This document shows, one piece after another, positions 1 to 64,000 of a stretch of DNA of 64,000 bases. The stretch's first letter is position 1. Every line of letters begins with the position of its first letter. Below the pieces are notes generated by a model. It did not search any database. It had not been told where the DNA came from and saw nothing but the letters and a program-made list of their open reading frames with translations. The position numbers were made by a program, and so were the translations under genes. The DNA comes from Acidobacteriota bacterium (GTDB lineage Bacteria > Acidobacteriota > Blastocatellia > Pyrinomonadales > Pyrinomonadaceae), in the NCBI GenBank assembly GCA_003697135.1, contig RFGC01000019.1:1-64000 (forward strand), read 5' to 3'.

Positions 1-2
1 CA

Positions 3-265
3 GAAGTGCAGAAGTTTACAAGTTATGAGAGAGACACAGAATCAGGCTTAAACTTTGCTCAAGCAAGGATGTTCGCATACAATCATGGACGCTTTACAAG
101 TCCAGACCCATTAGCCGCAAGAGCAACCCCATTCCGTCCGCAAAGTTGGAATCTCTATGTCTATGTAATCCTTTAAAGTTCATTGACCCAATCGGAATGG
201 TTCCTGGTGATTATTATGACCGACAGGGTGATTTGATTACAACCGACAATAAAAGGGATGTATAA
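3..265 (+). pseudogene. C-terminal remnant of an RHS-repeat protein, frameshifted
   Basis: The frame open from position 3 reads a typical RHS-associated core: YERDTESGLNFAQARMF, then GRFTSPDPLA, then PQSWNLYVYV, and stops at 174-176. The expected continuation NPLKFIDPIGMVPGDYYD is in another frame from about 167 and ends at the stop at 263-265. The core is therefore split by a frameshift near 165-168. RHS proteins are large secreted or surface proteins, often with a toxic C-terminal tip, and the conserved core marks where that tip starts. Here only the 3' end lies in the window. A sequencing error could also explain the break. I see no immunity gene that I recognise beside it. Confidence 0.75.
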
Positions 266-271
266 TGCCCG

Positions 272-481
272 GTGCCACAAAAGAAAAAGGCACGATATGA
301 CGAAAAGGCTTTTTCATTTTGGTATTTTCTTTTCGATGGTCCCGCACCGAGAGATCAGGTAAAAGAGAAACTACAGAATAGATTGGTGAAGTTGATGGGG
401 TCGAAAAGCAAACAGTCGAAGTTGCTTTTGGAAGCACGCAAGAAAGTGTTAGAGGATTGGAGAGAGAGGAGTGCTAAGTAG
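272..481 (+). CDS. Small basic hypothetical protein, possibly the RHS tip
   Basis: A 69-residue frame with a GTG start, very rich in Lys and Arg (for example KARYDEKAF and ARKKVLEDWRERSAK). I do not recognise a family. It lies in the same frame as the second half of the RHS remnant, just after its TAA stop at 263-265. It could be the former C-terminal tip of that protein cut off by a nonsense change, or a small independent gene. There is no convincing ribosome binding site. Between 482 and 676 I see no further gene. Confidence 0.3.
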   Translation: MPQKKKARYDEKAFSFWYFLFDGPAPRDQVKEKLQNRLVKLMGSKSKQSKLLLEARKKVLEDWRERSAK

Positions 482-676
482 AAGATAGTTGTTCTGTAGA
501 GCGGAGCAAAGAAAACAAAAACGATGAATGACTGTGATCTTTAGTGCTTTTTATCCAACAGAGCAATTTTGTGGCAAGAGATTAAAGTAGGTGGGAACAA
601 GAGTAACTGTAATTGGTTTGAAAGTTAAATCTAGACTCTAAGGATCAATCTTTGAGCTTGATGATAATCTCTAAAA

Positions 677-707
677 GAGGCTCTAGGGCGTTTGGGCCTA
701 GAGCCTC
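677..707 (-). terminator. Rho-independent terminator of clpB
   Basis: A perfect 11-bp stem (GAGGCTCTAGG at 677-687, complement at 697-707) with a 9-nt loop sits 6 nt beyond the clpB stop. On the minus strand it is followed by TTTTAGAGATT, a U-rich tail. Confidence 0.85.
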
Positions 708-712
708 AGTTG

Positions 713-3310
713 TTAGGATGCGGAAACTGCGGCTGTCTCAGGAATGAATTTCAGTTGTTCGTTCTCGGCGATCACTCTAACAACCTGACTGCTTTTGATC
801 TCTCCGCTCAGTAGTTTCATAGCAAGCGGATTTTGAATCAGAGTTTGTATAGCTCGCTTAAGCGGTCTAGCTCCGAAAGTCGGATCGTAGCCATGTTTGG
901 CTATGAGTTCCTTCGCAGAAGCATCCAGAATCAGCTTGATGTCTTTCTCCGCAAGCATCTTTTGCAACCTTTCTATTTGCAGGTCAATTATTCGATCAAT
1001 GTGTTCTTTGGTGAGTTGATGGAATATGACGATGTCGTCAATTCTGTTCAAAAACTCAGGTTTGAAGTATTCACGAAGAATTTGCATCACGGCTTCGCGC
1101 ACTCGCACTTCATCGCCACTCAAATTCAGTATCTCACGCGAACCTAAATTCGACGTCATTATTAAAACCGTGTTCTTGAAATCAACTAAACGCCCTTTTG
1201 AATCCGTCAAGCGTCCATCATCGAGAATTTGCAAGAGAATGTTGAAAACGTCTGGATGTGCTTTTTCGATTTCGTCAAACAAAATCACCGAATACGGACG
1301 ACGTCGAACAGCTTCTGTCAATTGACCACCTTCTTCATAACCAACATATCCCGGCGGCGCTCCTATCATGCGTGCAACTGCATGTTTTTCCATGTATTCG
1401 GACATATCGAGCCTAATCATTGCTCTTTCGTCATCGAATAAAAACTCCGCTAATGCTTTAGCAGTTTCCGTTTTACCCACTCCGGTCGGACCTAAGAATA
1501 TGAAAGAACCGATAGGACGATTCGGGTCTTGAAGTCCTGCGCGTGCGCGCCGAACTGCGTTTGCGACAGCCGATAAAGCTTCATCCTGCCCCACGACTCT
1601 TTTCCTGAGATTGTCTTCCATCTTCAAAAGTTTCTGCATTTCGCTTTCAAGCATCTTTGAAACCGGAATACCAGTCCATTTGGCAACAACTTCGGCTACG
1701 TCTTCTTCCGTTACTTCTTCCTTCAGGAAAACACTTTCTTTCTGAAGTTCAGCCAATTTTGCCTGTTCTTCTGCAAGCTGTTTTTCAAGTTCTGGGATTT
1801 TTCCGTAACGAAGTTCCGCCGCTTTTTGCAAATCTCCTACATTCTGCGATCTTTCAAGTTCGAGTTTCGCTTGCTCGATTTGTTCTTTTATGGAGCGAAT
1901 TTTCTCGATTTTTTCTTTTTCAGCTTGCCATTTTGCCTTCATCTGACTTGATTTTTCCTTTAGATCAGCAATTTTCTTTTCGATCTCGGCAAGCCTTTCT
2001 TTTGCTTTTTCGTCCGTTTCTCTCGAAAGAGCCTGCCTTTCAATCTGAAGTTGAAGGATTTCCCTTTCGAGTTCATCAATTTCTTGAGGCATGCTGTCAA
2101 TCTCGATTCTAAGACGCGAGGCGGCTTCGTCAATTAAGTCAATTGCCTTATCTGGCAGAAACCTATCGGTGATATAACGATGCGAAAGAGTAGCTGCGGC
2201 GACTATAGCAGAATCCGTTATCCGAACTCCGTGATGAACCTCATACCTTTCTTTCAAACCACGCAATATCGAAATCGTTTCCTCAACCGAAGGCTCGCCA
2301 ACATAAACCTTTTGGAATCGGCGTTCCAAAGCTTTGTCCTTCTCGATGTATTTTTGATACTCATTCAAAGTAGTTGCGCCTATGCATCTTAGAATTCCTC
2401 TTGCCAAAGCAGGTTTGAGCATGTTGGAAGCATCAATAGCGCCTTCTGCTGCGCCTGCACCAACTAAGGTGTGAATCTCATCAATGAACATGATTATTTG
2501 ACCTTCGGCTCTTTCGATTTCTTTCAAAACAGCTTTCAGTCTATCTTCAAATTCACCGCGATATTTTGCACCGGCGAGCATCGCTCCAAGGTCTAGTGCG
2601 ACAAGGCGTTTGTTCTTGAGAGTTTCCGGGACATCGCCCGAGACAATTCTCTGCGCTAATCCCTCGACAATTGCGGTTTTTCCTACGCCCGGTTCACCTA
2701 TCAAAACAGGATTGTTTTTGGTTCTACGCGATAGAACTTGAATCGTTCGGCGTATTTCGTCATCTCTTCCGATGACGGGATCGAGCTTTCCTTTGCGAGC
2801 AAGCTCTGTTAAATCAGTTGCGTATTTTTCAAGAGCCTGAAAGTTCTCTTCAGCATTCGGATCGGTGATTCGGCTTCCGCCACGCAGCTGCTCTACAACT
2901 TTCAAAATATTCTCTCTGCTCGCACCATTTGCACGAAGAATTCGCCCTGCATCACCACCTTTTTCATCAGCAATCGCAAGTAAGAGATGTTCAGTCGAAA
3001 TGTATTCATCTTGCATTCTCTCGGCTTCTTTTTGCGCCGCTTGAAAGATAGTGTTGGTGCGCGATCCAAAATACTGCTGTCCGCCCGTAACTTGCGGAAA
3101 TCTTTTGATTACATCTTCAACTTCGGCAAGGATTCCATTTGGATTAGCCCCAATCTTGCCTAATATCGAACGCGCTACTCCTTCTTTTTGCTTCAGCATT
3201 CCAGCTAAGATATGTTCAGGCTCAACTTGCTGATGCTGATGCGTCATAGCTATTTGAATAGCCTCTTGAATGGCTTCCTGCCCGCGAACTGTGAATTTAT
3301 CGAATCTCAT
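713..3310 (-). CDS. clpB: ATP-dependent disaggregase ClpB
   Basis: An 865-residue Hsp100 chaperone that works with DnaK to pull apart heat-aggregated proteins in the cytoplasm. Visible in order are the double Clp N-domain (1-145), the first AAA+ domain with Walker A GEPGVGKT (205-212) and Walker B IDEIH (276-280), the long coiled-coil middle domain (about 405-525) that separates ClpB from ClpA/ClpC, WTGIPV (545-550), and the second AAA+ domain with GPTGVGKT (607-614). Length is normal for the family. The start is fixed by a strong Shine-Dalgarno AAGGAGG at 3318-3324. It lies downstream of hsp20 on the same strand but a terminator separates them, so it probably has its own promoter. Confidence 0.98.
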
Positions 3311-3366
3311 CTCTTTTCCTCCTTATTCTTCATACAACCAGTTTTGCTTTTTGAATGTGCCAAATC

Positions 3367-3401
3367 AACAAAAGCAAGGCTAACTTTGCCTTGCTTTTGT
3401 T
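3367..3401 (-). terminator. Terminator between hsp20 and clpB
   Basis: A perfect 14-bp inverted repeat (arms 3367-3380 and 3388-3401, 7-nt loop). Read on the minus strand the 3' arm ends in GCTTTTGTT, giving a U-rich end. It lies 33 nt after the hsp20 stop. Confidence 0.75.
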
Positions 3402-3434
3402 TTCAAAATCGAAGCCAAGCCTTTAGTCCACAGT

Positions 3435-3914
3435 TTACGCACTTTTGCCTTCAGCTGCGGAAGCACTCCCAGAAGTCGCCTTGATTTCAATGCGACGTGG
3501 TTTGGCTTCTTCACGCTTGGCTATAGTCACTCTAAGAAGTCCGTTGTCAAACTCTGCCTTGATGTCATCCGGGTTTACTGTTGGTGGCAGAGTAAACGAA
3601 CGGGTAAAGCTACCATATCGACGTTCAATTCGATGATAGTTATCGCTTTCTTCCTTCTTCTCAAACTTTCTTTCACCCTGAATCGTTAAAACATTATTCT
3701 CAATTGAGATGTTGACATCTTCAGGCTTCATTCCCGGAAGCTCGGCTTCGATAACAACTTGATCCTTGTTCTCAAAAATGTCCACACTCGGAGTCCATGC
3801 TCCTGTGATTAGCTCATCATCGAAGCCACGGAAGAAAGTCGTGTTGAACAAACGATTCATTTCTTCTTGCAAGCTACGAAGCTCACGAATCGGATCGTAT
3901 CTGACTATGTTCAT
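3435..3914 (-). CDS. Small heat-shock protein, Hsp20 / alpha-crystallin family
   Basis: A 159-residue holdase that binds unfolding proteins until ClpB/DnaK can refold them. The N-terminus (MNIVRYDPIRELRSLQEEM) and the alpha-crystallin domain (about 45-145; WTPSVDIFE, AELPGMKPEDV, YGSFTRSFTLP, AEFDNGLLRVTIAKRE) match bacterial class A small heat-shock proteins. The start at 3914 is chosen over a longer frame because AGGAGGT at 3921-3927 lies just upstream. The longer frame reaches back over the promoter. Its position just upstream of clpB fits a joint role in protein rescue. Confidence 0.96.
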   Translation of the reverse strand: MNIVRYDPIRELRSLQEEMNRLFNTTFFRGFDDELITGAWTPSVDIFENKDQVVIEAELPGMKPEDVNISIENNVLTIQGERKFEKKEESDNYHRIERRYGSFTRSFTLPPTVNPDDIKAEFDNGLLRVTIAKREEAKPRRIEIKATSGSASAAEGKSA

Positions 3915-3954
3915 AACTTCACCTCCTTTTTCTAAAATTTTCATTGTTGATTCT

Positions 3955-3989
3955 ACTTTTATCATAAAAGTTGAGTAGTTGTTTGTCAA
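3955..3989 (-). promoter_or_regulatory. hsp20 sigma70-type promoter with overlapping palindrome
   Basis: On the minus strand a perfect -35 TTGACA (3984-3989) is followed by a 17-bp spacer and -10 TATGAT (3961-3966). A 17-bp palindrome, ACTTTTAT-C-ATAAAAGT (3955-3971), sits over the -10 box and could be an operator. No complete CIRCE element is present. Confidence 0.75.
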
Positions 3990-4147
3990 GCATTTTGAGT
4001 GAAAATTTTTCAACTTGTAGCAAAAAATTTTTTATGAAACAAAAATCGTTTTCCATTTTGAGAAAGCGGCTTCTGTAGATGACACGAAGAAACTTATGAG
4101 TTAGTATTTTCCGAGAAGTTAAATTTACGAAACTCAAAAGCAAAGAT

Positions 4148-5248
4148 ATGAGAGGGTTAGACAGTTTCAAGACTGTTACTAGAGAGTTTTATATTATTCC
4201 ACTTGCTATTCTTGGCGCTTTTTTGGTTGGTGGAGTCTTCATTCTGATCATTGGTGACGATCCGATAAGCACCTACCGAATCCTTCTTTCAAATTCTTTC
4301 GGATCGGCAAAAGACATAGGCTACACGCTTTTTTATGCGACGCCTTTGATTTTTACAGGGCTTTCAGTAGCAGTAGCTTTTCGATGCGGACTTTTCAACA
4401 TAGGCGCTGAAGGTCAGCTTTACGTTGCCGCCTTTGCAACTGCTTGGATCGGAATTAAATTTGGCGGTGTCATAGTGAAAATTTCTGGAAACGAGCAAAA
4501 CTGGTCATGGATGAACTTGCCCTCATTCCTTTTGGTGCCTTTGTGTATTCTAACCGCCGTTGTGGTTGGCGGAATCTGGGGAGCGATTCCGGGTATTTTA
4601 AGAGCGAAATTCGGTTCTAGTGAGGTAATAAACACTATAATGCTGAATTTCATAGCAATTGCTTTGACGGGATATTTGACGCAATACCATTATCGAATAC
4701 CGGGAGACCCGATTTTGCAGACAGCACCAATTGGCACAAATGCTTATATTCCTCAACTAAACGAATTTTTCTCTTTCATTCCAAAAGACGTTCCGCTTAA
4801 TGTTTCGTTCCTGATCGCCGTTTTGATGTGCTTTGTTGTTTACATTTTTCTGTGGCGGACAAAATGGGGATACGAACTCAGAGCGGTCGGCGAAAATCCT
4901 TCTGCCGCTGAATACGGCGGTATCTCAACAAAAAAACAAATAGTCATTGCAATGACCTTAGCAGGAGCACTGGCAGGCATGGTCGCTATCGGCGAAGTAT
5001 TGGGCGACAGGCATCGCTACTTCCATGATTTTTCCGGTGAAGTTGGATTTTTAGGCATTGCAGTAGCGCTTTTAGGTAGAAATCATCCGCTCGGAGTTTT
5101 CCTTGCCGCATTGTTTTTCGCCGTTTTGATACGCGGCGAAATTTTCGTTGATGCTTTCACAAAGCATGTTTCAAAAGACATAGGCTTAATTCTGCAAGCA
5201 ATCGTAATAATTTTCGTTGCATGTATGGAAAAGTATTCGAGAAAATAA
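4148..5248 (+). CDS. ABC transporter permease, nucleoside/simple-sugar type (NupP-like)
   Basis: A 366-residue inner-membrane permease of the BPD_transp_2 family with about eight to ten hydrophobic segments. Key stretches are YATPLIFTGLSVAVAFRCGLFNIGAEGQ (split here into its known halves) and RAVGENPSAAEYGGIS, the conserved loop of BmpA-linked nucleoside importers. Family members import nucleosides with a second permease, an ATPase and a lipoprotein. None of those is adjacent. The partner permease is probably the gene at 21804-22712. Divergent from hsp20. The Shine-Dalgarno is weak. Confidence 0.88.
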   Translation: MRGLDSFKTVTREFYIIPLAILGAFLVGGVFILIIGDDPISTYRILLSNSFGSAKDIGYTLFYATPLIFTGLSVAVAFRCGLFNIGAEGQLYVAAFATAWIGIKFGGVIVKISGNEQNWSWMNLPSFLLVPLCILTAVVVGGIWGAIPGILRAKFGSSEVINTIMLNFIAIALTGYLTQYHYRIPGDPILQTAPIGTNAYIPQLNEFFSFIPKDVPLNVSFLIAVLMCFVVYIFLWRTKWGYELRAVGENPSAAEYGGISTKKQIVIAMTLAGALAGMVAIGEVLGDRHRYFHDFSGEVGFLGIAVALLGRNHPLGVFLAALFFAVLIRGEIFVDAFTKHVSKDIGLILQAIVIIFVACMEKYSRK

Positions 5249-5255
5249 AAAAAGA

Positions 5256-8200
5256 ATGAAGAAGAAAGAAAAAGCCGAGAACGTAGTAACAAAGGCTATC
5301 AAGAGTTCTAGAAACTTCTTCTTCATTTGGGCTTCCGAAAAAATCGTTTCAACAACACGGCGGCTAAAGCAAGCTAAAAAATTGTTTTTTGCTCTTTTGG
5401 TTGTTGGCGTATTTTCAGCCCAAAAAACTTTCCTAGACTTTGCGATTTCAGATTTTCTTGCAAATACGGCTATCGAAAACAAAGCTCTTGCCGAAAAGGC
5501 ACAATCTAACACAAAAATTTTCAAGGAAGTTAAGCCACAAGTCTTCAAAGCGGTAAAATTCGCAGTTTCCGATCCTGTAAGCAGTTTTGGTCCTGCTCAA
5601 CCTGAAGAGGGAAAAAGCAGCCGGAAAATGGGTCGTGCAGAAGAGCAAGCCCGCAAGGTGCCAAACAGATTGCCTTTCCGCAAACAAATCCAAGGAGCAA
5701 TTCACGATGTAGAAAGAAATTTTGCTGAAATTTCATCCTTACCGATGCCTTCGCCTTCGCTTTCATTTGAAGGTATTTCAAGCAACGATAATGCCGCCGC
5801 TTATGGATTTCGCATAATTCCACCTGATACGAACGGCGATGTTGGCTTAAATCATTACGTTCAAGCTGTCAATTCACTGGTTCGTGTTTTCGATAAGCAA
5901 GGGAATCCGCTCACACCACCGTTTAAGCTCAGCAGTCTCTTCTCATCTCTCGGAACTCCCTGCTCTCGACGGGACGATGGCGATCCGATAGTTTTATATG
6001 ACCCGCTCGCAGACAGATGGATTATAAGTCAGTTTTGCATTTTATTCCCACCGTTCCGCCAGATGATAGCAGTCTCGAAATCACCCGATCCAACGGGCGA
6101 ATTCTATGTTTATGAATTCGTAATGCCAAACGTAAAGTTAAATGATTATCCCAAATTAGCTGTTTGGACAGACGCAATCTATATGTCCACAGACCAATTT
6201 TTGGGAAGCGACTATGCAGGTTCGGGAGTTTTTGCTTTTAATAAAATAAAACTTTATTCGGGCGCTACTGATGCGAATTACATTTACTTCGATCTAGCGT
6301 CGCCTACGACGATTCGACTAGGAAATCTTTTGCCAGCAGATTTAGACGGACTAAACCTTCCGCCAGAAGGAATGCCGGGAATCTTTGTTGGCTATACAGC
6401 AACAGAATACGGCGATCCGCTCGACGCAATTCGCCTTTTTGAATTTCGAGCTGATTTTAACAATCCGTTGAATTCAACATTCGCCGAAAGAGCCGAAAGT
6501 CCCATACCGGTTGCACCTTTTGATCCTACATCTCCCGCCGGTAGAGCCGACATTCAACAACCTCCTCCGGGTGAAGCGCTTGATTCTCAATCCGATAGGT
6601 TGATGTATCGAGTTGCTTACAGAAACTTTGGTAGTTACGATTCTCTGGTTTTTAATCAAACGGTGCGAATATCAGCAGTAGGCGAAACTTATCGCGCAGG
6701 CGTGCGCGTTTATGAACTCAGGAGAAACTCGCCGAATTCAGCATTTCAGGTTAATTTTCAAGCAACCATCGGCGAAATAGAAAACAGCCGATGGATGGCA
6801 AGCGCCGCTCAAGACCATCAAGGAAATATCGCCGTCGGATATAGTTTTGCAAGTGAACAAAAGAAACCTTCAATTCTCTACACCGGAAGACTTTCGACCG
6901 ATCCGCCGGGAACATTTCGCATCGAAACGCCTTTGGTCATTGGAACTGGCGTCCAAACAGCATTCGGCTTCCGCTGGGGAGATTATTCGCAGATGAGCAT
7001 TGACCCAAGCGACGATTGCTCGTTTTGGCTAACGAATGAATACTACACGCTTGAAAGTCAAGAAGAAAGCCCCTTCGGTTGGCTCACCAGAATCGGAAAA
7101 TTCAGATTTCCTGAGTGTAGCGATGCGCCACGTGCCGTAATCACAGGCGTTGTAACGAATGCTGAAAATGGCCAGCCGATCCAGAGCGCAGTTATCCGAA
7201 CGTTAGACTACTTCAGAAGCACAAACGAGTTCGGACAATACGGAAATTTATCGTTGCTTCCGGGAACCTACAACCTAACCGCAACAGCACGAGGATTTCG
7301 TCCGAAAAGTCTTGCGGTTTCTGTATCGAACGGACAAACACTGATTCAAAACTTTGCGCTAGAACCAACGGCGGTTTTAGAAATACAAAACGTCGAGATT
7401 CTCTCAGAAAACTGCGTTGCAAACGAAGCGATAGAACCGGGCGAAACCGTAACGATGAATATAAAACTCAAGAATACGGGCATGAAAGCTACGCAGAATC
7501 TAACGGCGAGTTTGCAGTCTTCGGGCGGAGTGATAAATCAATCTCCACCGCAAAATTATGGCGTATTGCTTCCCAATGGAGAAGGGATTGCTCGCCCCTT
7601 CACTTTCACCGTGTCACCAGATTTAAGCTGTGGAGATGAAATAACTTTAACTCTCGATCTTCGAGACAGAACAGAAGATCTCGGAACAGTTTCGATAAGC
7701 CTGAACACTGGGATTAAGCGCATCGCTTTGCAGGAAAATTTCGATAGGAGCGAGAACTTACCAGTGGGTTGGACAACGAGCGCTTCTGGCGGACAGCAAA
7801 ATTGGGTCATAAGCAGTAACCGTCAAGTTTCACCTAGAAATTCAGCCTTCTCCTCTTGCTCAACGCAAATCGGCATAAATCAACTTGAAACTCCGAGTTT
7901 TCCGATAAATTCTACGCAAGCCGAGTTGAGTTTTAAGAACTGGTATGAGCTTGAATCAACTTTCTTGAGAAACAAGCTCTATGACGGTGCCGTTTTGGAA
8001 ATCAAGATAGGTGATGGCGATTGGCAAGACATAGAATCAGCAGGCGGGTTCTTTTTGCAGGGTGGATACGACGGAGTAATTGATAGTTGTTGCCAAAACC
8101 CGCTTGCAGGAAGGCGCGCTTGGTCCGGTAGAAGCGGCGTCAATCAAACCGCTGAATTCGTAACTGCTAGAGTGAAGTTACCTATTAGCTCCGCAGGTCA

Positions 8201-9158
8201 AAACGTGAAACTCCGTTGGCGTGTCGGGACCGACCAGGGAACAGCCCGCGAAGGGCAATACATTGACGACGTTTTGGTAACCGATGGATACACTTGCGCT
8301 TGCAGGCTTTCGAGAAAAAGCATTTTTGATTTCGACGGCGACGGGAAAACGGATTTATCGGTCTTTCGCCCGTCTGACTCCGAAAATGAACCTGATTTCT
8401 ACATTAAACAAAGCGGAAGCGGTAATCTCACGGGGGCATTTTGGGGCAGCATCGGCGATATTGCTGTCAACGCTGATTACGACGGCGACGGACGATTTGA
8501 CTTCGCAGTCTTTCGTCCTTCAACAGGCACATGGTTCATTCTGCAAAGCGCAACAGGGACAATCCTGGTGAGAAATTTTGGATTATCAGCCGACAGGCTA
8601 GTTCCTGCAGACTTTGACGGCGATGGACGCGCCGATTTAGCAGTCTTTCGCCCTTCGGAAGGTAACTGGTATATTTCGCTGAGCGGAAGAAATGGCGAGA
8701 CAACAACGAAAAAGTTTGGAATCCAAGAAGATTTGCCTATCTCCGGCGATTTCGATGGTGATGGACGCGCTGATATAGCTGTTTTCCGACCGTCAACCGG
8801 TTTTTGGTTTATCTTGCGAAGCTCCGATGAAACTTTGCGTTCCATAAAATTCGGCATAAACGGTGATCGCCCGATTACAGGTGATTTCGATGGCGACGGA
8901 CGAGCTGATATAGCCGTTTTTCGTCCATCAAACGGAACTTGGTATTTTTTAGCCAGCCAGAGAGGCTTTTATTCAGTTAAATTCGGCACAGAAAACGATA
9001 GAATCTTGCAAGCCGACTTTGATGGCGATGGACGCGCCGATATAGCAGTTTTCAGAAACGGCAACTGGTTGTATTTGCAAAGCTCCGATGGCACTTTCAA
9101 AAACTTCCAATTTGGCTTACCTAACGATATTCCTGTGCCTTCTATCTTCGTGCCGTAA
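5256..9158 (+). CDS. Large secreted multidomain protein with C-terminal FG-GAP/VCBS repeats
   Basis: About 1300 residues. I chose the ATG at 5256, 7 nt after the permease stop, over an upstream ATG inside the permease. A basic N-terminus of about 44 residues precedes a single hydrophobic helix (KKLFFALLVVGVF), an unusual late signal or anchor. Then come a propeller-like domain common in secreted proteins of this group (PPDTNGDVGLNHYVQAVN, GDPIVLYDPLADRWIISQF), a carboxypeptidase-regulatory-like beta domain (about 629-703, ITGVVTNAENGQPIQSAVI), a CARDB-like domain (about 708-820), a MAM/jelly-roll-like region (about 826-1020) and six calcium-binding-type repeats (1024 to the end). The likely location is outside the cell or at the surface. 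No catalytic motif is seen, so function is unknown; adhesion or surface binding is inference. Confidence 0.85.
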   Translation: MKKKEKAENVVTKAIKSSRNFFFIWASEKIVSTTRRLKQAKKLFFALLVVGVFSAQKTFLDFAISDFLANTAIENKALAEKAQSNTKIFKEVKPQVFKAVKFAVSDPVSSFGPAQPEEGKSSRKMGRAEEQARKVPNRLPFRKQIQGAIHDVERNFAEISSLPMPSPSLSFEGISSNDNAAAYGFRIIPPDTNGDVGLNHYVQAVNSLVRVFDKQGNPLTPPFKLSSLFSSLGTPCSRRDDGDPIVLYDPLADRWIISQFCILFPPFRQMIAVSKSPDPTGEFYVYEFVMPNVKLNDYPKLAVWTDAIYMSTDQFLGSDYAGSGVFAFNKIKLYSGATDANYIYFDLASPTTIRLGNLLPADLDGLNLPPEGMPGIFVGYTATEYGDPLDAIRLFEFRADFNNPLNSTFAERAESPIPVAPFDPTSPAGRADIQQPPPGEALDSQSDRLMYRVAYRNFGSYDSLVFNQTVRISAVGETYRAGVRVYELRRNSPNSAFQVNFQATIGEIENSRWMASAAQDHQGNIAVGYSFASEQKKPSILYTGRLSTDPPGTFRIETPLVIGTGVQTAFGFRWGDYSQMSIDPSDDCSFWLTNEYYTLESQEESPFGWLTRIGKFRFPECSDAPRAVITGVVTNAENGQPIQSAVIRTLDYFRSTNEFGQYGNLSLLPGTYNLTATARGFRPKSLAVSVSNGQTLIQNFALEPTAVLEIQNVEILSENCVANEAIEPGETVTMNIKLKNTGMKATQNLTASLQSSGGVINQSPPQNYGVLLPNGEGIARPFTFTVSPDLSCGDEITLTLDLRDRTEDLGTVSISLNTGIKRIALQENFDRSENLPVGWTTSASGGQQNWVISSNRQVSPRNSAFSSCSTQIGINQLETPSFPINSTQAELSFKNWYELESTFLRNKLYDGAVLEIKIGDGDWQDIESAGGFFLQGGYDGVIDSCCQNPLAGRRAWSGRSGVNQTAEFVTARVKLPISSAGQNVKLRWRVGTDQGTAREGQYIDDVLVTDGYTCACRLSRKSIFDFDGDGKTDLSVFRPSDSENEPDFYIKQSGSGNLTGAFWGSIGDIAVNADYDGDGRFDFAVFRPSTGTWFILQSATGTILVRNFGLSADRLVPADFDGDGRADLAVFRPSEGNWYISLSGRNGETTTKKFGIQEDLPISGDFDGDGRADIAVFRPSTGFWFILRSSDETLRSIKFGINGDRPITGDFDGDGRADIAVFRPSNGTWYFLASQRGFYSVKFGTENDRILQADFDGDGRADIAVFRNGNWLYLQSSDGTFKNFQFGLPNDIPVPSIFVP
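8325..9080 (+). repeat. Six in-frame FG-GAP/VCBS coding repeats
   Basis: The motif D(F/Y)DGDGR.D.AVFRPS recurs at about 8328, 8475, 8610, 8748, 8883 and 9018, a period of 135-147 nt (45-49 residues). The DxDGDGxxD loops resemble calcium-binding loops of beta-propeller blades. Codons differ between copies, so the repeats are old rather than recent duplications. Confidence 0.9.
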
Positions 9159-9213
9159 ATTTGAGTCAATCCAGTAAAACTTACCAAATTCACAAAACAC
9201 CAGAAACGCAAAT

Positions 9214-9286
9214 TTCGATTTATCGAATAACACTTTGTTTTTTCAGCCCATCGAATCTTGACATAAAAGTAATGATTTGAGATTCT
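9214..9286 (+). promoter_or_regulatory. Candidate promoter and operator of the rrf2-suf operon
   Basis: A perfect -35 TTGACA lies at 9258-9263. At 17-bp spacing the -10 is GATTCT (9281-9286), a poor match, as expected of a regulated promoter. TTCTAGAA, an 8-bp palindrome, overlaps it. Upstream, TTCGAT-TT-ATCGAA (9214-9227) is an inverted repeat. Either could be the binding site of the Rrf2 regulator encoded directly downstream. Confidence 0.45.
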
Positions 9287-9307
9287 AGAAATTGAAAGCC
9301 CTGCAAT

Positions 9308-9778
9308 ATGAAGATTTCGGCTCAAGAAGAATACGGTTTGCGTTGTCTTGCGCAGTTAGCGATGCTCAAAGAAGGCGAGAGTTTGACACTCCCGCAAATA
9401 GCTGAGCGTGAAGGCATATCAATAGCGAATGCAGGAAAACTCATGTGGCTTTTAAGCAAGGCAGGCTTTGTTCAAGCAACACGCGGGACGAAAGGCGGAT
9501 ATTCGCTTGCTCGTCCAGCTTCTCAAATTCGCCTAAGCGAAGTCATAAAGGTTCTTGAGCAAGACACAATAGAAGCTCACTGTGAACATTTCACAGGAGT
9601 TCTGGATATTTGCGTGCATAAAAAAGATTGTGGAATTCGTTCGATTATACTTGGATTACATGAAATCGTGCACAACGCACTTTCACAAATCACTCTGGCA
9701 GACATAATCGCATCAGAAAAAACCGTTGACAAAACATTTCATCAAATCCAAGGACTTAATCGAAGATTACAAGTTTAA
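9308..9778 (+). CDS. Rrf2-family Fe-S-sensing transcriptional regulator (IscR/SufR-like)
   Basis: A 156-residue winged-helix regulator beginning MKISAQEEYGLRCLAQLA, the usual Rrf2 start. The recognition helix region is IAEREGISIANAGKLMWLL and the wing is GTKGGYSLARP. Three cysteines, C92, C102 and C108, have the spacing of [2Fe-2S]-binding IscR-type proteins. As first gene of the suf operon, 12 nt before sufB, it very likely adjusts Fe-S assembly to the cell's Fe-S status by acting on its own promoter. Whether it represses or activates cannot be told from sequence. Confidence 0.9.
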   Translation: MKISAQEEYGLRCLAQLAMLKEGESLTLPQIAEREGISIANAGKLMWLLSKAGFVQATRGTKGGYSLARPASQIRLSEVIKVLEQDTIEAHCEHFTGVLDICVHKKDCGIRSIILGLHEIVHNALSQITLADIIASEKTVDKTFHQIQGLNRRLQV

Positions 9779-9790
9779 CCAGAAGGTTTT

Positions 9791-11227
9791 ATGGCAAAGG
9801 GAATCGAGATTTTAACAAAAAGAGAATACAAATACGGCTTCGTTACGCCGATTGAGACTGAAACAATACCGAAAGGCTTAAACGAAGACACGATAAGGCT
9901 CATCAGCAAGAAAAAAGACGAGCCAGAATGGATGCTAGAATTTCGTCTGAAAGCCTATCGGCATTGGCTCAAAATGAAAGAGCCAAAATGGGGTAATTTC
10001 AAGTATCCGAAAATAGATTTTCAGGACATAACCTATTATGCCGCGCCTAAATCGAAACCTAAATACAACAGTCTTGAAGAAGTTGATCCTGAGATTTTAC
10101 GGACTTTCGAGAAACTCGGCATTCCGCTTTCCGAGCAAAAAATGCTTGCAAATGTTGCGGTTGATGCCGTTTTCGATTCCGTCTCGGTAGCTACGACTTT
10201 CAAGGAGAAGTTGAAAAAGATAGGCGTGATTTTCATGCCCATTTCAGAGGCAATTCGAGAATACCCTGAGCTTGTCAGACAATATCTTGGCTCTGTTGTC
10301 CCAATAAACGATAATTTCTACGCCGCATTGAATTCCGCCGTTTTCTCTGACGGTTCATTTGTTTACGTTCCCAAAGGTGTTCGCTGTCCGATGGAACTTT
10401 CGACTTATTTTCGCATCAACACGCAAGAATCAGGACAATTCGAGCGAACTCTAATCATCGCAGAAGAAGGCTCATATGTAGCTTATAACGAAGGATGCAC
10501 CGCACCGCAGTTTGACACAAACCAACTACATGCCGCAGTTGTGGAACTGATTGCCTTAGACAATGCTGAAATCAAGTATTCAACGGTTCAGAATTGGTAT
10601 GCTGGTGATGAAAACGGTGTTGGTGGAATCTACAATTTCGTTACCAAACGAGGTGCTTGCCGCGGTAAAAACTCCAAGATTTCATGGACTCAAGTCGAAA
10701 CTGGAAGCGCAATTACATGGAAATATCCTTCAGTTATCTTACAAGGCGAAGGCTCGATTGGCGAATTCTATTCAGTTGCGCTTACGAATCACGCGCAGAT
10801 CGCCGACACGGGAACGAAAATGATTCATATTGGTAAAAACACCAAATCAACAATTGTCTCAAAAGGAATATCGGCAGGCCGAGCCAATAACACCTATCGC
10901 GGACTGGTGAAAGTTTTGCCAAAAGCTGAAAACGCAAGAAACTATACGCAATGCGATTCGCTACTCATAGGCGATAAATGCAAGGCAAACACTTTCCCAT
11001 ACATTGAAGTAATGAACAACACGGCGAAAGTGGAACATGAAGCTACAACTTCACGCATCAGTGAAGAACAACTCTTTTACTTGCAACAACGCGGAATTTC
11101 TCAAGAAGATGCAGTATCGCTCATAATAAACGGCTTCTGCAAAGAAGTTTTCCGAGAACTTCCAATGGAATACGCCGTAGAAGCCCAAAAACTGCTAGGT
11201 CTTAAACTGGAAGGAACTGTTGGGTAA
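9791..11227 (+). CDS. sufB: Fe-S cluster assembly scaffold SufB
   Basis: A 478-residue subunit of the SufBCD scaffold on which new Fe-S clusters form. Its typical regions are visible: [67 protein letters not shown] and the C-terminal [17 protein letters not shown]. Length is normal. AGAAGG precedes the ATG. Second gene of the operon. It pairs with SufD and is driven by the ATPase SufC. Confidence 0.97.
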
Positions 11228-11248
11228 TTCTTAGGAGAGGAAAAAATT

Positions 11249-12007
11249 ATGTTGTTAGAAATTAGAAACTTACATGCAGGAATTGATGGACGCGAAATAA
11301 TCAAAGGACTCAACTTAAGTGTTGAGAAAGGACAAATACACGCCATCATGGGACCGAACGGTTCGGGAAAATCAACACTGGCTAAGGTTCTTGCAGGCCA
11401 TCCAAACTACGAAGTCACAGAAGGCGAGATACTTTATGAAGGCAAGAACCTTTTAGAAATGGAACCCGACGAAAGAGCGCGAGAAGGAATCTTCATGGCG
11501 TTCCAGTATCCGGTCGAGATTCCCGGCGTCTCAAACTCGCAATTCTTGCGATTGGCTTACAACGAAAAAATGAAGCATTTGGGACGCGAAGAACTCGATC
11601 CAATCGAATTCAACGAACTTCTAAAGGAAAAAGCAAAACTAGTGCAGATGACTTCAGACTTTTTGAAACGCTCCGTAAACGAAGGATTTTCAGGCGGTGA
11701 GAAAAAGCGAAATGAGATATTGCAAATGGCAATTCTTGAGCCTAAACTGGCTATTCTTGACGAAACCGATTCAGGACTCGATATTGACGCTTTGCGGATC
11801 GTCGCCGAAGGTGTCAACAAACTGAGGAATTCGGAAAACGCAATCATTTTGATAACCCACTATCAACGACTGCTCAATTACATTCAGCCTGATTTCGTTC
11901 ATATCCTAGCCGATGGGAAAATCATCAAATCAGGCACAAAAGAATTGGCTATAGAACTTGAAGAGAAAGGCTACGACTGGATCAAAGCAAACTCTGCACA
12001 CTGTTGA
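11249..12007 (+). CDS. sufC: Fe-S assembly ATPase SufC
   Basis: A 252-residue ABC-type ATPase that energises the SufB-SufD scaffold. Walker A is GPNGSGKST (35-43), the signature is [11 protein letters not shown] and Walker B is [12 protein letters not shown], the D-loop variant typical of SufC. A strong Shine-Dalgarno (AGGAGAGG) sits before the ATG, 21 nt after sufB. Confidence 0.97.
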
Positions 12008-12021
12008 GGTTTACTACGAAT

Positions 12022-13329
12022 ATGCAAGTAAAAAGAGAAACTGTTTACAACGAAATTTTCCGAATAAGCGCATCTCAAACAAACCAACCCGAATGGCTCA
12101 AGGAACTACGCACAGAAGCGCTATCGTTCTTCAGCGAAGTAGGCTTCCCAAGCGTTGAAGACGAAGAATGGAAATACACCAACGTTGCTCCAATAGCCAG
12201 AGAAACGTTTCAATACGATTTCAAAGTAGAAAGCAAGATTTCTGAAGAAACAATTTCAAAGTTTGTCCTTGAAGAAGCGAAAAAAAGCTTCTTGGTGTTT
12301 TTAAACGGCAGATTCCGCCCAGAGTTTTCAAATGCTCAGAGCTTGGCAGATGTTAAAATAGCCTCTTTTACTCAAGCTTTTAACGATCCCGATTTGCAGA
12401 AAACACTTCAACAAAAACTAGGTTCTCTGGTTGACTACAGGAAAAACGGTTTTACGGCTTTGAATACTGCATTTATTGAAGAAGGTCTCTTTTTGTTCAT
12501 TCCAAGAGACAAAATCATCGAAAGCCCGATACAGCTTGTTTTTCTGACTGAGAATGAGAAGATAGCTTTTCCGCGCTGTTTGATCGTGATGGAAGAAGGT
12601 TCGGAAGCTACTTTGATAGAAAGTTACAATCGAAACCAAGAAGGTAAATACTTCACAAATGCTGTTATTGAAATTTCTATTGCAAACGAAGCAAAGCTAA
12701 AGCATTATCGTGTTCAAAGAGAATCTCATAATTCGTTTCATGTAACGACAACATGCGCTGAAGTTCAGTGCGGGAGCGTTTACGACTCAACAAACATAAC
12801 GCTTGGGGCGAAACTTTCTCGCCACGACGTCATAGCAATTTTCAAAGCCGAAGGCGGACAAGCATTTGTTGACGGTCTTTATTTGGTTTCAGGAGAACAG
12901 CACTCTGACACTCACTCTGTAATTGACCACGTCTTCCCGAATTGTCTTTCGAGGCAAAATTACAAGGGAATTGTTGACGGGAAAGCCAGAGCTGTTTTCA
13001 ACGGCAAGATTTTTGTTCGTGAAAATGCACACGGAACAGATGCTCAGCAGTCGAATAAAAATTTGCTTTTGTCCAACGAGGCGCGAGTTGATACAAAACC
13101 ACAGCTTGAAATTTTTAATGATGATGTCCGATGTTCACATGGTGCAACGGTTGGACAGCTTGAAGAGGAAGAAATTTTCTATCTGATGAGCAGAGGTTTG
13201 CACCACTCGTTGGCTGAAAATCTTCTAACATACGGCTTTGCAGAAGAAATCGTGAACAAAATCGAGGTTGATTCTCTAAAGTCGCAACTTGATGAAGCTT
13301 TGCTAAATCGTCTGAAAGCAAAACTATGA
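12022..13329 (+). CDS. sufD: Fe-S assembly scaffold protein SufD
   Basis: About 435 residues, a SufB paralogue with the shared beta-helix core (NCLSRQNYKGIVDGKARAVF, then HGTDAQQSNKNLLLS, then CSHGATVGQLEEEEIFYLMSRG). The ATG at 12022 is preferred, with GAGG at about 12006-12009; an in-frame TTG at 12004 overlapping the sufC stop is an alternative. It ends 4 nt inside sufS (ATGA), so translation is probably coupled. Confidence 0.95.
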   Translation: MQVKRETVYNEIFRISASQTNQPEWLKELRTEALSFFSEVGFPSVEDEEWKYTNVAPIARETFQYDFKVESKISEETISKFVLEEAKKSFLVFLNGRFRPEFSNAQSLADVKIASFTQAFNDPDLQKTLQQKLGSLVDYRKNGFTALNTAFIEEGLFLFIPRDKIIESPIQLVFLTENEKIAFPRCLIVMEEGSEATLIESYNRNQEGKYFTNAVIEISIANEAKLKHYRVQRESHNSFHVTTTCAEVQCGSVYDSTNITLGAKLSRHDVIAIFKAEGGQAFVDGLYLVSGEQHSDTHSVIDHVFPNCLSRQNYKGIVDGKARAVFNGKIFVRENAHGTDAQQSNKNLLLSNEARVDTKPQLEIFNDDVRCSHGATVGQLEEEEIFYLMSRGLHHSLAENLLTYGFAEEIVNKIEVDSLKSQLDEALLNRLKAKL

Positions 13330-14591
13330 GACAGGATTTGGGTCTTAAACTCTTAGATTCATCGCCAAAAAAGCCCTTTGATGTCGAAAGAATCAGGGCT
13401 GATTTTCCTGTTTTGTCTCAAAACATGAACGGGAAACCTTTGGCTTATTTGGATAACGCCGCTTCGGCTCAAGTCCCTAAAGTTGTTATCGAGAGAATTC
13501 ATGAGTATTTGACAAAAGAACACGCAAACATTCACCGCGGCGTTTATTACCTTTCGCAAAAAGCAACTACAGCTTACGAATCGGCAAGAGAAAAGATCAA
13601 GCGATTTATAAATGCACGTGAAGCTGAAGAGTGCATATTCGTTCGTGGATGCACTGAAGCGATCAATCTAGTTGCATATTCTTTCGGGCGAAGATTCATC
13701 GAAAATGGCGATGAAATCGTCTTAAGCCAGATGGAGCACCACGCAAACATAATTCCGTGGCAAACAATAGCCGAAGAAAAAGGCGCACGCCTTCGCATCA
13801 TACCGATAAACGAACGTGGCGAACTTGTTTTGGAAGAATTCGAGAATCTTCTAAATGAACGAACAAAAATCGTCGCAATAACTCACGTCTCAAACTCATT
13901 AGGAACAGTAAATCCGATTAAGCAAATAATCTCGATTGCTCACAAATTCGGCATTCCGGTTTGTGTTGATGGTGCGCAAGCAATTCCGCATTTTCGGGTT
14001 GACGTTCAGGAAATTGATGCAGATTTTTATGCCTTTTCAGGTCATAAAATGTTCGGGCCTACAGGCATCGGCGTTCTCTATGGTAAGCGCAAGTGGCTCG
14101 AAGAAATGCCGCCTTATCAAACCGGTGGCGGCATGATTCGTCGCGTGACGTTTGAGAAAACAACTTTCGCTCCAATTCCAGAAAAATTTGAGGCTGGAAC
14201 GCCCGCAATCATGGGAGCTATAGGACTCGGCGCAGCAGTTGATTATCTAAACTCTATTGACTTTGAAGCGGCATCCGAATATGAGAAAGAACTGCTTGAA
14301 TACGCAACCGAACAAATCTCGAATATCGAAGGCGTCCGCATCATCGGAACGGCTAAAGAAAAGGCTTCCGTGCTGTCTTTCGTCATTGAAAACATTCATC
14401 CACACGATATTGGCACGATACTAGATCAACAGGGCATAGCAATTCGCGCAGGTCATCACTGCGCTCAACCCGTTATGGACTTCTTCAAAATACCGGCAAC
14501 TGCAAGAGCTTCTTTTGCGTTTTACAACACAAAACAAGAAGTTGATAGACTAATAGAAGCAATCAAAAAAACTGTTGAGATTTTCTCGTAA
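13326..14591 (+). CDS. sufS: Cysteine desulfurase SufS
   Basis: A 421-residue class V PLP enzyme that removes sulfur from cysteine and passes it to SufU for cluster building. The PLP lysine is K241 in FYAFSGHKMFGPTG. The catalytic cysteine is C379 in RAGHHCAQPVM. The motif IHRGVYYLSQKAT is typical of group II desulfurases. It overlaps sufD by 4 nt and is followed after 3 nt by its partner sufU. Confidence 0.97.
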   Translation: MRQDLGLKLLDSSPKKPFDVERIRADFPVLSQNMNGKPLAYLDNAASAQVPKVVIERIHEYLTKEHANIHRGVYYLSQKATTAYESAREKIKRFINAREAEECIFVRGCTEAINLVAYSFGRRFIENGDEIVLSQMEHHANIIPWQTIAEEKGARLRIIPINERGELVLEEFENLLNERTKIVAITHVSNSLGTVNPIKQIISIAHKFGIPVCVDGAQAIPHFRVDVQEIDADFYAFSGHKMFGPTGIGVLYGKRKWLEEMPPYQTGGGMIRRVTFEKTTFAPIPEKFEAGTPAIMGAIGLGAAVDYLNSIDFEAASEYEKELLEYATEQISNIEGVRIIGTAKEKASVLSFVIENIHPHDIGTILDQQGIAIRAGHHCAQPVMDFFKIPATARASFAFYNTKQEVDRLIEAIKKTVEIFS

Positions 14592-14594
14592 ACT

Positions 14595-15044
14595 ATGTCG
14601 GAACTCAATGAACTTTATCAAGAAGTCATTTTGGAACACAACAAAAACCCAAGAAACTTCGGCGAAATAAAAGATGCAAACCGAACCGCAGAAGGAAATA
14701 ATCCTTTGTGCGGAGATCAGTTGAAACTCTATCTTCGCATCGAAGACAATATCATCAAAGATATTTCCTTCGTCGGGCAGGGATGCGCAATCTCGAAAGC
14801 TTCTGCCTCAATGATGACTCAAGCGGTCAAAAACAAAACATGCGAAGAAGCTGAAAAGCTTTTCAGCGAGTTTCACAAGATGGTAACCGGAAAGCTCGAT
14901 CCTGAAACAGAAGAAAACAGTTTAGGAAAGCTCAAAGTATTTGCAGGCGTTTTAGAGTTTCCTGCGCGTGTCAAATGCGCAAGCTTGAGTTGGCATACTT
15001 TGCATGCCGCTTTGAATAACGAAAAAATGGCTTCAACCGAATAA
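14595..15044 (+). CDS. sufU: Zinc-dependent sulfur-transfer protein SufU
   Basis: A 149-residue acceptor of the SufS persulfide. The ligands C39 and D41 (NPLCGD), C64 (GQGCAIS) and C128 (RVKCASL) are all present. The stretch of about 20 residues before the last cysteine (from KMVTGK on) is the insertion that separates SufU from the scaffold IscU. It ends the operon, giving the Gram-positive-like order sufBCDSU. Confidence 0.95.
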   Translation: MSELNELYQEVILEHNKNPRNFGEIKDANRTAEGNNPLCGDQLKLYLRIEDNIIKDISFVGQGCAISKASASMMTQAVKNKTCEEAEKLFSEFHKMVTGKLDPETEENSLGKLKVFAGVLEFPARVKCASLSWHTLHAALNNEKMASTE

Positions 15045-15046
15045 AA

Positions 15047-15134
15047 AAGCGGCGAAAAGAATTGCAATAACCGCTGACCGCAAAGTAACAAAATCTTTTT
15101 CTTTCAGCTCTTTACCTTTGCCTTTTCGCCGCTT
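15047..15134. repeat. Long-spaced 13-bp inverted repeat between convergent sufU and thiolase genes
   Basis: AAGCGGCGAAAAG (15047-15059) is repeated as its exact complement at 15122-15134, with 62 nt between. It fills the gap between two convergent genes. It could close a large hairpin ending both transcripts. There is no clear U tract, so a classic terminator is uncertain. Confidence 0.6.
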
Positions 15135-15145
15135 CCTTCTTGTCT

Positions 15146-16324
15146 TTAGATTTTTTCAAAGATTCCAGCAGCGCCCATTCCGCCACCGACGCACATCGTC
15201 ACCATGCCGTAGCGGACATTTCGGCGATGCATTTCTCTTAAAAGAGTTGCCGTCAGCTTCGCTCCTGTGCATCCGAGCGGATGCCCAAGCGCAATGGCTC
15301 CGCCGTTCACGTTGATTATTTCAGGATTCAACTCAAGCAGCTTGATAACCGCCAGGCTTTGCACTGCAAAAGCTTCGTTCAGTTCAATCAAACCAATATC
15401 TTCAAGTTTCAGCCCGGCAAGTTTCAAAGCTTTTGGGATAGCATAAACAGGGCCAACGCCCATTTCTTCTGGCAAGCATCCGGCGGTTGCGTAAGAAACA
15501 AATCTTGCCAAAGGCTTCAGACCGAGCTTTTCAGCCTTTTCTGCCGACATCACAACGCAAGCTGCTGCACCGTCGGACATCTGAGAAGAATTTCCCGCCG
15601 TCACAACACCGTTTGCGTGGAAAACCGGCTTCAACTTTGAAAGGCTTTCCATCGAAGTATCGTAACGGACGCCTTCATCTGTATCGAAAACTACCTCTTT
15701 GCGAAGCACTCTTCCCTTTTCATCAACTTCATCAACTCGAACATTCATCGGGACGATCTCGTCTTTGAATTTGCCTTCTTGAATTGCCAAAGCCGCTTTT
15801 TGATGAGACTTTAGCGAAAACTCGTCGGCTTCTTCACGCGAAATGTTGTATTTGCGAGCCAGATTTTCCGCCGTAAGGCCCATGTTCAAGTAATAGTCTG
15901 GATAAGTTTCGACCAATTTGGGATTTGGACGAAAAGTGTATCCGCCCATTGGGATCATTGACATTGTTTCAAGACCACCGGCAACGATTACTTCAGCCGC
16001 ACCTGTGCGGATTCTATCGGCCGCAATTGCTATCGTCTGAAGTCCCGATGAACAATAGCGGTTCACTGTCATTGCCGATGTCTCAACAGGTAGCCCGGCG
16101 AGAATTGCCGCTGTTCGAGCGACATTCATACCTTGATGCGCTTCTGGAAAAGCACATCCCATTATTACATCGTCAATTTCATTCAAGTCTAATCCGGGAA
16201 CGCGCTGCACAGCTTCTTTGATAGCCGTCGCGCCTAGATCATCAGGACGTGTATTCCTCAAAGTTCCTTTCGGTGCTTTGCCTACAGCCGTGCGAACAGC
16301 CGAAACTATAACTGCTTCTCTCAT
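15146..16324 (-). CDS. Acetyl-CoA acyltransferase (thiolase)
   Basis: A 392-residue thiolase that cleaves 3-ketoacyl-CoA with CoA or joins two acetyl-CoA. The nucleophile is C91 in [12 protein letters not shown]. Also seen are [13 protein letters not shown], the His motif [16 protein letters not shown] and the C-terminal base in [15 protein letters not shown]. The start at 16324 follows AAGGAGA (16331-16337); the frame extends 7 codons further upstream without support. No other beta-oxidation gene is adjacent, so a degradative (FadA) or biosynthetic (AtoB) role cannot be settled. Confidence 0.93.
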
Positions 16325-16355
16325 AGCCTTTCTCCTTAGGTTCAATAAAAAACAA

Positions 16356-16415
16356 AACGAGTCAAGAACTTGCTCGTTGACTTTAGTCTAACATAATCAG
16401 CAAAAATGTCTAACA
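16356..16415 (-). promoter_or_regulatory. Thiolase promoter with direct repeat and inverted repeat
   Basis: On the minus strand, -35 TAGACA (16407-16412) and -10 TAGACT (16385-16390) are 16 bp apart. Both lie in an exact 8-bp direct repeat, GTCTAACA on the plus strand at 16386-16393 and 16408-16415, start to start 22 bp. Just downstream, AACGAG and CTCGTT (16356-16361, 16373-16378) form an inverted repeat with CAAG/CTTG inside. Both are candidate operators, perhaps for a fatty-acid-responsive regulator. Confidence 0.45.
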
Positions 16416-16601
16416 AGCTGAGCCAATTTCCACAAACTTAAGAATTCATTTATATTTTGACCACACTGCCAAGCAAAACCAAATGTTGTAACCTACATCA
16501 AAACTGTGTAACATTAGGTAGGGATTCTAACTTCTGGGGCAGGTGACTTAAGGTGGAAGGAGCTTTGAGAAGCTTGAAAACTTCAATTCAGGAGGGGGAC
16601 T

Positions 16602-17137
16602 ATGAAAACACTTACAGCGGTTCTTTGTGCATATCTAGGCTCGACTCTTATTGAGCCTACAGCGGTAATTGAAACATCAAATATAATCGAAAATCAGTCA
16701 TCGCTTTTACAAACAAACGAAAGGAGCGAAAGTGCTTACAAGACAAACAGCTAGCACTTCTTTTAGAAGGTGTCTGGCAAAAAGAAGCAGAAAAAACTGA
16801 GGGCTGCGGAGACAAAATAAAAATATCTCTCAACTCGGAAATAACTAACTTCTGCATTCAAATCAACGAGATATATGTCACGGTGAAATACGAGCTAAAC
16901 GAAAAGAAAAAAGAGCTTTACGCGCTTTTCGTTGCTACTAATGCTTTAGGGAAAGAAGGAGCAAAAGTGCCGTGGCAAGACTACGATCGCAAAAAGCCGA
17001 TAGCTACAATTGACATCTCAAACGCATCGCAAGGGAAAATCTACATCAAATGGAATGGCTTTTACCACAAAAAGGAAAAAAGTTACCATAAACACGGTCA
17101 GGAATATGAAGGAGCTTACCGCAAGATTGTAGAATGA
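16602..17137 (+). pseudogene. Putative secreted protein split by a frameshift
   Basis: A very good Shine-Dalgarno (GGAGGGGG, 16591-16598) leads into MKTLTAVLCAYLGSTLIEP, a signal-peptide-like start, but this frame stops at 16752-16754. Another frame is open from 16673 to 17137 and contains coding-like sequence well before its first usable start (a GTG at 16883): LEGVWQKEAEKTEGCGDKI, then ELYALFVATNALGKEG, PWQDYDRKKPIATIDIS and IYIKWNGFYHKK. There is no ATG, GTG or TTG in that frame between 16673 and 16883. The simplest reading is one secreted protein of about 178 residues broken by a -1 shift between about 16675 and 16750. No slippery heptamer is evident. Family not recognised. Confidence 0.6.
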
Positions 17138-17190
17138 GGAACAACCCAGAAACAAATTTTTCAAAAAGAGAGTGGTAAGCGTAAAACCTA

Positions 17191-17226
17191 AGATTTCTAC
17201 AGTGCCAAAACTTTCCCTAGAAATCT
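17191..17226 (+). terminator. Weak hairpin after the frameshifted gene
   Basis: AGATTTCTA (17191-17199) and its complement TAGAAATCT (17218-17226) are separated by 18 nt and followed by GTAATATTTTAGCTTT. The stem is AT-rich and the loop long, so the terminator role is uncertain. The rest of 17138-17354 holds nothing I can name. Confidence 0.35.
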
Positions 17227-17354
17227 GTAATATTTTAGCTTTACTCTTCTGCTTCTCAAATTTGCATCCGAAGATTACTGTCAGAACATGGGAAGATTAT
17301 TTTCGGCTAATAAAATAGCTATCCTAATGTAAACAAAATTCCAAAAAGCTCCAA

Positions 17355-18650
17355 TTAGATTTTTGCCCTAATGAGTTTCTTAAGCAACCAATAATCAGGC
17401 TCAATCTCAAAGGCTTGTTTGTTTCTGAACGAAAATTTTGTCATAAAATCAGCGTTGTCGTCGTAATCTCCCAAAATATGTCTCACTGAGTCGAATTTTA
17501 TTGGGTGAGCAGTTTCGAGAAAAAATCCTTTAGCACCTGGGTTTTTGAAAATATACTGCTCCAAAGCACGAAAACCGACTGCTCCGTGCGGGTCTAAAAC
17601 ATAGTTGAATTCACGAAATACTTTCTTCATAGTTTCAACTGTTTCTTCGTCTGAAATACTCACAGCTTCTAGCTTTTCTCTCAGTAAGTCCAGATCGTGA
17701 TTAAAAAGCTCCAGAATACGGGCAAAGTTTGATGGGCGTGCGATGTCCATAGCATTCGATAGAGTCTTTACGGCGGGCTTATCAATCATCTGCCCTGTCT
17801 GTAAAAAAATTGGGATTACATCATTTGCATTACAAGCGGCGATGAATTTTTTACACGGAAGTCCTGAAAAATGAGCAAAAAGTCCGGCACAGAGATTCCC
17901 GAAATTTCCGCTCGGAACGCAGATCGTCGGCAATGTGGAATCTTCCCATTGCTGATATGCGAAAAAGTAATAAAACTGCTGAGGTAGAAGACGCGCTATG
18001 TTTATTGAATTAGCAGAAGTTAAGTAAAAATCTCGCCTTAACTCCTCATCACCGAGAGCCGTTTTCACTAATCTTTGACATTCGTCAAAATCGCCACAAA
18101 CTTTTACAGCATTTATGTTCCCGCCTAGACCTGCGATTTGCATTTCCTGAACCTGCGAAACTTTCCCTTTCGGATAAAGCACGAAAACCTCGATTCCATC
18201 AAGCCCATAAAACCCGTTTGCTACAGCACCACCCGTGTCTCCTGAAGTTGCGACTATTACGACTATTCTCTTACCGATCTCTTCAGCGAAATGCTGTAAG
18301 CACCGGCTCATAAACCTTGCACCTACATCTTTGAAAGCCAATGTTGGACCATGGAAAAGCTCCAAAGCCCAAATCTTGTCCGAGAGCCTAACAAGCGGAA
18401 ACTCAAAGCTGACAGATTCAGCACAAATGCGCGCAAGATTCCATTCATCAATGTCTTCGCCTACGTATGGCTTGATTATCTGAAACGCTATTTCTTCTTT
18501 CGATTTTGCCGTAAAATCACGCCAGAAATTTTCATCGAGTTTTGGAATTATTTCGGGAAAATACAAACCACCATCAGAAGGTTGACCTTGAAGAACCGCC
18601 TCTTTGAAACCAACGCACGGAGATTTTCGATTTGTGCTAAAGTATTTCAT
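17355..18650 (-). CDS. thrC: Threonine synthase
   Basis: A 431-residue PLP enzyme converting O-phosphohomoserine to threonine. The PLP lysine is K107 in LELFHGPTLAFKDVGARF. The beginning MKYFSTNRKSPCVGFKEAVL and the length place it in the long form found in enterobacteria and yeast rather than the short plant/Bacillus form. It is divergent from thrB with only 26 nt between the start codons. Confidence 0.96.
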   Translation of the reverse strand: MKYFSTNRKSPCVGFKEAVLQGQPSDGGLYFPEIIPKLDENFWRDFTAKSKEEIAFQIIKPYVGEDIDEWNLARICAESVSFEFPLVRLSDKIWALELFHGPTLAFKDVGARFMSRCLQHFAEEIGKRIVVIVATSGDTGGAVANGFYGLDGIEVFVLYPKGKVSQVQEMQIAGLGGNINAVKVCGDFDECQRLVKTALGDEELRRDFYLTSANSINIARLLPQQFYYFFAYQQWEDSTLPTICVPSGNFGNLCAGLFAHFSGLPCKKFIAACNANDVIPIFLQTGQMIDKPAVKTLSNAMDIARPSNFARILELFNHDLDLLREKLEAVSISDEETVETMKKVFREFNYVLDPHGAVGFRALEQYIFKNPGAKGFFLETAHPIKFDSVRHILGDYDDNADFMTKFSFRNKQAFEIEPDYWLLKKLIRAKI

Positions 18651-18676
18651 AAAGTTCTTATTTTTGGATTTTGCAG

Positions 18677-19651
18677 ATGGAGAAGATTACCGTTAGAGCA
18701 CCTGCAACTGTGGCGAATGTTGTTTGTGGATTCGATTGTTTGGGCTTTGCAATAAAAGAGCCTTTCGATGAAATCACTATCAGCATAATCGAAGAGCAGA
18801 CGGTAAAAATCAAACATCTCGATAATTTTAACTTACCAACAGAAGCCGATCAAAATGTTGCCGGGAAAGCCGTGTTGGCGATGATTGAAAAAATCCAAAG
18901 TAGCGACCATAAAAAACCACTTTCACCGCCAAAGAACCTTGAACACATAGGCTTTCAAATTGAAATCAAAAAAGGCATCAAACCCGGTAGCGGCATTGGC
19001 TCAAGCGCCGCAAGCGCTGTCGGAGCTGTTGTTGCGGCTAATGAACTTCTTGGGAATCATTTTCGCACAAACGAACTTCTCGAATTTGCTCTCGCAGGCG
19101 AAGAACTGGCTTCACAAGGAAGACATGCCGATAACATCGCACCTTGTCTTCTCGGTGGTTTTACTTTGGTTCGCTCGGTTGACCCTTTGGACATTGTTAA
19201 ACTCGAATTCCCGCCCTTGTTCGTTACCGTAATTCACCCTCAAATCGAGATTAAAACTAGCGAAGCTAGAAAAATTCTGCCTCAGCAGATTCCGTTGAAG
19301 ACAGCGGTTAAGGCATGGTCAAATCTCGGAGCTTTCGTCTCCGCACTTTCAAAAGGCGATTACGAACTTCTCGCAAGAAGCATGGAAGACGAAATCATAG
19401 AACCAGTGCGAAAAGGGCTGATACCTTATTTCGATGAATTGAAGAAAGCTGGACTAAAAGCAGGTGCGCTTGGTGGAGGCATTTCGGGATCAGGTCCTAG
19501 CGTCTTTATGCTCAGCAAATCTCAAGAAATAGCTCAAAACGTAGCTCAAGAAATGTCAGGAATACTCGATAAAAACAGAATTCCTTTCAAGGCGTATGTT
19601 TCCGAAATAGATTCAGAAGGAACGAAGGTGATTCCAAGACGCAAGGCATAA
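18677..19651 (+). CDS. thrB: Homoserine kinase
   Basis: A 324-residue GHMP kinase making O-phosphohomoserine for ThrC. Seen are RAPATVANVVCGFDCLGFA at the N-terminus, the ATP-binding loop PGSGIGSSAASAVGAV and the C-terminal GGGISGSGPSVF. ATG at 18677 is preferred to an in-frame TTG two codons upstream. No strong Shine-Dalgarno is visible. Its promoter must overlap the start of thrC. Confidence 0.95.
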   Translation: MEKITVRAPATVANVVCGFDCLGFAIKEPFDEITISIIEEQTVKIKHLDNFNLPTEADQNVAGKAVLAMIEKIQSSDHKKPLSPPKNLEHIGFQIEIKKGIKPGSGIGSSAASAVGAVVAANELLGNHFRTNELLEFALAGEELASQGRHADNIAPCLLGGFTLVRSVDPLDIVKLEFPPLFVTVIHPQIEIKTSEARKILPQQIPLKTAVKAWSNLGAFVSALSKGDYELLARSMEDEIIEPVRKGLIPYFDELKKAGLKAGALGGGISGSGPSVFMLSKSQEIAQNVAQEMSGILDKNRIPFKAYVSEIDSEGTKVIPRRKA

Positions 19652-19656
19652 AATTA

Positions 19657-20883
19657 TCAAACCCTTGAAGCCAACTCCTCGTAAAGTTTTCTTACATCGG
19701 CTATTAACCGCTCTTTAGAGTAATTCTGTTTTACGAAATCGAAACCTGCTTTCGAGATTTTATGCCGCAATACTTCGTCGCTTATCAAACGCTGAAGTCC
19801 GCTATAGAAACCTTCAGAATCGCCTGATTTAACGCCGATGCCGCGCTCACAAATGAAAAATCTGTTTTCTTCCGATTTGATTTCCCCAAGCAAATCTCTA
19901 ACACCGCCAACCATCGTCGAAATCACAGGTTTTGAGCTTGCCATTGCCTCGATTAACGAAAGCGGAGTCCCTTCATTTAGCGAAGTCAGTGCCACAATGT
20001 CCAACCCTGCATAGAAACAATCAGCATCATCGCGATTCCCTGCAAATATCGTGACGTCGTCAACCTTCAACTCCCGAGCTTTTCGCTCCAAACTTTCTCT
20101 CAGATGCCCATCGCCGATGATAATGAATTTAACAGAACGCTGAAGCCGATTTTTACAAAGCCTTGCAACTTCGAGAAAAAGCGAGTGATTTTTTATCTCT
20201 GTTAACCTTCCGACAATTCCGATCAAAATCTCATCAGGAGCTACAGAAAACTCACTGCGAAACCTTTCTCGCTTTGAGCTTGATAGAACAAATGGCGATA
20301 AATCAATCCCAAGCGGGATTATTGCAAATTGCTCGGACTTGCCTACTTTGTATTTTTCATGAATTTCCTCAAACTGCTGTTTGCTTATGACAATGATTTT
20401 ATCGGTAGCAATCAGAGCCAGGATTTTTTCGATAGAAAGAAAAAACTTTGTTTTCAAACGTCCGTAGTAGCTATGGAAAATATGTCCATGGTAGGTGTGA
20501 ATCATTTTCACTTTGCGAGGTTTGCCAATAAGTGTTCTCGGCGTGAACCAACGATAAAAGAAACCCGCAACTCTTCCTAAAGTTCCTGCTTTAGCTGTGT
20601 GAGTGTGAATTATATCGGGCTTTTCCCTTAACAAAATGCGATATATCTTCAAAAGCGAGATAAAATCTTTCAGAGAGAGTTCACGGCTCATTTCAGGTAT
20701 GAAGATCGGCTCTACCTGATTCTGAAAAGCGAAGTAACTCATGTCATCTTCGCCTTCAGGAACACTTCCAGCTATTAAAACCGACTGAAATCTATTATCT
20801 TGCAAAGCCTTTGTAAGCCATACGACATGGCGTGCAGGGCCACCGACATTCAGCCTTGCAATGATTCGGACAATTTTTATCAC
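19657..20883 (-). CDS. Glycosyltransferase family 4
   Basis: About 408 residues with a GT-B fold. The N-terminal LNVGGPARHVVWLTKAL is the usual acceptor-side loop, with IIHTHTAKAGTLGR following. The C-terminal donor domain has GIVGRLTEIKNHSLFLE and ALTSLNEGTPLSLIEAMASSKPVIST, the E(x7)E-type motif. I prefer GTG at 20883, 7 nt after the PNP stop; the longest frame begins with TTG inside PNP. No Shine-Dalgarno is seen, so it may be coupled to PNP. The sugar and acceptor are unknown. Confidence 0.88.
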   Translation of the reverse strand: MIKIVRIIARLNVGGPARHVVWLTKALQDNRFQSVLIAGSVPEGEDDMSYFAFQNQVEPIFIPEMSRELSLKDFISLLKIYRILLREKPDIIHTHTAKAGTLGRVAGFFYRWFTPRTLIGKPRKVKMIHTYHGHIFHSYYGRLKTKFFLSIEKILALIATDKIIVISKQQFEEIHEKYKVGKSEQFAIIPLGIDLSPFVLSSSKRERFRSEFSVAPDEILIGIVGRLTEIKNHSLFLEVARLCKNRLQRSVKFIIIGDGHLRESLERKARELKVDDVTIFAGNRDDADCFYAGLDIVALTSLNEGTPLSLIEAMASSKPVISTMVGGVRDLLGEIKSEENRFFICERGIGVKSGDSEGFYSGLQRLISDEVLRHKISKAGFDFVKQNYSKERLIADVRKLYEELASRV

Positions 20884-20890
20884 TGATAAA

Positions 20891-21787
20891 TCAGACTGTT
20901 TTCTCAGCAAAGTTTTGGAAGCCTTCAAGTTCGCCAATTTTGACTATGATTCTCTTCAGAAGCTCGTTGAAGATTTCGGCAATTTCCCTGCCCATCTCCA
21001 TAACTTCTTGATGGTTTATGAAACCTTCGTCAATTCCAGCTGCCATATTTGCTAAGCAAGAGATTCCCAAAATCTTCATTCCCATGTGCTTTGCTGTGAT
21101 TGCTTCAGGCACGGTTGACATTCCGACTGCATCGGCACCTAATAATCTCAACATTCTAACCTCAGCAGGAGTTTCGTAAGTTGGTCCCGGCAAAGCACAA
21201 TAAACACCACGCCTTAAAATCCTTCTAAATTCTTTTTCCAATCCTTTCTCGACCCTTTCTTTCATGAGTTTTTCGGCTTCCTCGCTGGCAATTTTTTGAT
21301 ATTGTTTGCAGTAAACTTCAGTCATATCGGGGAATCGAGGCCCGAATCTTTCATCATTCGCACCACGCAAAGGATTTACACCGATTAGGTTGATGTGATC
21401 TCTGATAAGAAGCAGAGTGCCGGGTCTGTTGCTTGTTCTGATGCTTCCAGCCGCATTTGTCAAAATCAAGGATTTTATTCCGAGCAGTCCGAAAGTTCTT
21501 ATCGGGAAAACTACCTGCTCCATCTCATATCCTTCGTAATAATGAAAACGTCCTTGCTGAATTGCAACCGGAATACCTTCTATTTCGCCCAAAACCATTT
21601 GCCCGGCATGTCCTTCGACAGTTGATCTCGCAAAATGCGGTATTTCATCGTAAGGAATCCGCACCGAGTCTGTCGCATAATCAGCAAAAGCTCCTAAACC
21701 GCTTCCTAAAACAACAGCGACTTTAACGGGCTTACTGTATCTTGACTTGATGAATTCAGCCGCTTCTTTTGCCTTTTCGTAACTCAT
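20891..21787 (-). CDS. punA: Purine-nucleoside phosphorylase (trimeric type)
   Basis: A 298-residue enzyme splitting inosine or guanosine with phosphate to free base and ribose-1-phosphate. Motifs are VVLGSGLGAFAD (phosphate loop), STVEGHAGQMVLG, QGRFHYYEGY, LTNAAGSI, PGPTYETPAEVRMLRLLGADAVGMSTVPE. It directly follows a nucleoside-type ABC permease (16-nt gap), which supports a joint role in nucleoside uptake and salvage. Confidence 0.95.
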   Translation of the reverse strand: MSYEKAKEAAEFIKSRYSKPVKVAVVLGSGLGAFADYATDSVRIPYDEIPHFARSTVEGHAGQMVLGEIEGIPVAIQQGRFHYYEGYEMEQVVFPIRTFGLLGIKSLILTNAAGSIRTSNRPGTLLLIRDHINLIGVNPLRGANDERFGPRFPDMTEVYCKQYQKIASEEAEKLMKERVEKGLEKEFRRILRRGVYCALPGPTYETPAEVRMLRLLGADAVGMSTVPEAITAKHMGMKILGISCLANMAAGIDEGFINHQEVMEMGREIAEIFNELLKRIIVKIGELEGFQNFAEKTV

Positions 21788-21803
21788 AATTGCTTCGAGA
21801 AAA

Positions 21804-22712
21804 CTATTTTTCCTTTCTGTAAGGAATTCCTAATGCTTTCGGTGGACGAGATAGTCCGATGAATCCTGCCAAAACGATTATGGTTAAAACATAAGGAATC
21901 ATCTGAATAAACTGAACCGGAATATCTTCGCCCGAAGGAAGTTTTACAACACCCTGAATTTGAAAAGACAAAGCTTCGGTAAACCCAAAAAACAGACAAG
22001 CAAAAAGAACCGGGACAGGACGCCATTTTGCAAGGATCAGAGCCGCCAGCGCAATGAATCCACGTCCTGCGGTCATGCCGCGTGTAAAAAGCGAGCTTTG
22101 CCCGATTGAAAGATAGGCTCCACCTGCCGCGGCAAGCATTCCGGAAATTATCACTGCCGTGTATCTGAGCTTTAGAACATCAATACCTGCCGAATCTGCC
22201 GCTTCCGGGTTTTCACCAACGGCACGAAGTCTCAATCCAAAAGGTGTTTTGTAAAGAACATACCAGCAAACTGGAATCAAAGCGAATGCTATAATTGAAG
22301 CGACAGAAACGCTATTAAAAAGCTGTGGTAGAAGAAATTCTTTCGGAATTTGCGGAGTCGAGCCTGTGGAATCATAAATTGCACCGCTTAAAAATTGCGG
22401 TAGCCCCAGCATTAGAAGATTTATCGCAAAGCCTGCAACAACTTGATTAGCTTCAAACCTTATAACAGCAATTGCATAAATAAGCCCAACAATTGCTCCC
22501 GCAACAATGCCACCAGTAAAGCCCAAAAAAGAACTTTGAAACTCGAAAGTTAAAACCGCAGCCGTGAAAGCTCCCGCAAGCATCATGCCTTCCAAAGCTA
22601 TATTGATAACGCCCGATCTTTCAGAGAATAGACCACCCAGAGCGGCGAAAATCAAAGGAGTCGCTAAACGAATCGAAGAAAACAGAAGCGAAAAAGTTAA
22701 AAGCTCAGACAT
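21804..22712 (-). CDS. ABC transporter permease, nucleoside/simple-sugar type (NupQ-like)
   Basis: A 302-residue membrane protein with about eight to nine hydrophobic segments and the conserved pieces PLIFAALGGLFSERSGVINIALEGMM and LRAVGENPEAADSAGID (each quoted in part of its family motif). It is the shorter of the two permease types in BmpA-type nucleoside importers and probably pairs with the longer one at 4148-5248. It sits upstream of PNP in one leftward transcription unit. The ATPase and substrate-binding lipoprotein are not in the window. Confidence 0.88.
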   Translation of the reverse strand: MSELLTFSLLFSSIRLATPLIFAALGGLFSERSGVINIALEGMMLAGAFTAAVLTFEFQSSFLGFTGGIVAGAIVGLIYAIAVIRFEANQVVAGFAINLLMLGLPQFLSGAIYDSTGSTPQIPKEFLLPQLFNSVSVASIIAFALIPVCWYVLYKTPFGLRLRAVGENPEAADSAGIDVLKLRYTAVIISGMLAAAGGAYLSIGQSSLFTRGMTAGRGFIALAALILAKWRPVPVLFACLFFGFTEALSFQIQGVVKLPSGEDIPVQFIQMIPYVLTIIVLAGFIGLSRPPKALGIPYRKEK

Positions 22713-22818
22713 GGCAAGGCTTGTAAAAACGATGTTAAATCAACAAGCTAGCAAACTCACACCAAAAACTCAAGTAAGCGTTAAACACAAACTAATTTAT
22801 GCCACCTTGAAGAATTTC

Positions 22819-23676
22819 TCAATTTCTGCGAGATTCAATTTTGAATCTCCCAAGCTCGGCAAGTATTGGCCGAAGTTTATCGGTAAGTTTTTGATGCACT
22901 TTGCGACTTGTCGCCAGAATTCCGTTATAGTTTTGCGTGTCGGAAAGATTGTATTTTATTTTTTCGCCGAACAAGTCTGTCAAAACACCGCCAGCCTCTT
23001 CTAAAATTGCTTGCGGCGCGCATGTATCCCAAAACTTCGTGTGTGGTGAAAGATGAATGTAAACATCGGCTTTCCCTTCCGCTATCAATCCAATCTTCAA
23101 TCCGACAGAACCATGAGCAATCTGATTTTTGAAATTCAGGCGATTGAAAATCTCGGAAATCTTCGGGCTTCGATGAAGTCGGCTGGTTACCAATGTCATT
23201 TCCTCGAATTCATCCTTTTCAGAAACGTGGAGTCTTTGCGGCGGACTTTCATTTTCACTCAAAAAAGCGCCTTTCCCTTCAGAAGCGAAAAAGAGACGCC
23301 GTAAAGCTGGTTGATAAACAACGCCTACCACAGGCCGATCCTGATAAGCTAAACCTATGTGAACGGCAAAATCTTTCGCCTTCTCAACAAAACCTTTTGT
23401 CCCATCAATCGGATCGATTATCCAAACTCTCTGCTTGCTAAGCCTTTCTGGATTGTCTTCTGCTTCCTCCGAAAGAATCCCGTCCTCTGGAAAAATCTCC
23501 TTAAGACCGCTAACGATTATTTCTCCTGCTGTTTTATCTGCCTCCGTCACAGGCTCGACAAAATCGTTCTTAAGTATCTTTTGGTGAACCTGAAAGCCTT
23601 TCTCGTAGAACTCCATTATGCAATCGCCCGCCTTTCGGGCAAGACTAATAGCAACTTCAAGCTCTCTTTCAAACAT
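22819..23676 (-). CDS. Inositol monophosphatase-family phosphatase, CysQ-like
   Basis: A 285-residue metal-dependent phosphatase. The metal ligands are E70/E71 (ILSEEAED) and D88, D91 in WIIDPIDGTKGF, with a third aspartate in WDTCAPQAILEEAGG. FVEKAKDFAVHIGL after the DGT motif resembles CysQ, which removes 3'-phosphoadenosine 5'-phosphate left by sulfate assimilation. A role on inositol phosphate or other sugars is possible. Divergent from the msr gene. Confidence 0.88.
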   Translation of the reverse strand: MFERELEVAISLARKAGDCIMEFYEKGFQVHQKILKNDFVEPVTEADKTAGEIIVSGLKEIFPEDGILSEEAEDNPERLSKQRVWIIDPIDGTKGFVEKAKDFAVHIGLAYQDRPVVGVVYQPALRRLFFASEGKGAFLSENESPPQRLHVSEKDEFEEMTLVTSRLHRSPKISEIFNRLNFKNQIAHGSVGLKIGLIAEGKADVYIHLSPHTKFWDTCAPQAILEEAGGVLTDLFGEKIKYNLSDTQNYNGILATSRKVHQKLTDKLRPILAELGRFKIESRRN

Positions 23677-23678
23677 AA

Positions 23679-23756
23679 TGAAAGTTTAACCGATTGTAGC
23701 ACTCCAATCACAGGCATTGAGTTTGTTTTCTTATATGTCTGAATGATAAACTTTCA
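23679..23756. repeat. 10-bp inverted repeat at both edges of the cysQ-like/msr divergent gap
   Basis: TGAAAGTTTA (23679-23688) and its exact complement TAAACTTTCA (23747-23756) lie 2-3 nt from the start codons of the two divergent genes. Each gene therefore has TAAACTTTCA right before its start. On the cysQ-like side, TGCTACAAT also looks like an extended -10. Confidence 0.6.
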
Positions 23757-23759
23757 AAC

Positions 23760-24290
23760 ATGGCAGAAAGCCTGAAATTCTCAAAATCAGCCAACAGACA
23801 AACAATTTACGAAGAAATCATTCCCCAAATCGAGGCTTTGGTTAAGAACGAAACTGATCTAACGGCAAATTTAGCAAATATCGCTGCCGCTCTTAAGGAA
23901 GCTCTCGGTTTCTTTTGGGTCGGATTTTATCTCAAAAAAGGCAACCAATTAGTTTTGGGTCCATTTCAAGGTCCCATAGCTTGCACCAGAATTGACTTCA
24001 ACAAAGGCGTTTGTGGCTATGCTTATAGAAACAAATGCACAGTCATTGTCCCAAATGTTGACGAATTTCCCGACCATATCGCCTGTAGTTCACTATCAAA
24101 ATCCGAGATAGTTTTGCCAATTTTTGATAAACAAGGTGAAGTTTTTGGCGTATTAGACGTTGATAGTGATAAACTGAATGACTTTAGCGAAATTGATAAA
24201 CAAGGTTTGGAGAAAATCGTCCGTATTATCGAGGACATGATTGAAAAATCTAACCAAATGAATGCAGATAGCCTTAAGGCTATCTTTTGA
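23760..24290 (+). CDS. msrC: Free methionine-(R)-sulfoxide reductase (GAF domain)
   Basis: A 176-residue single GAF domain enzyme that reduces free, not protein-bound, methionine-R-sulfoxide. The three redox cysteines are C75 (GPIACTRI), C85 (KGVCGYA) and C109 (DHIACSS). Their 10- and 24-residue spacing matches the well-studied E. coli enzyme. KSEIVLPIFDKQGEVFGVLDVDS is the usual GAF end. It starts a rightward block whose next gene is an aldo-keto reductase. Confidence 0.92.
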   Translation: MAESLKFSKSANRQTIYEEIIPQIEALVKNETDLTANLANIAAALKEALGFFWVGFYLKKGNQLVLGPFQGPIACTRIDFNKGVCGYAYRNKCTVIVPNVDEFPDHIACSSLSKSEIVLPIFDKQGEVFGVLDVDSDKLNDFSEIDKQGLEKIVRIIEDMIEKSNQMNADSLKAIF

Positions 24291-24324
24291 TTTTTAACAA
24301 AATCAAAGCGAGAAGGAAGCAAAA

Positions 24325-25437
24325 ATGGTTGGATTCGCTACACCAGAAGGGACAAAACGCTTTTCTGATCGTTTTTCTGATTTGGCAAAAGGGCATTTCC
24401 GCAATGTAGAAGGATTGACCCTTTCTTCAATTGGGATCGGAACATACCTAGGCAATTGGGACGAAGAAACTGACAAAAACTACACCGATTCAATAATTCG
24501 GTTCGTCAAGCTCGGTGGAAACGTCATTGACACAGCCGCTAATTATCGTTTTCAACGAAGTGAAAGAAACATAGGTGCGGCACTTAAAACTTTGAGTAAT
24601 GAAGGCTTCCACCGTGAAGAGTTGTTTATATGCACAAAGGCAGGTTATCTGCCTTTTGATGGTGAACCGCCAGTAAATGTGAAAGAGTATTTTGAGGAAA
24701 ACTTTGTTAAAAAAGGAATTGCAAGTCACGAAGACTTAGTTGATGGAAGCCACTGCATGAGTCCTACCTACATTCAATCGCAACTTGAACAATCACTCAA
24801 AAACATGGGCATTGAAACCATTGACCTGTTTTACATACATAACCCCGAATCTCAACTGCAAGTGCTTGGCAAGCAGGTTTTTGAGAAAAGGCTTGCGAAG
24901 GCATTTGAAAAACTAGAAGAAAACAGAGCAAGCAGAAAAATCAGATTCTATGGCGTCGCCACTTGGAATGGTTTTAGAGTGCCACCTGAAAGTCGCCCTT
25001 ATCATGCTTTAGAAGACATATTTAACATTGCAAAGCAAGTTGGCGGTGAAAATCATGGCTTTAGATTCATACAACTTCCTTACAACGTTACGATGCTCGA
25101 AGCCTATGTTTTCGCAAACCAACCACTCGGAAATAAACTTCACCCGATACTAAAAATCGCTGAAGAACTTGGTGTTCATGTTTTTTGTAGTGCCTCGCTT
25201 CTTCAAGGAAGTTTGGCTAAGGAAATTTCAGAAGATTTCCGAAAGCCTTTTGGTCATCTTTCAAGTAATGCTTTAGTCGCCATACAGTTTGTGCGCTCCA
25301 CACCTGGCGTTACTACGGCACTTGTCGGCATGAGTCAAGTCGCTCATGTTGAAGAAAACATGCAACTCGCAAAAATCGAACCTCTCGAAAAGGAAAAGTT
25401 TGAAAAGATGTTGAATTTTGCAGAACTTGAGCAATAA
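24325..25437 (+). CDS. Aldo/keto reductase
   Basis: A 370-residue NADPH-dependent (beta/alpha)8 oxidoreductase. The catalytic residues fit the family: Asp in VIDTAANYRF, Tyr in the same strand, Lys in FICTKAGYLP and His in IDLFYIHNPE. The C-terminal nucleotide-binding stretch is STPGVTTALVGMSQVAHVEEN. AAGGA precedes the ATG. The substrate cannot be told. It is 34 nt after msrC, so both may be co-transcribed. Confidence 0.88.
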   Translation: MVGFATPEGTKRFSDRFSDLAKGHFRNVEGLTLSSIGIGTYLGNWDEETDKNYTDSIIRFVKLGGNVIDTAANYRFQRSERNIGAALKTLSNEGFHREELFICTKAGYLPFDGEPPVNVKEYFEENFVKKGIASHEDLVDGSHCMSPTYIQSQLEQSLKNMGIETIDLFYIHNPESQLQVLGKQVFEKRLAKAFEKLEENRASRKIRFYGVATWNGFRVPPESRPYHALEDIFNIAKQVGGENHGFRFIQLPYNVTMLEAYVFANQPLGNKLHPILKIAEELGVHVFCSASLLQGSLAKEISEDFRKPFGHLSSNALVAIQFVRSTPGVTTALVGMSQVAHVEENMQLAKIEPLEKEKFEKMLNFAELEQ

Positions 25438-25472
25438 TAAATTTTCTTGAAGTCAACTAAAGCATGTATTTG

Positions 25473-25502
25473 CAGGGAAAAAATTTGCAAGTATTTTCCC
25501 TG
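25473..25502 (+). repeat. 9-bp inverted repeat before the Mpo1-like gene
   Basis: CAGGGAAAA (25473-25481) and its exact complement TTTTCCCTG (25494-25502) enclose a 12-nt loop, 11 nt before the start of the next gene. A terminator for the reductase, an operator, or a leader hairpin are all possible. No U tract follows. Confidence 0.5.
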
Positions 25503-25513
25503 AAGCTAACCCT

Positions 25514-25843
25514 ATGAGAATAAAAAGCTACACCGAATTTTGGGACTTTTACATTCAAGAACACAGCAAACCGCTGACGAGGGCACTGCATTTTATCGGC
25601 ACTGCTTTGGGAATGATTTTGCTGGTTTGGTTTATATGGCGCGGAACCTGGTATTACTTTCCGCTTTGCTTCGTCGTAGGATATGGCTTTGCATGGTTTT
25701 CACATTTTTTCATCGAAAAAAATAAGCCTGCAACTTTCAAATATCCGCTTTGGTCATTCATTTCTGACTATCGAATGATGTTTTTCATGCTAACAGGCAA
25801 AATGAATAGCGAGGTCGAAAGAGTTTTGAAGAATAGAAACTAG
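25514..25843 (+). CDS. Mpo1-like membrane protein (DUF962)
   Basis: A 109-residue protein with the family landmarks FYIQEHSKPLTRALHFIGT, GYGFAWFSHFFIEKNKPATF and PLWSFISDYRMM. Two to three hydrophobic segments suggest the inner membrane. The yeast relative Mpo1 is a dioxygenase acting on 2-hydroxy fatty acids with conserved histidines, which are kept here. That this one does the same is inference. Confidence 0.88.
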   Translation: MRIKSYTEFWDFYIQEHSKPLTRALHFIGTALGMILLVWFIWRGTWYYFPLCFVVGYGFAWFSHFFIEKNKPATFKYPLWSFISDYRMMFFMLTGKMNSEVERVLKNRN

Positions 25844-25858
25844 AAGGAAGGAAAACTT

Positions 25859-27205
25859 ATGAAAAACCAGCTAAAAGAATTCATGAAATCAATTGGCAAT
25901 GACTCGGTTGCGGTGATTCCTGCCGCTCATGAAAAAACCCGCAGTTACGACACCGAATACAGATTCCGCCAAGATTCTGACTTTTACTATCTCACAGGTT
26001 TTCCCGAACCTGATGCCATAGCAGTTATTTCACCGGGAAACAAAAAAGCGCCTTACATTCTCTTTGTCCGCCCGCGTGATCCTGAAATGGAAATCTGGAA
26101 CGGTAGACGCGAGGGCGTCGAAGGCGCAGTTAAAAACTACGGCGCAAGCAAAGCCTATCCAATTGAAAAATTTGAAGAGATGCTCCCAAAACTGCTTAAC
26201 GGGAAAGAAAAACTTTATTATCGCTTCGGTGTTGATGACAAACTCGACAAAATCATTCTTCAGTATCTTTCCGTTCAAAGATTTCGCCGTTTGAAAACGC
26301 CATATCCACCGCACACGATAATTGATCCAACCCTAATCATAGGCGAGATGAGACTTCACAAAACACCAGAAGAGATTGAGTTGATGAAAAAGTCTGCCGA
26401 AATTGCGGCTGAAGCTCACATTATTGCGATGAAATCCGTAAAACCCGGCATGACCGAAGCTCAAGTTGAAGCAATCATCGAGCATCATTTTCGCATGCGC
26501 GGTGCATCCGGTCCTGCATATAATTCAATCGTAGGCTCAGGTGCAAATGCAACAATCTTGCATTACGTTGAAAATAATGCCGTTTTGAAAGATGGAGACT
26601 TGATTTTGATAGACGCCGGGTGCGAATACAAAGGTTATGCGTCCGATATAACACGCACTTTCCCCATCAACGGAAGATTCACAAAAGCCCAGCGCGAAAT
26701 TTACGATGTTGTCCTAGAAACTCAACTTGAATGCATAAAGGCAACCAGAAAAGGCGTTACCGTAAAAGAACGTCAAGACCTCTCGATAGAGCTTTTAACT
26801 GAAGGAATGAAAAAGCTAGGACTTTTGAAAGGTAGCACGAAAAAACTCATCAAAGAAAAGGCTTACATGCGATATTACATGCATGGCGTCGGGCATTATC
26901 TCGGTCTTGACGTTCACGATGCAGGAAGATATTTCCTTGATCAACAAACAAGATTTTCACGCCCTTTTGAACCGGGAATGGTTTTGACGGTGGAACCAGG
27001 AATTTACATTCAACCCGACGACAAAGAAGCTCCAGCTAAATACAGAGGAATCGGTGTCAGAATCGAAGACGACGTTTTGGTAACCGAAGAAGGCAACGTA
27101 ATACTTACTTCAAAGGTCCCGAAAGACCCTGAAGAAATCGAAGAACTTATGAACTCACCTAAAAAAGCTGAAGAATTCATGGAACTGATAGCATCAGGAC
27201 GATGA
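25859..27205 (+). CDS. pepP: Xaa-Pro aminopeptidase (aminopeptidase P, M24B)
   Basis: A 448-residue metallopeptidase removing the N-terminal residue before proline. The N-terminal creatinase-like domain has FRQDSDFYYLTGFPEPDA. The dinuclear metal site is complete: LIDAGCEYKGYASDITRTFP (two Asp), MHGVGHYLGLDVHD (His), VEPGIYI (Glu) and RIEDDVLVTEEG (Glu). AAGGAAGG precedes the ATG. Cytoplasmic. Confidence 0.96.
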   Translation: MKNQLKEFMKSIGNDSVAVIPAAHEKTRSYDTEYRFRQDSDFYYLTGFPEPDAIAVISPGNKKAPYILFVRPRDPEMEIWNGRREGVEGAVKNYGASKAYPIEKFEEMLPKLLNGKEKLYYRFGVDDKLDKIILQYLSVQRFRRLKTPYPPHTIIDPTLIIGEMRLHKTPEEIELMKKSAEIAAEAHIIAMKSVKPGMTEAQVEAIIEHHFRMRGASGPAYNSIVGSGANATILHYVENNAVLKDGDLILIDAGCEYKGYASDITRTFPINGRFTKAQREIYDVVLETQLECIKATRKGVTVKERQDLSIELLTEGMKKLGLLKGSTKKLIKEKAYMRYYMHGVGHYLGLDVHDAGRYFLDQQTRFSRPFEPGMVLTVEPGIYIQPDDKEAPAKYRGIGVRIEDDVLVTEEGNVILTSKVPKDPEEIEELMNSPKKAEEFMELIASGR

Positions 27206-27221
27206 ATCGTTAGTAGATTCA

Positions 27222-28058
27222 ATGCTTTTACAAACTATCAAAACTGAAGAAACCCTAATAATCGAAACCCCCGAAAGGGTCGAGTTGGAATTTGCTCTCG
27301 CTTCTATCGGAAACAGGTTTATTGCGGTTTTGCTCGACCACACTATCCAAGCTCTCTTAATGATATTAGCCTGGCTCATCATTATCGCCTTGGGTGAAAG
27401 CGATATAAAATTTTTCGAGGACTTGAGTTCAGGGAATTTTTCAAATTGGATATTAGCCATAGGTTTACTTATTTTATTTGCCTTTTTCTCTGGATACTTC
27501 GCATTTTTTGAATGGTATTGGAGCGGACAGACGCCGGGAAAGAGGTTAATGAAGTTAAGAGTCATCAGAGAAGACGGACGCCCGATCAGCTTTTGGGAAG
27601 CGCTTGTAAGAAACATTCTAAGAATAGCTGATACTTTCCCTGGGTTCATAGTTCCAATCTACTCAGTTGGTTTGATAAGCATTTTTTTGAGTAGCCGCGA
27701 TCAGCGAATTGGAGACATTTTTGCAGGCACTGTTGTAATCCGCGAACGCTCTGACCAAATAATGACCTTTGAAGAGTTGGTTTCCAAACCTTTGGACGAT
27801 CCAGCACTGATTAGATACAAAAACAAAGTCGAATTCCAAGCTGATCTAAGTGTCCTAACCAAAGAGGAAGTAGCAATTGTTGAGAATTTCTTGCGAAGAA
27901 GGCTCGATTTAGAAGAAAAGCGAAGAGACTGGATGGCATGGCGCCTGGCTTTACCGCTAATGCGTAAACTCAAACCTGTTTACGACGCAAGCAACTTCAC
28001 ATACGAAGGATTTTTAGAAGAGCTTTTGCATAGATACAAGCAGAGAAATCCAGAATAG
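27222..28058 (+). CDS. RDD-family membrane protein
   Basis: A 278-residue protein. The RDD domain (about 20-165) has three hydrophobic helices, with RVELEFALASIGNRFIAVLLD, YWSGQTPGKRLMKLRVI and SSRDQRIGDIFAGTVVIRE. A polar C-terminal half of about 110 residues follows. Some RDD proteins act in ion or osmolyte transport, but most are uncharacterised. It starts 16 nt after pepP. Confidence 0.85.
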   Translation: MLLQTIKTEETLIIETPERVELEFALASIGNRFIAVLLDHTIQALLMILAWLIIIALGESDIKFFEDLSSGNFSNWILAIGLLILFAFFSGYFAFFEWYWSGQTPGKRLMKLRVIREDGRPISFWEALVRNILRIADTFPGFIVPIYSVGLISIFLSSRDQRIGDIFAGTVVIRERSDQIMTFEELVSKPLDDPALIRYKNKVEFQADLSVLTKEEVAIVENFLRRRLDLEEKRRDWMAWRLALPLMRKLKPVYDASNFTYEGFLEELLHRYKQRNPE

Positions 28059-28109
28059 ACGATTTGAAAATCAACGTTCAGATATGATAGTTTCGTAGAT
28101 TCTTTGAAA

Positions 28110-29075
28110 ATGAAAAGAAAAGCTTTGATAACTGGTGGAGCTGGATTCATAGGCTCTCATCTTGTTGACTTGCTTTTGAAGGAAGGCAACTGGGATGTGA
28201 CGGTAGTAGATAATTTTGACGAATTTTATTCACCTGAAATCAAACAAGCTAACGTCAATCCGCATCTAGAAAATCCCAACTATCGGCTTTACAAAACCGA
28301 TATTTGCGACTTAGAAGGTTTGAAAAAAGTTTTTCAGGAAAACCAGTTTGAGCTTATAGTTCATCTAGCGGCCTTGGCGGGCGTTCGTCCTTCAATACTG
28401 CGTCCTAGAGCTTACGCAAGAGTCAACGTTGAAGGCACGGTGAATCTACTTGAGATGGCAAAGGAATTCGGTATCAGGAAGTTTATTTTCGGCTCTTCTT
28501 CAAGCGTTTACGGAATAAACTGCAAAGTGCCTTTCTCGGAAGATGATAAAATCTCGCTTACAATCTCGCCATACGCATCAACCAAAGCGGCAGGCGAGCT
28601 TTTATGCCATACGTATTCGCATCTTTACGGCATCAAAATGATTTGCCTACGTTTTTTCACTGTTTACGGAGCGCGCCAACGTCCTGACCTAGCAATACAC
28701 AAATTTTCACGCCTGATTTGGGAAGGAAAACCTATACCAATGTTCGGCGACGGCACAACTAAGCGAGATTACACTTACATTGAAGACATTCTTCAAGGCG
28801 TGCGTGCCGCAATTGATTACGATAAAAGCCAGTATGAAATCTTCAATTTAGGTGAATCAAGAACTGTAGAACTCAGGTATCTGATTAACCTTCTTGAAGA
28901 AAACTTAGGAAAAAAAGCCATAATTGAGCAATTACCACCGCAACCCGGCGATGTTCCAATAACTTTTGCCGATATTTCCAAAGCCCGGAAACTTCTTGGT
29001 TACAATCCGCAGACGCCTATCGAAAAAGGAATCAAAGAATTCACTGATTGGTTTAAGGAAGTGGTAAGTGTCTGA
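28110..29075 (+). CDS. NAD-dependent nucleotide-sugar epimerase
   Basis: A 321-residue extended short-chain dehydrogenase. It has the NAD loop [10 protein letters not shown], the aspartate VVDNFDEFY, the catalytic Ser in FGSSSSVYG, and YxxxK in [31 protein letters not shown] and [14 protein letters not shown] resemble UDP-glucuronate or UDP-glucose 4-epimerases. Likely it makes a sugar donor for surface glycans such as those of the two GT4 enzymes in the window. ATG at 28110 is preferred over TTG at 28104. Confidence 0.9.
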
Positions 29076-29081
29076 ATGTTT

Positions 29082-29930
29082 TCACTTCTCACCAGACATT
29101 TTTTCTCCAAGTTCTACGGCACGCTTGTAAGCGGCATAGACAGCTTTTGAAAGGACTGTTCTTAATCCGCCTTTTTCCATCTGATAAATTGCTTCTGCCG
29201 ATGTCCCGCCCGGTGAAGTCACCATGTTTCTAAGTTCCGCTGGATGCTTATGCGATTCCATCGCAAACAAAACCGAGCCAAGCATCATCTCTTGCACTAA
29301 CTCTTTGGCTATTTCCCTTGAAAAACCAAGATGCACACCTGCATCGGTCAATGCTTCCATTACGAGAAAAATGTAGGTTGGACCAGTAGCTGAAAGCGAT
29401 GTTGCCATATCAATCATGTTTTCGGTTTCAACATAAAGCTCCTTGCCAAGTGCTGAAAGCAAAGCTTTGACTTGCTTTCTTTCGTCTTCTGTGACTTTTT
29501 CCGAGCAAGTCCATGCGGTCATGCCAGCCCCGACTTGCGCAGGCGTGTTCGGCATCGCTCGCACAACCTTTTGAGCGTTCAAACCTTTTGAAATCGTCTC
29601 GATTCTTACACCTGCTATAATCGAGATTATTAACTGATGCGGCAAAATAGCTTCTCTCAAATCTTCCAAAACATATCTAATTCTCTGGGGCTTGACACAA
29701 AGAAAAACTGTCGAGTTTTCAGAGTCGGCTATTTTCCTAACCGCTTCGGCATTTTTTTCAAACATGCAAATACCGTATTTTTCCGTCATTTCCTTCCGAC
29801 GCTGTGGGCGCGGGTGACTTCCCACGATTTGATCGCTTGTTACCAAACCTTTGCGCAAAAGCCCCGCAATGATTGCTTCAGCCATCACTCCACAACCGAT
29901 AAAACTCAAATTAAGTCCTTGAAGTTTCAT
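29082..29930 (-). CDS. proC: Pyrroline-5-carboxylate reductase
   Basis: A 282-residue NAD(P)H enzyme for the last step of proline synthesis. The N-terminus LSFIGCGVMAEAIIAGLL is the Rossmann loop. Also seen are VRAMPNTPAQVGAGMTAW, ATSLSATGPTYIFLVMEAL and the signature around LRNMVTSPGGTSAEAIYQMEKGG. It converges with the epimerase (6 nt apart) and diverges from tyrS. Confidence 0.97.
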   Translation of the reverse strand: MKLQGLNLSFIGCGVMAEAIIAGLLRKGLVTSDQIVGSHPRPQRRKEMTEKYGICMFEKNAEAVRKIADSENSTVFLCVKPQRIRYVLEDLREAILPHQLIISIIAGVRIETISKGLNAQKVVRAMPNTPAQVGAGMTAWTCSEKVTEDERKQVKALLSALGKELYVETENMIDMATSLSATGPTYIFLVMEALTDAGVHLGFSREIAKELVQEMMLGSVLFAMESHKHPAELRNMVTSPGGTSAEAIYQMEKGGLRTVLSKAVYAAYKRAVELGEKMSGEK

Positions 29931-29990
29931 AAACTACTGATTTTGCTTTAATGACAACGAAAATTGCAAGCCATTGAAAATCAGAATTTA

Positions 29991-30009
29991 CCAAAATTTT
30001 TGATTTTGG
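29991..30009 (+). promoter_or_regulatory. Hairpin in the tyrS leader
   Basis: CCAAAAT-TTTTG-ATTTTGG is a perfect 7-bp stem with a 5-nt loop, 25 nt before the tyrS ATG. A wider pairing AAAATCA/TGATTTT (29977-30007) is an alternative fold. A T-box does not fit, as the gap is only 104 nt. Confidence 0.35.
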
Positions 30010-30034
30010 CATTTAGCGAATATCATTAAGTTTT

Positions 30035-31270
30035 ATGACGATGCTTTCAAATCTTGCGAAAAACTCTAGTCTAACGATTGATGAGCAAATCGAGTATTTG
30101 AAAAAGGGGGTTGTAGATTTAATCAATGAAGATGAACTTCGACGCAAGCTAGAAAAAAGCTTGCAAACAGGCACTCCGTTGAGAGTGAAACTCGGTGCCG
30201 ACCCGACTGCGCCTGATATTCACCTTGGGCACACAGTCGTTATTCGCAAACTCCGCGCTTTTCAAGAATTAGGACACACAGCCATCTTTTTAATCGGAAG
30301 CTTTACGGGCATGATCGGAGACCCTTCAGGCAAGAGTGCAACGCGCCCACCGCTTTCACGCGAAGAAGTTGAAGCAAACGCAGAAACTTACAAGAACCAA
30401 ATTTTCAAAATCCTCGATCCTGACAAAACCGAAATTCGCTTCAATTCTGAATGGATGGACAAATTCACGGCTGCCGATTTTATTCGTCTTTGTTCGCAAG
30501 TAACAGTCAAACAAATCTTGGAAAGAGATGATTTTGAAAAGAGAATCAAGCAAGAAAAGCCGATTGCTTTGCATGAACTCATCTATCCGCTTGTTCAAGG
30601 CTACGATTCAGTCGCTCTGAAAGCCGATGTAGAGCTAGGTGGAACAGACCAAAAATTCAACCTCATGGTAGGCAGAAGTCTGCAACGAAGCTACGGTCAA
30701 GAACCGCAAGTCATCATGACTACACCGCTTTTGGAAGGTTTAGACGGAATCAACAAAATGTCGAAATCCTTGAACAATTACATTGGCATTACCGAACCAC
30801 CTTTCGAGATTTTCGGCAAAATAATGTCAATCTCTGATGAATTGATGTGGCGCTACTATGAGCTTTTAACAGATTTGCCACTTTCCGAAATCGAAAAGAT
30901 GAAAAATAGCGACGAAAACCCGCGAAACTTCAAAGTCAAGCTCGCAAAACTCATCATACAAGATTTTTATTCGGCTCAGCTTGCAGATGAAGCTGAAGAA
31001 GAATTCAATCGAAGATTCGTCCGTAAAGAAATTCCCGACGATATAGAGGAAAAGGCTGTCTCATCGGGAAAATATCCTCTAAGCGATCTGCTTTTGCAAG
31101 TAGGGCTTGCACCGTCAAAGAAGGAGGCAAAACGTCTCATAGAACAAGGCGGAGTTAAAGTAAACGGCGAGCGCATCTCTGACGTGAAAGCTGAAATCGA
31201 AGTTCACGAAGAGATGGTCTTGCAAGTCGGGAAAAGAAAATTTTTGAAAATCAAACCTTGTGAAAAATAA
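30035..31270 (+). CDS. tyrS: Tyrosyl-tRNA synthetase
   Basis: A 411-residue class I synthetase. HIGH-type motif HLGH is at 63-66 and KMSKS at 241-245. [15 protein letters not shown] and an S4 RNA-binding domain at the C-terminus (about 345-405, [19 protein letters not shown]) are present. The HxGH/KMSKS pair and length fit the TyrZ-like branch. It converges on queD. Confidence 0.97.
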
Positions 31271-31304
31271 CAAATCAATGCTTGAAAGGATTTAGACTTG
31301 CTTT

Positions 31305-31688
31305 CTAATCAATCTGATAAGTTGCAACGCTTGTTGGAGTCTCATAGCATCGAACTTTGTAAACTTGGACTCGCTCGTCTCCAACTCTAGAAGCGACATA
31401 CTCCAAAATAAAGCGAGCTAGGTTTTCGGCTGAGGGATTCAATTCCTCATCAAAAGGCGGCAGTTCGTTCAAATTCCGATGGTCTAAGTATCTGACGACC
31501 TCATCAGCCGCTTTTTTCAGTTCGCCAAAATCAACTAAAAGCCCGATGTTATCAAGCTCTCGACCGCGTGCATAGATTTCAACCTTGTAATTATGGCCGT
31601 GAAGATTCTCGCATTTTCCTTTGTAACCTCTGAGTTGATGAGCGCTGGAAAATTCTCTTTCTATCATTACTTCGTAAAATCCGGGCAT
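31305..31688 (-). CDS. queD: 6-carboxytetrahydropterin synthase QueD
   Basis: A 127-residue zinc enzyme of the PTPS family, second step of queuosine (preQ0) synthesis. Zinc histidines are H17, H30 and H32 (FSSAHQ, NLHGHNY), with C26 as catalytic cysteine. NPSAENLARFI and CYETPTSVATY are the usual C-terminal motifs. No other queuosine gene is in the window. It follows the helicase by 19 nt, probably one transcript. Confidence 0.92.
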   Translation of the reverse strand: MPGFYEVMIEREFSSAHQLRGYKGKCENLHGHNYKVEIYARGRELDNIGLLVDFGELKKAADEVVRYLDHRNLNELPPFDEELNPSAENLARFILEYVASRVGDERVQVYKVRCYETPTSVATYQID

Positions 31689-31707
31689 AGGTCATTTGCT
31701 AGAAACG

Positions 31708-33711
31708 CTAGAAGCTTGCCAGAAATTCCTCTACATCTTTCAATTTTGACGTAATTTTCATTTTAGGTAAAGACTGCAAGAATTTCCTGCCATAAGGTTT
31801 TGTCAAAATTCGTGCATCTAGAATAGCGATTACGCCTTTGTCATCTTTACTTCTTATCAATCTTCCTATGCCTTGCTTTAGCGTGATAATGGCTTGCGGG
31901 ACGGAGTATTCGTAGAAGGGATCGCCGCCGTTTTTCTCTATGGAATTTGCTCGTGCGGAAAAAAGCGGATCGGTTGGAACGGGAAAGGGCAATTTGTCAA
32001 TTATGACACAAGAAAGTTGTTCGCCGCGCACGTCAACACCTTGCCAAAAACTCGAAGTAGCGAACAAAACGGCATTAGGCGTCTCTTTGAATTTTTCCAA
32101 AAGAGCGGCTCGCATCATCGAACCTTGCACAAGGCATGGGAAGTTAATCCTAGGTCTCACCATTTCGTAAAGTTTGTTCATTGATTGATTGCTTGTGCAA
32201 AGCACAAATGCATGCCCTTTTGTAATTTCCAAGAGCTTTACAATCTCCTCAACCGCACGCTCGAAATAATCAGGCGAACGCGGATCGGGCATTCTGGCAG
32301 GCAAATAAAGTATAGCCTGCTTTTCATAATCAAAACTGGAAGGCGCCATCAGAAAGTCAGCGTCATTGCTGTTTAGACCAAAACGCTGCTTTATAAAATC
32401 GAAATTTCCATTTGAAGAAAGTGTTGCAGACGTCAAAACTACTGTTTTGACTTTGCTGAAAAGTCTTTCTTGAAGAATCAAAGAAACATCAGTCGGAGCC
32501 GCATTTAAGGCAATAGTTCTCGAGTATCTCTCTACCCAGTAAACCATGTCATTTTTTGCTTGGGTTGAGATCAAAGCTAGATTTTGCCGAATCGAAGAAA
32601 GCCGACGCAAAAGGCTTTCAGTCTCCCCAAGTTCTAACTCGGAAAGTCTTTTTTCTAACCTTGCCAACTCATTATCAAGAAGAAAATAAGCTTCACCAAC
32701 AGGCGTCAAAGAGCGATTCCCAGCCTCATCAATGCTAAAAAATGTTTCCGCAGTTATGGCAATTCGGCTTTCATCGAAAGAAGCACTTCCCCAAAGTCTT
32801 TCCCAAAAATCTTCCGACAAATTCAAAATCTTTGTAGAAAGATTTTCTAACTCACGGCTTTTGTCAACATCGTCTATCGTCAAAAACTCTATGTCTCTTA
32901 TCAATTCTTCGATTTGATGATTTGAGACCTTACAGCCGAAATACTCCGAAGCAATGTCTTCTATCAAATGTGCTTCATCGAAAATAACTGCGCCATAATC
33001 GGGCAAAACTTTCGCATAATCATTGTCACGCAAGCTCAGATCAGCAAAGAAAAGATGATGATTGACGATTACAATATCGGCTTCTTCAGCTTTGTTACGC
33101 ATTTTCGTTATGAAACATTCATCGAAATTTGGACAACTCTGACCAAGGCAGATTTCGCTTCGGGCATTTATTCGAGACCATAGCGGCATGTTTTCGGGCA
33201 TGTTCAATTCTGCTATGTCACCTGTCTCAGAACCGTAAGCCCATTCTTTTATCCGACGGAAATAATCAACATCCTCCATGCTCTCAAAAGATGGTTGAGT
33301 GCTAGCCTTTTTTAGGCGATACAAGCAAACGTAGTTGCCTCGCCCTTTCATGTATGCAACTTTGAATTTTCTTTTCAAAATTTGCTGCAGAAAGGGAATA
33401 TCTTTCTCCATTAGCTGATCTTGAAGATTCTTCGTTCCTGTTGAAATAACTATGCGCATGTTCTTTGTAAGCGCCGCAGCGATTGCTGGGATCAGATAAG
33501 CCAAAGTTTTTCCAGTCCCCGTTCCTGCTTCAACTACAAGATGCTTCTCTTCTTCAAAGGTGCGCAAAACCGCTTTCGCCATCTCGATCTGGCTTGGACG
33601 ATATTCATACTGCTCATGATGAGTCGCTATCAGTCCTTCAGGACCAAAGATTTTCTCTATTTCCTGTGCTATTAGGTCAGCTTGTTCTTTAGTCACATTA
33701 AAATTATCCAT
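31708..33711 (-). CDS. dinG: ATP-dependent DNA helicase, DinG/XPD-like
   Basis: A 667-residue superfamily 2 helicase. Walker A is EAGTGTGKT (61-69) and the DEAH box is VIFDEAHLIEDIA. Cysteines in NYVCLYRL and EICLGQSCPNFDECF have the spacing of the XPD-type 4Fe-4S cluster domain. The C-terminus has SFWQGVDVRGEQLSCVIIDKLPFP and QGIGRLIRSKDDKG. It unwinds 5' overhangs and R-loops in relatives. There is no exonuclease domain, unlike Bacillus DinG. ATG at 33711 is chosen. A longer frame adds 7 residues. Confidence 0.9.
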   Translation of the reverse strand: MDNFNVTKEQADLIAQEIEKIFGPEGLIATHHEQYEYRPSQIEMAKAVLRTFEEEKHLVVEAGTGTGKTLAYLIPAIAAALTKNMRIVISTGTKNLQDQLMEKDIPFLQQILKRKFKVAYMKGRGNYVCLYRLKKASTQPSFESMEDVDYFRRIKEWAYGSETGDIAELNMPENMPLWSRINARSEICLGQSCPNFDECFITKMRNKAEEADIVIVNHHLFFADLSLRDNDYAKVLPDYGAVIFDEAHLIEDIASEYFGCKVSNHQIEELIRDIEFLTIDDVDKSRELENLSTKILNLSEDFWERLWGSASFDESRIAITAETFFSIDEAGNRSLTPVGEAYFLLDNELARLEKRLSELELGETESLLRRLSSIRQNLALISTQAKNDMVYWVERYSRTIALNAAPTDVSLILQERLFSKVKTVVLTSATLSSNGNFDFIKQRFGLNSNDADFLMAPSSFDYEKQAILYLPARMPDPRSPDYFERAVEEIVKLLEITKGHAFVLCTSNQSMNKLYEMVRPRINFPCLVQGSMMRAALLEKFKETPNAVLFATSSFWQGVDVRGEQLSCVIIDKLPFPVPTDPLFSARANSIEKNGGDPFYEYSVPQAIITLKQGIGRLIRSKDDKGVIAILDARILTKPYGRKFLQSLPKMKITSKLKDVEEFLASF

Positions 33712-33770
33712 TCTCGAACAACGATAACTCAAGGTTTTTCAAGAGCTTTTCAGAAACTCCTTCAAAGAAT

Positions 33771-35456
33771 CTACCTTGTTGACGTTTCGGCAGAAATGTT
33801 TTTTTCAATCCTTCTCTCACCGATGATTTTAGAGGCATGAGATATGGGCGGGAATTCAATCGTAACTGTAGTCCCTTCTCCTTGTTTACTTCTGATATTT
33901 ATTGTCCCGCCGTGATCTCGAACGATTTGATAAACTATCGAAAGTCCTAATCCTGTTCCGCCTGTAGTTGAGCTTGAAAAAGGCTCGAAAAGTCTTTCAA
34001 CTTGTTCTGGTGACATCCCGCAACCGTCATCTTGGAAAACTATTTGGACTCTTTGGCTTACGAGTTTGCTAACTGAAACATTTATTTCCCCGCCGTTTGG
34101 CATTGCCTTTATCGAGTTCTGCGCAAGATTCCAGAATATCTGCTTAAGTTGCACCGGATCTGCTAGAACGCAGATTTCTTCTTCCGAAGAAGTGAGCTTA
34201 AAGATATGCTTTTCGGTTACTTCAGGACTGTGACGCAAAAGCGTAAAAGTATCTCTCACAATTTGACAAACGTCCGTTTCTGCTAAGTTACCAATGCGTG
34301 GTCTAGCATAAGCCAAAAAGTCGGTGATAATGCGGTTGAGTCTATCGGATTCACGCAAGATTATCTCCATCAAAGCTAATTGCGAAGATTCCTTTGGCAG
34401 ACTGGATTGTAGAACTTGAATAGCACCTCTGATAGCACCAAGCGGATTTCGGATTTCATGAGCTATGCCTGCCGCAATTCGCCCAACCGCTGCTAAACGC
34501 TCCTTGCGGCGAATGCTTTCTTCCATAGCATAGATTTCAGTTAAATCTTGAAAAGTTATCACTAAACCGCTGATTTCACCGTCTTCCGAGTAAAGTGGAG
34601 CGATGTTGTAACCAACGTGAACAGCAAAGCCTTCGGGAGTCAAAATGTCGGTTTGGAATCTCGGTGGTTGTTCATTCTTCTTCGATGCTATCAAAGACAG
34701 CTCAATGTTGTGTTCTATGCCTTCTATCAGTTCCTTCACATTTTTTCCTTTGACTTCTTCAGCTTTGTAACCCGTTATTTCCTCTGCCGCAGGATTGAAG
34801 GTGTAAATGTTTCCTTGCAAATCTGTTGTAATCAATCCTGAACGAATTGATTGAACAATTCTTTCATGAAGAGCTTTCAAGTTCGCCAACGTCTTTGTGG
34901 CCTCTCTAAGCTCGGAAGCCGAAGCTCTTCTTTCGGCAAGTTTCATCGAGAGCAATGTAACAACAAAAAAAGCAACAATTTGAAAGCCTATCGTTTGAAC
35001 ACTCCTCAGGTTTCCCATTAGACCTGCAAGCGATGGCATTAGCCCAAAAAGAGTTGCAAAAGACATAGATGCATAAAAAAGAACCGATAGAATCGCAAAT
35101 CCCAGAGCTTCTTTCGGTGATAGAAAAAGAGCCGTGATGCTGATTACAACCATGTAAAGAGCCACATAAGGTGAGCCAATATCACCTGTTTGCCAGACTA
35201 ACCAAGTTATCAAAATCAAATCAACAGCGAGCTGTATGCGCGTTTGCCACAGATACTCCGAACTCATTCTGAGCACGAAAAAATAAACAATCGTCAAACC
35301 AACAGAGATAAGAAAGAAGAAAAGTAACTCCTGAGGGAAACTGTCAAAAGACAAAGGCAAATGCCCGCTTTTCCAAAGCCATGCCGAAACTAAAAGCAGA
35401 AATGATACAACAAGGCGACCAACTATTAAGTTTTGTAGCTTCTGTGCAGTATCCAT
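33771..35456 (-). CDS. Membrane sensor histidine kinase with PAS domain, PilS-like
   Basis: About 561 residues. Six hydrophobic helices in the first 195 residues are followed by a PAS domain (RSGLITTDLQGNIYTFNPAAEEITGY), a HisKA H-box (AGIAHEIRNPLGAIRGAIQ) and a HATPase domain (NLAQNSIKAMPNGGEI, DDGCGMSPEQVERLFEPF, GGTGLGLSIVYQIV). This layout matches PilS, which controls type IV pilus genes through a sigma54 activator. No such activator is adjacent, so the partner is unknown. ATG at 35456 is preferred to GTG at 35501: AAGGT lies 5 nt before it and the likely promoter starts transcripts near 35499. Confidence 0.88.
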   Translation of the reverse strand: MDTAQKLQNLIVGRLVVSFLLLVSAWLWKSGHLPLSFDSFPQELLFFFLISVGLTIVYFFVLRMSSEYLWQTRIQLAVDLILITWLVWQTGDIGSPYVALYMVVISITALFLSPKEALGFAILSVLFYASMSFATLFGLMPSLAGLMGNLRSVQTIGFQIVAFFVVTLLSMKLAERRASASELREATKTLANLKALHERIVQSIRSGLITTDLQGNIYTFNPAAEEITGYKAEEVKGKNVKELIEGIEHNIELSLIASKKNEQPPRFQTDILTPEGFAVHVGYNIAPLYSEDGEISGLVITFQDLTEIYAMEESIRRKERLAAVGRIAAGIAHEIRNPLGAIRGAIQVLQSSLPKESSQLALMEIILRESDRLNRIITDFLAYARPRIGNLAETDVCQIVRDTFTLLRHSPEVTEKHIFKLTSSEEEICVLADPVQLKQIFWNLAQNSIKAMPNGGEINVSVSKLVSQRVQIVFQDDGCGMSPEQVERLFEPFSSSTTGGTGLGLSIVYQIVRDHGGTINIRSKQGEGTTVTIEFPPISHASKIIGERRIEKNISAETSTR

Positions 35457-35505
35457 CGAGACCTTAAGAGACCTGCTTGAATCTGCTCTTACTTTTTTCA
35501 CTTAA

Positions 35506-35534
35506 ATTATCAGCATAAAAAAAGGCTTTTACAA
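35506..35534 (-). promoter_or_regulatory. Promoter of the sensor kinase gene
   Basis: On the minus strand -35 TTGTAA (35529-35534), a 17-bp spacer and -10 GATAAT (35506-35511, one mismatch). Transcription would begin near 35499, inside the GTG codon of the longest frame, which supports the ATG at 35456. Confidence 0.5.
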
Positions 35535-35607
35535 ATCGAGTTGCACGCTTTGATTTTTCTCTGCAGTTTATGCTAGAAATTAGAAAACACAAAAATCATG
35601 GCTGGTT

Positions 35608-35889
35608 ATGATCGAAAACGTCATTATAGAAAACGGTAATTTGTCGAAAGTAGGGAATCCTAATGAAGAACTGTTAGAAAACGAATTGTATGAACCGATT
35701 TGGGCAGTTATCACTTTTGACTCCGTAGTAGCCCATCATCTAACTTACGAAGAAGCAATAGCATGGGCAGAAAAACTAGAAAAACAAATGCAAAACGGTG
35801 TTTGCATCGTTACAGACAGCGCTGCAGAAAGAATGGCTTTGCGAGCTAACATTAGTTCTCAGTTGAACGAAGATTTACGAAACGAATAA
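35608..35889 (+). CDS. Small acidic hypothetical protein
   Basis: A 93-residue acidic, soluble protein without signal or membrane segment. I do not recognise it. The middle has the most ordered-looking stretch: YEPIWAVITFDSVVAHHLTY, then EEAIAWAEKLEKQM. It is divergent from the kinase gene and converges on the quinone oxidoreductase. The Shine-Dalgarno is weak, so its reality rests on length and composition. Confidence 0.55.
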   Translation: MIENVIIENGNLSKVGNPNEELLENELYEPIWAVITFDSVVAHHLTYEEAIAWAEKLEKQMQNGVCIVTDSAAERMALRANISSQLNEDLRNE

Positions 35890-35911
35890 GCTCGTTTGAG
35901 TTAGTGGTTTC

Positions 35912-36907
35912 TCAATTATCACTGATAACCAAAACAACTTTGCCGAAATTTTTGTTTGATTCTACGTATTCGTGGGCTTGCATTATTTGGTTCATCTTGA
36001 AAACCACATCAACATTTGGCTTTAACTTTCCGCTTCTAAACAAAGGCAAGGCGTATTCAGCGAATTTTTTAGTAGCCTCTACTTTTTCTTCAAATGAACG
36101 TGAACGCAAAACCGTGCCGATGATTCGCAAACGCTTTGAAAGTGCTACGCCAAGATTGAATTCCGCTTTGCTTCCACCAGTTAACCCCACTAAAATCAAT
36201 CTCCCTTTCAAAGCAAGACTTTCAAGATTCATTTGAAAATAAGAAGCTCCGACTAAATCAATTATGAGTTCAACGCCCTTTCCTGCTGTCTCTGCACGGA
36301 TGATTTCAGCAAAATTTATCTCCTCTTTCATCAAAATAGCTTCATCAAGTCCAAACTGGAAGCATTTTTCGAGTTTCTCTTTTGAGCGTGAAGTCCCGAA
36401 AGTTCGAGCATTTACAGTCTTGGCAAGTTGCAATGCCGCTAGACCAACGCCTGAGCCTACCGCGTGAATTAGTATGCTTTCCGAAGGTTGTAGCTTTCCG
36501 AGAGTAAAAATGGCATCGTGAGCCGTTATAAAAGCCTCTGGGATAGCCGCTGCTTCGATGAAACTTAAGTTTTCTGGGATTTTCATCAGTAAATCTTCAC
36601 GAGAAACAATCATTTCAGCTTGCGCGCCACCTGAAACGATACCAAAGACTCGATCACCTACTCGAAACTTACTAACCTTCTCACCTATGGCTATGACTTC
36701 TCCTGAAAACTCCAACCCTAAAATTCTCTCAGGTGCATCTTTAGGTGCAGGGTAAAGCCCGCGCCGCTGCAAAATATCGGCTCGGTTGATTGCAGAGGCC
36801 ATCACCTTTATTAAAACTTCATCACCCTTTGGCCCAGAAGGCTCATCAACTTCTTCTATCGTAAGATTCTCTATTCCACCGAACTCTCTTACGAAGACTG
36901 CCTTCAT
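35912..36907 (-). CDS. NADPH:quinone oxidoreductase, zinc-independent MDR family
   Basis: A 331-residue medium-chain reductase. The opening MKAVFVREFGGIENLTIEEV, RADILQRRGLYPAPK and GLEFSGEVIAIGEKVSKFRVGDRV are typical of the TP53I3/quinone reductase group. The nucleotide loop is LIHAVGSGVGLAALQLAK. Zinc-binding cysteines of alcohol dehydrogenases are lacking. Its start overlaps the stop of the M14 peptidase gene by 4 nt (ATGA), so the two are translated together. Confidence 0.92.
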   Translation of the reverse strand: MKAVFVREFGGIENLTIEEVDEPSGPKGDEVLIKVMASAINRADILQRRGLYPAPKDAPERILGLEFSGEVIAIGEKVSKFRVGDRVFGIVSGGAQAEMIVSREDLLMKIPENLSFIEAAAIPEAFITAHDAIFTLGKLQPSESILIHAVGSGVGLAALQLAKTVNARTFGTSRSKEKLEKCFQFGLDEAILMKEEINFAEIIRAETAGKGVELIIDLVGASYFQMNLESLALKGRLILVGLTGGSKAEFNLGVALSKRLRIIGTVLRSRSFEEKVEATKKFAEYALPLFRSGKLKPNVDVVFKMNQIMQAHEYVESNKNFGKVVLVISDN

Positions 36908-39408
36908 TTTTCCAACTCCAGAGCGTTGAAAATTAGTGGAAAGGTCGCAAAAGTCTGCCCACGATGCTGTGGACGAAAGGCAAATAAAACAATCTTGCCC
37001 CGACCATAAGAAGCTTCAGCAAGTGCAACTTTGCCATTCAAAAACTTCTCTCCGAGCATCCAACCCGAAAGAAGAGCGTTCTTTTCGGCATAAAAAGCGA
37101 TGGGCTTGATGCTCCTAGTGTCTGTAATTTCATAAGCCGAACTATTGATGAAATATGCTGGAAGTCGCTCGGGCAGTTTATCGGTTAGCCGTGAGGTTTT
37201 ATCTAATCTGATTTCAACTATCGAACCGGGATTATAAAATTCACTGCGCTTCAAGCCTTTCAAAACATTCTTTATCGGCAAATCAAAGGTTTTGATAATC
37301 AATTCGCAGGAAGCGTCGAAACATATAATTTTCCCGCCGTTCTCGACAAATTTTTTCAAATTTTCCAGTCCCTTTTCGCTGATTCCGCCTGCAAATTCAC
37401 TCGGATAGCGTTCTCCACTCAAGCCTCGCAAAATGACTTCCTCACTATCGGACGGAAAAATCAACACATCAAAATTTAGATTGCCGCTTTGAAAATCCTT
37501 GTTGAAAACCGAAGAAAATGGTATTTGGAAAGTATCGAGAACAAATCGCGTCCAGCCTTCGTCCATTGAAGGAACAAACGATTTGTAGATGCCTATCTGT
37601 GGTTTTGTTTTCAATGGGTTTGCTATTTTTGCAAAAGGCTCTTTGTTTGGTGAAAGGTTTAGCGTCTTGCGAGCTTGATTTATTGTTTCGATCTTTCTTA
37701 GAGTTTTGCGAAAACTTTCAATGTCTCTTATTTCCCAAATCGGCTGGCACTCTATTCCCATTTGCAAAGGCAAAGTCCAACCTGCAACGTCGTAAGGTGG
37801 CTCTGCTTCGCCGTTTTGATTTACGCGATTCGGATAAACTTGTTTTTCGAGCAAACTCAAAATGTTGTTTTTCTGTGGCTGGTTTACAAAAATCAAAAAT
37901 GATCCCAAAGGAAAATCATAGAAATCGTTACGCTTATCCTTGTCAATCGCAAAATGCCCTTCCTCGGTCATCTCATAAACTTCGATGCCTTGCCACATCA
38001 AGATTTCCAAAAATCTCGAAACAGCCTCGGCATTGGGTTGTCCAGCCGTGACTACAAAAGCCACAGGTTCGTCGCTGTTTCTAAAGAGATTCGCTTTGTT
38101 GAGACTGTAAAAAAGGCGCAAGTATTTTTTACGGAATTTTGAAGCCATCTCCAAAACAGCCCTTGAAGAGATCATTTGCATTTCAGCTATGTCTTCAGGT
38201 CTCCAAACACCACCGCGCCAAGGATTTGGATGGTTTATTGCAAACTCTAAAGGAGAGTTAAGCCCGCGCGCAGGACGCGTCCTTTCAAGCTGTTCGAGAT
38301 TGATCTGCACCGGTGACATCAAGTTAGCGCTTGCGGCTTCGCTCAGAATCCCAATTGAGTTGTGATAGTAAGGCGCAGAGCGAAAACCGCCGTGCCACCA
38401 CATATCGAAAACTGCATTTGTAGCAACACCTGCAAAGTTTGCGGCTTGCAAATCTGCTGCAATTTTGTAGCCTATTAAACCAACTTCACGAATTATGGAA
38501 GGCGGAATTCTCGGATTTGGCGGATCGTAAAATGGCGGAATGATAAATCTCGCTCCATTTTGCCCCATCTGATGAATGTCATACACAATCTGCGGAAACC
38601 ACTCTTGCCAAAAAAGTTTCGTTATGTTTCGTGTCTCCTTGAGATTCATCATGAACCAATCACGATTGTTGTCATGACCAGCGTAAAAATGATAAAGCTC
38701 AGGTGGATTCGTGCCTTCAGATTTTGTGTTCAAGGTTTTTCTATACCACTCCGCAACTATATCAATACCATCTGGATTTGCTGAAGGTATCAAGATTAAA
38801 ATCACGTTCCGCAAAATCTCAAGAGTTTCCGTATCTTTCGCAGCTGCTAAAGAATATGCGAGATTCATTGACATCTGCGAAGCCACAATTTCAGTAGAAT
38901 GAATCGAGCAAGAAATCGCAACGATGACTTTGCCTTGCTCAATCAAATCTGCCACTACGTCAAGCTCCTGCACCGACAATTCACCGTCACCACGATAGCT
39001 AGCGAGTGAATGCGGTTTTTCGATTCCTTGTGTTGGCGTTGTCAAGGGCAATTTCGGATTAGCCAGTTTTGCGCTTATTTGCCGATATTTTTCCAGTTGC
39101 CTGATGTTTTCGGCATCGGAAATAAAAACGGCGATCATCTGCCTTCCAAGCGTTGTTTCTCCGATTCTTTTAACCAAAACTCTTTCGCTCGCGTCATCGA
39201 GTTTGGAAAAGTAATCCGTTATCTGTTTCCAGTCGGCAATCGTTCTTTCAGTCGTCGGATGAAACTTAAGAACCGCCTGCGGCGATGGTATTTCTTGAGC
39301 TAGAACTTTTGAAACGCCCAAAAGCAAGACGGTCAAAACAAAAGCCTTGAGACCGCAGGTTAAGAATTTGTAACTTCGGCTTTCCGATAATAAACTAGAA
39401 CCTATCAC
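36904..39408 (-). CDS. Secreted zinc carboxypeptidase, M14 family
   Basis: An 834-residue protein. A signal peptide (KAFVLTVLLLGVSKVLAQ) ends near residue 38. The M14 zinc ligands are H170 and E173 (SIHSTE) and H279 (YDIHQMGQNG), with the substrate arginine in HDNNRDWF. The C-terminal half (about 620-834) looks like the class I glutamine amidotransferase-like or ThuA-like domain often attached to these peptidases. It is likely periplasmic or secreted. The GTG start lies only 2 nt from the plsC ATG on the other strand, and the signal peptide begins about 20 residues in, so the exact start is uncertain. Confidence 0.88.
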   Translation of the reverse strand: MIGSSLLSESRSYKFLTCGLKAFVLTVLLLGVSKVLAQEIPSPQAVLKFHPTTERTIADWKQITDYFSKLDDASERVLVKRIGETTLGRQMIAVFISDAENIRQLEKYRQISAKLANPKLPLTTPTQGIEKPHSLASYRGDGELSVQELDVVADLIEQGKVIVAISCSIHSTEIVASQMSMNLAYSLAAAKDTETLEILRNVILILIPSANPDGIDIVAEWYRKTLNTKSEGTNPPELYHFYAGHDNNRDWFMMNLKETRNITKLFWQEWFPQIVYDIHQMGQNGARFIIPPFYDPPNPRIPPSIIREVGLIGYKIAADLQAANFAGVATNAVFDMWWHGGFRSAPYYHNSIGILSEAASANLMSPVQINLEQLERTRPARGLNSPLEFAINHPNPWRGGVWRPEDIAEMQMISSRAVLEMASKFRKKYLRLFYSLNKANLFRNSDEPVAFVVTAGQPNAEAVSRFLEILMWQGIEVYEMTEEGHFAIDKDKRNDFYDFPLGSFLIFVNQPQKNNILSLLEKQVYPNRVNQNGEAEPPYDVAGWTLPLQMGIECQPIWEIRDIESFRKTLRKIETINQARKTLNLSPNKEPFAKIANPLKTKPQIGIYKSFVPSMDEGWTRFVLDTFQIPFSSVFNKDFQSGNLNFDVLIFPSDSEEVILRGLSGERYPSEFAGGISEKGLENLKKFVENGGKIICFDASCELIIKTFDLPIKNVLKGLKRSEFYNPGSIVEIRLDKTSRLTDKLPERLPAYFINSSAYEITDTRSIKPIAFYAEKNALLSGWMLGEKFLNGKVALAEASYGRGKIVLFAFRPQHRGQTFATFPLIFNALELEK

Positions 39409-39410
39409 GG

Positions 39411-40199
39411 ATGCTTGGCTCCTTTTCAGAAAGTCTTAGAAAAAACGAAAAAATTCAATTTCCTGTAAAAAAGTGTAACAAATCCGCATTCGTCGGGAAA
39501 CTACGTTATTGGTGGTGCTGGTTTGTTGCAGGAGCAATGATTCTCTTGATCGGAGCACCAGCCTTGATTCTTTTATGGCTTATCAATCGCAAGACATGGC
39601 TTTATCCTTTGGCTAGTCTCGGCGCTAAAATCTGGCTGTGGGCTTGCGGAGCAAAAGTCAAAGTAATCGGACTAGAAAACCTAGACCCTTTGAAAAGCTA
39701 TATCTTTGTTTCAAATCATCGTTCTTATCTCGATACAGCCGTGCTTTTTGCTTACACAGGAAGAAAAATGAGCATTCTGGCAAAAAAGGAGCTATTAAAA
39801 ATTCCGATTTTCGGGCAAGGCATGAGCTTTGTTAACATAATTGCTATTGACAGATCGAATCCTGAAAAAGCGTTAGAGTCAATGCAGAAAGCTAAAGAAA
39901 TCTTGGAAAAAGGCTACTCGGTTGGAGTATTTGCTGAAGGAACTAGGGCAATGCCCGGAGAGCTTTTGCCATTTAAGAAAGGCGCTTTTCATCTGGCTTT
40001 GCAGACACAAACCCCAATAGTGCCCGTGGCAATAAAAAACACTGATTGGATGATGGGAAAATCGGCGGGAACAGCCTTTCCCGGCACTATTGAAGTAGTG
40101 TTTTTGCCACCTGTAGAGACAAAAGGATACATAACATCGGAAATCTCAGAAATTTTGCAAAAGGTTAGAAGTTCAATCGCAATGGAGTTGGCAAAATGA
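39411..40199 (+). CDS. plsC: 1-acyl-sn-glycerol-3-phosphate acyltransferase
   Basis: A 262-residue membrane acyltransferase making phosphatidic acid. The catalytic NHRSYLD (102-108) is the HX4D motif and EGTR (176-179) binds the glycerol phosphate. One hydrophobic helix (about 35-60) anchors it to the inner membrane. The N-terminal 30 residues are polar and longer than usual, so a later start is possible. The stop overlaps the next gene by 4 nt. Confidence 0.93.
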   Translation: MLGSFSESLRKNEKIQFPVKKCNKSAFVGKLRYWWCWFVAGAMILLIGAPALILLWLINRKTWLYPLASLGAKIWLWACGAKVKVIGLENLDPLKSYIFVSNHRSYLDTAVLFAYTGRKMSILAKKELLKIPIFGQGMSFVNIIAIDRSNPEKALESMQKAKEILEKGYSVGVFAEGTRAMPGELLPFKKGAFHLALQTQTPIVPVAIKNTDWMMGKSAGTAFPGTIEVVFLPPVETKGYITSEISEILQKVRSSIAMELAK

Positions 40200-41341
40200 A
40201 GGTATTGGTATTTGGTGCAGGAAGAATGGGCTATGGAGTTGTTTACGATTTAATTTACAACTCTGAGGTTGAATCTGTAATGGTTGCAGACCGTTTTTTT
40301 GATAAAGCATCTGCAATCGCTAGAAAAATCGGCAGTGAAAAAGTTTCCGCCTGCCAAGTTGACGTTTCAAACAGTGAAGAAGTTGTAAAGTTGATGAAAG
40401 AATATGATGTGGCGGTGTCTTGCGTTGATTACTGGCATAATCTTCGACTTTCAGAAGCGGCTATCGAAGCAGGAACGCACTTTTGCGATCTAGGTGGGAA
40501 TATCTTTGTCGTAGAAAGACAACTCAAACTCAACGAGAAAGCCAAGCAAGCAGGTGTAAGCGTGATTCCCGATTGCGGACTCGCTCCGGGAATGGTTTCA
40601 ATTCTTGCTGTCCATGGTGCAAAAGATTTCGATAAAATTGAAAGGATACATATCAGAGTCGGCGGTCTGCCACAAAACCCCAAGCCACCACTAAACTACC
40701 AACTTGTTTACAGTGTTGAAGGCTTGATAAATGAATATGTCGAACCTGCTAGAGTAATTCGCAACGGCGAGATCGTGGAAATTCCTTCAATGACAGAGAT
40801 CGAAGAGATTTATTTCGAGGGCTTCCCACCGCTTGAAGCATTCCAAACTTCAGGTGGAACCTCAACCCTACCAGAAACCTTCTTCGGAAAAGTCAAGGAA
40901 CTTGACTATAAAACCATTCGTTATGCAGGGCACTGCGAAAAATTCAAAACCATGATTGACTTGGGACTTTGCTCGAATGAACCTTTGACGATTGATGGCC
41001 AAAGGATTGTCCCGCGCGCTTTCTTTACGAGACTTCTAGAAAAAAAATTACCTTGCGACGAACCTGATCTTGTGTTGGTCAGGCTTGATTTTATAGGCGA
41101 AAAAGACGGAAAAGAAAAGCATCTGAGATATGAAATCGTTGATAAATTCGATGAAGCAAGCGGATTGAGCGCAATGATGCGCACCACTTCCTTCCCAGCT
41201 TCGATAATCGCTCAAATGATGGCCAAAGGCGAGGTTGCTGAAAGAGGTGTAACACCGCAAGAAAAGGTGATTGATGCCGAAAAGTTTATCGCCGAAATGG
41301 AGAGGAGAAATATAAAGATGAAACAGTTGCTACTTAGCTGA
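40196..41341 (+). CDS. Saccharopine/lysine dehydrogenase-family protein
   Basis: A 381-residue NAD(P) enzyme. The Rossmann loop is VLVFGAGRMGYGVVYDL (6-12 GAGRMG). SCVDYWHNLRLSEAAIEAG, HFCDLGGN and IPDCGLAPGM are shared with lysine 6-dehydrogenase and saccharopine dehydrogenase. It could act on lysine or a related amino acid. Carboxynorspermidine dehydrogenase is another relative. Coupled to plsC by an ATGA overlap, which is not an obvious pathway link. Confidence 0.85.
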   Translation: MKVLVFGAGRMGYGVVYDLIYNSEVESVMVADRFFDKASAIARKIGSEKVSACQVDVSNSEEVVKLMKEYDVAVSCVDYWHNLRLSEAAIEAGTHFCDLGGNIFVVERQLKLNEKAKQAGVSVIPDCGLAPGMVSILAVHGAKDFDKIERIHIRVGGLPQNPKPPLNYQLVYSVEGLINEYVEPARVIRNGEIVEIPSMTEIEEIYFEGFPPLEAFQTSGGTSTLPETFFGKVKELDYKTIRYAGHCEKFKTMIDLGLCSNEPLTIDGQRIVPRAFFTRLLEKKLPCDEPDLVLVRLDFIGEKDGKEKHLRYEIVDKFDEASGLSAMMRTTSFPASIIAQMMAKGEVAERGVTPQEKVIDAEKFIAEMERRNIKMKQLLLS

Positions 41342-41371
41342 AACGATTCTTCCTCTCCTTCTCCGCAAAAA

Positions 41372-42391
41372 TCAAGAGTTTCTCTTGTAAGCAATAGCTT
41401 CTAGCTCTTCACCCAAGTTTCCGAAAAACGCATTAAGCCCTTTTTCGAGAAAATGAAACCACCAGCAAGAAGTGGGACTGTCGCTTTGTTTGAATGTCCC
41501 TGCTTGGACTTTCTTTGAACTCGTGTATATCCAGTGAGCAGGGAAAGAAAGCGTGCGGACTTTAACATTTTGATAGCCTGATTCCTCAAGCAAAATCTTC
41601 AAAGACTTTGGATTGAACAAGTGAAGATGCCAAGGCGGCGTTAATCCTCGCCAGTATTTTCCAAACCAACGACTTCCCAAACTTTTTCCGTTAGGCATTG
41701 CAAGAGCCAAAGCACCGCCGGGCTTTAGGATTCTTTTGCATTCTTCCAGAATTTTCACCGGGTCGGAAACATGCTCGAAGACATGGCGCATTACTATAAA
41801 ATCAAAAGAATTATCGGGAAAATTTTGCTCTTCCAACTGCCCTTCTAGTATCTCCACACCAAATTTTTCCCTGCCGAATCTAGCGGAAGCAGGATTCGTT
41901 TCAACACCTATAGCTTTCCAGCCCCAATTTTTCATGATTTTCAAAAACCAACCGCGCCCACAGCCTATCTCCAGTAATTTCCCGCCGCTGACGCAATCTG
42001 GAAAAGTTAATCCAAGACCGTATATTGAGCGATTGAAAACAGGCGGAATCAAACCTAGACCGAGTCCCAAAGATTTCGCCAGAAACTTGGGAAGAGAAAC
42101 TCTCTTGAGCGGATAGCCTTTGTAAGCATGTAAAATCAATTCTCTGATTAAATCTTTTGGCGATCTGCCCAACTCACCTACTTCAGGTGCCATGAGCGTT
42201 TCGTCATAATACTGCTCATAAAGTTCTGCAAGTTCTTCATCGGTTGGCTGATGAAAAACCCAAAGCAATTTGCAATTCGGGCATTCCAGATAATCATAAA
42301 CTCCCGTAGTTCCGCAGAAGAAATCAGTGCAATCTTTGTAAACTAATTTTCCTTCACTGCCACAAGCTAAGCACAACCTTTTTTCAATCAT
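41372..42391 (-). CDS. SAM-dependent methyltransferase with N-terminal zinc ribbon
   Basis: A 339-residue protein. CLACG near residue 7 and ECPNCKLLW near 37 form a zinc-ribbon-like knuckle. The SAM site is LLEIGCGRGWFLKIMKNWG, followed by GVETNPASA and FDFIVMRHVFEHVSDP. This layout is common in methyltransferases of surface-polysaccharide clusters. It follows a GT4 gene by 24 nt on the same strand. Confidence 0.87.
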   Translation of the reverse strand: MIEKRLCLACGSEGKLVYKDCTDFFCGTTGVYDYLECPNCKLLWVFHQPTDEELAELYEQYYDETLMAPEVGELGRSPKDLIRELILHAYKGYPLKRVSLPKFLAKSLGLGLGLIPPVFNRSIYGLGLTFPDCVSGGKLLEIGCGRGWFLKIMKNWGWKAIGVETNPASARFGREKFGVEILEGQLEEQNFPDNSFDFIVMRHVFEHVSDPVKILEECKRILKPGGALALAMPNGKSLGSRWFGKYWRGLTPPWHLHLFNPKSLKILLEESGYQNVKVRTLSFPAHWIYTSSKKVQAGTFKQSDSPTSCWWFHFLEKGLNAFFGNLGEELEAIAYKRNS

Positions 42392-42415
42392 ATCTCTTTC
42401 CTGGATTGAGCTAAT

Positions 42416-43606
42416 TTAGACTTCCTTAAGTGTCTTTTCACAAGCTTTGAAATACCTTTCTTCATAGTGCTCAAGCGAGAAATTCATTTCTACACTTTTT
42501 CGAGCTTCTGTTCTAATTCTTAATCTAGTTTCTTCGCATTCAATAAGCATTTCAAGTTTTTCTTTTATCGCTCTGGCGTCCCTTATGGGAACTATAAAGC
42601 CGTTTTTGCCATCATTTATCACGTCATGCGCACAGCTATTTTCAGTTGTGATCACGGGAAGCCCACAAGCCATGGCCTCTAGCACCACTAAACCGAAAGC
42701 ATCATTGATTGATGGGAAAACAAATATATCAGAATCTTGATAAAACTTAGGCAAATCCTCATGATTGACCGCACCGAAGAGTTTTATTCTTTCGTCACTA
42801 TATTTTTTCAACAAAGGAAGCATCTCTGGTAAAATTGGACCTACTAAGTGAAGTTCAACATCTTTGCGTTTCAGAGCGGCAAACGCTTCGAGCAAATACT
42901 GAACACCTTTCAGCAGTTCCATTCTGCCCACGTAAAGTATGCGGACTTTCTTTTCATTTACACTAGCCGCTTTCGGTCGAAATTTTTCAGTATCAATTCC
43001 GTAAGGCGTAACTATTATCTTTTTTGGATCTACTCCCTGTTTAATGAACGACTCCCTTGCATAACTTGACAAAACATTGATGAAGTCACTCTCTTCGTAT
43101 TCCCGAATCATGCGCTCAACTAGTTTCTTAGGAAAAAGACTGTATGAACCTTTGGTAACCTTGCTCCAAATAGAATACTCTTCACTAATGATTTCGTCCC
43201 ATTTTAAGACATGAACCATCTGATGCTCCAACATCACTTTTGCGCCCCAATCTCTCGCTCTTCTGATACTTTTTAGACTTATCTGAGACCAAGCTATAAA
43301 GAGAGCGCACTCCTCCAAATTGTTCTTAATAAAATCATCTGCTAAGCGGGCAAAAAGGCTCCTTGGAGTTTGTTTTGTCTTCAGGTAAGGCAGGCGTATC
43401 CACGAAGCCCAAATAATGCGTTGTAGATTCTCGTAGAGTCTGCTCTGCGTTAACTCGACTTCCGCACCGTTCTTATACTTCCTTGCGACAAGATTGGGAT
43501 AAGTATGAAACGATTGTCTTAATTCGTAGTGTTTTTTGAGCGTGTTAAGAATATGCTCAGAATGCTGTCCGGGTCCAATGGCAATGCTTACAGACCATTT
43601 CTCCAT
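42416..43606 (-). CDS. Glycosyltransferase family 4
   Basis: A 396-residue GT-B enzyme. ILYVGRMELLKGVQYLLEAF opens the donor domain. FVFPSINDAFGLVVLEAMACGLPVITT is the E(x7)E donor motif, and GIDTEKFRP is the linker. ATG at 43606 (MEKWSVSIAIGPGQHSEHI) is chosen over a start 18 codons upstream because that extension looks random. No strong Shine-Dalgarno. With the methyltransferase it probably decorates a surface glycan. Confidence 0.87.
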   Translation of the reverse strand: MEKWSVSIAIGPGQHSEHILNTLKKHYELRQSFHTYPNLVARKYKNGAEVELTQSRLYENLQRIIWASWIRLPYLKTKQTPRSLFARLADDFIKNNLEECALFIAWSQISLKSIRRARDWGAKVMLEHQMVHVLKWDEIISEEYSIWSKVTKGSYSLFPKKLVERMIREYEESDFINVLSSYARESFIKQGVDPKKIIVTPYGIDTEKFRPKAASVNEKKVRILYVGRMELLKGVQYLLEAFAALKRKDVELHLVGPILPEMLPLLKKYSDERIKLFGAVNHEDLPKFYQDSDIFVFPSINDAFGLVVLEAMACGLPVITTENSCAHDVINDGKNGFIVPIRDARAIKEKLEMLIECEETRLRIRTEARKSVEMNFSLEHYEERYFKACEKTLKEV

Positions 43607-43889
43607 AATCAGTGAAATGCACAAGGCATTTGAAAAAGCAGGCTTGAAAGATTTTAGCAAGAACTTTACAGAAAAGAGTAAAGCAAACTCTTACTTTGGA
43701 CGAAATCCATTTCAAAATCTAACGGCAAACAGTGTTGCAGTAATCTTACACGAGAGCATTTCACTCCGAAGCTCAGTAAAAATCCTAGTAAACAAACCTT
43801 CTTTGCTAAAGGTAATTAGCCCTAGTGGCCATTAACAACCTGCGATTAGCACTCAGATTGAGTTTCCTTTAGGGAGCTTTTCCTGATAC
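43607..43889. other. Intergenic stretch, no gene seen
   Basis: Between the GT4 start and the amylase stop I see no convincing gene, RNA or terminator. TTAGCACTC at 43848-43856 equals one arm of a CIRCE element, but the second arm is missing. Confidence 0.5.
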
Positions 43890-46800
43890 TCAAGGCGTTA
43901 CTGCTTGAAAATCAACATTGTTCAGAGTCTCCATTACAATCAAAACCCTAGATGAAGGTTTGAACTCATATCTTTTATGAGAAACCGAAACAATGTAAGT
44001 TTTTCCGACTTCAACTTCATCAAACTTAAAGTTGCCCTTCCAGTCGGTCAAAGCCATTCTTTGGATTCCCTGTTCATCGGTCATCACAACTAAGGCTTTG
44101 CTAACTCCCCTGCCGTAAGAATTAGTGACTCTTCCGCTCACAGAAACAGTGCCTGCTGTCGGTGATATTTGCTGTAAGACAACACCCGTTCTTGCAGGAA
44201 GATTCAGAAAGATGTTTCCGCCACTAACGGTATATGTTGAGTTTGTCAATATGTCTTTTAGAACTGTTCCGTCAGGAAAGTAAGCACCAACAGGTATTGA
44301 AGCCGAATTTGTGTTTGCACCATTGTTTAGAGCAACAATAACCTTATCAATCCCGGCAACACGAGCAAACGCATAGGTATTGTTATCTGTTGTGCTTGGT
44401 GTTAAATCACCCATTAAAAGAGTATCGAAAGAACCTATGCGTAATGCCGGATGGCTCCTTCGGAAGTTTGCTAAAAGCGTGTAGAAATTTATCAAGTTCG
44501 TATCAACAGGCCCGTAAATGTTCGGGTCGCCTGCTTCATCGGGCCATGGATATGGAGCGCGATTGTAAGGATCGTCTTCTGGAAATCCATTCGGGCTGTT
44601 AGCTTGCGACGGAGCGTTCATGCCGGCTTCGTCTCCGTAATACACCATCGGAGCGCCGATGTATGTAAACTGAAAGATTGCGGCTAATTTAAGTCTTTCC
44701 TTAGCCTGAACCAATCCCGTATCGCCTAAGAGCGTTAAAACATAAAGAGCGCGATTTGTATCATGTGAATCGATTAGGTTAAGCATCGAGTATTGAGCTG
44801 GCAAGGGATAATCTTCACGAATCGCCTTCATCGCACGGTCAAACTGTGATGGCGTAAGCCCAACAATCTTGTTTTGCCCGTTGTTATCGTTGTCTTCCCA
44901 ATCAACTCCACGAGCAAATCCGATAACATTTTTCCTGAAGCGATAGTTCATTACACCATCGAGTTGGTCTCCTGCCAGATAAGAACTTGCATCTGGAAAA
45001 ACTTCGCCGATTAGAACCCCGTCAGGTTTGTAGAATTTCGCATAAGTGCGATACTCATTCCACCATTGATGCGAAATATCCGTCGCTACGTCAAAACGCC
45101 ACCCACTGATGCCTTGATTATACCAATACTGCGTGACATTTGTGTTTGGTGTTCGATAGAAAAAATTTTTCACTGGATCAACTTCTCTAAAAACCGGCAG
45201 CCCTCCAAAACCGAACCAACCTTCATAATCGGTGTAGTTACAGGGAACACTATTGTTGTAAAAATTAAACCAACTCCGATAAGGAGAACTCAGGCTTTCG
45301 CAGGCGCCAACAGTAGGCGAACGCTGAAAATAATCAAAGTATTCGCTATCTTGTGACATGTGGTTAAACACACCATCCAGTATTACCTTTATTCCACGCG
45401 CACTTGCCGCGGTCATCAAAGATTGGAAAGCCGCATTTCCGCCAAGTTCATCAGCAATGTTCAGATAATCATCAGTATCGTAACGATGATAGGATCGGGC
45501 TTTGAAAATCGGATTTAGATAAATTGTGTTAAAGCCCATGTTCTTGATGTAGTCGAGTTTATCTTCAATGCCTTTAAGATCACCACCATAAAACTGCGAG
45601 CCGTAATTGTTGTAACAAGGTTGCGAAGAATCTCGCGGATCGCAGATTTTAGTGTTCCAGGTTGTGTAGATATAAACTGAAGAAGGCGGCGCTCCGTAGA
45701 GCGATGGACAGCCTGTTGTAGAACCAGGTCTACACCAATCATTTGTTATATCACCATTGCGGAAGCGATCCGGAAAAATTTGATAAACAATTGCATCACG
45801 AATCCATGAAGGTGTAGTAAAGTTTGAGTCATAAACCGTCAGTTGAAATGCCGGAAAAGGCTCGCCCGGAGATGCAACTCCGTCTCCACCTTGACCGAGA
45901 TTGTCATGATCGTTTAGATAAGCATCGCTGTAAAAAGCTTGAGATGTGCCGTCAACAATACGAAACTTATAGTAAATTATCGAGGGAGTCGAGGGAGTTG
46001 TGTAGTTTATCGAATAAACATCGTAGGTTGTTGCCCCTTGTGTTACTGTTTCCAAAAAACTCATCGGATATTCTACGGGCAAATCAGTCGTATCAGTTGC
46101 TGGATTGTATTTGTAAACCTTCAAATAAACAGCTTGAACATCTCCGTTATCAGTTCTAAATTTTAGATTAACCGTCGAACCCGTAGGCACAGCGCCAAAA
46201 GGACTTCTGTAGTAACTGTCGAAAGTATCATGCCTTAGACCAAGATACTGAATGTTATTATCACCAACTACAGAACGATTGTAGCGGAACGGTTTTGTTG
46301 CAGTGCCATTGTTGGTATCAACAACAATGTAGTAACGATTGTAGTCTCCACTAAAATTGCCACTTCCGTTTTCTTGTGGAACTTGACCGTAAATGAAACC
46401 GCCTCCTGAACTCAAATAACAAAGAAAAAGAAATGAAGAAGGTCGGCTACCACCTGTGATTAAAGACCATGGAATAGCAAGTTCACGAACATTACCTGAT
46501 GTGGAAGAAGCATAAGTCCCAAATCCAGAAGTAGGATTGGTCCAGCCATTTGCTCCGTTCGCTTTCCGATAATCACGGTAGCCATCTTTGAAATAAGCCC
46601 TGAAATCTGCACGAAAAGGTAGATTGTTGATCTGCGTGTTGTCATAATTTATCGCGGCTAACGTGCCATCAGCATTTGTCCCACCGTTCGGAACAGGCAG
46701 AGGATTATAATCAACATAGATAACAGCACCCTCGCTTAAGTTTGCATTGGTTACTGCAACGTAGAGATTCGTATTATCCCACGTCATATACCAGGTCTGT

Positions 46801-46955
46801 CCCGAACTCGTATTCTTCTGATTCTGCCCGTCAACATGAACGCCATACTCATTCGACGAAATCGTCCCATCAATGGTCGGTGTATTAAACTGTCCGTAAA
46901 TACAGACACAAAAACACAAAGATGCAATTAACCAGAAAAAACTTCTTGCTCCCAC
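43890..46955 (-). CDS. Secreted alpha-amylase / neopullulanase-like glycoside hydrolase (GH13)
   Basis: A 1021-residue protein. A signal peptide (SFFWLIASLCFCVCIYGQ) is followed by a CBM9/DOMON-like sugar-binding region (about 22-205), a CBM34-like beta domain (about 215-370), and the catalytic barrel from AIVYQIFPDRFRNGD on. The nucleophile is the Asp in WRFDVATD (near 621), the acid the Glu in LIGEVFPDA (near 649) and the third Asp in LIDSHDTNR (near 731). The C-terminus is a carboxypeptidase-regulatory-like domain (SGRVTNSYGRGVSKALVVM). It probably degrades starch, glycogen or pullulan outside the cell. Start is GTG. Two ROK-type palindromes lie directly upstream. Confidence 0.93.
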   Translation of the reverse strand: MGARSFFWLIASLCFCVCIYGQFNTPTIDGTISSNEYGVHVDGQNQKNTSSGQTWYMTWDNTNLYVAVTNANLSEGAVIYVDYNPLPVPNGGTNADGTLAAINYDNTQINNLPFRADFRAYFKDGYRDYRKANGANGWTNPTSGFGTYASSTSGNVRELAIPWSLITGGSRPSSFLFLCYLSSGGGFIYGQVPQENGSGNFSGDYNRYYIVVDTNNGTATKPFRYNRSVVGDNNIQYLGLRHDTFDSYYRSPFGAVPTGSTVNLKFRTDNGDVQAVYLKVYKYNPATDTTDLPVEYPMSFLETVTQGATTYDVYSINYTTPSTPSIIYYKFRIVDGTSQAFYSDAYLNDHDNLGQGGDGVASPGEPFPAFQLTVYDSNFTTPSWIRDAIVYQIFPDRFRNGDITNDWCRPGSTTGCPSLYGAPPSSVYIYTTWNTKICDPRDSSQPCYNNYGSQFYGGDLKGIEDKLDYIKNMGFNTIYLNPIFKARSYHRYDTDDYLNIADELGGNAAFQSLMTAASARGIKVILDGVFNHMSQDSEYFDYFQRSPTVGACESLSSPYRSWFNFYNNSVPCNYTDYEGWFGFGGLPVFREVDPVKNFFYRTPNTNVTQYWYNQGISGWRFDVATDISHQWWNEYRTYAKFYKPDGVLIGEVFPDASSYLAGDQLDGVMNYRFRKNVIGFARGVDWEDNDNNGQNKIVGLTPSQFDRAMKAIREDYPLPAQYSMLNLIDSHDTNRALYVLTLLGDTGLVQAKERLKLAAIFQFTYIGAPMVYYGDEAGMNAPSQANSPNGFPEDDPYNRAPYPWPDEAGDPNIYGPVDTNLINFYTLLANFRRSHPALRIGSFDTLLMGDLTPSTTDNNTYAFARVAGIDKVIVALNNGANTNSASIPVGAYFPDGTVLKDILTNSTYTVSGGNIFLNLPARTGVVLQQISPTAGTVSVSGRVTNSYGRGVSKALVVMTDEQGIQRMALTDWKGNFKFDEVEVGKTYIVSVSHKRYEFKPSSRVLIVMETLNNVDFQAVTP

Positions 46956-46981
46956 TCGTCTTAACTTCTCCCTTCAAAAGA

Positions 46982-47036
46982 CTTTGTTGTTTGCTACTAC
47001 AAAGCTTAATTAACTTTGTTCTAAAATACAACAAAG
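46982..47036. promoter_or_regulatory. Two tandem 23-bp ROK-type operators before the amylase gene
   Basis: CTTTGTT-N9-AACAAAG is perfect at 47014-47036. A second copy at 46982-47004 has the same length with TACAAAG as right arm. Their centres are 32 bp apart, close to three helix turns. A third copy precedes the ROK gene. See the finding. Confidence 0.7.
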
Positions 47037-47114
47037 ATTTAACGAATTTTTTGAATTTTTTGAAAGTTTGCAAGATTCTTGAAGAAGTTGAGATTCTGAA
47101 GTTTTGAAAATTCT

Positions 47115-48302
47115 TCAGCCGACTTTAGCAAATTTTTTGATTAGGCTAAGGCTTATAGCTCCTAAAAGTGTTGGATTTTCGCCTAGTGTTGACGGTGTAA
47201 TTCTAGCCATGGGAATTTTTTGTTTTATAGTAGAAGCGACCTTTTCGGTTAAAGCATCTCCGATCAGATGCCATAGGCTCGTAATTTTACCTGTAATCAC
47301 GACAACTTCAGGACTCAAACCCACAATCAGGTTTGAGATTCCCAAAGCTAGAAAGTCAATTGTCTCAAAAACAGCCTCTAAAGCCTTCTTGTCACCTCTT
47401 GATGCCAGTTTCAGAACTTTGTCAATACTGGTTTCTTTTTTACCTGCGAGTCTGTTGTATCTATCGAGAGTTGCTTTGTTTGAAGTGAATGCTTCTAGGC
47501 AGTAGCGCCCGCCGCATGAACAAGCCGTATCGCTTTTTTGTTTGCCGATTGTCATGTGGCCAAATTCACCTGCCGCACCTTTGTATCCACGATAAACTTG
47601 CCCATCGAAAAATATACCGGTTCCCAAACCTTCAGAAACAAGCACTGTTATAAAACTTTTCACTCCGCGAACCTCCGATTTTCCAAACCATGACTCAGCA
47701 AGAGCAATAGCATTCGCATCATTGTCAATCAATACCGATAAACCCAGCTTTTTTGATAATTTCTCCTTAAGATCCCAATTCTCCCAACCGAAAAAAGGCA
47801 CATAAGTTATCGAACCCGAAACATCGTCAACCACACCGGGAACGCTTATGCCAATTTGAATGTCCTCTTTTTTTAAGCCCTTTTTGATTTTTTTCAGAAC
47901 TTTCAAAATAGCCAAAAACGTCTCATTGCGATCGGTTGGTGTTGGGAAAGATATTTTTTCTAAAATCTCACCGGCGAGATTAGCTGTTGCGACGGTTGTC
48001 AGACTAGGTGTAATATCAACCCCAATAGCCGCCTCTTCATCACGTCTTAGTTCAAGTAACATCGGCTTTCTGCCGCCTGACGACTCTCCTATGCCGATTT
48101 CCTTAACCAAACCTTCTTCTATCAGAGAGTTAACCAACGATGAAACTGTCGAGCGCTGAAGTGCTGTGTGTTTTGCGATTTCAGCGCGCGAAGTTGGTTC
48201 GTATTCTCTAATGTAATTAAGCACCACAAGTTTGTTGATGCTTCGGATCGTATCAGAGCGAGCTACCTGCTGTTTCGCCGTCTCTATATCAATTTTTTTC
48301 AT
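47115..48302 (-). CDS. ROK-family transcriptional repressor (NagC/XylR type)
   Basis: A 395-residue regulator. The N-terminal winged helix (about 25-75) has TSRAEIAKHTALQRSTVSSLVNSLIEEG. The ROK sugar-kinase-like domain has IGVDITPSL, the fold motif VSEGLGTGIFFDGQVYRG, GEFGHMTIG, and the zinc motif CSCGGRYCLEAF. Lacking known effector residues I cannot name the sugar. It lies just upstream of the amylase on the same strand and its promoter region carries the same palindrome, so it very likely controls both. ATG at 48302 is chosen over a start 9 codons upstream. Confidence 0.92.
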   Translation of the reverse strand: MKKIDIETAKQQVARSDTIRSINKLVVLNYIREYEPTSRAEIAKHTALQRSTVSSLVNSLIEEGLVKEIGIGESSGGRKPMLLELRRDEEAAIGVDITPSLTTVATANLAGEILEKISFPTPTDRNETFLAILKVLKKIKKGLKKEDIQIGISVPGVVDDVSGSITYVPFFGWENWDLKEKLSKKLGLSVLIDNDANAIALAESWFGKSEVRGVKSFITVLVSEGLGTGIFFDGQVYRGYKGAAGEFGHMTIGKQKSDTACSCGGRYCLEAFTSNKATLDRYNRLAGKKETSIDKVLKLASRGDKKALEAVFETIDFLALGISNLIVGLSPEVVVITGKITSLWHLIGDALTEKVASTIKQKIPMARITPSTLGENPTLLGAISLSLIKKFAKVG

Positions 48303-48361
48303 AAGAGCAAGGGAAAAGAAACTATACAAAATGGTAAGCCTAAAACAAACAAAATTTCAAG

Positions 48362-48384
48362 CCTTGTTGTGTCACCGAACAAAG
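48362..48384. promoter_or_regulatory. ROK-type operator before the repressor gene
   Basis: CCTTGTT-N9-AACAAAG, one mismatch from the two amylase-side copies, lies 60 nt before the ROK start and 152 nt before the divergent aminotransferase. Suggests autoregulation. Confidence 0.6.
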
Positions 48385-48536
48385 TTTTTGTCTTTTTGAA
48401 TCCTAAATTTGCATATCTTTCTGGCCAAGACAACAAAAGCGAGGCTCATCTTAAGCTAAATGCGTAAGGTTCTGCCTATCTTTCTTCGATTTCTTTTTCG
48501 AGAAGATATGAAGTAACATTTAGTTTTTCAGCATCT

Positions 48537-49694
48537 ATGAAAGAAAAAATACAAGAAACTGGAGGTTATCGCTTGCCACGTCGTTTGCAAGGCGTTCAAA
48601 CAACCCTGATTCGTCAAATTTTTGAAAAGGCACTGCCGGGTTCGATAAATTTCGGTTTAGGAGAACCCGATCTTCAAACCCCGGAATTCTTACGCCGAGA
48701 AGCGGCTAGAGTCACTTTAGAAGAACATAACGGCTACACTTCTCATGCCGGTCTTTTGGCTTTGAGAGAAAAAATATGCACTGCATACCCTCATCTCAAT
48801 CTCAATCCGAATCAAGTTTGCGTTACTGTCGGCTCGCAAGAAGCCATGACTGCTGCATTTCTGGCTCTTTTAGACGACGGAGACGAAGTCTTAATACCGA
48901 ATCCTTCTTTTCCAGCATACGAAAATTGTGTCAAGCTCGCAGGCGGTGTTCCCGTATTTTACAGACTGCCTGCCGAAAAGGATTTCAGCTTCGATCCAGA
49001 AGAATTTGAATCCAAAATCACACAAAAGACAAAAGCCGCTGTAGTTATCTCTCCTTCAAACCCTACTGGTAGGATTTTAAGCGAACAAGACTTACAACAA
49101 ATCGCCGAGATTTTGAAATCAAAAGGCGAAAGCATTTATCTGATTTCTGACGAAATCTATGCAGACCTTTACTTTACAAGCGAAAAGCCTCACTCGGCAT
49201 CTGAGTTCTACGAAAAAACTATTATTGTTTCGGGGCTGTCGAAATCCTTGAGCATGACAGGTTGGCGTTTGGGCTGGATTGCAAGCTCACAAACAGAGGT
49301 TGTCAAATCGGCTTTAGTGATACATGGTTTTTTAACCGTTTGCACTTCGACCATTTCGCAAAAAGCCGCTCTTCTTGCTTGGACCGAAGAAGCCGAAAAA
49401 GCAAAAGCCGAAGCAAGAAAAATCTACAGTGAACGCGGCGAATTCTTGATAGAGCTTTTCCAAAAGGAATTAGGCGTCAGATGCACAAAGCCGGAAGGTG
49501 CATTTTACACAATGGCAGATTTCCGACACTTCGGCGATTGCTTGGAACTAGCAGAGAGATTTTTGCAAAATCGAGTTATTACAGTTCCCGGCATTGCCTT
49601 TGGTTCAGAAGCCAGAGGTTTTTTAAGGATTTCCTTTTGCAACGATTACGAAAAAATCCGTGAAGGTGTTAGGAGAATGAAGGAAGTTTTATGA
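48537..49694 (+). CDS. PLP-dependent aminotransferase, class I/II (aspartate-like)
   Basis: A 385-residue fold-type I enzyme. NFGLGEPDLQTPEFLRREA, VTVGSQEAMTAAFLALLDDGDEV, VVISPSNPTGRILSE and the PLP lysine in SGLSKSLSMTGWRLGWI (near 236) are present. It overlaps asd by 4 nt. That pairing points to an aspartate-family role such as aspartate aminotransferase, though the substrate is not proven. Divergent from ROK. Confidence 0.9.
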   Translation: MKEKIQETGGYRLPRRLQGVQTTLIRQIFEKALPGSINFGLGEPDLQTPEFLRREAARVTLEEHNGYTSHAGLLALREKICTAYPHLNLNPNQVCVTVGSQEAMTAAFLALLDDGDEVLIPNPSFPAYENCVKLAGGVPVFYRLPAEKDFSFDPEEFESKITQKTKAAVVISPSNPTGRILSEQDLQQIAEILKSKGESIYLISDEIYADLYFTSEKPHSASEFYEKTIIVSGLSKSLSMTGWRLGWIASSQTEVVKSALVIHGFLTVCTSTISQKAALLAWTEEAEKAKAEARKIYSERGEFLIELFQKELGVRCTKPEGAFYTMADFRHFGDCLELAERFLQNRVITVPGIAFGSEARGFLRISFCNDYEKIREGVRRMKEVL

Positions 49695-50740
49695 TGAAGT
49701 ATAGAGTTGGTATTTTAGGTGCAACAGGAACGGTCGGACAAAGATTTGTCCAACTCTTAGAATCACATCCGTATTTCGAGATAACAGCACTTGCGGCTTC
49801 CGAACGCTCTGTTGGGAAAACATACGTAGAAGCAACCCCATGGAAACTTCCTACACCGATGCCCGAAAAGATAAAAGAAATCGTAGTGTCACCTATTGAG
49901 CCACCGCTTGATTGCGACTTAGTTTTTTCGAGCCTTCCATCGAGCATTGCACGAGAAACAGAAGAAAAATTTGCAAGGGCAGGTTATCCGGTTATCAGTA
50001 ACTCTTCTTCATTTCGCATGGAAGAAGACGTTCCGCTTCTGATTCCTGAAATAAATCATGATCATCTAGGCATAATCGAAGTGCAGAAACACCGCAGAGG
50101 TTTCGATGCAGGATTCATTGTAACGAATCCAAATTGTGCTGTAACAAGTTTTGCTCCGCCACTTGCGGCTTTGCATGAAAAGTTCGGCGTCGAAGCAGTC
50201 ATAGTTACAACGCTCCAAGCAATTTCAGGAGCAGGCTATCCGGGCATTCCGGCTTATGACATAACCGATAATGTTTTTCCATACATCTCAGGCGAAGAGC
50301 CTAAAGTTGAAACAGAAGCCCAAAAAATTTTGGGGAAGTTCCAAGATGGAGAAATCGTGAAAGCTGATTTTACAGTATCGGCGCAATGTTTCAGAGTAAA
50401 CGTAATGGACGGACATTTGGCTTCTGTGCGAGTCAAACTCAGAGAAAACGCAACGCTAGAAGACGTTAAACAAGCTATGATTGATTATCCAGCACTCGAT
50501 CTTCCTTCGTCGCCATCGCAATTCATATACGTTTGCGATGAACCCGATCGCCCTCAACCGCGCCTTGATAGAGACAGAGGAAATGGCATGACAATCACTG
50601 TTGGAAGACTTTTCCCCGATAATGTTTTCGATTATCGCTTCGTCTGTCTCAGCCACAATACGATCAGAGGCGCCGCTGGAGCCGCCATCTTAAATGCAGA
50701 GCTTCTCGTGGAAAAAAGAATGATCAAAAGAAAAAGCTAA
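49691..50740 (+). CDS. asd: Aspartate-semialdehyde dehydrogenase
   Basis: A 349-residue NADPH enzyme making aspartate semialdehyde for threonine, methionine and lysine. GILGATGTVGQRFVQLLE binds NADP, C149 is the catalytic cysteine in VTNPNCAVT and LSHNTIRGAAGAAILNAEL is the C-terminal signature. The sequence resembles the archaeal/fungal branch more than the E. coli or Bacillus form. An ATGATG start overlaps the aminotransferase stop by 4 nt. Confidence 0.94.
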   Translation: MMKYRVGILGATGTVGQRFVQLLESHPYFEITALAASERSVGKTYVEATPWKLPTPMPEKIKEIVVSPIEPPLDCDLVFSSLPSSIARETEEKFARAGYPVISNSSSFRMEEDVPLLIPEINHDHLGIIEVQKHRRGFDAGFIVTNPNCAVTSFAPPLAALHEKFGVEAVIVTTLQAISGAGYPGIPAYDITDNVFPYISGEEPKVETEAQKILGKFQDGEIVKADFTVSAQCFRVNVMDGHLASVRVKLRENATLEDVKQAMIDYPALDLPSSPSQFIYVCDEPDRPQPRLDRDRGNGMTITVGRLFPDNVFDYRFVCLSHNTIRGAAGAAILNAELLVEKRMIKRKS

Positions 50741-50814
50741 CTAGAACGAACGCTCCGATCAGCAGACCAGAATGAATCGCAAAAGCGAGCCTTTTTCTCT
50801 CATGAATAGCTAGC

Positions 50815-51342
50815 TCATCTTATTTGCGCTGACGATAAAGCAACCAACGTATTGGCAAGTCTTTCGACTGTGGTTAAAAGGGTTCTTCCAGCTTGAACAA
50901 ACTGACCTGACATAGCTTGCTCCTCAGCAAGATTACAATCCTCGACTATTCCGATTAAACTGGTCGAGTAAGGATTAAGTTTTTGATCGCTTCGGAATTC
51001 TGCTTCCAGGATTGCCAACCCTATTCTCAAATCTCCAATGCTTTGAATTACCTTTCGCTTGAATTCTTCGTTTCTTTCAATTGTTGTTTTCGAGATATTT
51101 CCCTTTTTGGCTTCTTGGTCAATTTGCTCTATTTCTCTAGCTACACCACCTAAAACATAAATGAATCTAGTGACGTTGATGAGCTGTGTTGAAACCCTTT
51201 CTGCCACTTGCCTGATTTGAGACGCACTTGAGCCTGATTTAGTTACTGGCGTCTTTCCCTTTCTTTGCGCTTCAGTGTAGCAAGTCAAAAAAATAACTAG
51301 CAAAACCAAAATAAGCGCTTTTTTTGCAATGATTTTCAGCAT
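50815..51342 (-). CDS. Hypothetical secreted helical protein
   Basis: A 175-residue protein. A signal peptide, KKALILVLLVIFLTCYTEAQ, ends near residue 25. A cysteine within it is not in a clean lipobox. The mature part is mostly helical and rich in charged residues. I do not recognise the family. It converges with asd and is divergent from lipB. Periplasmic location is inferred. Confidence 0.7.
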   Translation of the reverse strand: MLKIIAKKALILVLLVIFLTCYTEAQRKGKTPVTKSGSSASQIRQVAERVSTQLINVTRFIYVLGGVAREIEQIDQEAKKGNISKTTIERNEEFKRKVIQSIGDLRIGLAILEAEFRSDQKLNPYSTSLIGIVEDCNLAEEQAMSGQFVQAGRTLLTTVERLANTLVALSSAQIR

Positions 51343-51348
51343 AAACTT

Positions 51349-51377
51349 TTGCTCACATGAGAAAATTCGATTAAAAT
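51349..51377 (+). promoter_or_regulatory. Candidate lipB promoter
   Basis: -35 TTGCTC (51349-51354), 17-bp spacer, -10 TAAAAT (51372-51377). Transcription would start about 7 nt before the lipB ATG, giving a nearly leaderless mRNA. Confidence 0.35.
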
Positions 51378-51390
51378 CTTAACACAAGTG

Positions 51391-52083
51391 ATGAAAAAAA
51401 GACGTTTGAAAGTTTTCCGTCTTGGCAGGATTGGTTACGCAGAAGCTCTTCGCATACAAAAACAAACTGAACAAGCCATAATTTCAGGTCAGGAAACAGA
51501 CACGCTTTTTTTGCTTGAACATCCGCACGTTTACACGATAGGAAGACGCGCCAAAAACGACGGCATACTCGCTTCACCCGAAATCCTAAAAGCAATCGGC
51601 GCAGAAGTCTTCGAAACTGATCGAGGCGGAAAAATTACATATCACGGACTAGGCCAAATAGTCGGCTACCCAGTCATCAATTTGAGCCTTTTCAAAGAAG
51701 ACGTTCACAACTACGTTCGATGCTTAGAAGAAGTTCTTATCAAAACAGTTGCGGAGTATGGCATCGAAGCCTTCCGCATTGAAGGCTTGACGGGAGTTCA
51801 CACAAAAGAAGGAAAAATCGCCGCAATCGGTGTTCACATAAAACGCTGGGTAACAACGCACGGATTCGCCTTGAACGTAAATACCGACCTGAGTTATTTT
51901 AATTGGATAATCGCATGCGAAGGTGAACCCGTAACTTCTATGGAAAAAATTTTAGGTCGGCAGATTGACTTATCGGAAGTTGAAGATAAAATTATCAAAA
52001 GTTTCTCGGAAGTTTTCGATTTCGACGAAGTCGTAGAAACTCAATTTGACTTCAAAGCGAAGGGAGAATCAGCAAAGAGATGA
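51391..52083 (+). CDS. lipB: Octanoyl-ACP:protein N-octanoyltransferase
   Basis: A 230-residue enzyme attaching octanoate to lipoyl domains. LEHPHVYTIGRRAKNDGIL, DRGGKITYHGLGQIVGYPV (R-G-G and H-G-x-G-Q), KIAAIGVHIKRWVTTHGFALNV and the catalytic cysteine region NWIIACEGEPVTSM are all present. The ATG at 51391 is preferred to GTG at 51388. Lipoate is needed for the 2-oxoacid dehydrogenases, such as the kgd-encoded complex at the end of the window. Confidence 0.95.
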   Translation: MKKRRLKVFRLGRIGYAEALRIQKQTEQAIISGQETDTLFLLEHPHVYTIGRRAKNDGILASPEILKAIGAEVFETDRGGKITYHGLGQIVGYPVINLSLFKEDVHNYVRCLEEVLIKTVAEYGIEAFRIEGLTGVHTKEGKIAAIGVHIKRWVTTHGFALNVNTDLSYFNWIIACEGEPVTSMEKILGRQIDLSEVEDKIIKSFSEVFDFDEVVETQFDFKAKGESAKR

Positions 52084-52814
52084 GACGCGACATTACATCA
52101 TGGTTTAGTCACAACCTCGGAATGGAAATGCCGATAGTTGCGTATGGACATGCAGGCTATCCGCTTTTGATGTTTCCTACAGCAGCAGCCGATTTTCTCG
52201 AATATGAAAGATTTTACATGATTCACGCAATAAGGGACTTCATCGAAAGCGGTTTGCTTAGAGCTTATTCGATAAATTCGGTTAATCGCTACAGCCTGCT
52301 TAATCGTGAAGCACATCCGGCATGGAAAGCTGAAATGCTTTCTCGCTACGACCGTTACATTGTTGAAGAAGTTTTACCGCTTATAAGAAGCGAATGCGGA
52401 AAAGACGCACGCCCATTGACAACCGGAGCCAGCCTCGGTGCTTTCCTAGCCGCAAATACTTACTTCAAGCATCCTGATCTTTTTCGCGGCACAATCGCAA
52501 TGAGCGGAAGTTATGACATCTACCATTATTTGGAAAACTACTTTGATGACAATGTTTATTTCAATAACCCGATGATGTATTTGAAAAATCTGAATGACGA
52601 TTACTATCTGCCACTACTCAGGAAAGCTGATTCAATCGTAATCGTCACGGGCCAAGGAGCTTACGAAGCACCAGACCGAAGTCGCGAATTTTCAGCACTC
52701 CTGCACTCGAAAGGAATTCCGCATATTCTTGACATCTGGGGCTACGACGTAAATCATGATTGGGTTTGGTGGCGTAGAATGCTGCCTTATTACTTAGGAA
52801 AGTTCTTTAGCTGA
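52080..52814 (+). CDS. Alpha/beta-hydrolase, esterase family
   Basis: A 244-residue hydrolase. The nucleophile is the Ser in LTTGASLGAFLAANTYF (GxSxG) and the His probably in YDVNHDWVWWRRMLPYY. The shape follows the esterase D-like 'putative esterase' family. No signal peptide, so probably cytoplasmic. It overlaps lipB by 4 nt (ATGA), so the two are co-translated. The substrate is unknown. Confidence 0.85.
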   Translation: MRRDITSWFSHNLGMEMPIVAYGHAGYPLLMFPTAAADFLEYERFYMIHAIRDFIESGLLRAYSINSVNRYSLLNREAHPAWKAEMLSRYDRYIVEEVLPLIRSECGKDARPLTTGASLGAFLAANTYFKHPDLFRGTIAMSGSYDIYHYLENYFDDNVYFNNPMMYLKNLNDDYYLPLLRKADSIVIVTGQGAYEAPDRSREFSALLHSKGIPHILDIWGYDVNHDWVWWRRMLPYYLGKFFS

Positions 52815-52872
52815 AAACCCGAATACAGCTCGATTCGCAAAAACTTATGAAGTTTGATAATCGAAGATTGGG

Positions 52873-53253
52873 ATGACAGAAAAAGGCAAAAAGCGTATTT
52901 TGCTCGCCGAAGATGATTCTTCGATGCGACGCTTTGTCGAGATTATCCTAAAAAATGCAGGCTACGAAGTTATAGCGGTTGAAGATGGCTTGGCTGCTGC
53001 TGATTCTCTTTTGAAAAACGAATTTGATTGTGTGATTGCAGACGCTATCATGCCGAATCTTTCAGGCTTCGATTTGTGCCGAATGGCTCGATCCAGTGAA
53101 AAGAAAATTCCCTGCATTATCTTGAGCGGATTGGATACTCAAGAAAATCTTCAAGAAGAAAACCATGACCTGTTCGATGCTTTCGTTACAAAAGATGAAA
53201 AACTCAAAGACAGCCTTCTTTCTGCTTTGAGAAGTCTGTTCGAGTCGAGTTGA
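52873..53253 (+). CDS. Single-domain response regulator (receiver only)
   Basis: A 126-residue CheY-like receiver. D14 and D15 bind Mg, D57 (VIADAIMP) accepts phosphate, and the conserved Lys is in FVTKDEK. No output domain follows. The kinase partner is unknown. The orphan sensor kinase at 33771-35456 is one candidate by default only. Confidence 0.9.
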   Translation: MTEKGKKRILLAEDDSSMRRFVEIILKNAGYEVIAVEDGLAAADSLLKNEFDCVIADAIMPNLSGFDLCRMARSSEKKIPCIILSGLDTQENLQEENHDLFDAFVTKDEKLKDSLLSALRSLFESS

Positions 53254-53291
53254 ATTATACGAAAAATTGGGCTTTCCAAACCTTTGGTGAC

Positions 53292-54620
53292 TTACAACTC
53301 TCTCAAAGACTCTTCGCAAGCCTCGATGGTTTTGTCAAAATCTTCCGTTGAGTGTGCGTAAGAGAAAAACCAAGCTTCAAATTGCGATGGCGGAAGGTAA
53401 ATGCCTTTCTCTAGCATCAAGCGGAAAAATTTTGCAAACTTTTGAGTATCGGAAGTTTTTGCAGAATCGAAATCCGTAACCTCGCTATCTGTGAAAAACA
53501 ATGTGAGCATCGAGCCAACACGATTAAGCGTAAAGCTAAACCCTTTCTTTCGGACGGCTTCTTGGATTCCTTCAGCTAGGTATTTACCTTTCTTTTCGAG
53601 TTGTTCGTAAAAATCGGGTGTTTCGTCTATTATCTTGAGTGTTTCCAGACCTGCGGTCATTGCCAGTGGATTCCCTGACAAAGTGCCAGCTTGATAAACT
53701 GCGCCCGATGGTGCGATCATTTGCATAATCTCAGCGCGCCCACCGTAAGCGCCCACAGGCAACCCACCACCGATGATTTTCCCAAACGTTGTCAAATCAG
53801 GTTTGACTCCATAAATTTCTTGCGCGCCACCTCTGGCAACACGAAAACCAGTCATGACTTCATCGAAAATCAACAAAATTCCCTCTTCGGTGCAAACTTT
53901 ACGGAGTTCTTCCAAAAATTCTTTTCTTGCAGGAACACAACCCATGTTTCCAGCTATCGGTTCAATAAAAACCGCCGCAATCTCTGCTTTGTTCTGCTCA
54001 ACGAGACGATAAACAGATTCTATCGAATTGAATCGAGCCGTGAGAGTGTCCCTTGCCGTTGCTTCAGTCACGCCGGGCGAATCAGGTAATCCTAAAGTTG
54101 CCACTCCTGAACCTGCCTTAATCAAAAAGGAATCGCCGTGACCGTGATAACAACCCTCGAATTTGATGACTTTATTTCGTCCTGTAAAAGCTCTCGCCAA
54201 ACGCACTGCACTCATTGTGGCTTCGGTGCCGGAATTAACCATTCGCACCATCTCTACAGACGGAACAAATTTTTTTATCATTTTGGCGAGTTCTAATTCC
54301 GGCTCAGAATTTGCCCCAAAACTCGTTCCGTTCTCGGCCATTTCTTGTATGGCTTTGACAACTCTCGGATGAGCATGGCCTACAATCATCGGGCCCCAAG
54401 AACCTATGTAGTCAATGAACTCATTTCCATCAACGTCCCACATTTTCGAGCCTTTTGCTCGTTTGATATAAAGCGGATTGCCGCCAACTGACTTAAATGC
54501 TCGAACAGGCGAATTGACGCCTCCGGGCAAATGTTTTTGCGCCTCCGCAAAAAGCTTTACGCTCGTTTCTACGTTAAGATTTGAAACATTCTTTGAAAAA
54601 TCGGTCTTGGTCGTCTTCAT
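53292..54620 (-). CDS. hemL: Glutamate-1-semialdehyde 2,1-aminomutase
   Basis: A 442-residue PLP enzyme making 5-aminolevulinate for haem. Its PLP lysine is K281 in [37 protein letters not shown] and [22 protein letters not shown] are signature stretches. It follows hemB by 43 nt on the same strand, so the C5 pathway is used here. Confidence 0.97.
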
Positions 54621-54663
54621 TGTTCAACAAACCTTCAATTTTTTTGTCCAATTTCCCAGCACT

Positions 54664-55641
54664 CTAAATCAGTCTTGCCGCTTCTTTTGCAAAATAGGTG
54701 ATAATCAAATCGGCTCCAGCGCGTTTTATCGCTACGAGCGACTCCATCATCACACGCTCACCGTCAATCCAGCCACGCTCCGCTGCGGCTTTTATCATCG
54801 AATACTCACCGCTCACGTTATACGCCGCTATCGGCAAATCGAATCTTTCTCTTGCACGTCTGATGATGTCCAAATAAGCCAAAGCAGGCTTAACCATTAC
54901 AATATCGGCTCCTTCTTGAATATCAAGCGCAATTTCACGCATAGCTTCGTTGCTGTTGGCGAAATCCATTTGGTATGATTTTCGGTCGCCAAACTTCGGT
55001 GCCGATTCAGCCGCTTCGCGAAAAGGTGCATAAAACGCAGATGCAAATTTTGCTGAATAAGCCATTATTGGAATTTCCGTAAAGCCATTTTCGTCCAATA
55101 TTTGTCTTATCCTGCTGATTCTTCCGTCCATCATGTCCGATGGTGCTACGATGTCTGCTCCGGCTTCTGCATGTGTTAATGCTTGCTTGGCAAGTAGTTC
55201 TAAAGTTTTGTCATTATGAACGTATCCATTCTCAATCACGCCGCAATGCCCATGAGAAGTGTATTCGCAAAGGCAAACATCCGTGATTACGATTATTTCA
55301 TCGGAAAATCGTTTTTTGATTTCAATTGTTGCTCTTTGAACAACGCCGTTCGGATCGTAGCCGCTTGTTCCCAGTTCATCTTTGAAATCAGGCACGCCAA
55401 ATAGCAAAATCGCACGAATGCCAAGTTTAAGAATTTCATCGCATTCACGCAAAACATTATCAATCGAGAGTTGATAAACGTTCGGCATCGAGCTGATTTC
55501 GCGCTTTTTTTGATTTCCCTCGGCGACGAAAATTGGAAAAATAAAATCATCTTTTGCAAGGCGAGTTTCGCAAATCATTTCTCGCAAAAGAGCATTGCGA
55601 CGCAATCGCCGAAGCCTCGTAATCGGAAAGTTCGGATACAT
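54664..55641 (-). CDS. hemB: Porphobilinogen synthase
   Basis: A 325-residue enzyme joining two 5-aminolevulinates. The zinc cysteines are in [14 protein letters not shown]. The two active-site lysines are in [12 protein letters not shown] (near 195) and [11 protein letters not shown] (near 250). Start [22 protein letters not shown]. It is followed by hemL, with trpB upstream. Confidence 0.97.
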
Positions 55642-55699
55642 AACACTTTTATTATCTCAAAGTCCTGAAAATCGAACGAAACTAGCCAAAACGCTCATA

Positions 55700-56920
55700 T
55701 TAAATTGTTCGTTGCATTACGTCTGCTTGATGATATTCTCGAAAAGTGTTTATGTCCTTGTCACCCCTGCCAGAAAGATTGATGATGATTATCTGATCCT
55801 TTGGCATCGAAGGAGCGATTTTCATTGCATAGGCAATGGCATGAGCGCTTTCTAGCGCAGGAATAATGCCTTCCGTCCGAGATAAAAACTCAAACGCCTC
55901 GATGGCTTCTGCGTCAGAAACGGCAACGTATTCGACACGCCCGATGTCATGCAAAAAGGCATGTTCAGGTCCTATCGAAGCATAATCGAGACCAGCCGAG
56001 ACTGAATGAGTCAATGCAATCTGCCCACGCTCATCTTGGAGAACATAGCTTTTAGTCCCTTGCAAAACACCGATTTTACCGCCTTCTAAAAACCTGGCCG
56101 CGTGCTTGCCTAATTCTTTGCCTTTGCCGCCTGCTTCAACGCCTATCATTTTCACAGATTCGTCTTGCAAAAATGCGTGGAAAAGCCCTATTGCATTTGA
56201 ACCTCCACCAACGCAAGCAATCAGCAAATCAGGTAAACGCCCTTCTTTCTCCAGAATTTGACTTCTGGCTTCCTTGCCGATAACGCTTTGAAAGTCTCTC
56301 ACCATCAACGGATAAGGATGCGGACCGAGAACGCTTCCCAAAAGGTAGTGAGTCGTTTCAACGTTTGTGACCCAATCACGCAAGGCTTCGTTGATTGCGT
56401 CCTTCAAGGTGCGTGAACCTGCATCAACGCCGCGCACTTCCGCTCCGAGTAGTTTCATGCGAAAGACGTTTAGTTCTTGGCGTCGCATGTCTTCTGTTCC
56501 CATGTAAACTACGCATTCAAATCCAAACAGAGCGCAAACCGTTGCGGTAGCAACGCCGTGCTGTCCTGCGCCGGTTTCCGCAATTATGCGTCGCTTGCCC
56601 ATGCGCTTTGCAAGAAGTATCTGCCCAATGCAGTTGTTTATCTTATGCGCGCCCGTGTGGTTTAGGTCTTCGCGTTTTAGATAAATTTTCGCTCCGCCGA
56701 GTGCTTCTGAAAATCTTTTCGCATAGAACAGCGGTGTTGGACGCCCGCTGAAATCTCTGAGCAATTTTTGAAACTCTGCCTGAAAATCCGCATCATCGCG
56801 AATAGCAAGATAGCTCGCCGTAAGCTCTTCGAGCGGTGAAACCAGAGTTTCGGGAACAAACCTTCCACCAAAAGCTCCCCAATAGCCTCTTTCATCTGGT
56901 TGAAACTGTATCGCTTCCAT
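55700..56920 (-). CDS. trpB: Tryptophan synthase beta chain
   Basis: A 406-residue PLP enzyme condensing indole with serine. The PLP lysine is in [15 protein letters not shown]. Also [13 protein letters not shown] at the start, [19 protein letters not shown] and the glycine-rich [15 protein letters not shown]. Typical TrpB1 length. Its start lies 29 nt inside trpF. trpA is not adjacent in the window, an unusual separation. Confidence 0.97.
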
Positions 56921-57533
56921 ACCTAACTGCCTTTACAAAACTTTTGATTTTCGCTTGGTCCTTTACTCCCTTTGCCTTTTCTACTCCACTACAAACGTCA
57001 ACGGCAAAAGGCTTTACTTTCCGAATTGCCTCTGCTACGTTTTCGCTGGAAAGTCCACCGGCAAGATAAATTTTAGGGAAAATTTTGCTCACGCTTTTTG
57101 CTATTTCCCAGTCGAAGACTTCGCCCGTTCCGCCATAGTGCGATGGATTATAGGAATCCAGCAAAACCGCATCAATCGGAAAGCTCTTTATTGTTTGAAT
57201 GTCGAAATCGCCGGAAACCCTAAAAGCCTTTATAATCTCCAAATCCGTCTTTTGCCTGAGTTCAAAGACAAATTCAGGTGTTTCTTCGCCATGAAGCTGA
57301 ATCGCCTCGATTTTCACCAAATTAACAGTTTGCAGAATCTCCTCGATCGTTGCATTGACAAACACTCCGACTTTGGCAATGCTCACTTGCTTAGCTATTT
57401 GAGAAGCTTCAAACGGCTTTATATAGCGAGCGCTTTTCGGATAAAAGTTAAATCCCAACATATCTGCGCCTTCTTCGACGCAAAACAAAGCATCTTCAAG
57501 ATTTGTAATTCCGCAGATTTTGATCAAAACCAT
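56892..57533 (-). CDS. trpF: Phosphoribosylanthranilate isomerase
   Basis: A 213-residue (beta/alpha)8 enzyme of tryptophan synthesis. [16 protein letters not shown] contains the catalytic Cys and QLHGEE and [20 protein letters not shown] contain the Asp and phosphate-binding glycines. ATG at 57533 is the usual family start, 1 nt after the preceding gene's stop. The 3' end overlaps trpB by 29 nt. Confidence 0.95.
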
Positions 57534-57534
57534 T

Positions 57535-59034
57535 TTACCTGGCTGAAAATTCCCTTCGCTCACCGTCTAGATTTTTCACACCGAGCAATGCCCAGATTTT
57601 TTGAGCGCCAGCCGCAACTTCTGAAACGACTCTGCCTTGTTCATCAATCAATACAGCCGAAGGCGTTCCTTCCATTCCCAATTTTTGAAGAAGTTCGCGC
57701 CTTTCGTCAATCAATACTGGCACCCGAAAATCAGCTTCAACCTCTTTCGCTCCGTCGTTTGAAACCGAGATTATGAAAAGCTCTGGTGCATCAGCATCTT
57801 TACCTTTTTTCCATGCCTTCAACTCCTCAAGCATTTCACTACAAAAACCACAAGTCGGACTCCAGTAAGTCAAGAGAGTCTTTTTTCCCAAGAAATCTTT
57901 TGAAGATATTTTTGCTTCACTTGCTGTCGGAAGCTCAAACTCAGGAATTTTCTGGCCGACTTTGATTTCAGCTTTAGAGTTCTCATCGGCTATGAAATCA
58001 ACTTCTCCTTGTGTGAGACTAATTTTCTCAAGCAAAGATTTGATTGCCGTATCGCCCGGAATTGGCTTGCTTGCGATTTTGCCGTCTTTGTTGACAAAAA
58101 CAGCAGTCGGAGTCCATTGCACACCAAAGAGTCTTGAAATTTCTCTGTCCTTTTGCAAAAGAATCTTTCCCGATGGCAAGCTGAATTTTTCCTTATTCTC
58201 CGCCGCTCTACCGTTCGAGATGAGAACAAAATCAACTTTGTCCTCTAGTTTTTCATGCCATTTCAAAAGCTCTGGCATAAGCGCGCTGCAAGGACCGCAT
58301 GAAGGACTTATGAAAACAAAGAGTAGCGACTTTCCTTTCGAGAAAATCTTTTCCATGCTTATTCTTTCGCCATCAATTGAAACAGCCGCAAAGCTGGGAA
58401 CAGGTGCTCCTACAGGCAAGCCTTCTTCAGGATGCTTTACTTCCTCAACCTTTCTTTCAACTCCGACTTCACCGAAACTTAAAACCTCAAGCTGACGCAG
58501 GATTTTCGTTTGATTCTCAATAATTTTTTTCATGTAAAAACAAATAAGCCCAAGCAAAGCTATAACCGCAAGCCCGAAAAACAAAGCCAATGAAAATTCA
58601 AACGAAAACGTCAAGAAATCAGGCTTTTGAGCATTTTCTCCTTGAAAAATCAGAAAAACAGCAGGAATCATAAACAAGAAATTGCGAACAAGGCTTTTGG
58701 GCGAAATAGGTTCGGATTTAATGCTACCAAAGCAATGGCAATCAGCCGAATTACCCTTTGCCAATTGATAAGCTAGAAAGGCAGTAAAAACGAGCAAAAG
58801 CACCAAAGCAGATATAGCGGCAAAATGTGCGGTCGAGCTGAAAAGCAAACAAAAGGCAATCGTCAATTCCACAGTCGGAAGCAGAACCGCCAAAATAGGC
58901 ACAATTCTTCTGGGAACACCAAAACCCTCTAGGCTCTTTTTTTCGCCTTTCAAATCACTTAGTTTTCCCAAACCAGCAATCGAAAAAACCGCAAAAAGAG
59001 AAACTCTAGCGAGAAAAATCAGCGCTTCCAACAT
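57535..59034 (-). CDS. MauE-like membrane domain fused to two thioredoxin-like domains
   Basis: A 499-residue protein. Four hydrophobic helices (about 4-130) form a MauE/DoxX-type domain with DCHCFG (C99, C101), the MauE motif. A further helix (147-168) leads to two TlpA/AhpC-type domains. One has SPSCGPCS (C246, C249) and cis-Pro in VQWTPTAVF. The other has SPTCGFCS (C395, C398) and MEGTPSAVL. The Trx domains should face the periplasm. It probably relays electrons or disulfides across the membrane, as in methylamine dehydrogenase maturation, but no such enzyme is nearby. It is between der and trpF with gaps of 4 and 1 nt. Confidence 0.88.
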   Translation of the reverse strand: MLEALIFLARVSLFAVFSIAGLGKLSDLKGEKKSLEGFGVPRRIVPILAVLLPTVELTIAFCLLFSSTAHFAAISALVLLLVFTAFLAYQLAKGNSADCHCFGSIKSEPISPKSLVRNFLFMIPAVFLIFQGENAQKPDFLTFSFEFSLALFFGLAVIALLGLICFYMKKIIENQTKILRQLEVLSFGEVGVERKVEEVKHPEEGLPVGAPVPSFAAVSIDGERISMEKIFSKGKSLLFVFISPSCGPCSALMPELLKWHEKLEDKVDFVLISNGRAAENKEKFSLPSGKILLQKDREISRLFGVQWTPTAVFVNKDGKIASKPIPGDTAIKSLLEKISLTQGEVDFIADENSKAEIKVGQKIPEFELPTASEAKISSKDFLGKKTLLTYWSPTCGFCSEMLEELKAWKKGKDADAPELFIISVSNDGAKEVEADFRVPVLIDERRELLQKLGMEGTPSAVLIDEQGRVVSEVAAGAQKIWALLGVKNLDGERREFSAR

Positions 59035-59038
59035 TGTT

Positions 59039-60385
59039 TCAGTCCCTTATTTTCTTTTTTTCCTTAATTCTAATCGGAGTTGCAAAAAATTGAAATTCGT
59101 CGCGCAAGCGATTCTCGATGTAGCGCAAGTAAGAAAAATGCAAGCTTTCTTTTCCCGAAGTGAACACAACAAAAAGCGGTGGTCTCGTTGACGCTTGAGT
59201 GATATATCGGATTTTCAATCCTGAACCAGCGTTTTTTGAAATGACTGCTCCGGGATAAGCTAACCCGCTTGGTTGAGCGATATGCTTTTCAAAAAACCTA
59301 TTGAGTTTCCCAGTTGGAATACGAAAGTTTCTGGCTTCCCATGCCTTCACCGCTAAAGGAAGAATCTTGCGAACTCTGAGTCCTGTCAAGGCTGAAACGG
59401 TTATCATCGGTGCCCAATCGAGAAACTTCATTTTTTGGCGCAAGTAACTCTCAAATTCCGACACCTTTCTTTCGTTGTTTTTTTCTTTCACGGCATCCCA
59501 TTTGTTGACAACGATAATTATCGAACAACCTGAATCAAGTGCATAACCAGCGATATGAGCATCAAGATTCGTTACACCTTCCGTGGCATCAATCACCAGA
59601 AGTGCTACGTCTGCTCTTTCTAGAGCTTTTCTTGCCATGATGACAGAAAGTTTCTCTGCCATCTCTTTTGTTTTGCCTTTTCGGCGAATGCCCGCAGTGT
59701 CAATCAGCAGAAACTTTTGTCCATCGAAATAAAACTCTGTATCAACAGCATCTCTAGTTGTTCCGGGAATAGGAGACACTATGACTCTTTCCTCTCCGAT
59801 TATTCTGTTTAGAAGCGACGATTTTCCTACGTTCGGACGCCCGATTATTGCTAGTTTTATTGCTTGATCCTTTTGGCTATCTTCCTCAGTGAAAGTTAAA
59901 TGCTCGAAAATTTCATCTAAAAGCTCGCCCACACCGCTTCCGTGTTCAGCAGAAATGGGAAATACAGGAAAGCCAAACTTGTGAAATTCGCCTGATTCTG
60001 ACTCAACTTTTTCGGACTCAACCTTGTTGGCAACTACAATCACCTTTTTACCCACACTTAACAGAAAAGGAAAAATCTCCTCGTCTAAAGGTGTCAATCC
60101 TTCACGAGCATCAACTACCCAAAGCACAATTTGAGACTCAAGAATTGCCTGCCTAGCTTGCTTGAAGATATTCGATGGAATCAGGGCTTCTTCATCAGGT
60201 ATAATCCCACCTGTATCAACAATGCGAAAAATTTTCCCTCGCCATTCAACCTCGCCGTAGATTCTATCTCTAGTGATTCCGGGTTCATCACCGACAATTG
60301 CCCTTCGGCTTTGTGTGAGGCGGTTAAAAAGTGTTGATTTACCAACGTTAGGACGCCCTACTATTGCAACCAAAGGTAAACTCAT
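59039..60385 (-). CDS. der: Ribosome-assembly GTPase Der (EngA)
   Basis: A 448-residue GTPase needed for 50S subunit maturation. Two tandem G domains are visible. The first begins VAIVGRPNVGKSTLFNRL and has VANKVES as G4. The second has IGRPNVGKSSLLNRI, DTAGIRRKGK and VNKWDAV. A KH-like domain ends the protein. Length is normal. A hairpin lies right before the start codon. Confidence 0.97.
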   Translation of the reverse strand: MSLPLVAIVGRPNVGKSTLFNRLTQSRRAIVGDEPGITRDRIYGEVEWRGKIFRIVDTGGIIPDEEALIPSNIFKQARQAILESQIVLWVVDAREGLTPLDEEIFPFLLSVGKKVIVVANKVESEKVESESGEFHKFGFPVFPISAEHGSGVGELLDEIFEHLTFTEEDSQKDQAIKLAIIGRPNVGKSSLLNRIIGEERVIVSPIPGTTRDAVDTEFYFDGQKFLLIDTAGIRRKGKTKEMAEKLSVIMARKALERADVALLVIDATEGVTNLDAHIAGYALDSGCSIIIVVNKWDAVKEKNNERKVSEFESYLRQKMKFLDWAPMITVSALTGLRVRKILPLAVKAWEARNFRIPTGKLNRFFEKHIAQPSGLAYPGAVISKNAGSGLKIRYITQASTRPPLFVVFTSGKESLHFSYLRYIENRLRDEFQFFATPIRIKEKKKIRD

Positions 60386-60388
60386 ACA

Positions 60389-60408
60389 GCTAAAACTTCA
60401 ATTTTAGC
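60389..60408 (-). promoter_or_regulatory. Hairpin abutting the der start codon
   Basis: GCTAAAA-N6-TTTTAGC (60389-60395, 60402-60408) is a perfect 7-bp stem, only 3 nt from the ATG. No Shine-Dalgarno is visible, so the hairpin would lie over the ribosome site. Could be translational control or an operator. Confidence 0.45.
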
Positions 60409-60522
60409 AGATGAATCTGAATCAAACACCATTCAGGTTTACTTCCTTTGAAACTTGGGAAGATAAGGCTTATTCGACTTAGTCTCTGCCTTTTCTTGGG
60501 AGAAATTCTTGTTTTTGACTAT

Positions 60523-61083
60523 CTAGCCTATGAAGAGTTCTTCGTCTGTGTAGGCTCTGTCTATGCGTTTTGGAGTTGGAGCGAGCAATACTTCCAAACC
60601 TTTTCTTATTCCCGCCATTATCGCAGCAAGCTCACGTGCAGGTCCTATAACTTTGCGTTGAATGAAATCAGCCGTAGAAACGACCTGCCCGTGAGTTCGA
60701 TCAATCGTGTCGCTTATCATTTCTACCTTTTCTTTCGCCACTACTGCTGTTTGACCGACTAGTTCCTTGAGTTCAGCGATCTCATCTCTGATTAGCTCGG
60801 TTGACTCAGAAAAATTCCTTGTAGCGTTGGAAAGATAGATTGACATTTCGCTAAACTGTGCAGAGATAATCTTCCCTTGTTCACCGATTGCATTAACTTT
60901 TTCCATCAAAGGCTCGATTTTTTCAATAACCGGGTTTATTCTCTCTTCCAGTTTGCGAACGGTGTTTACGATTCTGCGAATGACTATGGCAATCGCAATG
61001 AGCGCTGCTGCCATGAACACAAAGCAAATCGCAATCACGATTGAAGCAATCATCATCCAAAACTGTGGCTCGCTTGCATTCAT
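60523..61083 (-). CDS. DUF948-like membrane-anchored coiled-coil protein
   Basis: About 186 residues. One strong N-terminal helix (WMMIASIVIAICFVFMAAAL) is followed by a long heptad-like region (RKLEERINPVIEKIEPLMEK onward) and a short tail TPKRIDRAYTDEELF. This matches small proteins usually paired with YtxH, as here. The role is unknown. ATG at 61083 is preferred; the frame extends to a GTG two codons earlier. It ends 137 nt before der. Confidence 0.82.
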   Translation of the reverse strand: MNASEPQFWMMIASIVIAICFVFMAAALIAIAIVIRRIVNTVRKLEERINPVIEKIEPLMEKVNAIGEQGKIISAQFSEMSIYLSNATRNFSESTELIRDEIAELKELVGQTAVVAKEKVEMISDTIDRTHGQVVSTADFIQRKVIGPARELAAIMAGIRKGLEVLLAPTPKRIDRAYTDEELFIG

Positions 61084-61104
61084 AAGCACTCGAAATCTCA
61101 GCCT

Positions 61105-61560
61105 TTAACTCTTCTCTTCGGGATAAACTGGACGACCTTCAGTAATCATCGAAGCTTCGGTTTTTCTCTTTTCTTCGATGTATGCTTGCTTCCCAGCCTC
61201 GATAGCCGCCGAAATGGGATTTGTGGTTTTAGCCGCTACTTCCTTTGCTTTTTCGGCCAATTCTTCAGCCTTCTCTTTTGTCTTCTCAGCTAACTCACTA
61301 GTCTTTTCCTTCGCTACTTCAGCCAGTTTCTCTGCTTTCTCTTTTGTTATTTCATAGTATTCACTCGCTTTTTCTTGCAATTGAGCAACTGCTTCTTTGC
61401 CTTTATCTAATCCTTTTTTTGTTGCATCAACTATGTCTTCTCTAAGTTCTCGACCTGACTTTGGGGCAAAAAAAAGCGCAACTATCGCTCCAATGCCTGC
61501 TCCTATCAAAAAATAAGTTAGCTTAGTTGTTGCATTTACTTCTTCTCTCTCTTTTGCCAT
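61105..61560 (-). CDS. YtxH-domain protein with LEA-like repeats
   Basis: A 151-residue protein. LTYFLIGAGIGAIVALFFAPKSG is the YtxH signature, with a glycine-rich helix. The rest is a helical run with an 11-residue-type repeat (EKAEKLAEVAKEKTSELAEK), like LEA proteins linked to stress. AGGAGG stands before the ATG. It is co-transcribed with the DUF948-like gene (21-nt gap). Confidence 0.88.
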   Translation of the reverse strand: MAKEREEVNATTKLTYFLIGAGIGAIVALFFAPKSGRELREDIVDATKKGLDKGKEAVAQLQEKASEYYEITKEKAEKLAEVAKEKTSELAEKTKEKAEELAEKAKEVAAKTTNPISAAIEAGKQAYIEEKRKTEASMITEGRPVYPEEKS

Positions 61561-61604
61561 AAAAACGTCCTCCTAAAAATTAAGGCTTATAATGCCTAGT
61601 AGAG

Positions 61605-61632
61605 ATGATACCAGAATCTCTAAACAAGCCAA
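61605..61632 (-). promoter_or_regulatory. Candidate promoter of the ytxH operon
   Basis: On the minus strand -35 TTGGCT (61627-61632), 16-bp spacer and -10 TATCAT (61605-61610). Five of six bases match at -10. Confidence 0.45.
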
Positions 61633-61649
61633 AGCCTTAGACGTTTAAT

Positions 61650-62510
61650 CTAAGAAATTCTTGCGACGACCGTGCGCGGAATACCTTGTAAATCGAGAAG
61701 AAATTCTGGTTCTTCCCAGAAGGTTTTATCAAACAGCGACGCCACCGCTTCAGTTTGACCAAACCCTATCTCCATAATCAACACTCCTCTTGGTCTCAAA
61801 AACTTTGGCGCTTGCAAAACTATTTTTCTGATTATCGAAAGCCCGTCCTTTCCGCCACTTAAAGCCTCAATAGGCTCAAATTTACGAACCTCGTCTTGCA
61901 AAAATTGCACTTCATCTTCAGGAATATAAGGCGGGTTTGAAACAATCAGATCAAACTTGCCAGAGACATTTTCAAAAAGATTAGAGCGAATCAGCGTCAG
62001 CCTTTCGGCAACTTTGTGCTTTTCGGCATTATGCTTTGCTATCTGCAACGCCTTCTTCGAAATATCAACCCCAACAGCTTTAACGTTCGGAACGTTCCGC
62101 AAAATCGAAATCGAGATGCAACCCGAACCTACGCCAATTTCACAAAAACTCGCAGAAGTTTCGCATTCACTAGATAAAACTTTCAAAATCTCTATAGCTT
62201 TTTCAACAACTAATTCGGTTTCAGGGCGCGGAATGAGAACTGCCGGTGAAATTGTGAATTCTAATCCGTAAAACTCTTGCGTCCCACGAATGTATTGAAT
62301 CGGCTCACGATTTGCCCGACGCTTTAAGAAATCATCAAACCTTTCCTGCTCCTTGCTCGATAGTTCATAGTCTCCGTGAGCTATCAAAAAAGCCATATCT
62401 TTGTTTATTGCGAGCATTAGCAAGGATTTTGCTTCTCTTGCAGGATTAGAAACTTGGCTTCTTTTCAAAACTTCTGTTGCAAAAGCAAGATTTTCAATAA
62501 CTGTGGGCAT
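61650..62510 (-). CDS. prmC: Release factor N5-glutamine methyltransferase
   Basis: A 286-residue enzyme methylating the GGQ glutamine of release factors 1 and 2. The catalytic motif is LIVSNPPYIPEDEV. The SAM site is FCEIGVGSGCISISILRNV and the N-terminal helical domain has RRANREPIQYIRGTQEFYGLEF. Divergent from kgd. prfA, a frequent neighbour, is not in the window. Confidence 0.96.
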   Translation of the reverse strand: MPTVIENLAFATEVLKRSQVSNPAREAKSLLMLAINKDMAFLIAHGDYELSSKEQERFDDFLKRRANREPIQYIRGTQEFYGLEFTISPAVLIPRPETELVVEKAIEILKVLSSECETSASFCEIGVGSGCISISILRNVPNVKAVGVDISKKALQIAKHNAEKHKVAERLTLIRSNLFENVSGKFDLIVSNPPYIPEDEVQFLQDEVRKFEPIEALSGGKDGLSIIRKIVLQAPKFLRPRGVLIMEIGFGQTEAVASLFDKTFWEEPEFLLDLQGIPRTVVARIS

Positions 62511-62603
62511 TTCTCAAGCAACACGCTTTCAAAATTTTATTTTATTTTTTCGTAAAATCTGCAGTAAAATATCATTTAACTTTTGTTTGAAGGAAAAGGC
62601 ACA

Positions 62604-64000
62604 ATGAGTGACAGAATCAATATAAGCGAATACATAGCCGAACATTTCGGAGCAAACGCAAGTTACGTCGAGAGTTTATTGAATCGTTACAAATCCGATC
62701 CGAATTTAGTTGATGAATCTTGGCGAATCTTTTTTGCCGACCTACTGAGCAAAGCCTCGCCGCTAGACAACATTGATAGCATCAACGGACAAATCGTCTC
62801 TAAAGCAGAAGAAAAGGTTGAAGTTTCTTTTGGAAATCTTCAAAGAGAGACAGCCTCGATTGCACTTGGTGCAGATGTTGAAGTCAAACCGATAACAGGT
62901 CCGGCGAGAAAGATAGTTGAAAATATGGAGCAAAGCCTCACCGTTCCAACCGCAACGAGCTTTCGCACCATACCCGTAAAACTCCTCGAAGAAAACAGAA
63001 GAATCATCAACGAGCATCTTCAAGCCCACGGGCGTAGCAAAGTGTCTTTCACTCACATAATCGCGTGGGCTATAGTCAAAGCTCTGAAAGTCTATCCACA
63101 AATGAACGTTGGCTATGGCTTGATTAACGGAGTGCCTTCACGCCTTCAACACGACAGTGTCAACTTAGGCATTGCGGTTGATATTGAAAGAAAAGATGGC
63201 TCGCGAAATCTCTTGGTGCCAAATATCAAAAATGCCGATAAAATGAGCTTTGTAGAGTTTTACGAAGCATATAATCGCCAGATTGAAAGAGCAAGAACCG
63301 GCAAGCTAAGTGTTGAAGATTTTCAAGGGACGACTATAACGCTAACGAATCCCGGCACAATCGGAACCGTTGCGTCCAATCCTCGCTTGATGGCAGGCCA
63401 AAGCGCAATCATAGCTACAGGAGCAATAGAATATCCTGCCGAATATCAAGCAATGACTGCGGCCGCTCTATCGCAACTCGGTATCAGCAAAGTAATGACC
63501 ATTACTTCGACCTATGATCACAGAGTCATTCAAGGTGCTGAAAGCGGACTTTTCTTAGCTAAAATTCATGATTTTCTGATCGGAAAAGAAGGATTTTATG
63601 AAGAAATCTTTAAGAGCCTTGAAATCAACTTCCCACCGCTACGATGGTCTGAAGACTACAACCCAGTTCTCTTTGGCGGTGATCGTGTTCTTGAGCAAAT
63701 AGAAAAGCAAGCGAACGTTTTGCAACTGATAAACGCCTACAGAACCCGCGGGCATCTACTTGCAGATATTGACCCGCTCAACATGACATCTCACCATACG
63801 GCGGAATTAGAGCTAGAGAATTTCGGCTTGACGATATGGGACTTGGACAGAGAATTCATCACAGGCGGACTTCATGGCGAAAAGAAAGCTACTTTGCGTA
63901 GAATCCTTGAAATCTTGCGTAAAGCTTACTGCGGCAAAGTAGGCATCGAGTATCGGCATATTCAAAGCAAAGAAGAGAAAGAATGGATTCGTGCAAAAGT
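62604..64000 (+). CDS. kgd: KGD-type 2-oxoglutarate dehydrogenase (E2-E1 fusion), partial
   Basis: Open to the window end, 465 residues visible. Residues 1-45 (FGANASYVESLLNRYKSDPN, then DESWRIFFADLL) match the N-terminal motif of E1. An E2-type acyltransferase domain follows from about 113 to 330, with SFTHIIAWAIVKAL and TSTYDHRVIQGAESG holding the catalytic His. The E1 part begins near 370 (LQLINAYRTRGHLLADIDPL, WDLDREFITGGLHGEKK). The order is that of Mycobacterium Kgd. No lipoyl domain is visible; in Mycobacterium it comes from another E2. GAAGGA precedes the ATG. It makes succinyl-CoA in the TCA cycle. Confidence 0.9.
   Translation, partial: MSDRINISEYIAEHFGANASYVESLLNRYKSDPNLVDESWRIFFADLLSKASPLDNIDSINGQIVSKAEEKVEVSFGNLQRETASIALGADVEVKPITGPARKIVENMEQSLTVPTATSFRTIPVKLLEENRRIINEHLQAHGRSKVSFTHIIAWAIVKALKVYPQMNVGYGLINGVPSRLQHDSVNLGIAVDIERKDGSRNLLVPNIKNADKMSFVEFYEAYNRQIERARTGKLSVEDFQGTTITLTNPGTIGTVASNPRLMAGQSAIIATGAIEYPAEYQAMTAAALSQLGISKVMTITSTYDHRVIQGAESGLFLAKIHDFLIGKEGFYEEIFKSLEINFPPLRWSEDYNPVLFGGDRVLEQIEKQANVLQLINAYRTRGHLLADIDPLNMTSHHTAELELENFGLTIWDLDREFITGGLHGEKKATLRRILEILRKAYCGKVGIEYRHIQSKEEKEWIRAK

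Follow-up and report, generated by a model that had tools for sequence, protein, structure and literature searches.

A 64,000-nucleotide stretch of the genome of a member of Pyrinomonadaceae (hereinafter, the window) encodes a single polypeptide that combines a MauE/DoxX-type membrane domain with two thioredoxin domains. Its recurrence in other genomes supports the view that this is a real fusion, conserved across phyla, that constitutes a membrane thiol system. The function that we propose for it, with modest confidence, is that of a MauE/MauD-type catalyst of oxidative folding for exported disulfide-rich proteins. The MauE helices would keep the thioredoxin domains anchored at the external side of the membrane, where these domains would swap disulfides with exported Cys-rich substrates, and the CxC motif of MauE would hand the electrons into the membrane, with quinone as the simplest acceptor. 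In phyla other than that of the window, genes adjacent to the fusion would encode the substrates, namely, proteins very rich in Cys that carry SRR (Tat-like) signals. In the phylum of the window, the substrates would be peptides with a PqqD domain and a short Cys tail of even count, mostly encoded elsewhere in the genome. The function of the window copy is read by extension from these relatives: its substrate is likely to be encoded on another contig, and the link between the two is one of co-occurrence only.

Domain architecture and predicted structure

The fusion gene (positions 57535 to 59034 of the window; this gene and all its features are on the minus strand) is a single 499-amino-acid frame with an ATG start. 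Residues 4 to 130 (58645 to 59025), with four membrane helices, match the MauE family (Pfam ID PF07291) with 93 bits and an E value of 2.4e-26, against a gathering cutoff of 27 bits. The DCHCFG motif occupies residues 98 to 103 (its CxCFG part, residues 99 to 103), with the CHC triplet (residues 99 to 101; 58732 to 58740) located in the interval between helices 3 and 4. A fifth membrane helix (approximately residues 145 to 167; 58534 to 58602), which can be likened to the anchor that holds MauD in the membrane, is followed by the MauD-like thioredoxin domain 1 (residues 205 to 338; 58021 to 58422), with a CGPC motif at residues 246 to 249 (58288 to 58299), and the ResA-like thioredoxin domain 2 (residues 353 to 474; 57613 to 57978), with a CGFC motif at residues 395 to 398 (57841 to 57852). 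Both assignments come from NCBIfam matches below the curated cutoffs: 59.3 bits versus 188.6 for the MauD equivalog TIGR02661 and 83.4 bits versus 170 for ResA (PRK03147). Pfam also matched two Redoxin/AhpC-TSA stretches; neither VKOR (PF07884) nor DsbD/CcdA (PF02683) was among the Pfam families of the fusion down to an E value of 0.1, and PADLOC returned no defense system match for it. Of the eight Cys residues in the protein (62, 99, 101, 165, 246, 249, 395, and 398), the six that belong to the motifs do not vary in any of the 18 full-length homologs, and Cys62 and Cys165 are not conserved.

The AlphaFold model of the whole protein (mean pLDDT, 81; pTM, 0.53) contains five long N-terminal helices (residues 2 to 26, 45 to 64, 66 to 93, 112 to 131, and 145 to 186) and two thioredoxin folds; the MauE part, modeled alone on 54 sequences, reached a pLDDT of 92. 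The frame itself, the Pfam and NCBIfam matches, and this model bear out the sequence-only reading of the gene as one frame with a DCHCFG motif, membrane helices, and CGPC and CGFC motifs. The closest solved structures to the thioredoxin domains are of the ResA, CcmG, and pneumococcal Etrx2 types. For the MauE fold, Foldseek found no match at an E value of 0.001, the MauE profile matched no PDB sequence at an E value of 1, and in structure comparison VKOR scored a Z of 5.7 amid many unrelated bundles. All six motif cysteines are presumed to face the cell exterior; a count of loop charges gave no decision on the topology, which weighs against the oxidative-folding reading.

Conservation and phyletic distribution

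In a phylum-wide sample of 297 genomes, full-length copies are found in 18, including that of the window: 15 in its own family, 2 in another family of the same class, and 1 outside the class. The 18-of-18 cysteine count rests on this search, which is independent of the CxC-containing peptide pattern. A scan of named genomes with that pattern produced 112 relatives, of which 80 loci were retained; the CxC motif is conserved among these 80 by construction, because the single search pattern contained it. They come from Pyrinomonadaceae, other Acidobacteriota, Chloroflexota, and Actinobacteriota, with four single entries labeled Nitrospira, Deltaproteobacteria, Gemmatimonadetes, and Alphaproteobacteria. 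Of the 98 sequences checked (with some genes counted twice), 96 retain two CxxC motifs; the remaining two are L108, which has a single thioredoxin, and L112, whose contig ends early. Thus, the domain order that the sequence-only reading had suggested searching for does recur, in the 18 full-length copies in the phylum and in relatives in other phyla, and the two outcomes that it had named as fatal did not materialize: homologs with just one active CxxC are the exception, and an assembly join of two genes can be ruled out, since the same one-frame fusion recurs in other genomes with the six cysteines kept. In its own genome, the fusion is single-copy, with weak thioredoxin matches and one sub-threshold MauE-family match elsewhere.

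The number of thioredoxin domains per fusion ranges from one (at L108) to four, with three at nine loci. The longest array is in L150 (positions 589 to 3117, minus strand), where MauE and four AhpC/TSA-like stretches share one 843-amino-acid frame. In three triple copies, the third thioredoxin is 46 to 77% identical to the second and 29 to 34% identical to the first, so the arrays seem to have grown via copying of domain 2; the number of thioredoxins may be tuned to the substrate. Some fusion frames are interrupted, by a TGA in L075 (near position 8445) and a TAG in L022 (near 1684), and the frame in L102 is apparently shifted near positions 8371 to 8507; these may be sequence errors, decaying copies, or genes that are truly split. 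Selenocysteine was considered for the flagged in-frame TGA of L009 and L010 and rejected, as this codon is an ordinary stop.

Gene neighborhoods

By translation (supported by Pfam for der and trpF), the neighbors of the window copy are der, trpF, trpB, hemB, and hemL. The der (EngA) gene (59039 to 60385, minus strand), 4 bp upstream, is a family-conserved neighbor: it is found upstream of the fusion at 39 of 41 Pyrinomonadaceae-like loci, and L064, one of the two without it, has just 235 bases of upstream sequence. These loci were grouped by their titles and similarity rank, with der itself as a further criterion for L081, L102, L111, and L113, which makes the count for this gene partly circular. 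Downstream, most family loci have tgt, yajC, and secD/F. The downstream neighbor in the window, trpF (56892 to 57563, minus strand), is not conserved: it adjoins the fusion at none of the 80 other loci, and trpB, hemB, and hemL are likewise absent there, save for TrpB near L073 and HemL near L088. The trpF-trpB-hemB-hemL order is seen in the window only, and the sister genome (L113) has genes for an ABC ATPase and PhoU downstream.

Because the trp/heme order occurs only in the window, the operon setting carries no functional signal, and we rejected it as a clue to function. Thus, of the self-contained transmembrane thiol relay in a tryptophan/heme operon proposed in the sequence-only reading, the membrane thiol system stands, being conserved across phyla, and the meaning attached to the operon falls, while the pair of thioredoxins proposed to act in series is not a fixed number, relatives having one to four; the conserved neighbors that were sought proved to be der and, in most family loci, tgt, yajC, and secD/F, not the trp/heme genes. 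The exported Cys-rich company of the fusion is a better clue to its function than the trp/heme setting.

Cys-rich proteins encoded next to the fusion

At 18 of the 39 loci outside the family of the window, a very Cys-rich frame lies within 1.5 kb of the fusion. Cys-dense frames were defined as those in which a 60-residue stretch holds at least 10 Cys (motif-free, with frames inside the fusion gene excluded). At these 39 loci, the 101 kb that lie no farther than 1.5 kb from the fusion contained 22 such frames, versus 4 in the 286 kb farther away. The count takes open frames, not curated genes, and some second frames, such as the one in L077, may not be real. Six of the 22 near frames (two each in L075, L085, and L100) lack an RR ahead of the dense part. 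An earlier Tat/Cys filter, which missed clear cases such as L088 and L090, selected 14 of the 39 loci; under random placement within each locus, a weak test, the mean was 7.3 and the maximum 13. At the 41 family loci, there is a single Cys-dense frame in the 119 kb within 1.5 kb of the fusion, and no Cys-rich gene was found near the window copy; both observations speak against the oxidative-folding reading.

The adjoining gene at many of the 39 loci encodes a protein with 10 to 20% Cys and an SRR ahead of a hydrophobic stretch. Thus, Cys accounts for 76 of 382 residues in the neighbor at L071, 76 of 610 at L088, and 32 of 206 at L110. In Ktedonobacter (L082), three small genes for SRR Cys-rich proteins are followed by the fusion and then by tatA and tatC (identified by Pfam). 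We presume that these proteins are exported via Tat; the Tat family models had no match at the cutoff on the scanned proteins, a point against this reading. No family was recognized among ten Cys-rich neighbors scanned, save for the phospholipase A2-like one at L096 and a sub-threshold match at L082; for the neighbors at L085 and L100, the matches were a CXCXC repeat and, below the threshold, STIG1. The domain in the SRR Cys-rich neighbor at L096 (positions 2034 to 3062, plus strand) resembles group XII secretory phospholipase A2.

In an extra Chloroflexota sample, 8 of 400 genomes were fusion-positive at an E value of 1e-60. One of the Chloroflexota genomes (G449) has three copies of the fusion, each with small SRR Cys-rich proteins encoded beside it. 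The copies from this sample, together with extra copies from other genomes, gave 13 loci, which were reduced to eight (L145, L146/L147, L149, L150, L152, L155, L156, and L157) after L148, L151, and L153 had been set aside as repeats, L146 and L147 merged as one gene, and the short L154 omitted. At five of these eight (L145, L149, L155, L156, and L157), a gene for a Cys-rich SRR protein, judged by eye, is located within 1.5 kb.

PqqD-domain peptides with Cys-rich tails

In a second type of Cys-rich product, a PqqD-like domain is followed by an SRR and a hydrophobic stretch, and the tail is rich in Cys. Such peptides are encoded beside the fusion at L020, L097, L145, and L156 and near it at L044. 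Their profile (A3) was built from eight sequences, including those of G259 and L044 (taken as G327, since the positions agree), and was applied with E value cutoffs of 1e-6 in a set of 41 genomes of the family and 1e-15 in the 297-genome phylum set; the matches in G305, G038, G315, and G322 are partial. In the phylum set, the peptides are found in 16 of the 18 genomes with a full fusion versus 10 of the 279 others, and, when counted by genus, in 5 of 6 with the fusion versus 10 of 160 without it; all these co-occurrence counts, except for the one by genus, treat related genomes as independent. In one of the two peptide-negative genomes (G258), the fusion lies beside a gene for a 76-Cys protein (L019).

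Within the family set, 16 of the 41 genomes encode a fusion (14 full and 2 with one thioredoxin), and peptides are present in 15 of these 16 versus 11 of the 25 without one (P = 0.0012; P = 0.0087 for the 28 better genomes). The association persists without the peptides of G259 and G327/L044. The peptides are not associated with VKOR (P = 0.38), which is encoded in 35 of the 41 genomes. Against our favored reading, 11 genomes in this set have the peptide without the fusion, and one (G300) has the fusion without the peptide.

Among 44 distinct complete tails, 43 contain at least four Cys residues, and 42 of these 43 have an even number of them (4 to 16); the binomial P value of 5e-12, calculated with the one tail below four Cys left out and related tails counted as independent, is indicative only, because related tails are not independent. 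The single odd tail, with 7 Cys, is that of the peptide from the genome of the window, which goes against the oxidative-folding reading. Judging by their sequences, the tails look disulfide-bonded. Eight of them have a C-C-CC-C-C framework, as knottins do.

The genome of the window encodes one such peptide (L166), which matches A3 with an E value of 5.8e-52. It is a 155-amino-acid PqqD-domain protein with an SRR, a hydrophobic stretch, and the 7-Cys tail (contig 19 of that genome; L166 positions 1504 to 1971, minus strand), adjoined by an NTP_transf_5 protein and a protein similar to HprK-related kinases. The region has the appearance of a peptide cassette, RiPP-like or knottin-like, that is not yet described. 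Contig 12 of the same genome encodes a 111-amino-acid, exported-looking Cys-rich protein with CC pairs (L117 positions 1231 to 1566, plus strand), which has no Pfam match and is not linked to the fusion. In some Pyrinomonadaceae, a single genome encodes about 40 PqqD-SRR-Cys peptides, a large expansion of the family: the profile has 44 matches in G317 and 38 in G327 (L158 and L160).

Redox direction and alternative explanations

The net reaction, in our interpretation, would be oxidation or isomerization rather than reduction. An alternative that we consider unlikely is that MauE sends electrons outward to the MauD/ResA-like pair, which would keep thiols reduced or, in an isomerase branch, proofread wrong disulfides, as in CcdA-ResA or DsbD-DsbC. 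Such a relay would fit the CGPC first motif and the ResA-like domain 2, both typical of reductases as well, which speaks against the oxidative reading; it would also fit the nearest solved structures (ResA, CcmG, and pneumococcal Etrx2 types), and Cys-rich substrates would need isomerization, too. However, the Glu that ResA has three residues after CxxC in alignments with the fusion domains, and that matters in ResA and CcmG, gives way to a hydrophobic residue (Leu, Met, Val, or Ile) in every one of the 96 first domains and in all but one of the 96 second domains. This hydrophobic replacement argues against a ResA/CcmG-type reductase and does not by itself prove oxidation. Further, the second domain carries CPHC (19 of 96) or CGHC (8 of 96) in 27 of the 96 sequences, motifs that we take to be of the DsbA and PDI type, respectively; some genes were counted twice in this survey, and the CPKC second motif of L100 is probably misassigned. 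The genome of the window also has CcdA-like, ResA-like, and further thioredoxin-like genes that form a separate thiol module on contig 4 (L002/L127), in addition to a DsbD-like protein and a separate VKOR gene on contig 15. With these proteins in place, general reduction and oxidation both seem covered, which counts against a reductive relay; by the same token, an oxidative fusion could be redundant with VKOR, CcdA, and the DsbD-like protein, a point against our own proposal.

It appears rather improbable that in the family the fusion is a thiol carrier whose substrate has nothing to do with Cys-rich proteins (e.g., Sec-exported enzymes), the linkage elsewhere being a later recruitment. The family neighborhood, with der upstream, tgt-yajC-secDF downstream, and no Cys-rich genes, would agree with such a role, as would G300 and G114, in which the fusion is present and no peptide was detected. 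Nevertheless, the fusion tracks the Cys-tail peptides, and its presence in only 16 of the 41 family genomes argues that it is not a housekeeping component. Least of all do we expect a leftover of methylamine dehydrogenase maturation or an accessory to it, a notion to which only a very small probability can be assigned. It draws on the MauE and MauD similarity of the domains, but the score of 59 bits against MauD is far from the cutoff of 188.6, there is no mau gene among the translated neighbors in the window, and the methylamine dehydrogenase light chain (PF02975) has no match in the genome, with 14 control genomes equally silent, a result that falls short of proving its absence. Oxidative folding of exported disulfide-rich proteins remains the reading that we prefer.

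Relation to known systems

Fusions of VKOR with thioredoxin occur in cyanobacteria and likewise combine a membrane redox bundle with an exported thioredoxin in one chain. The protein described here differs in belonging to the MauE/DoxX family, having a single CxC and two or more thioredoxins, and giving no VKOR match. ResA and CcmG, which work with CcdA, share the thioredoxin fold with both fusion domains, whereas the fusion lacks the Glu after CxxC and has MauE instead of CcdA as its membrane part. The MauE and MauD pair of Paracoccus is similar in that the MauE domain scores above the Pfam cutoff, 134 residues of the first thioredoxin domain match the MauD model, and a disulfide-related role on an exported protein is presumed (PMC7794033); in contrast, the fusion unites its domains in a single chain, includes a second thioredoxin, scores far under the cutoff for MauD, and has no mau operon. 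That article, the only one in the literature searched that connects MauE with disulfides, mentions a speculation (citing van der Palen 1997) that MauE introduces the disulfides of the beta subunit of methylamine dehydrogenase, and it describes MauE homologs in candidate RiPP clusters of Streptomyces (decRiPPter), in which each precursor has at least 8 Cys. These clusters, as described there, share with our loci MauE-type proteins with Cys-rich precursors nearby; the loci analyzed here differ from them in the phyla, the large SRR proteins, and the PqqD-domain peptides, and perhaps also in the tandem-thioredoxin fusion. In the literature searched, which excluded most subscription journals, no title or abstract opening dealt with the fusion or with PqqD-SRR-Cys peptides.

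The role of MauE and MauD has so far been a guess, bound to one complex enzyme. A widespread fused version next to defined Cys-rich proteins offers clean enzyme-substrate pairs for testing. More tentatively, MauE with one to four fused thioredoxins may constitute an oxidative-folding system in its own right, alongside DsbA/DsbB and VKOR, that is responsible for the maturation of a large class of disulfide-rich proteins exported by bacteria, from SRR proteins with up to approximately 80 Cys to PqqD-led peptides, some with the knottin framework. If so, bacteria would have an additional membrane route to disulfides and a large, barely described pool of disulfide-rich peptides.

One structural observation concerns a eukaryotic protein. 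At the edge of the chance level for helical bundles (Z, 13.2; root mean square deviation, 2.2; 116 aligned residues), the top structural match of the MauE domain (positions 58489 to 59034 of the window) is the receptor-assembly factor NACHO/TMEM35A.
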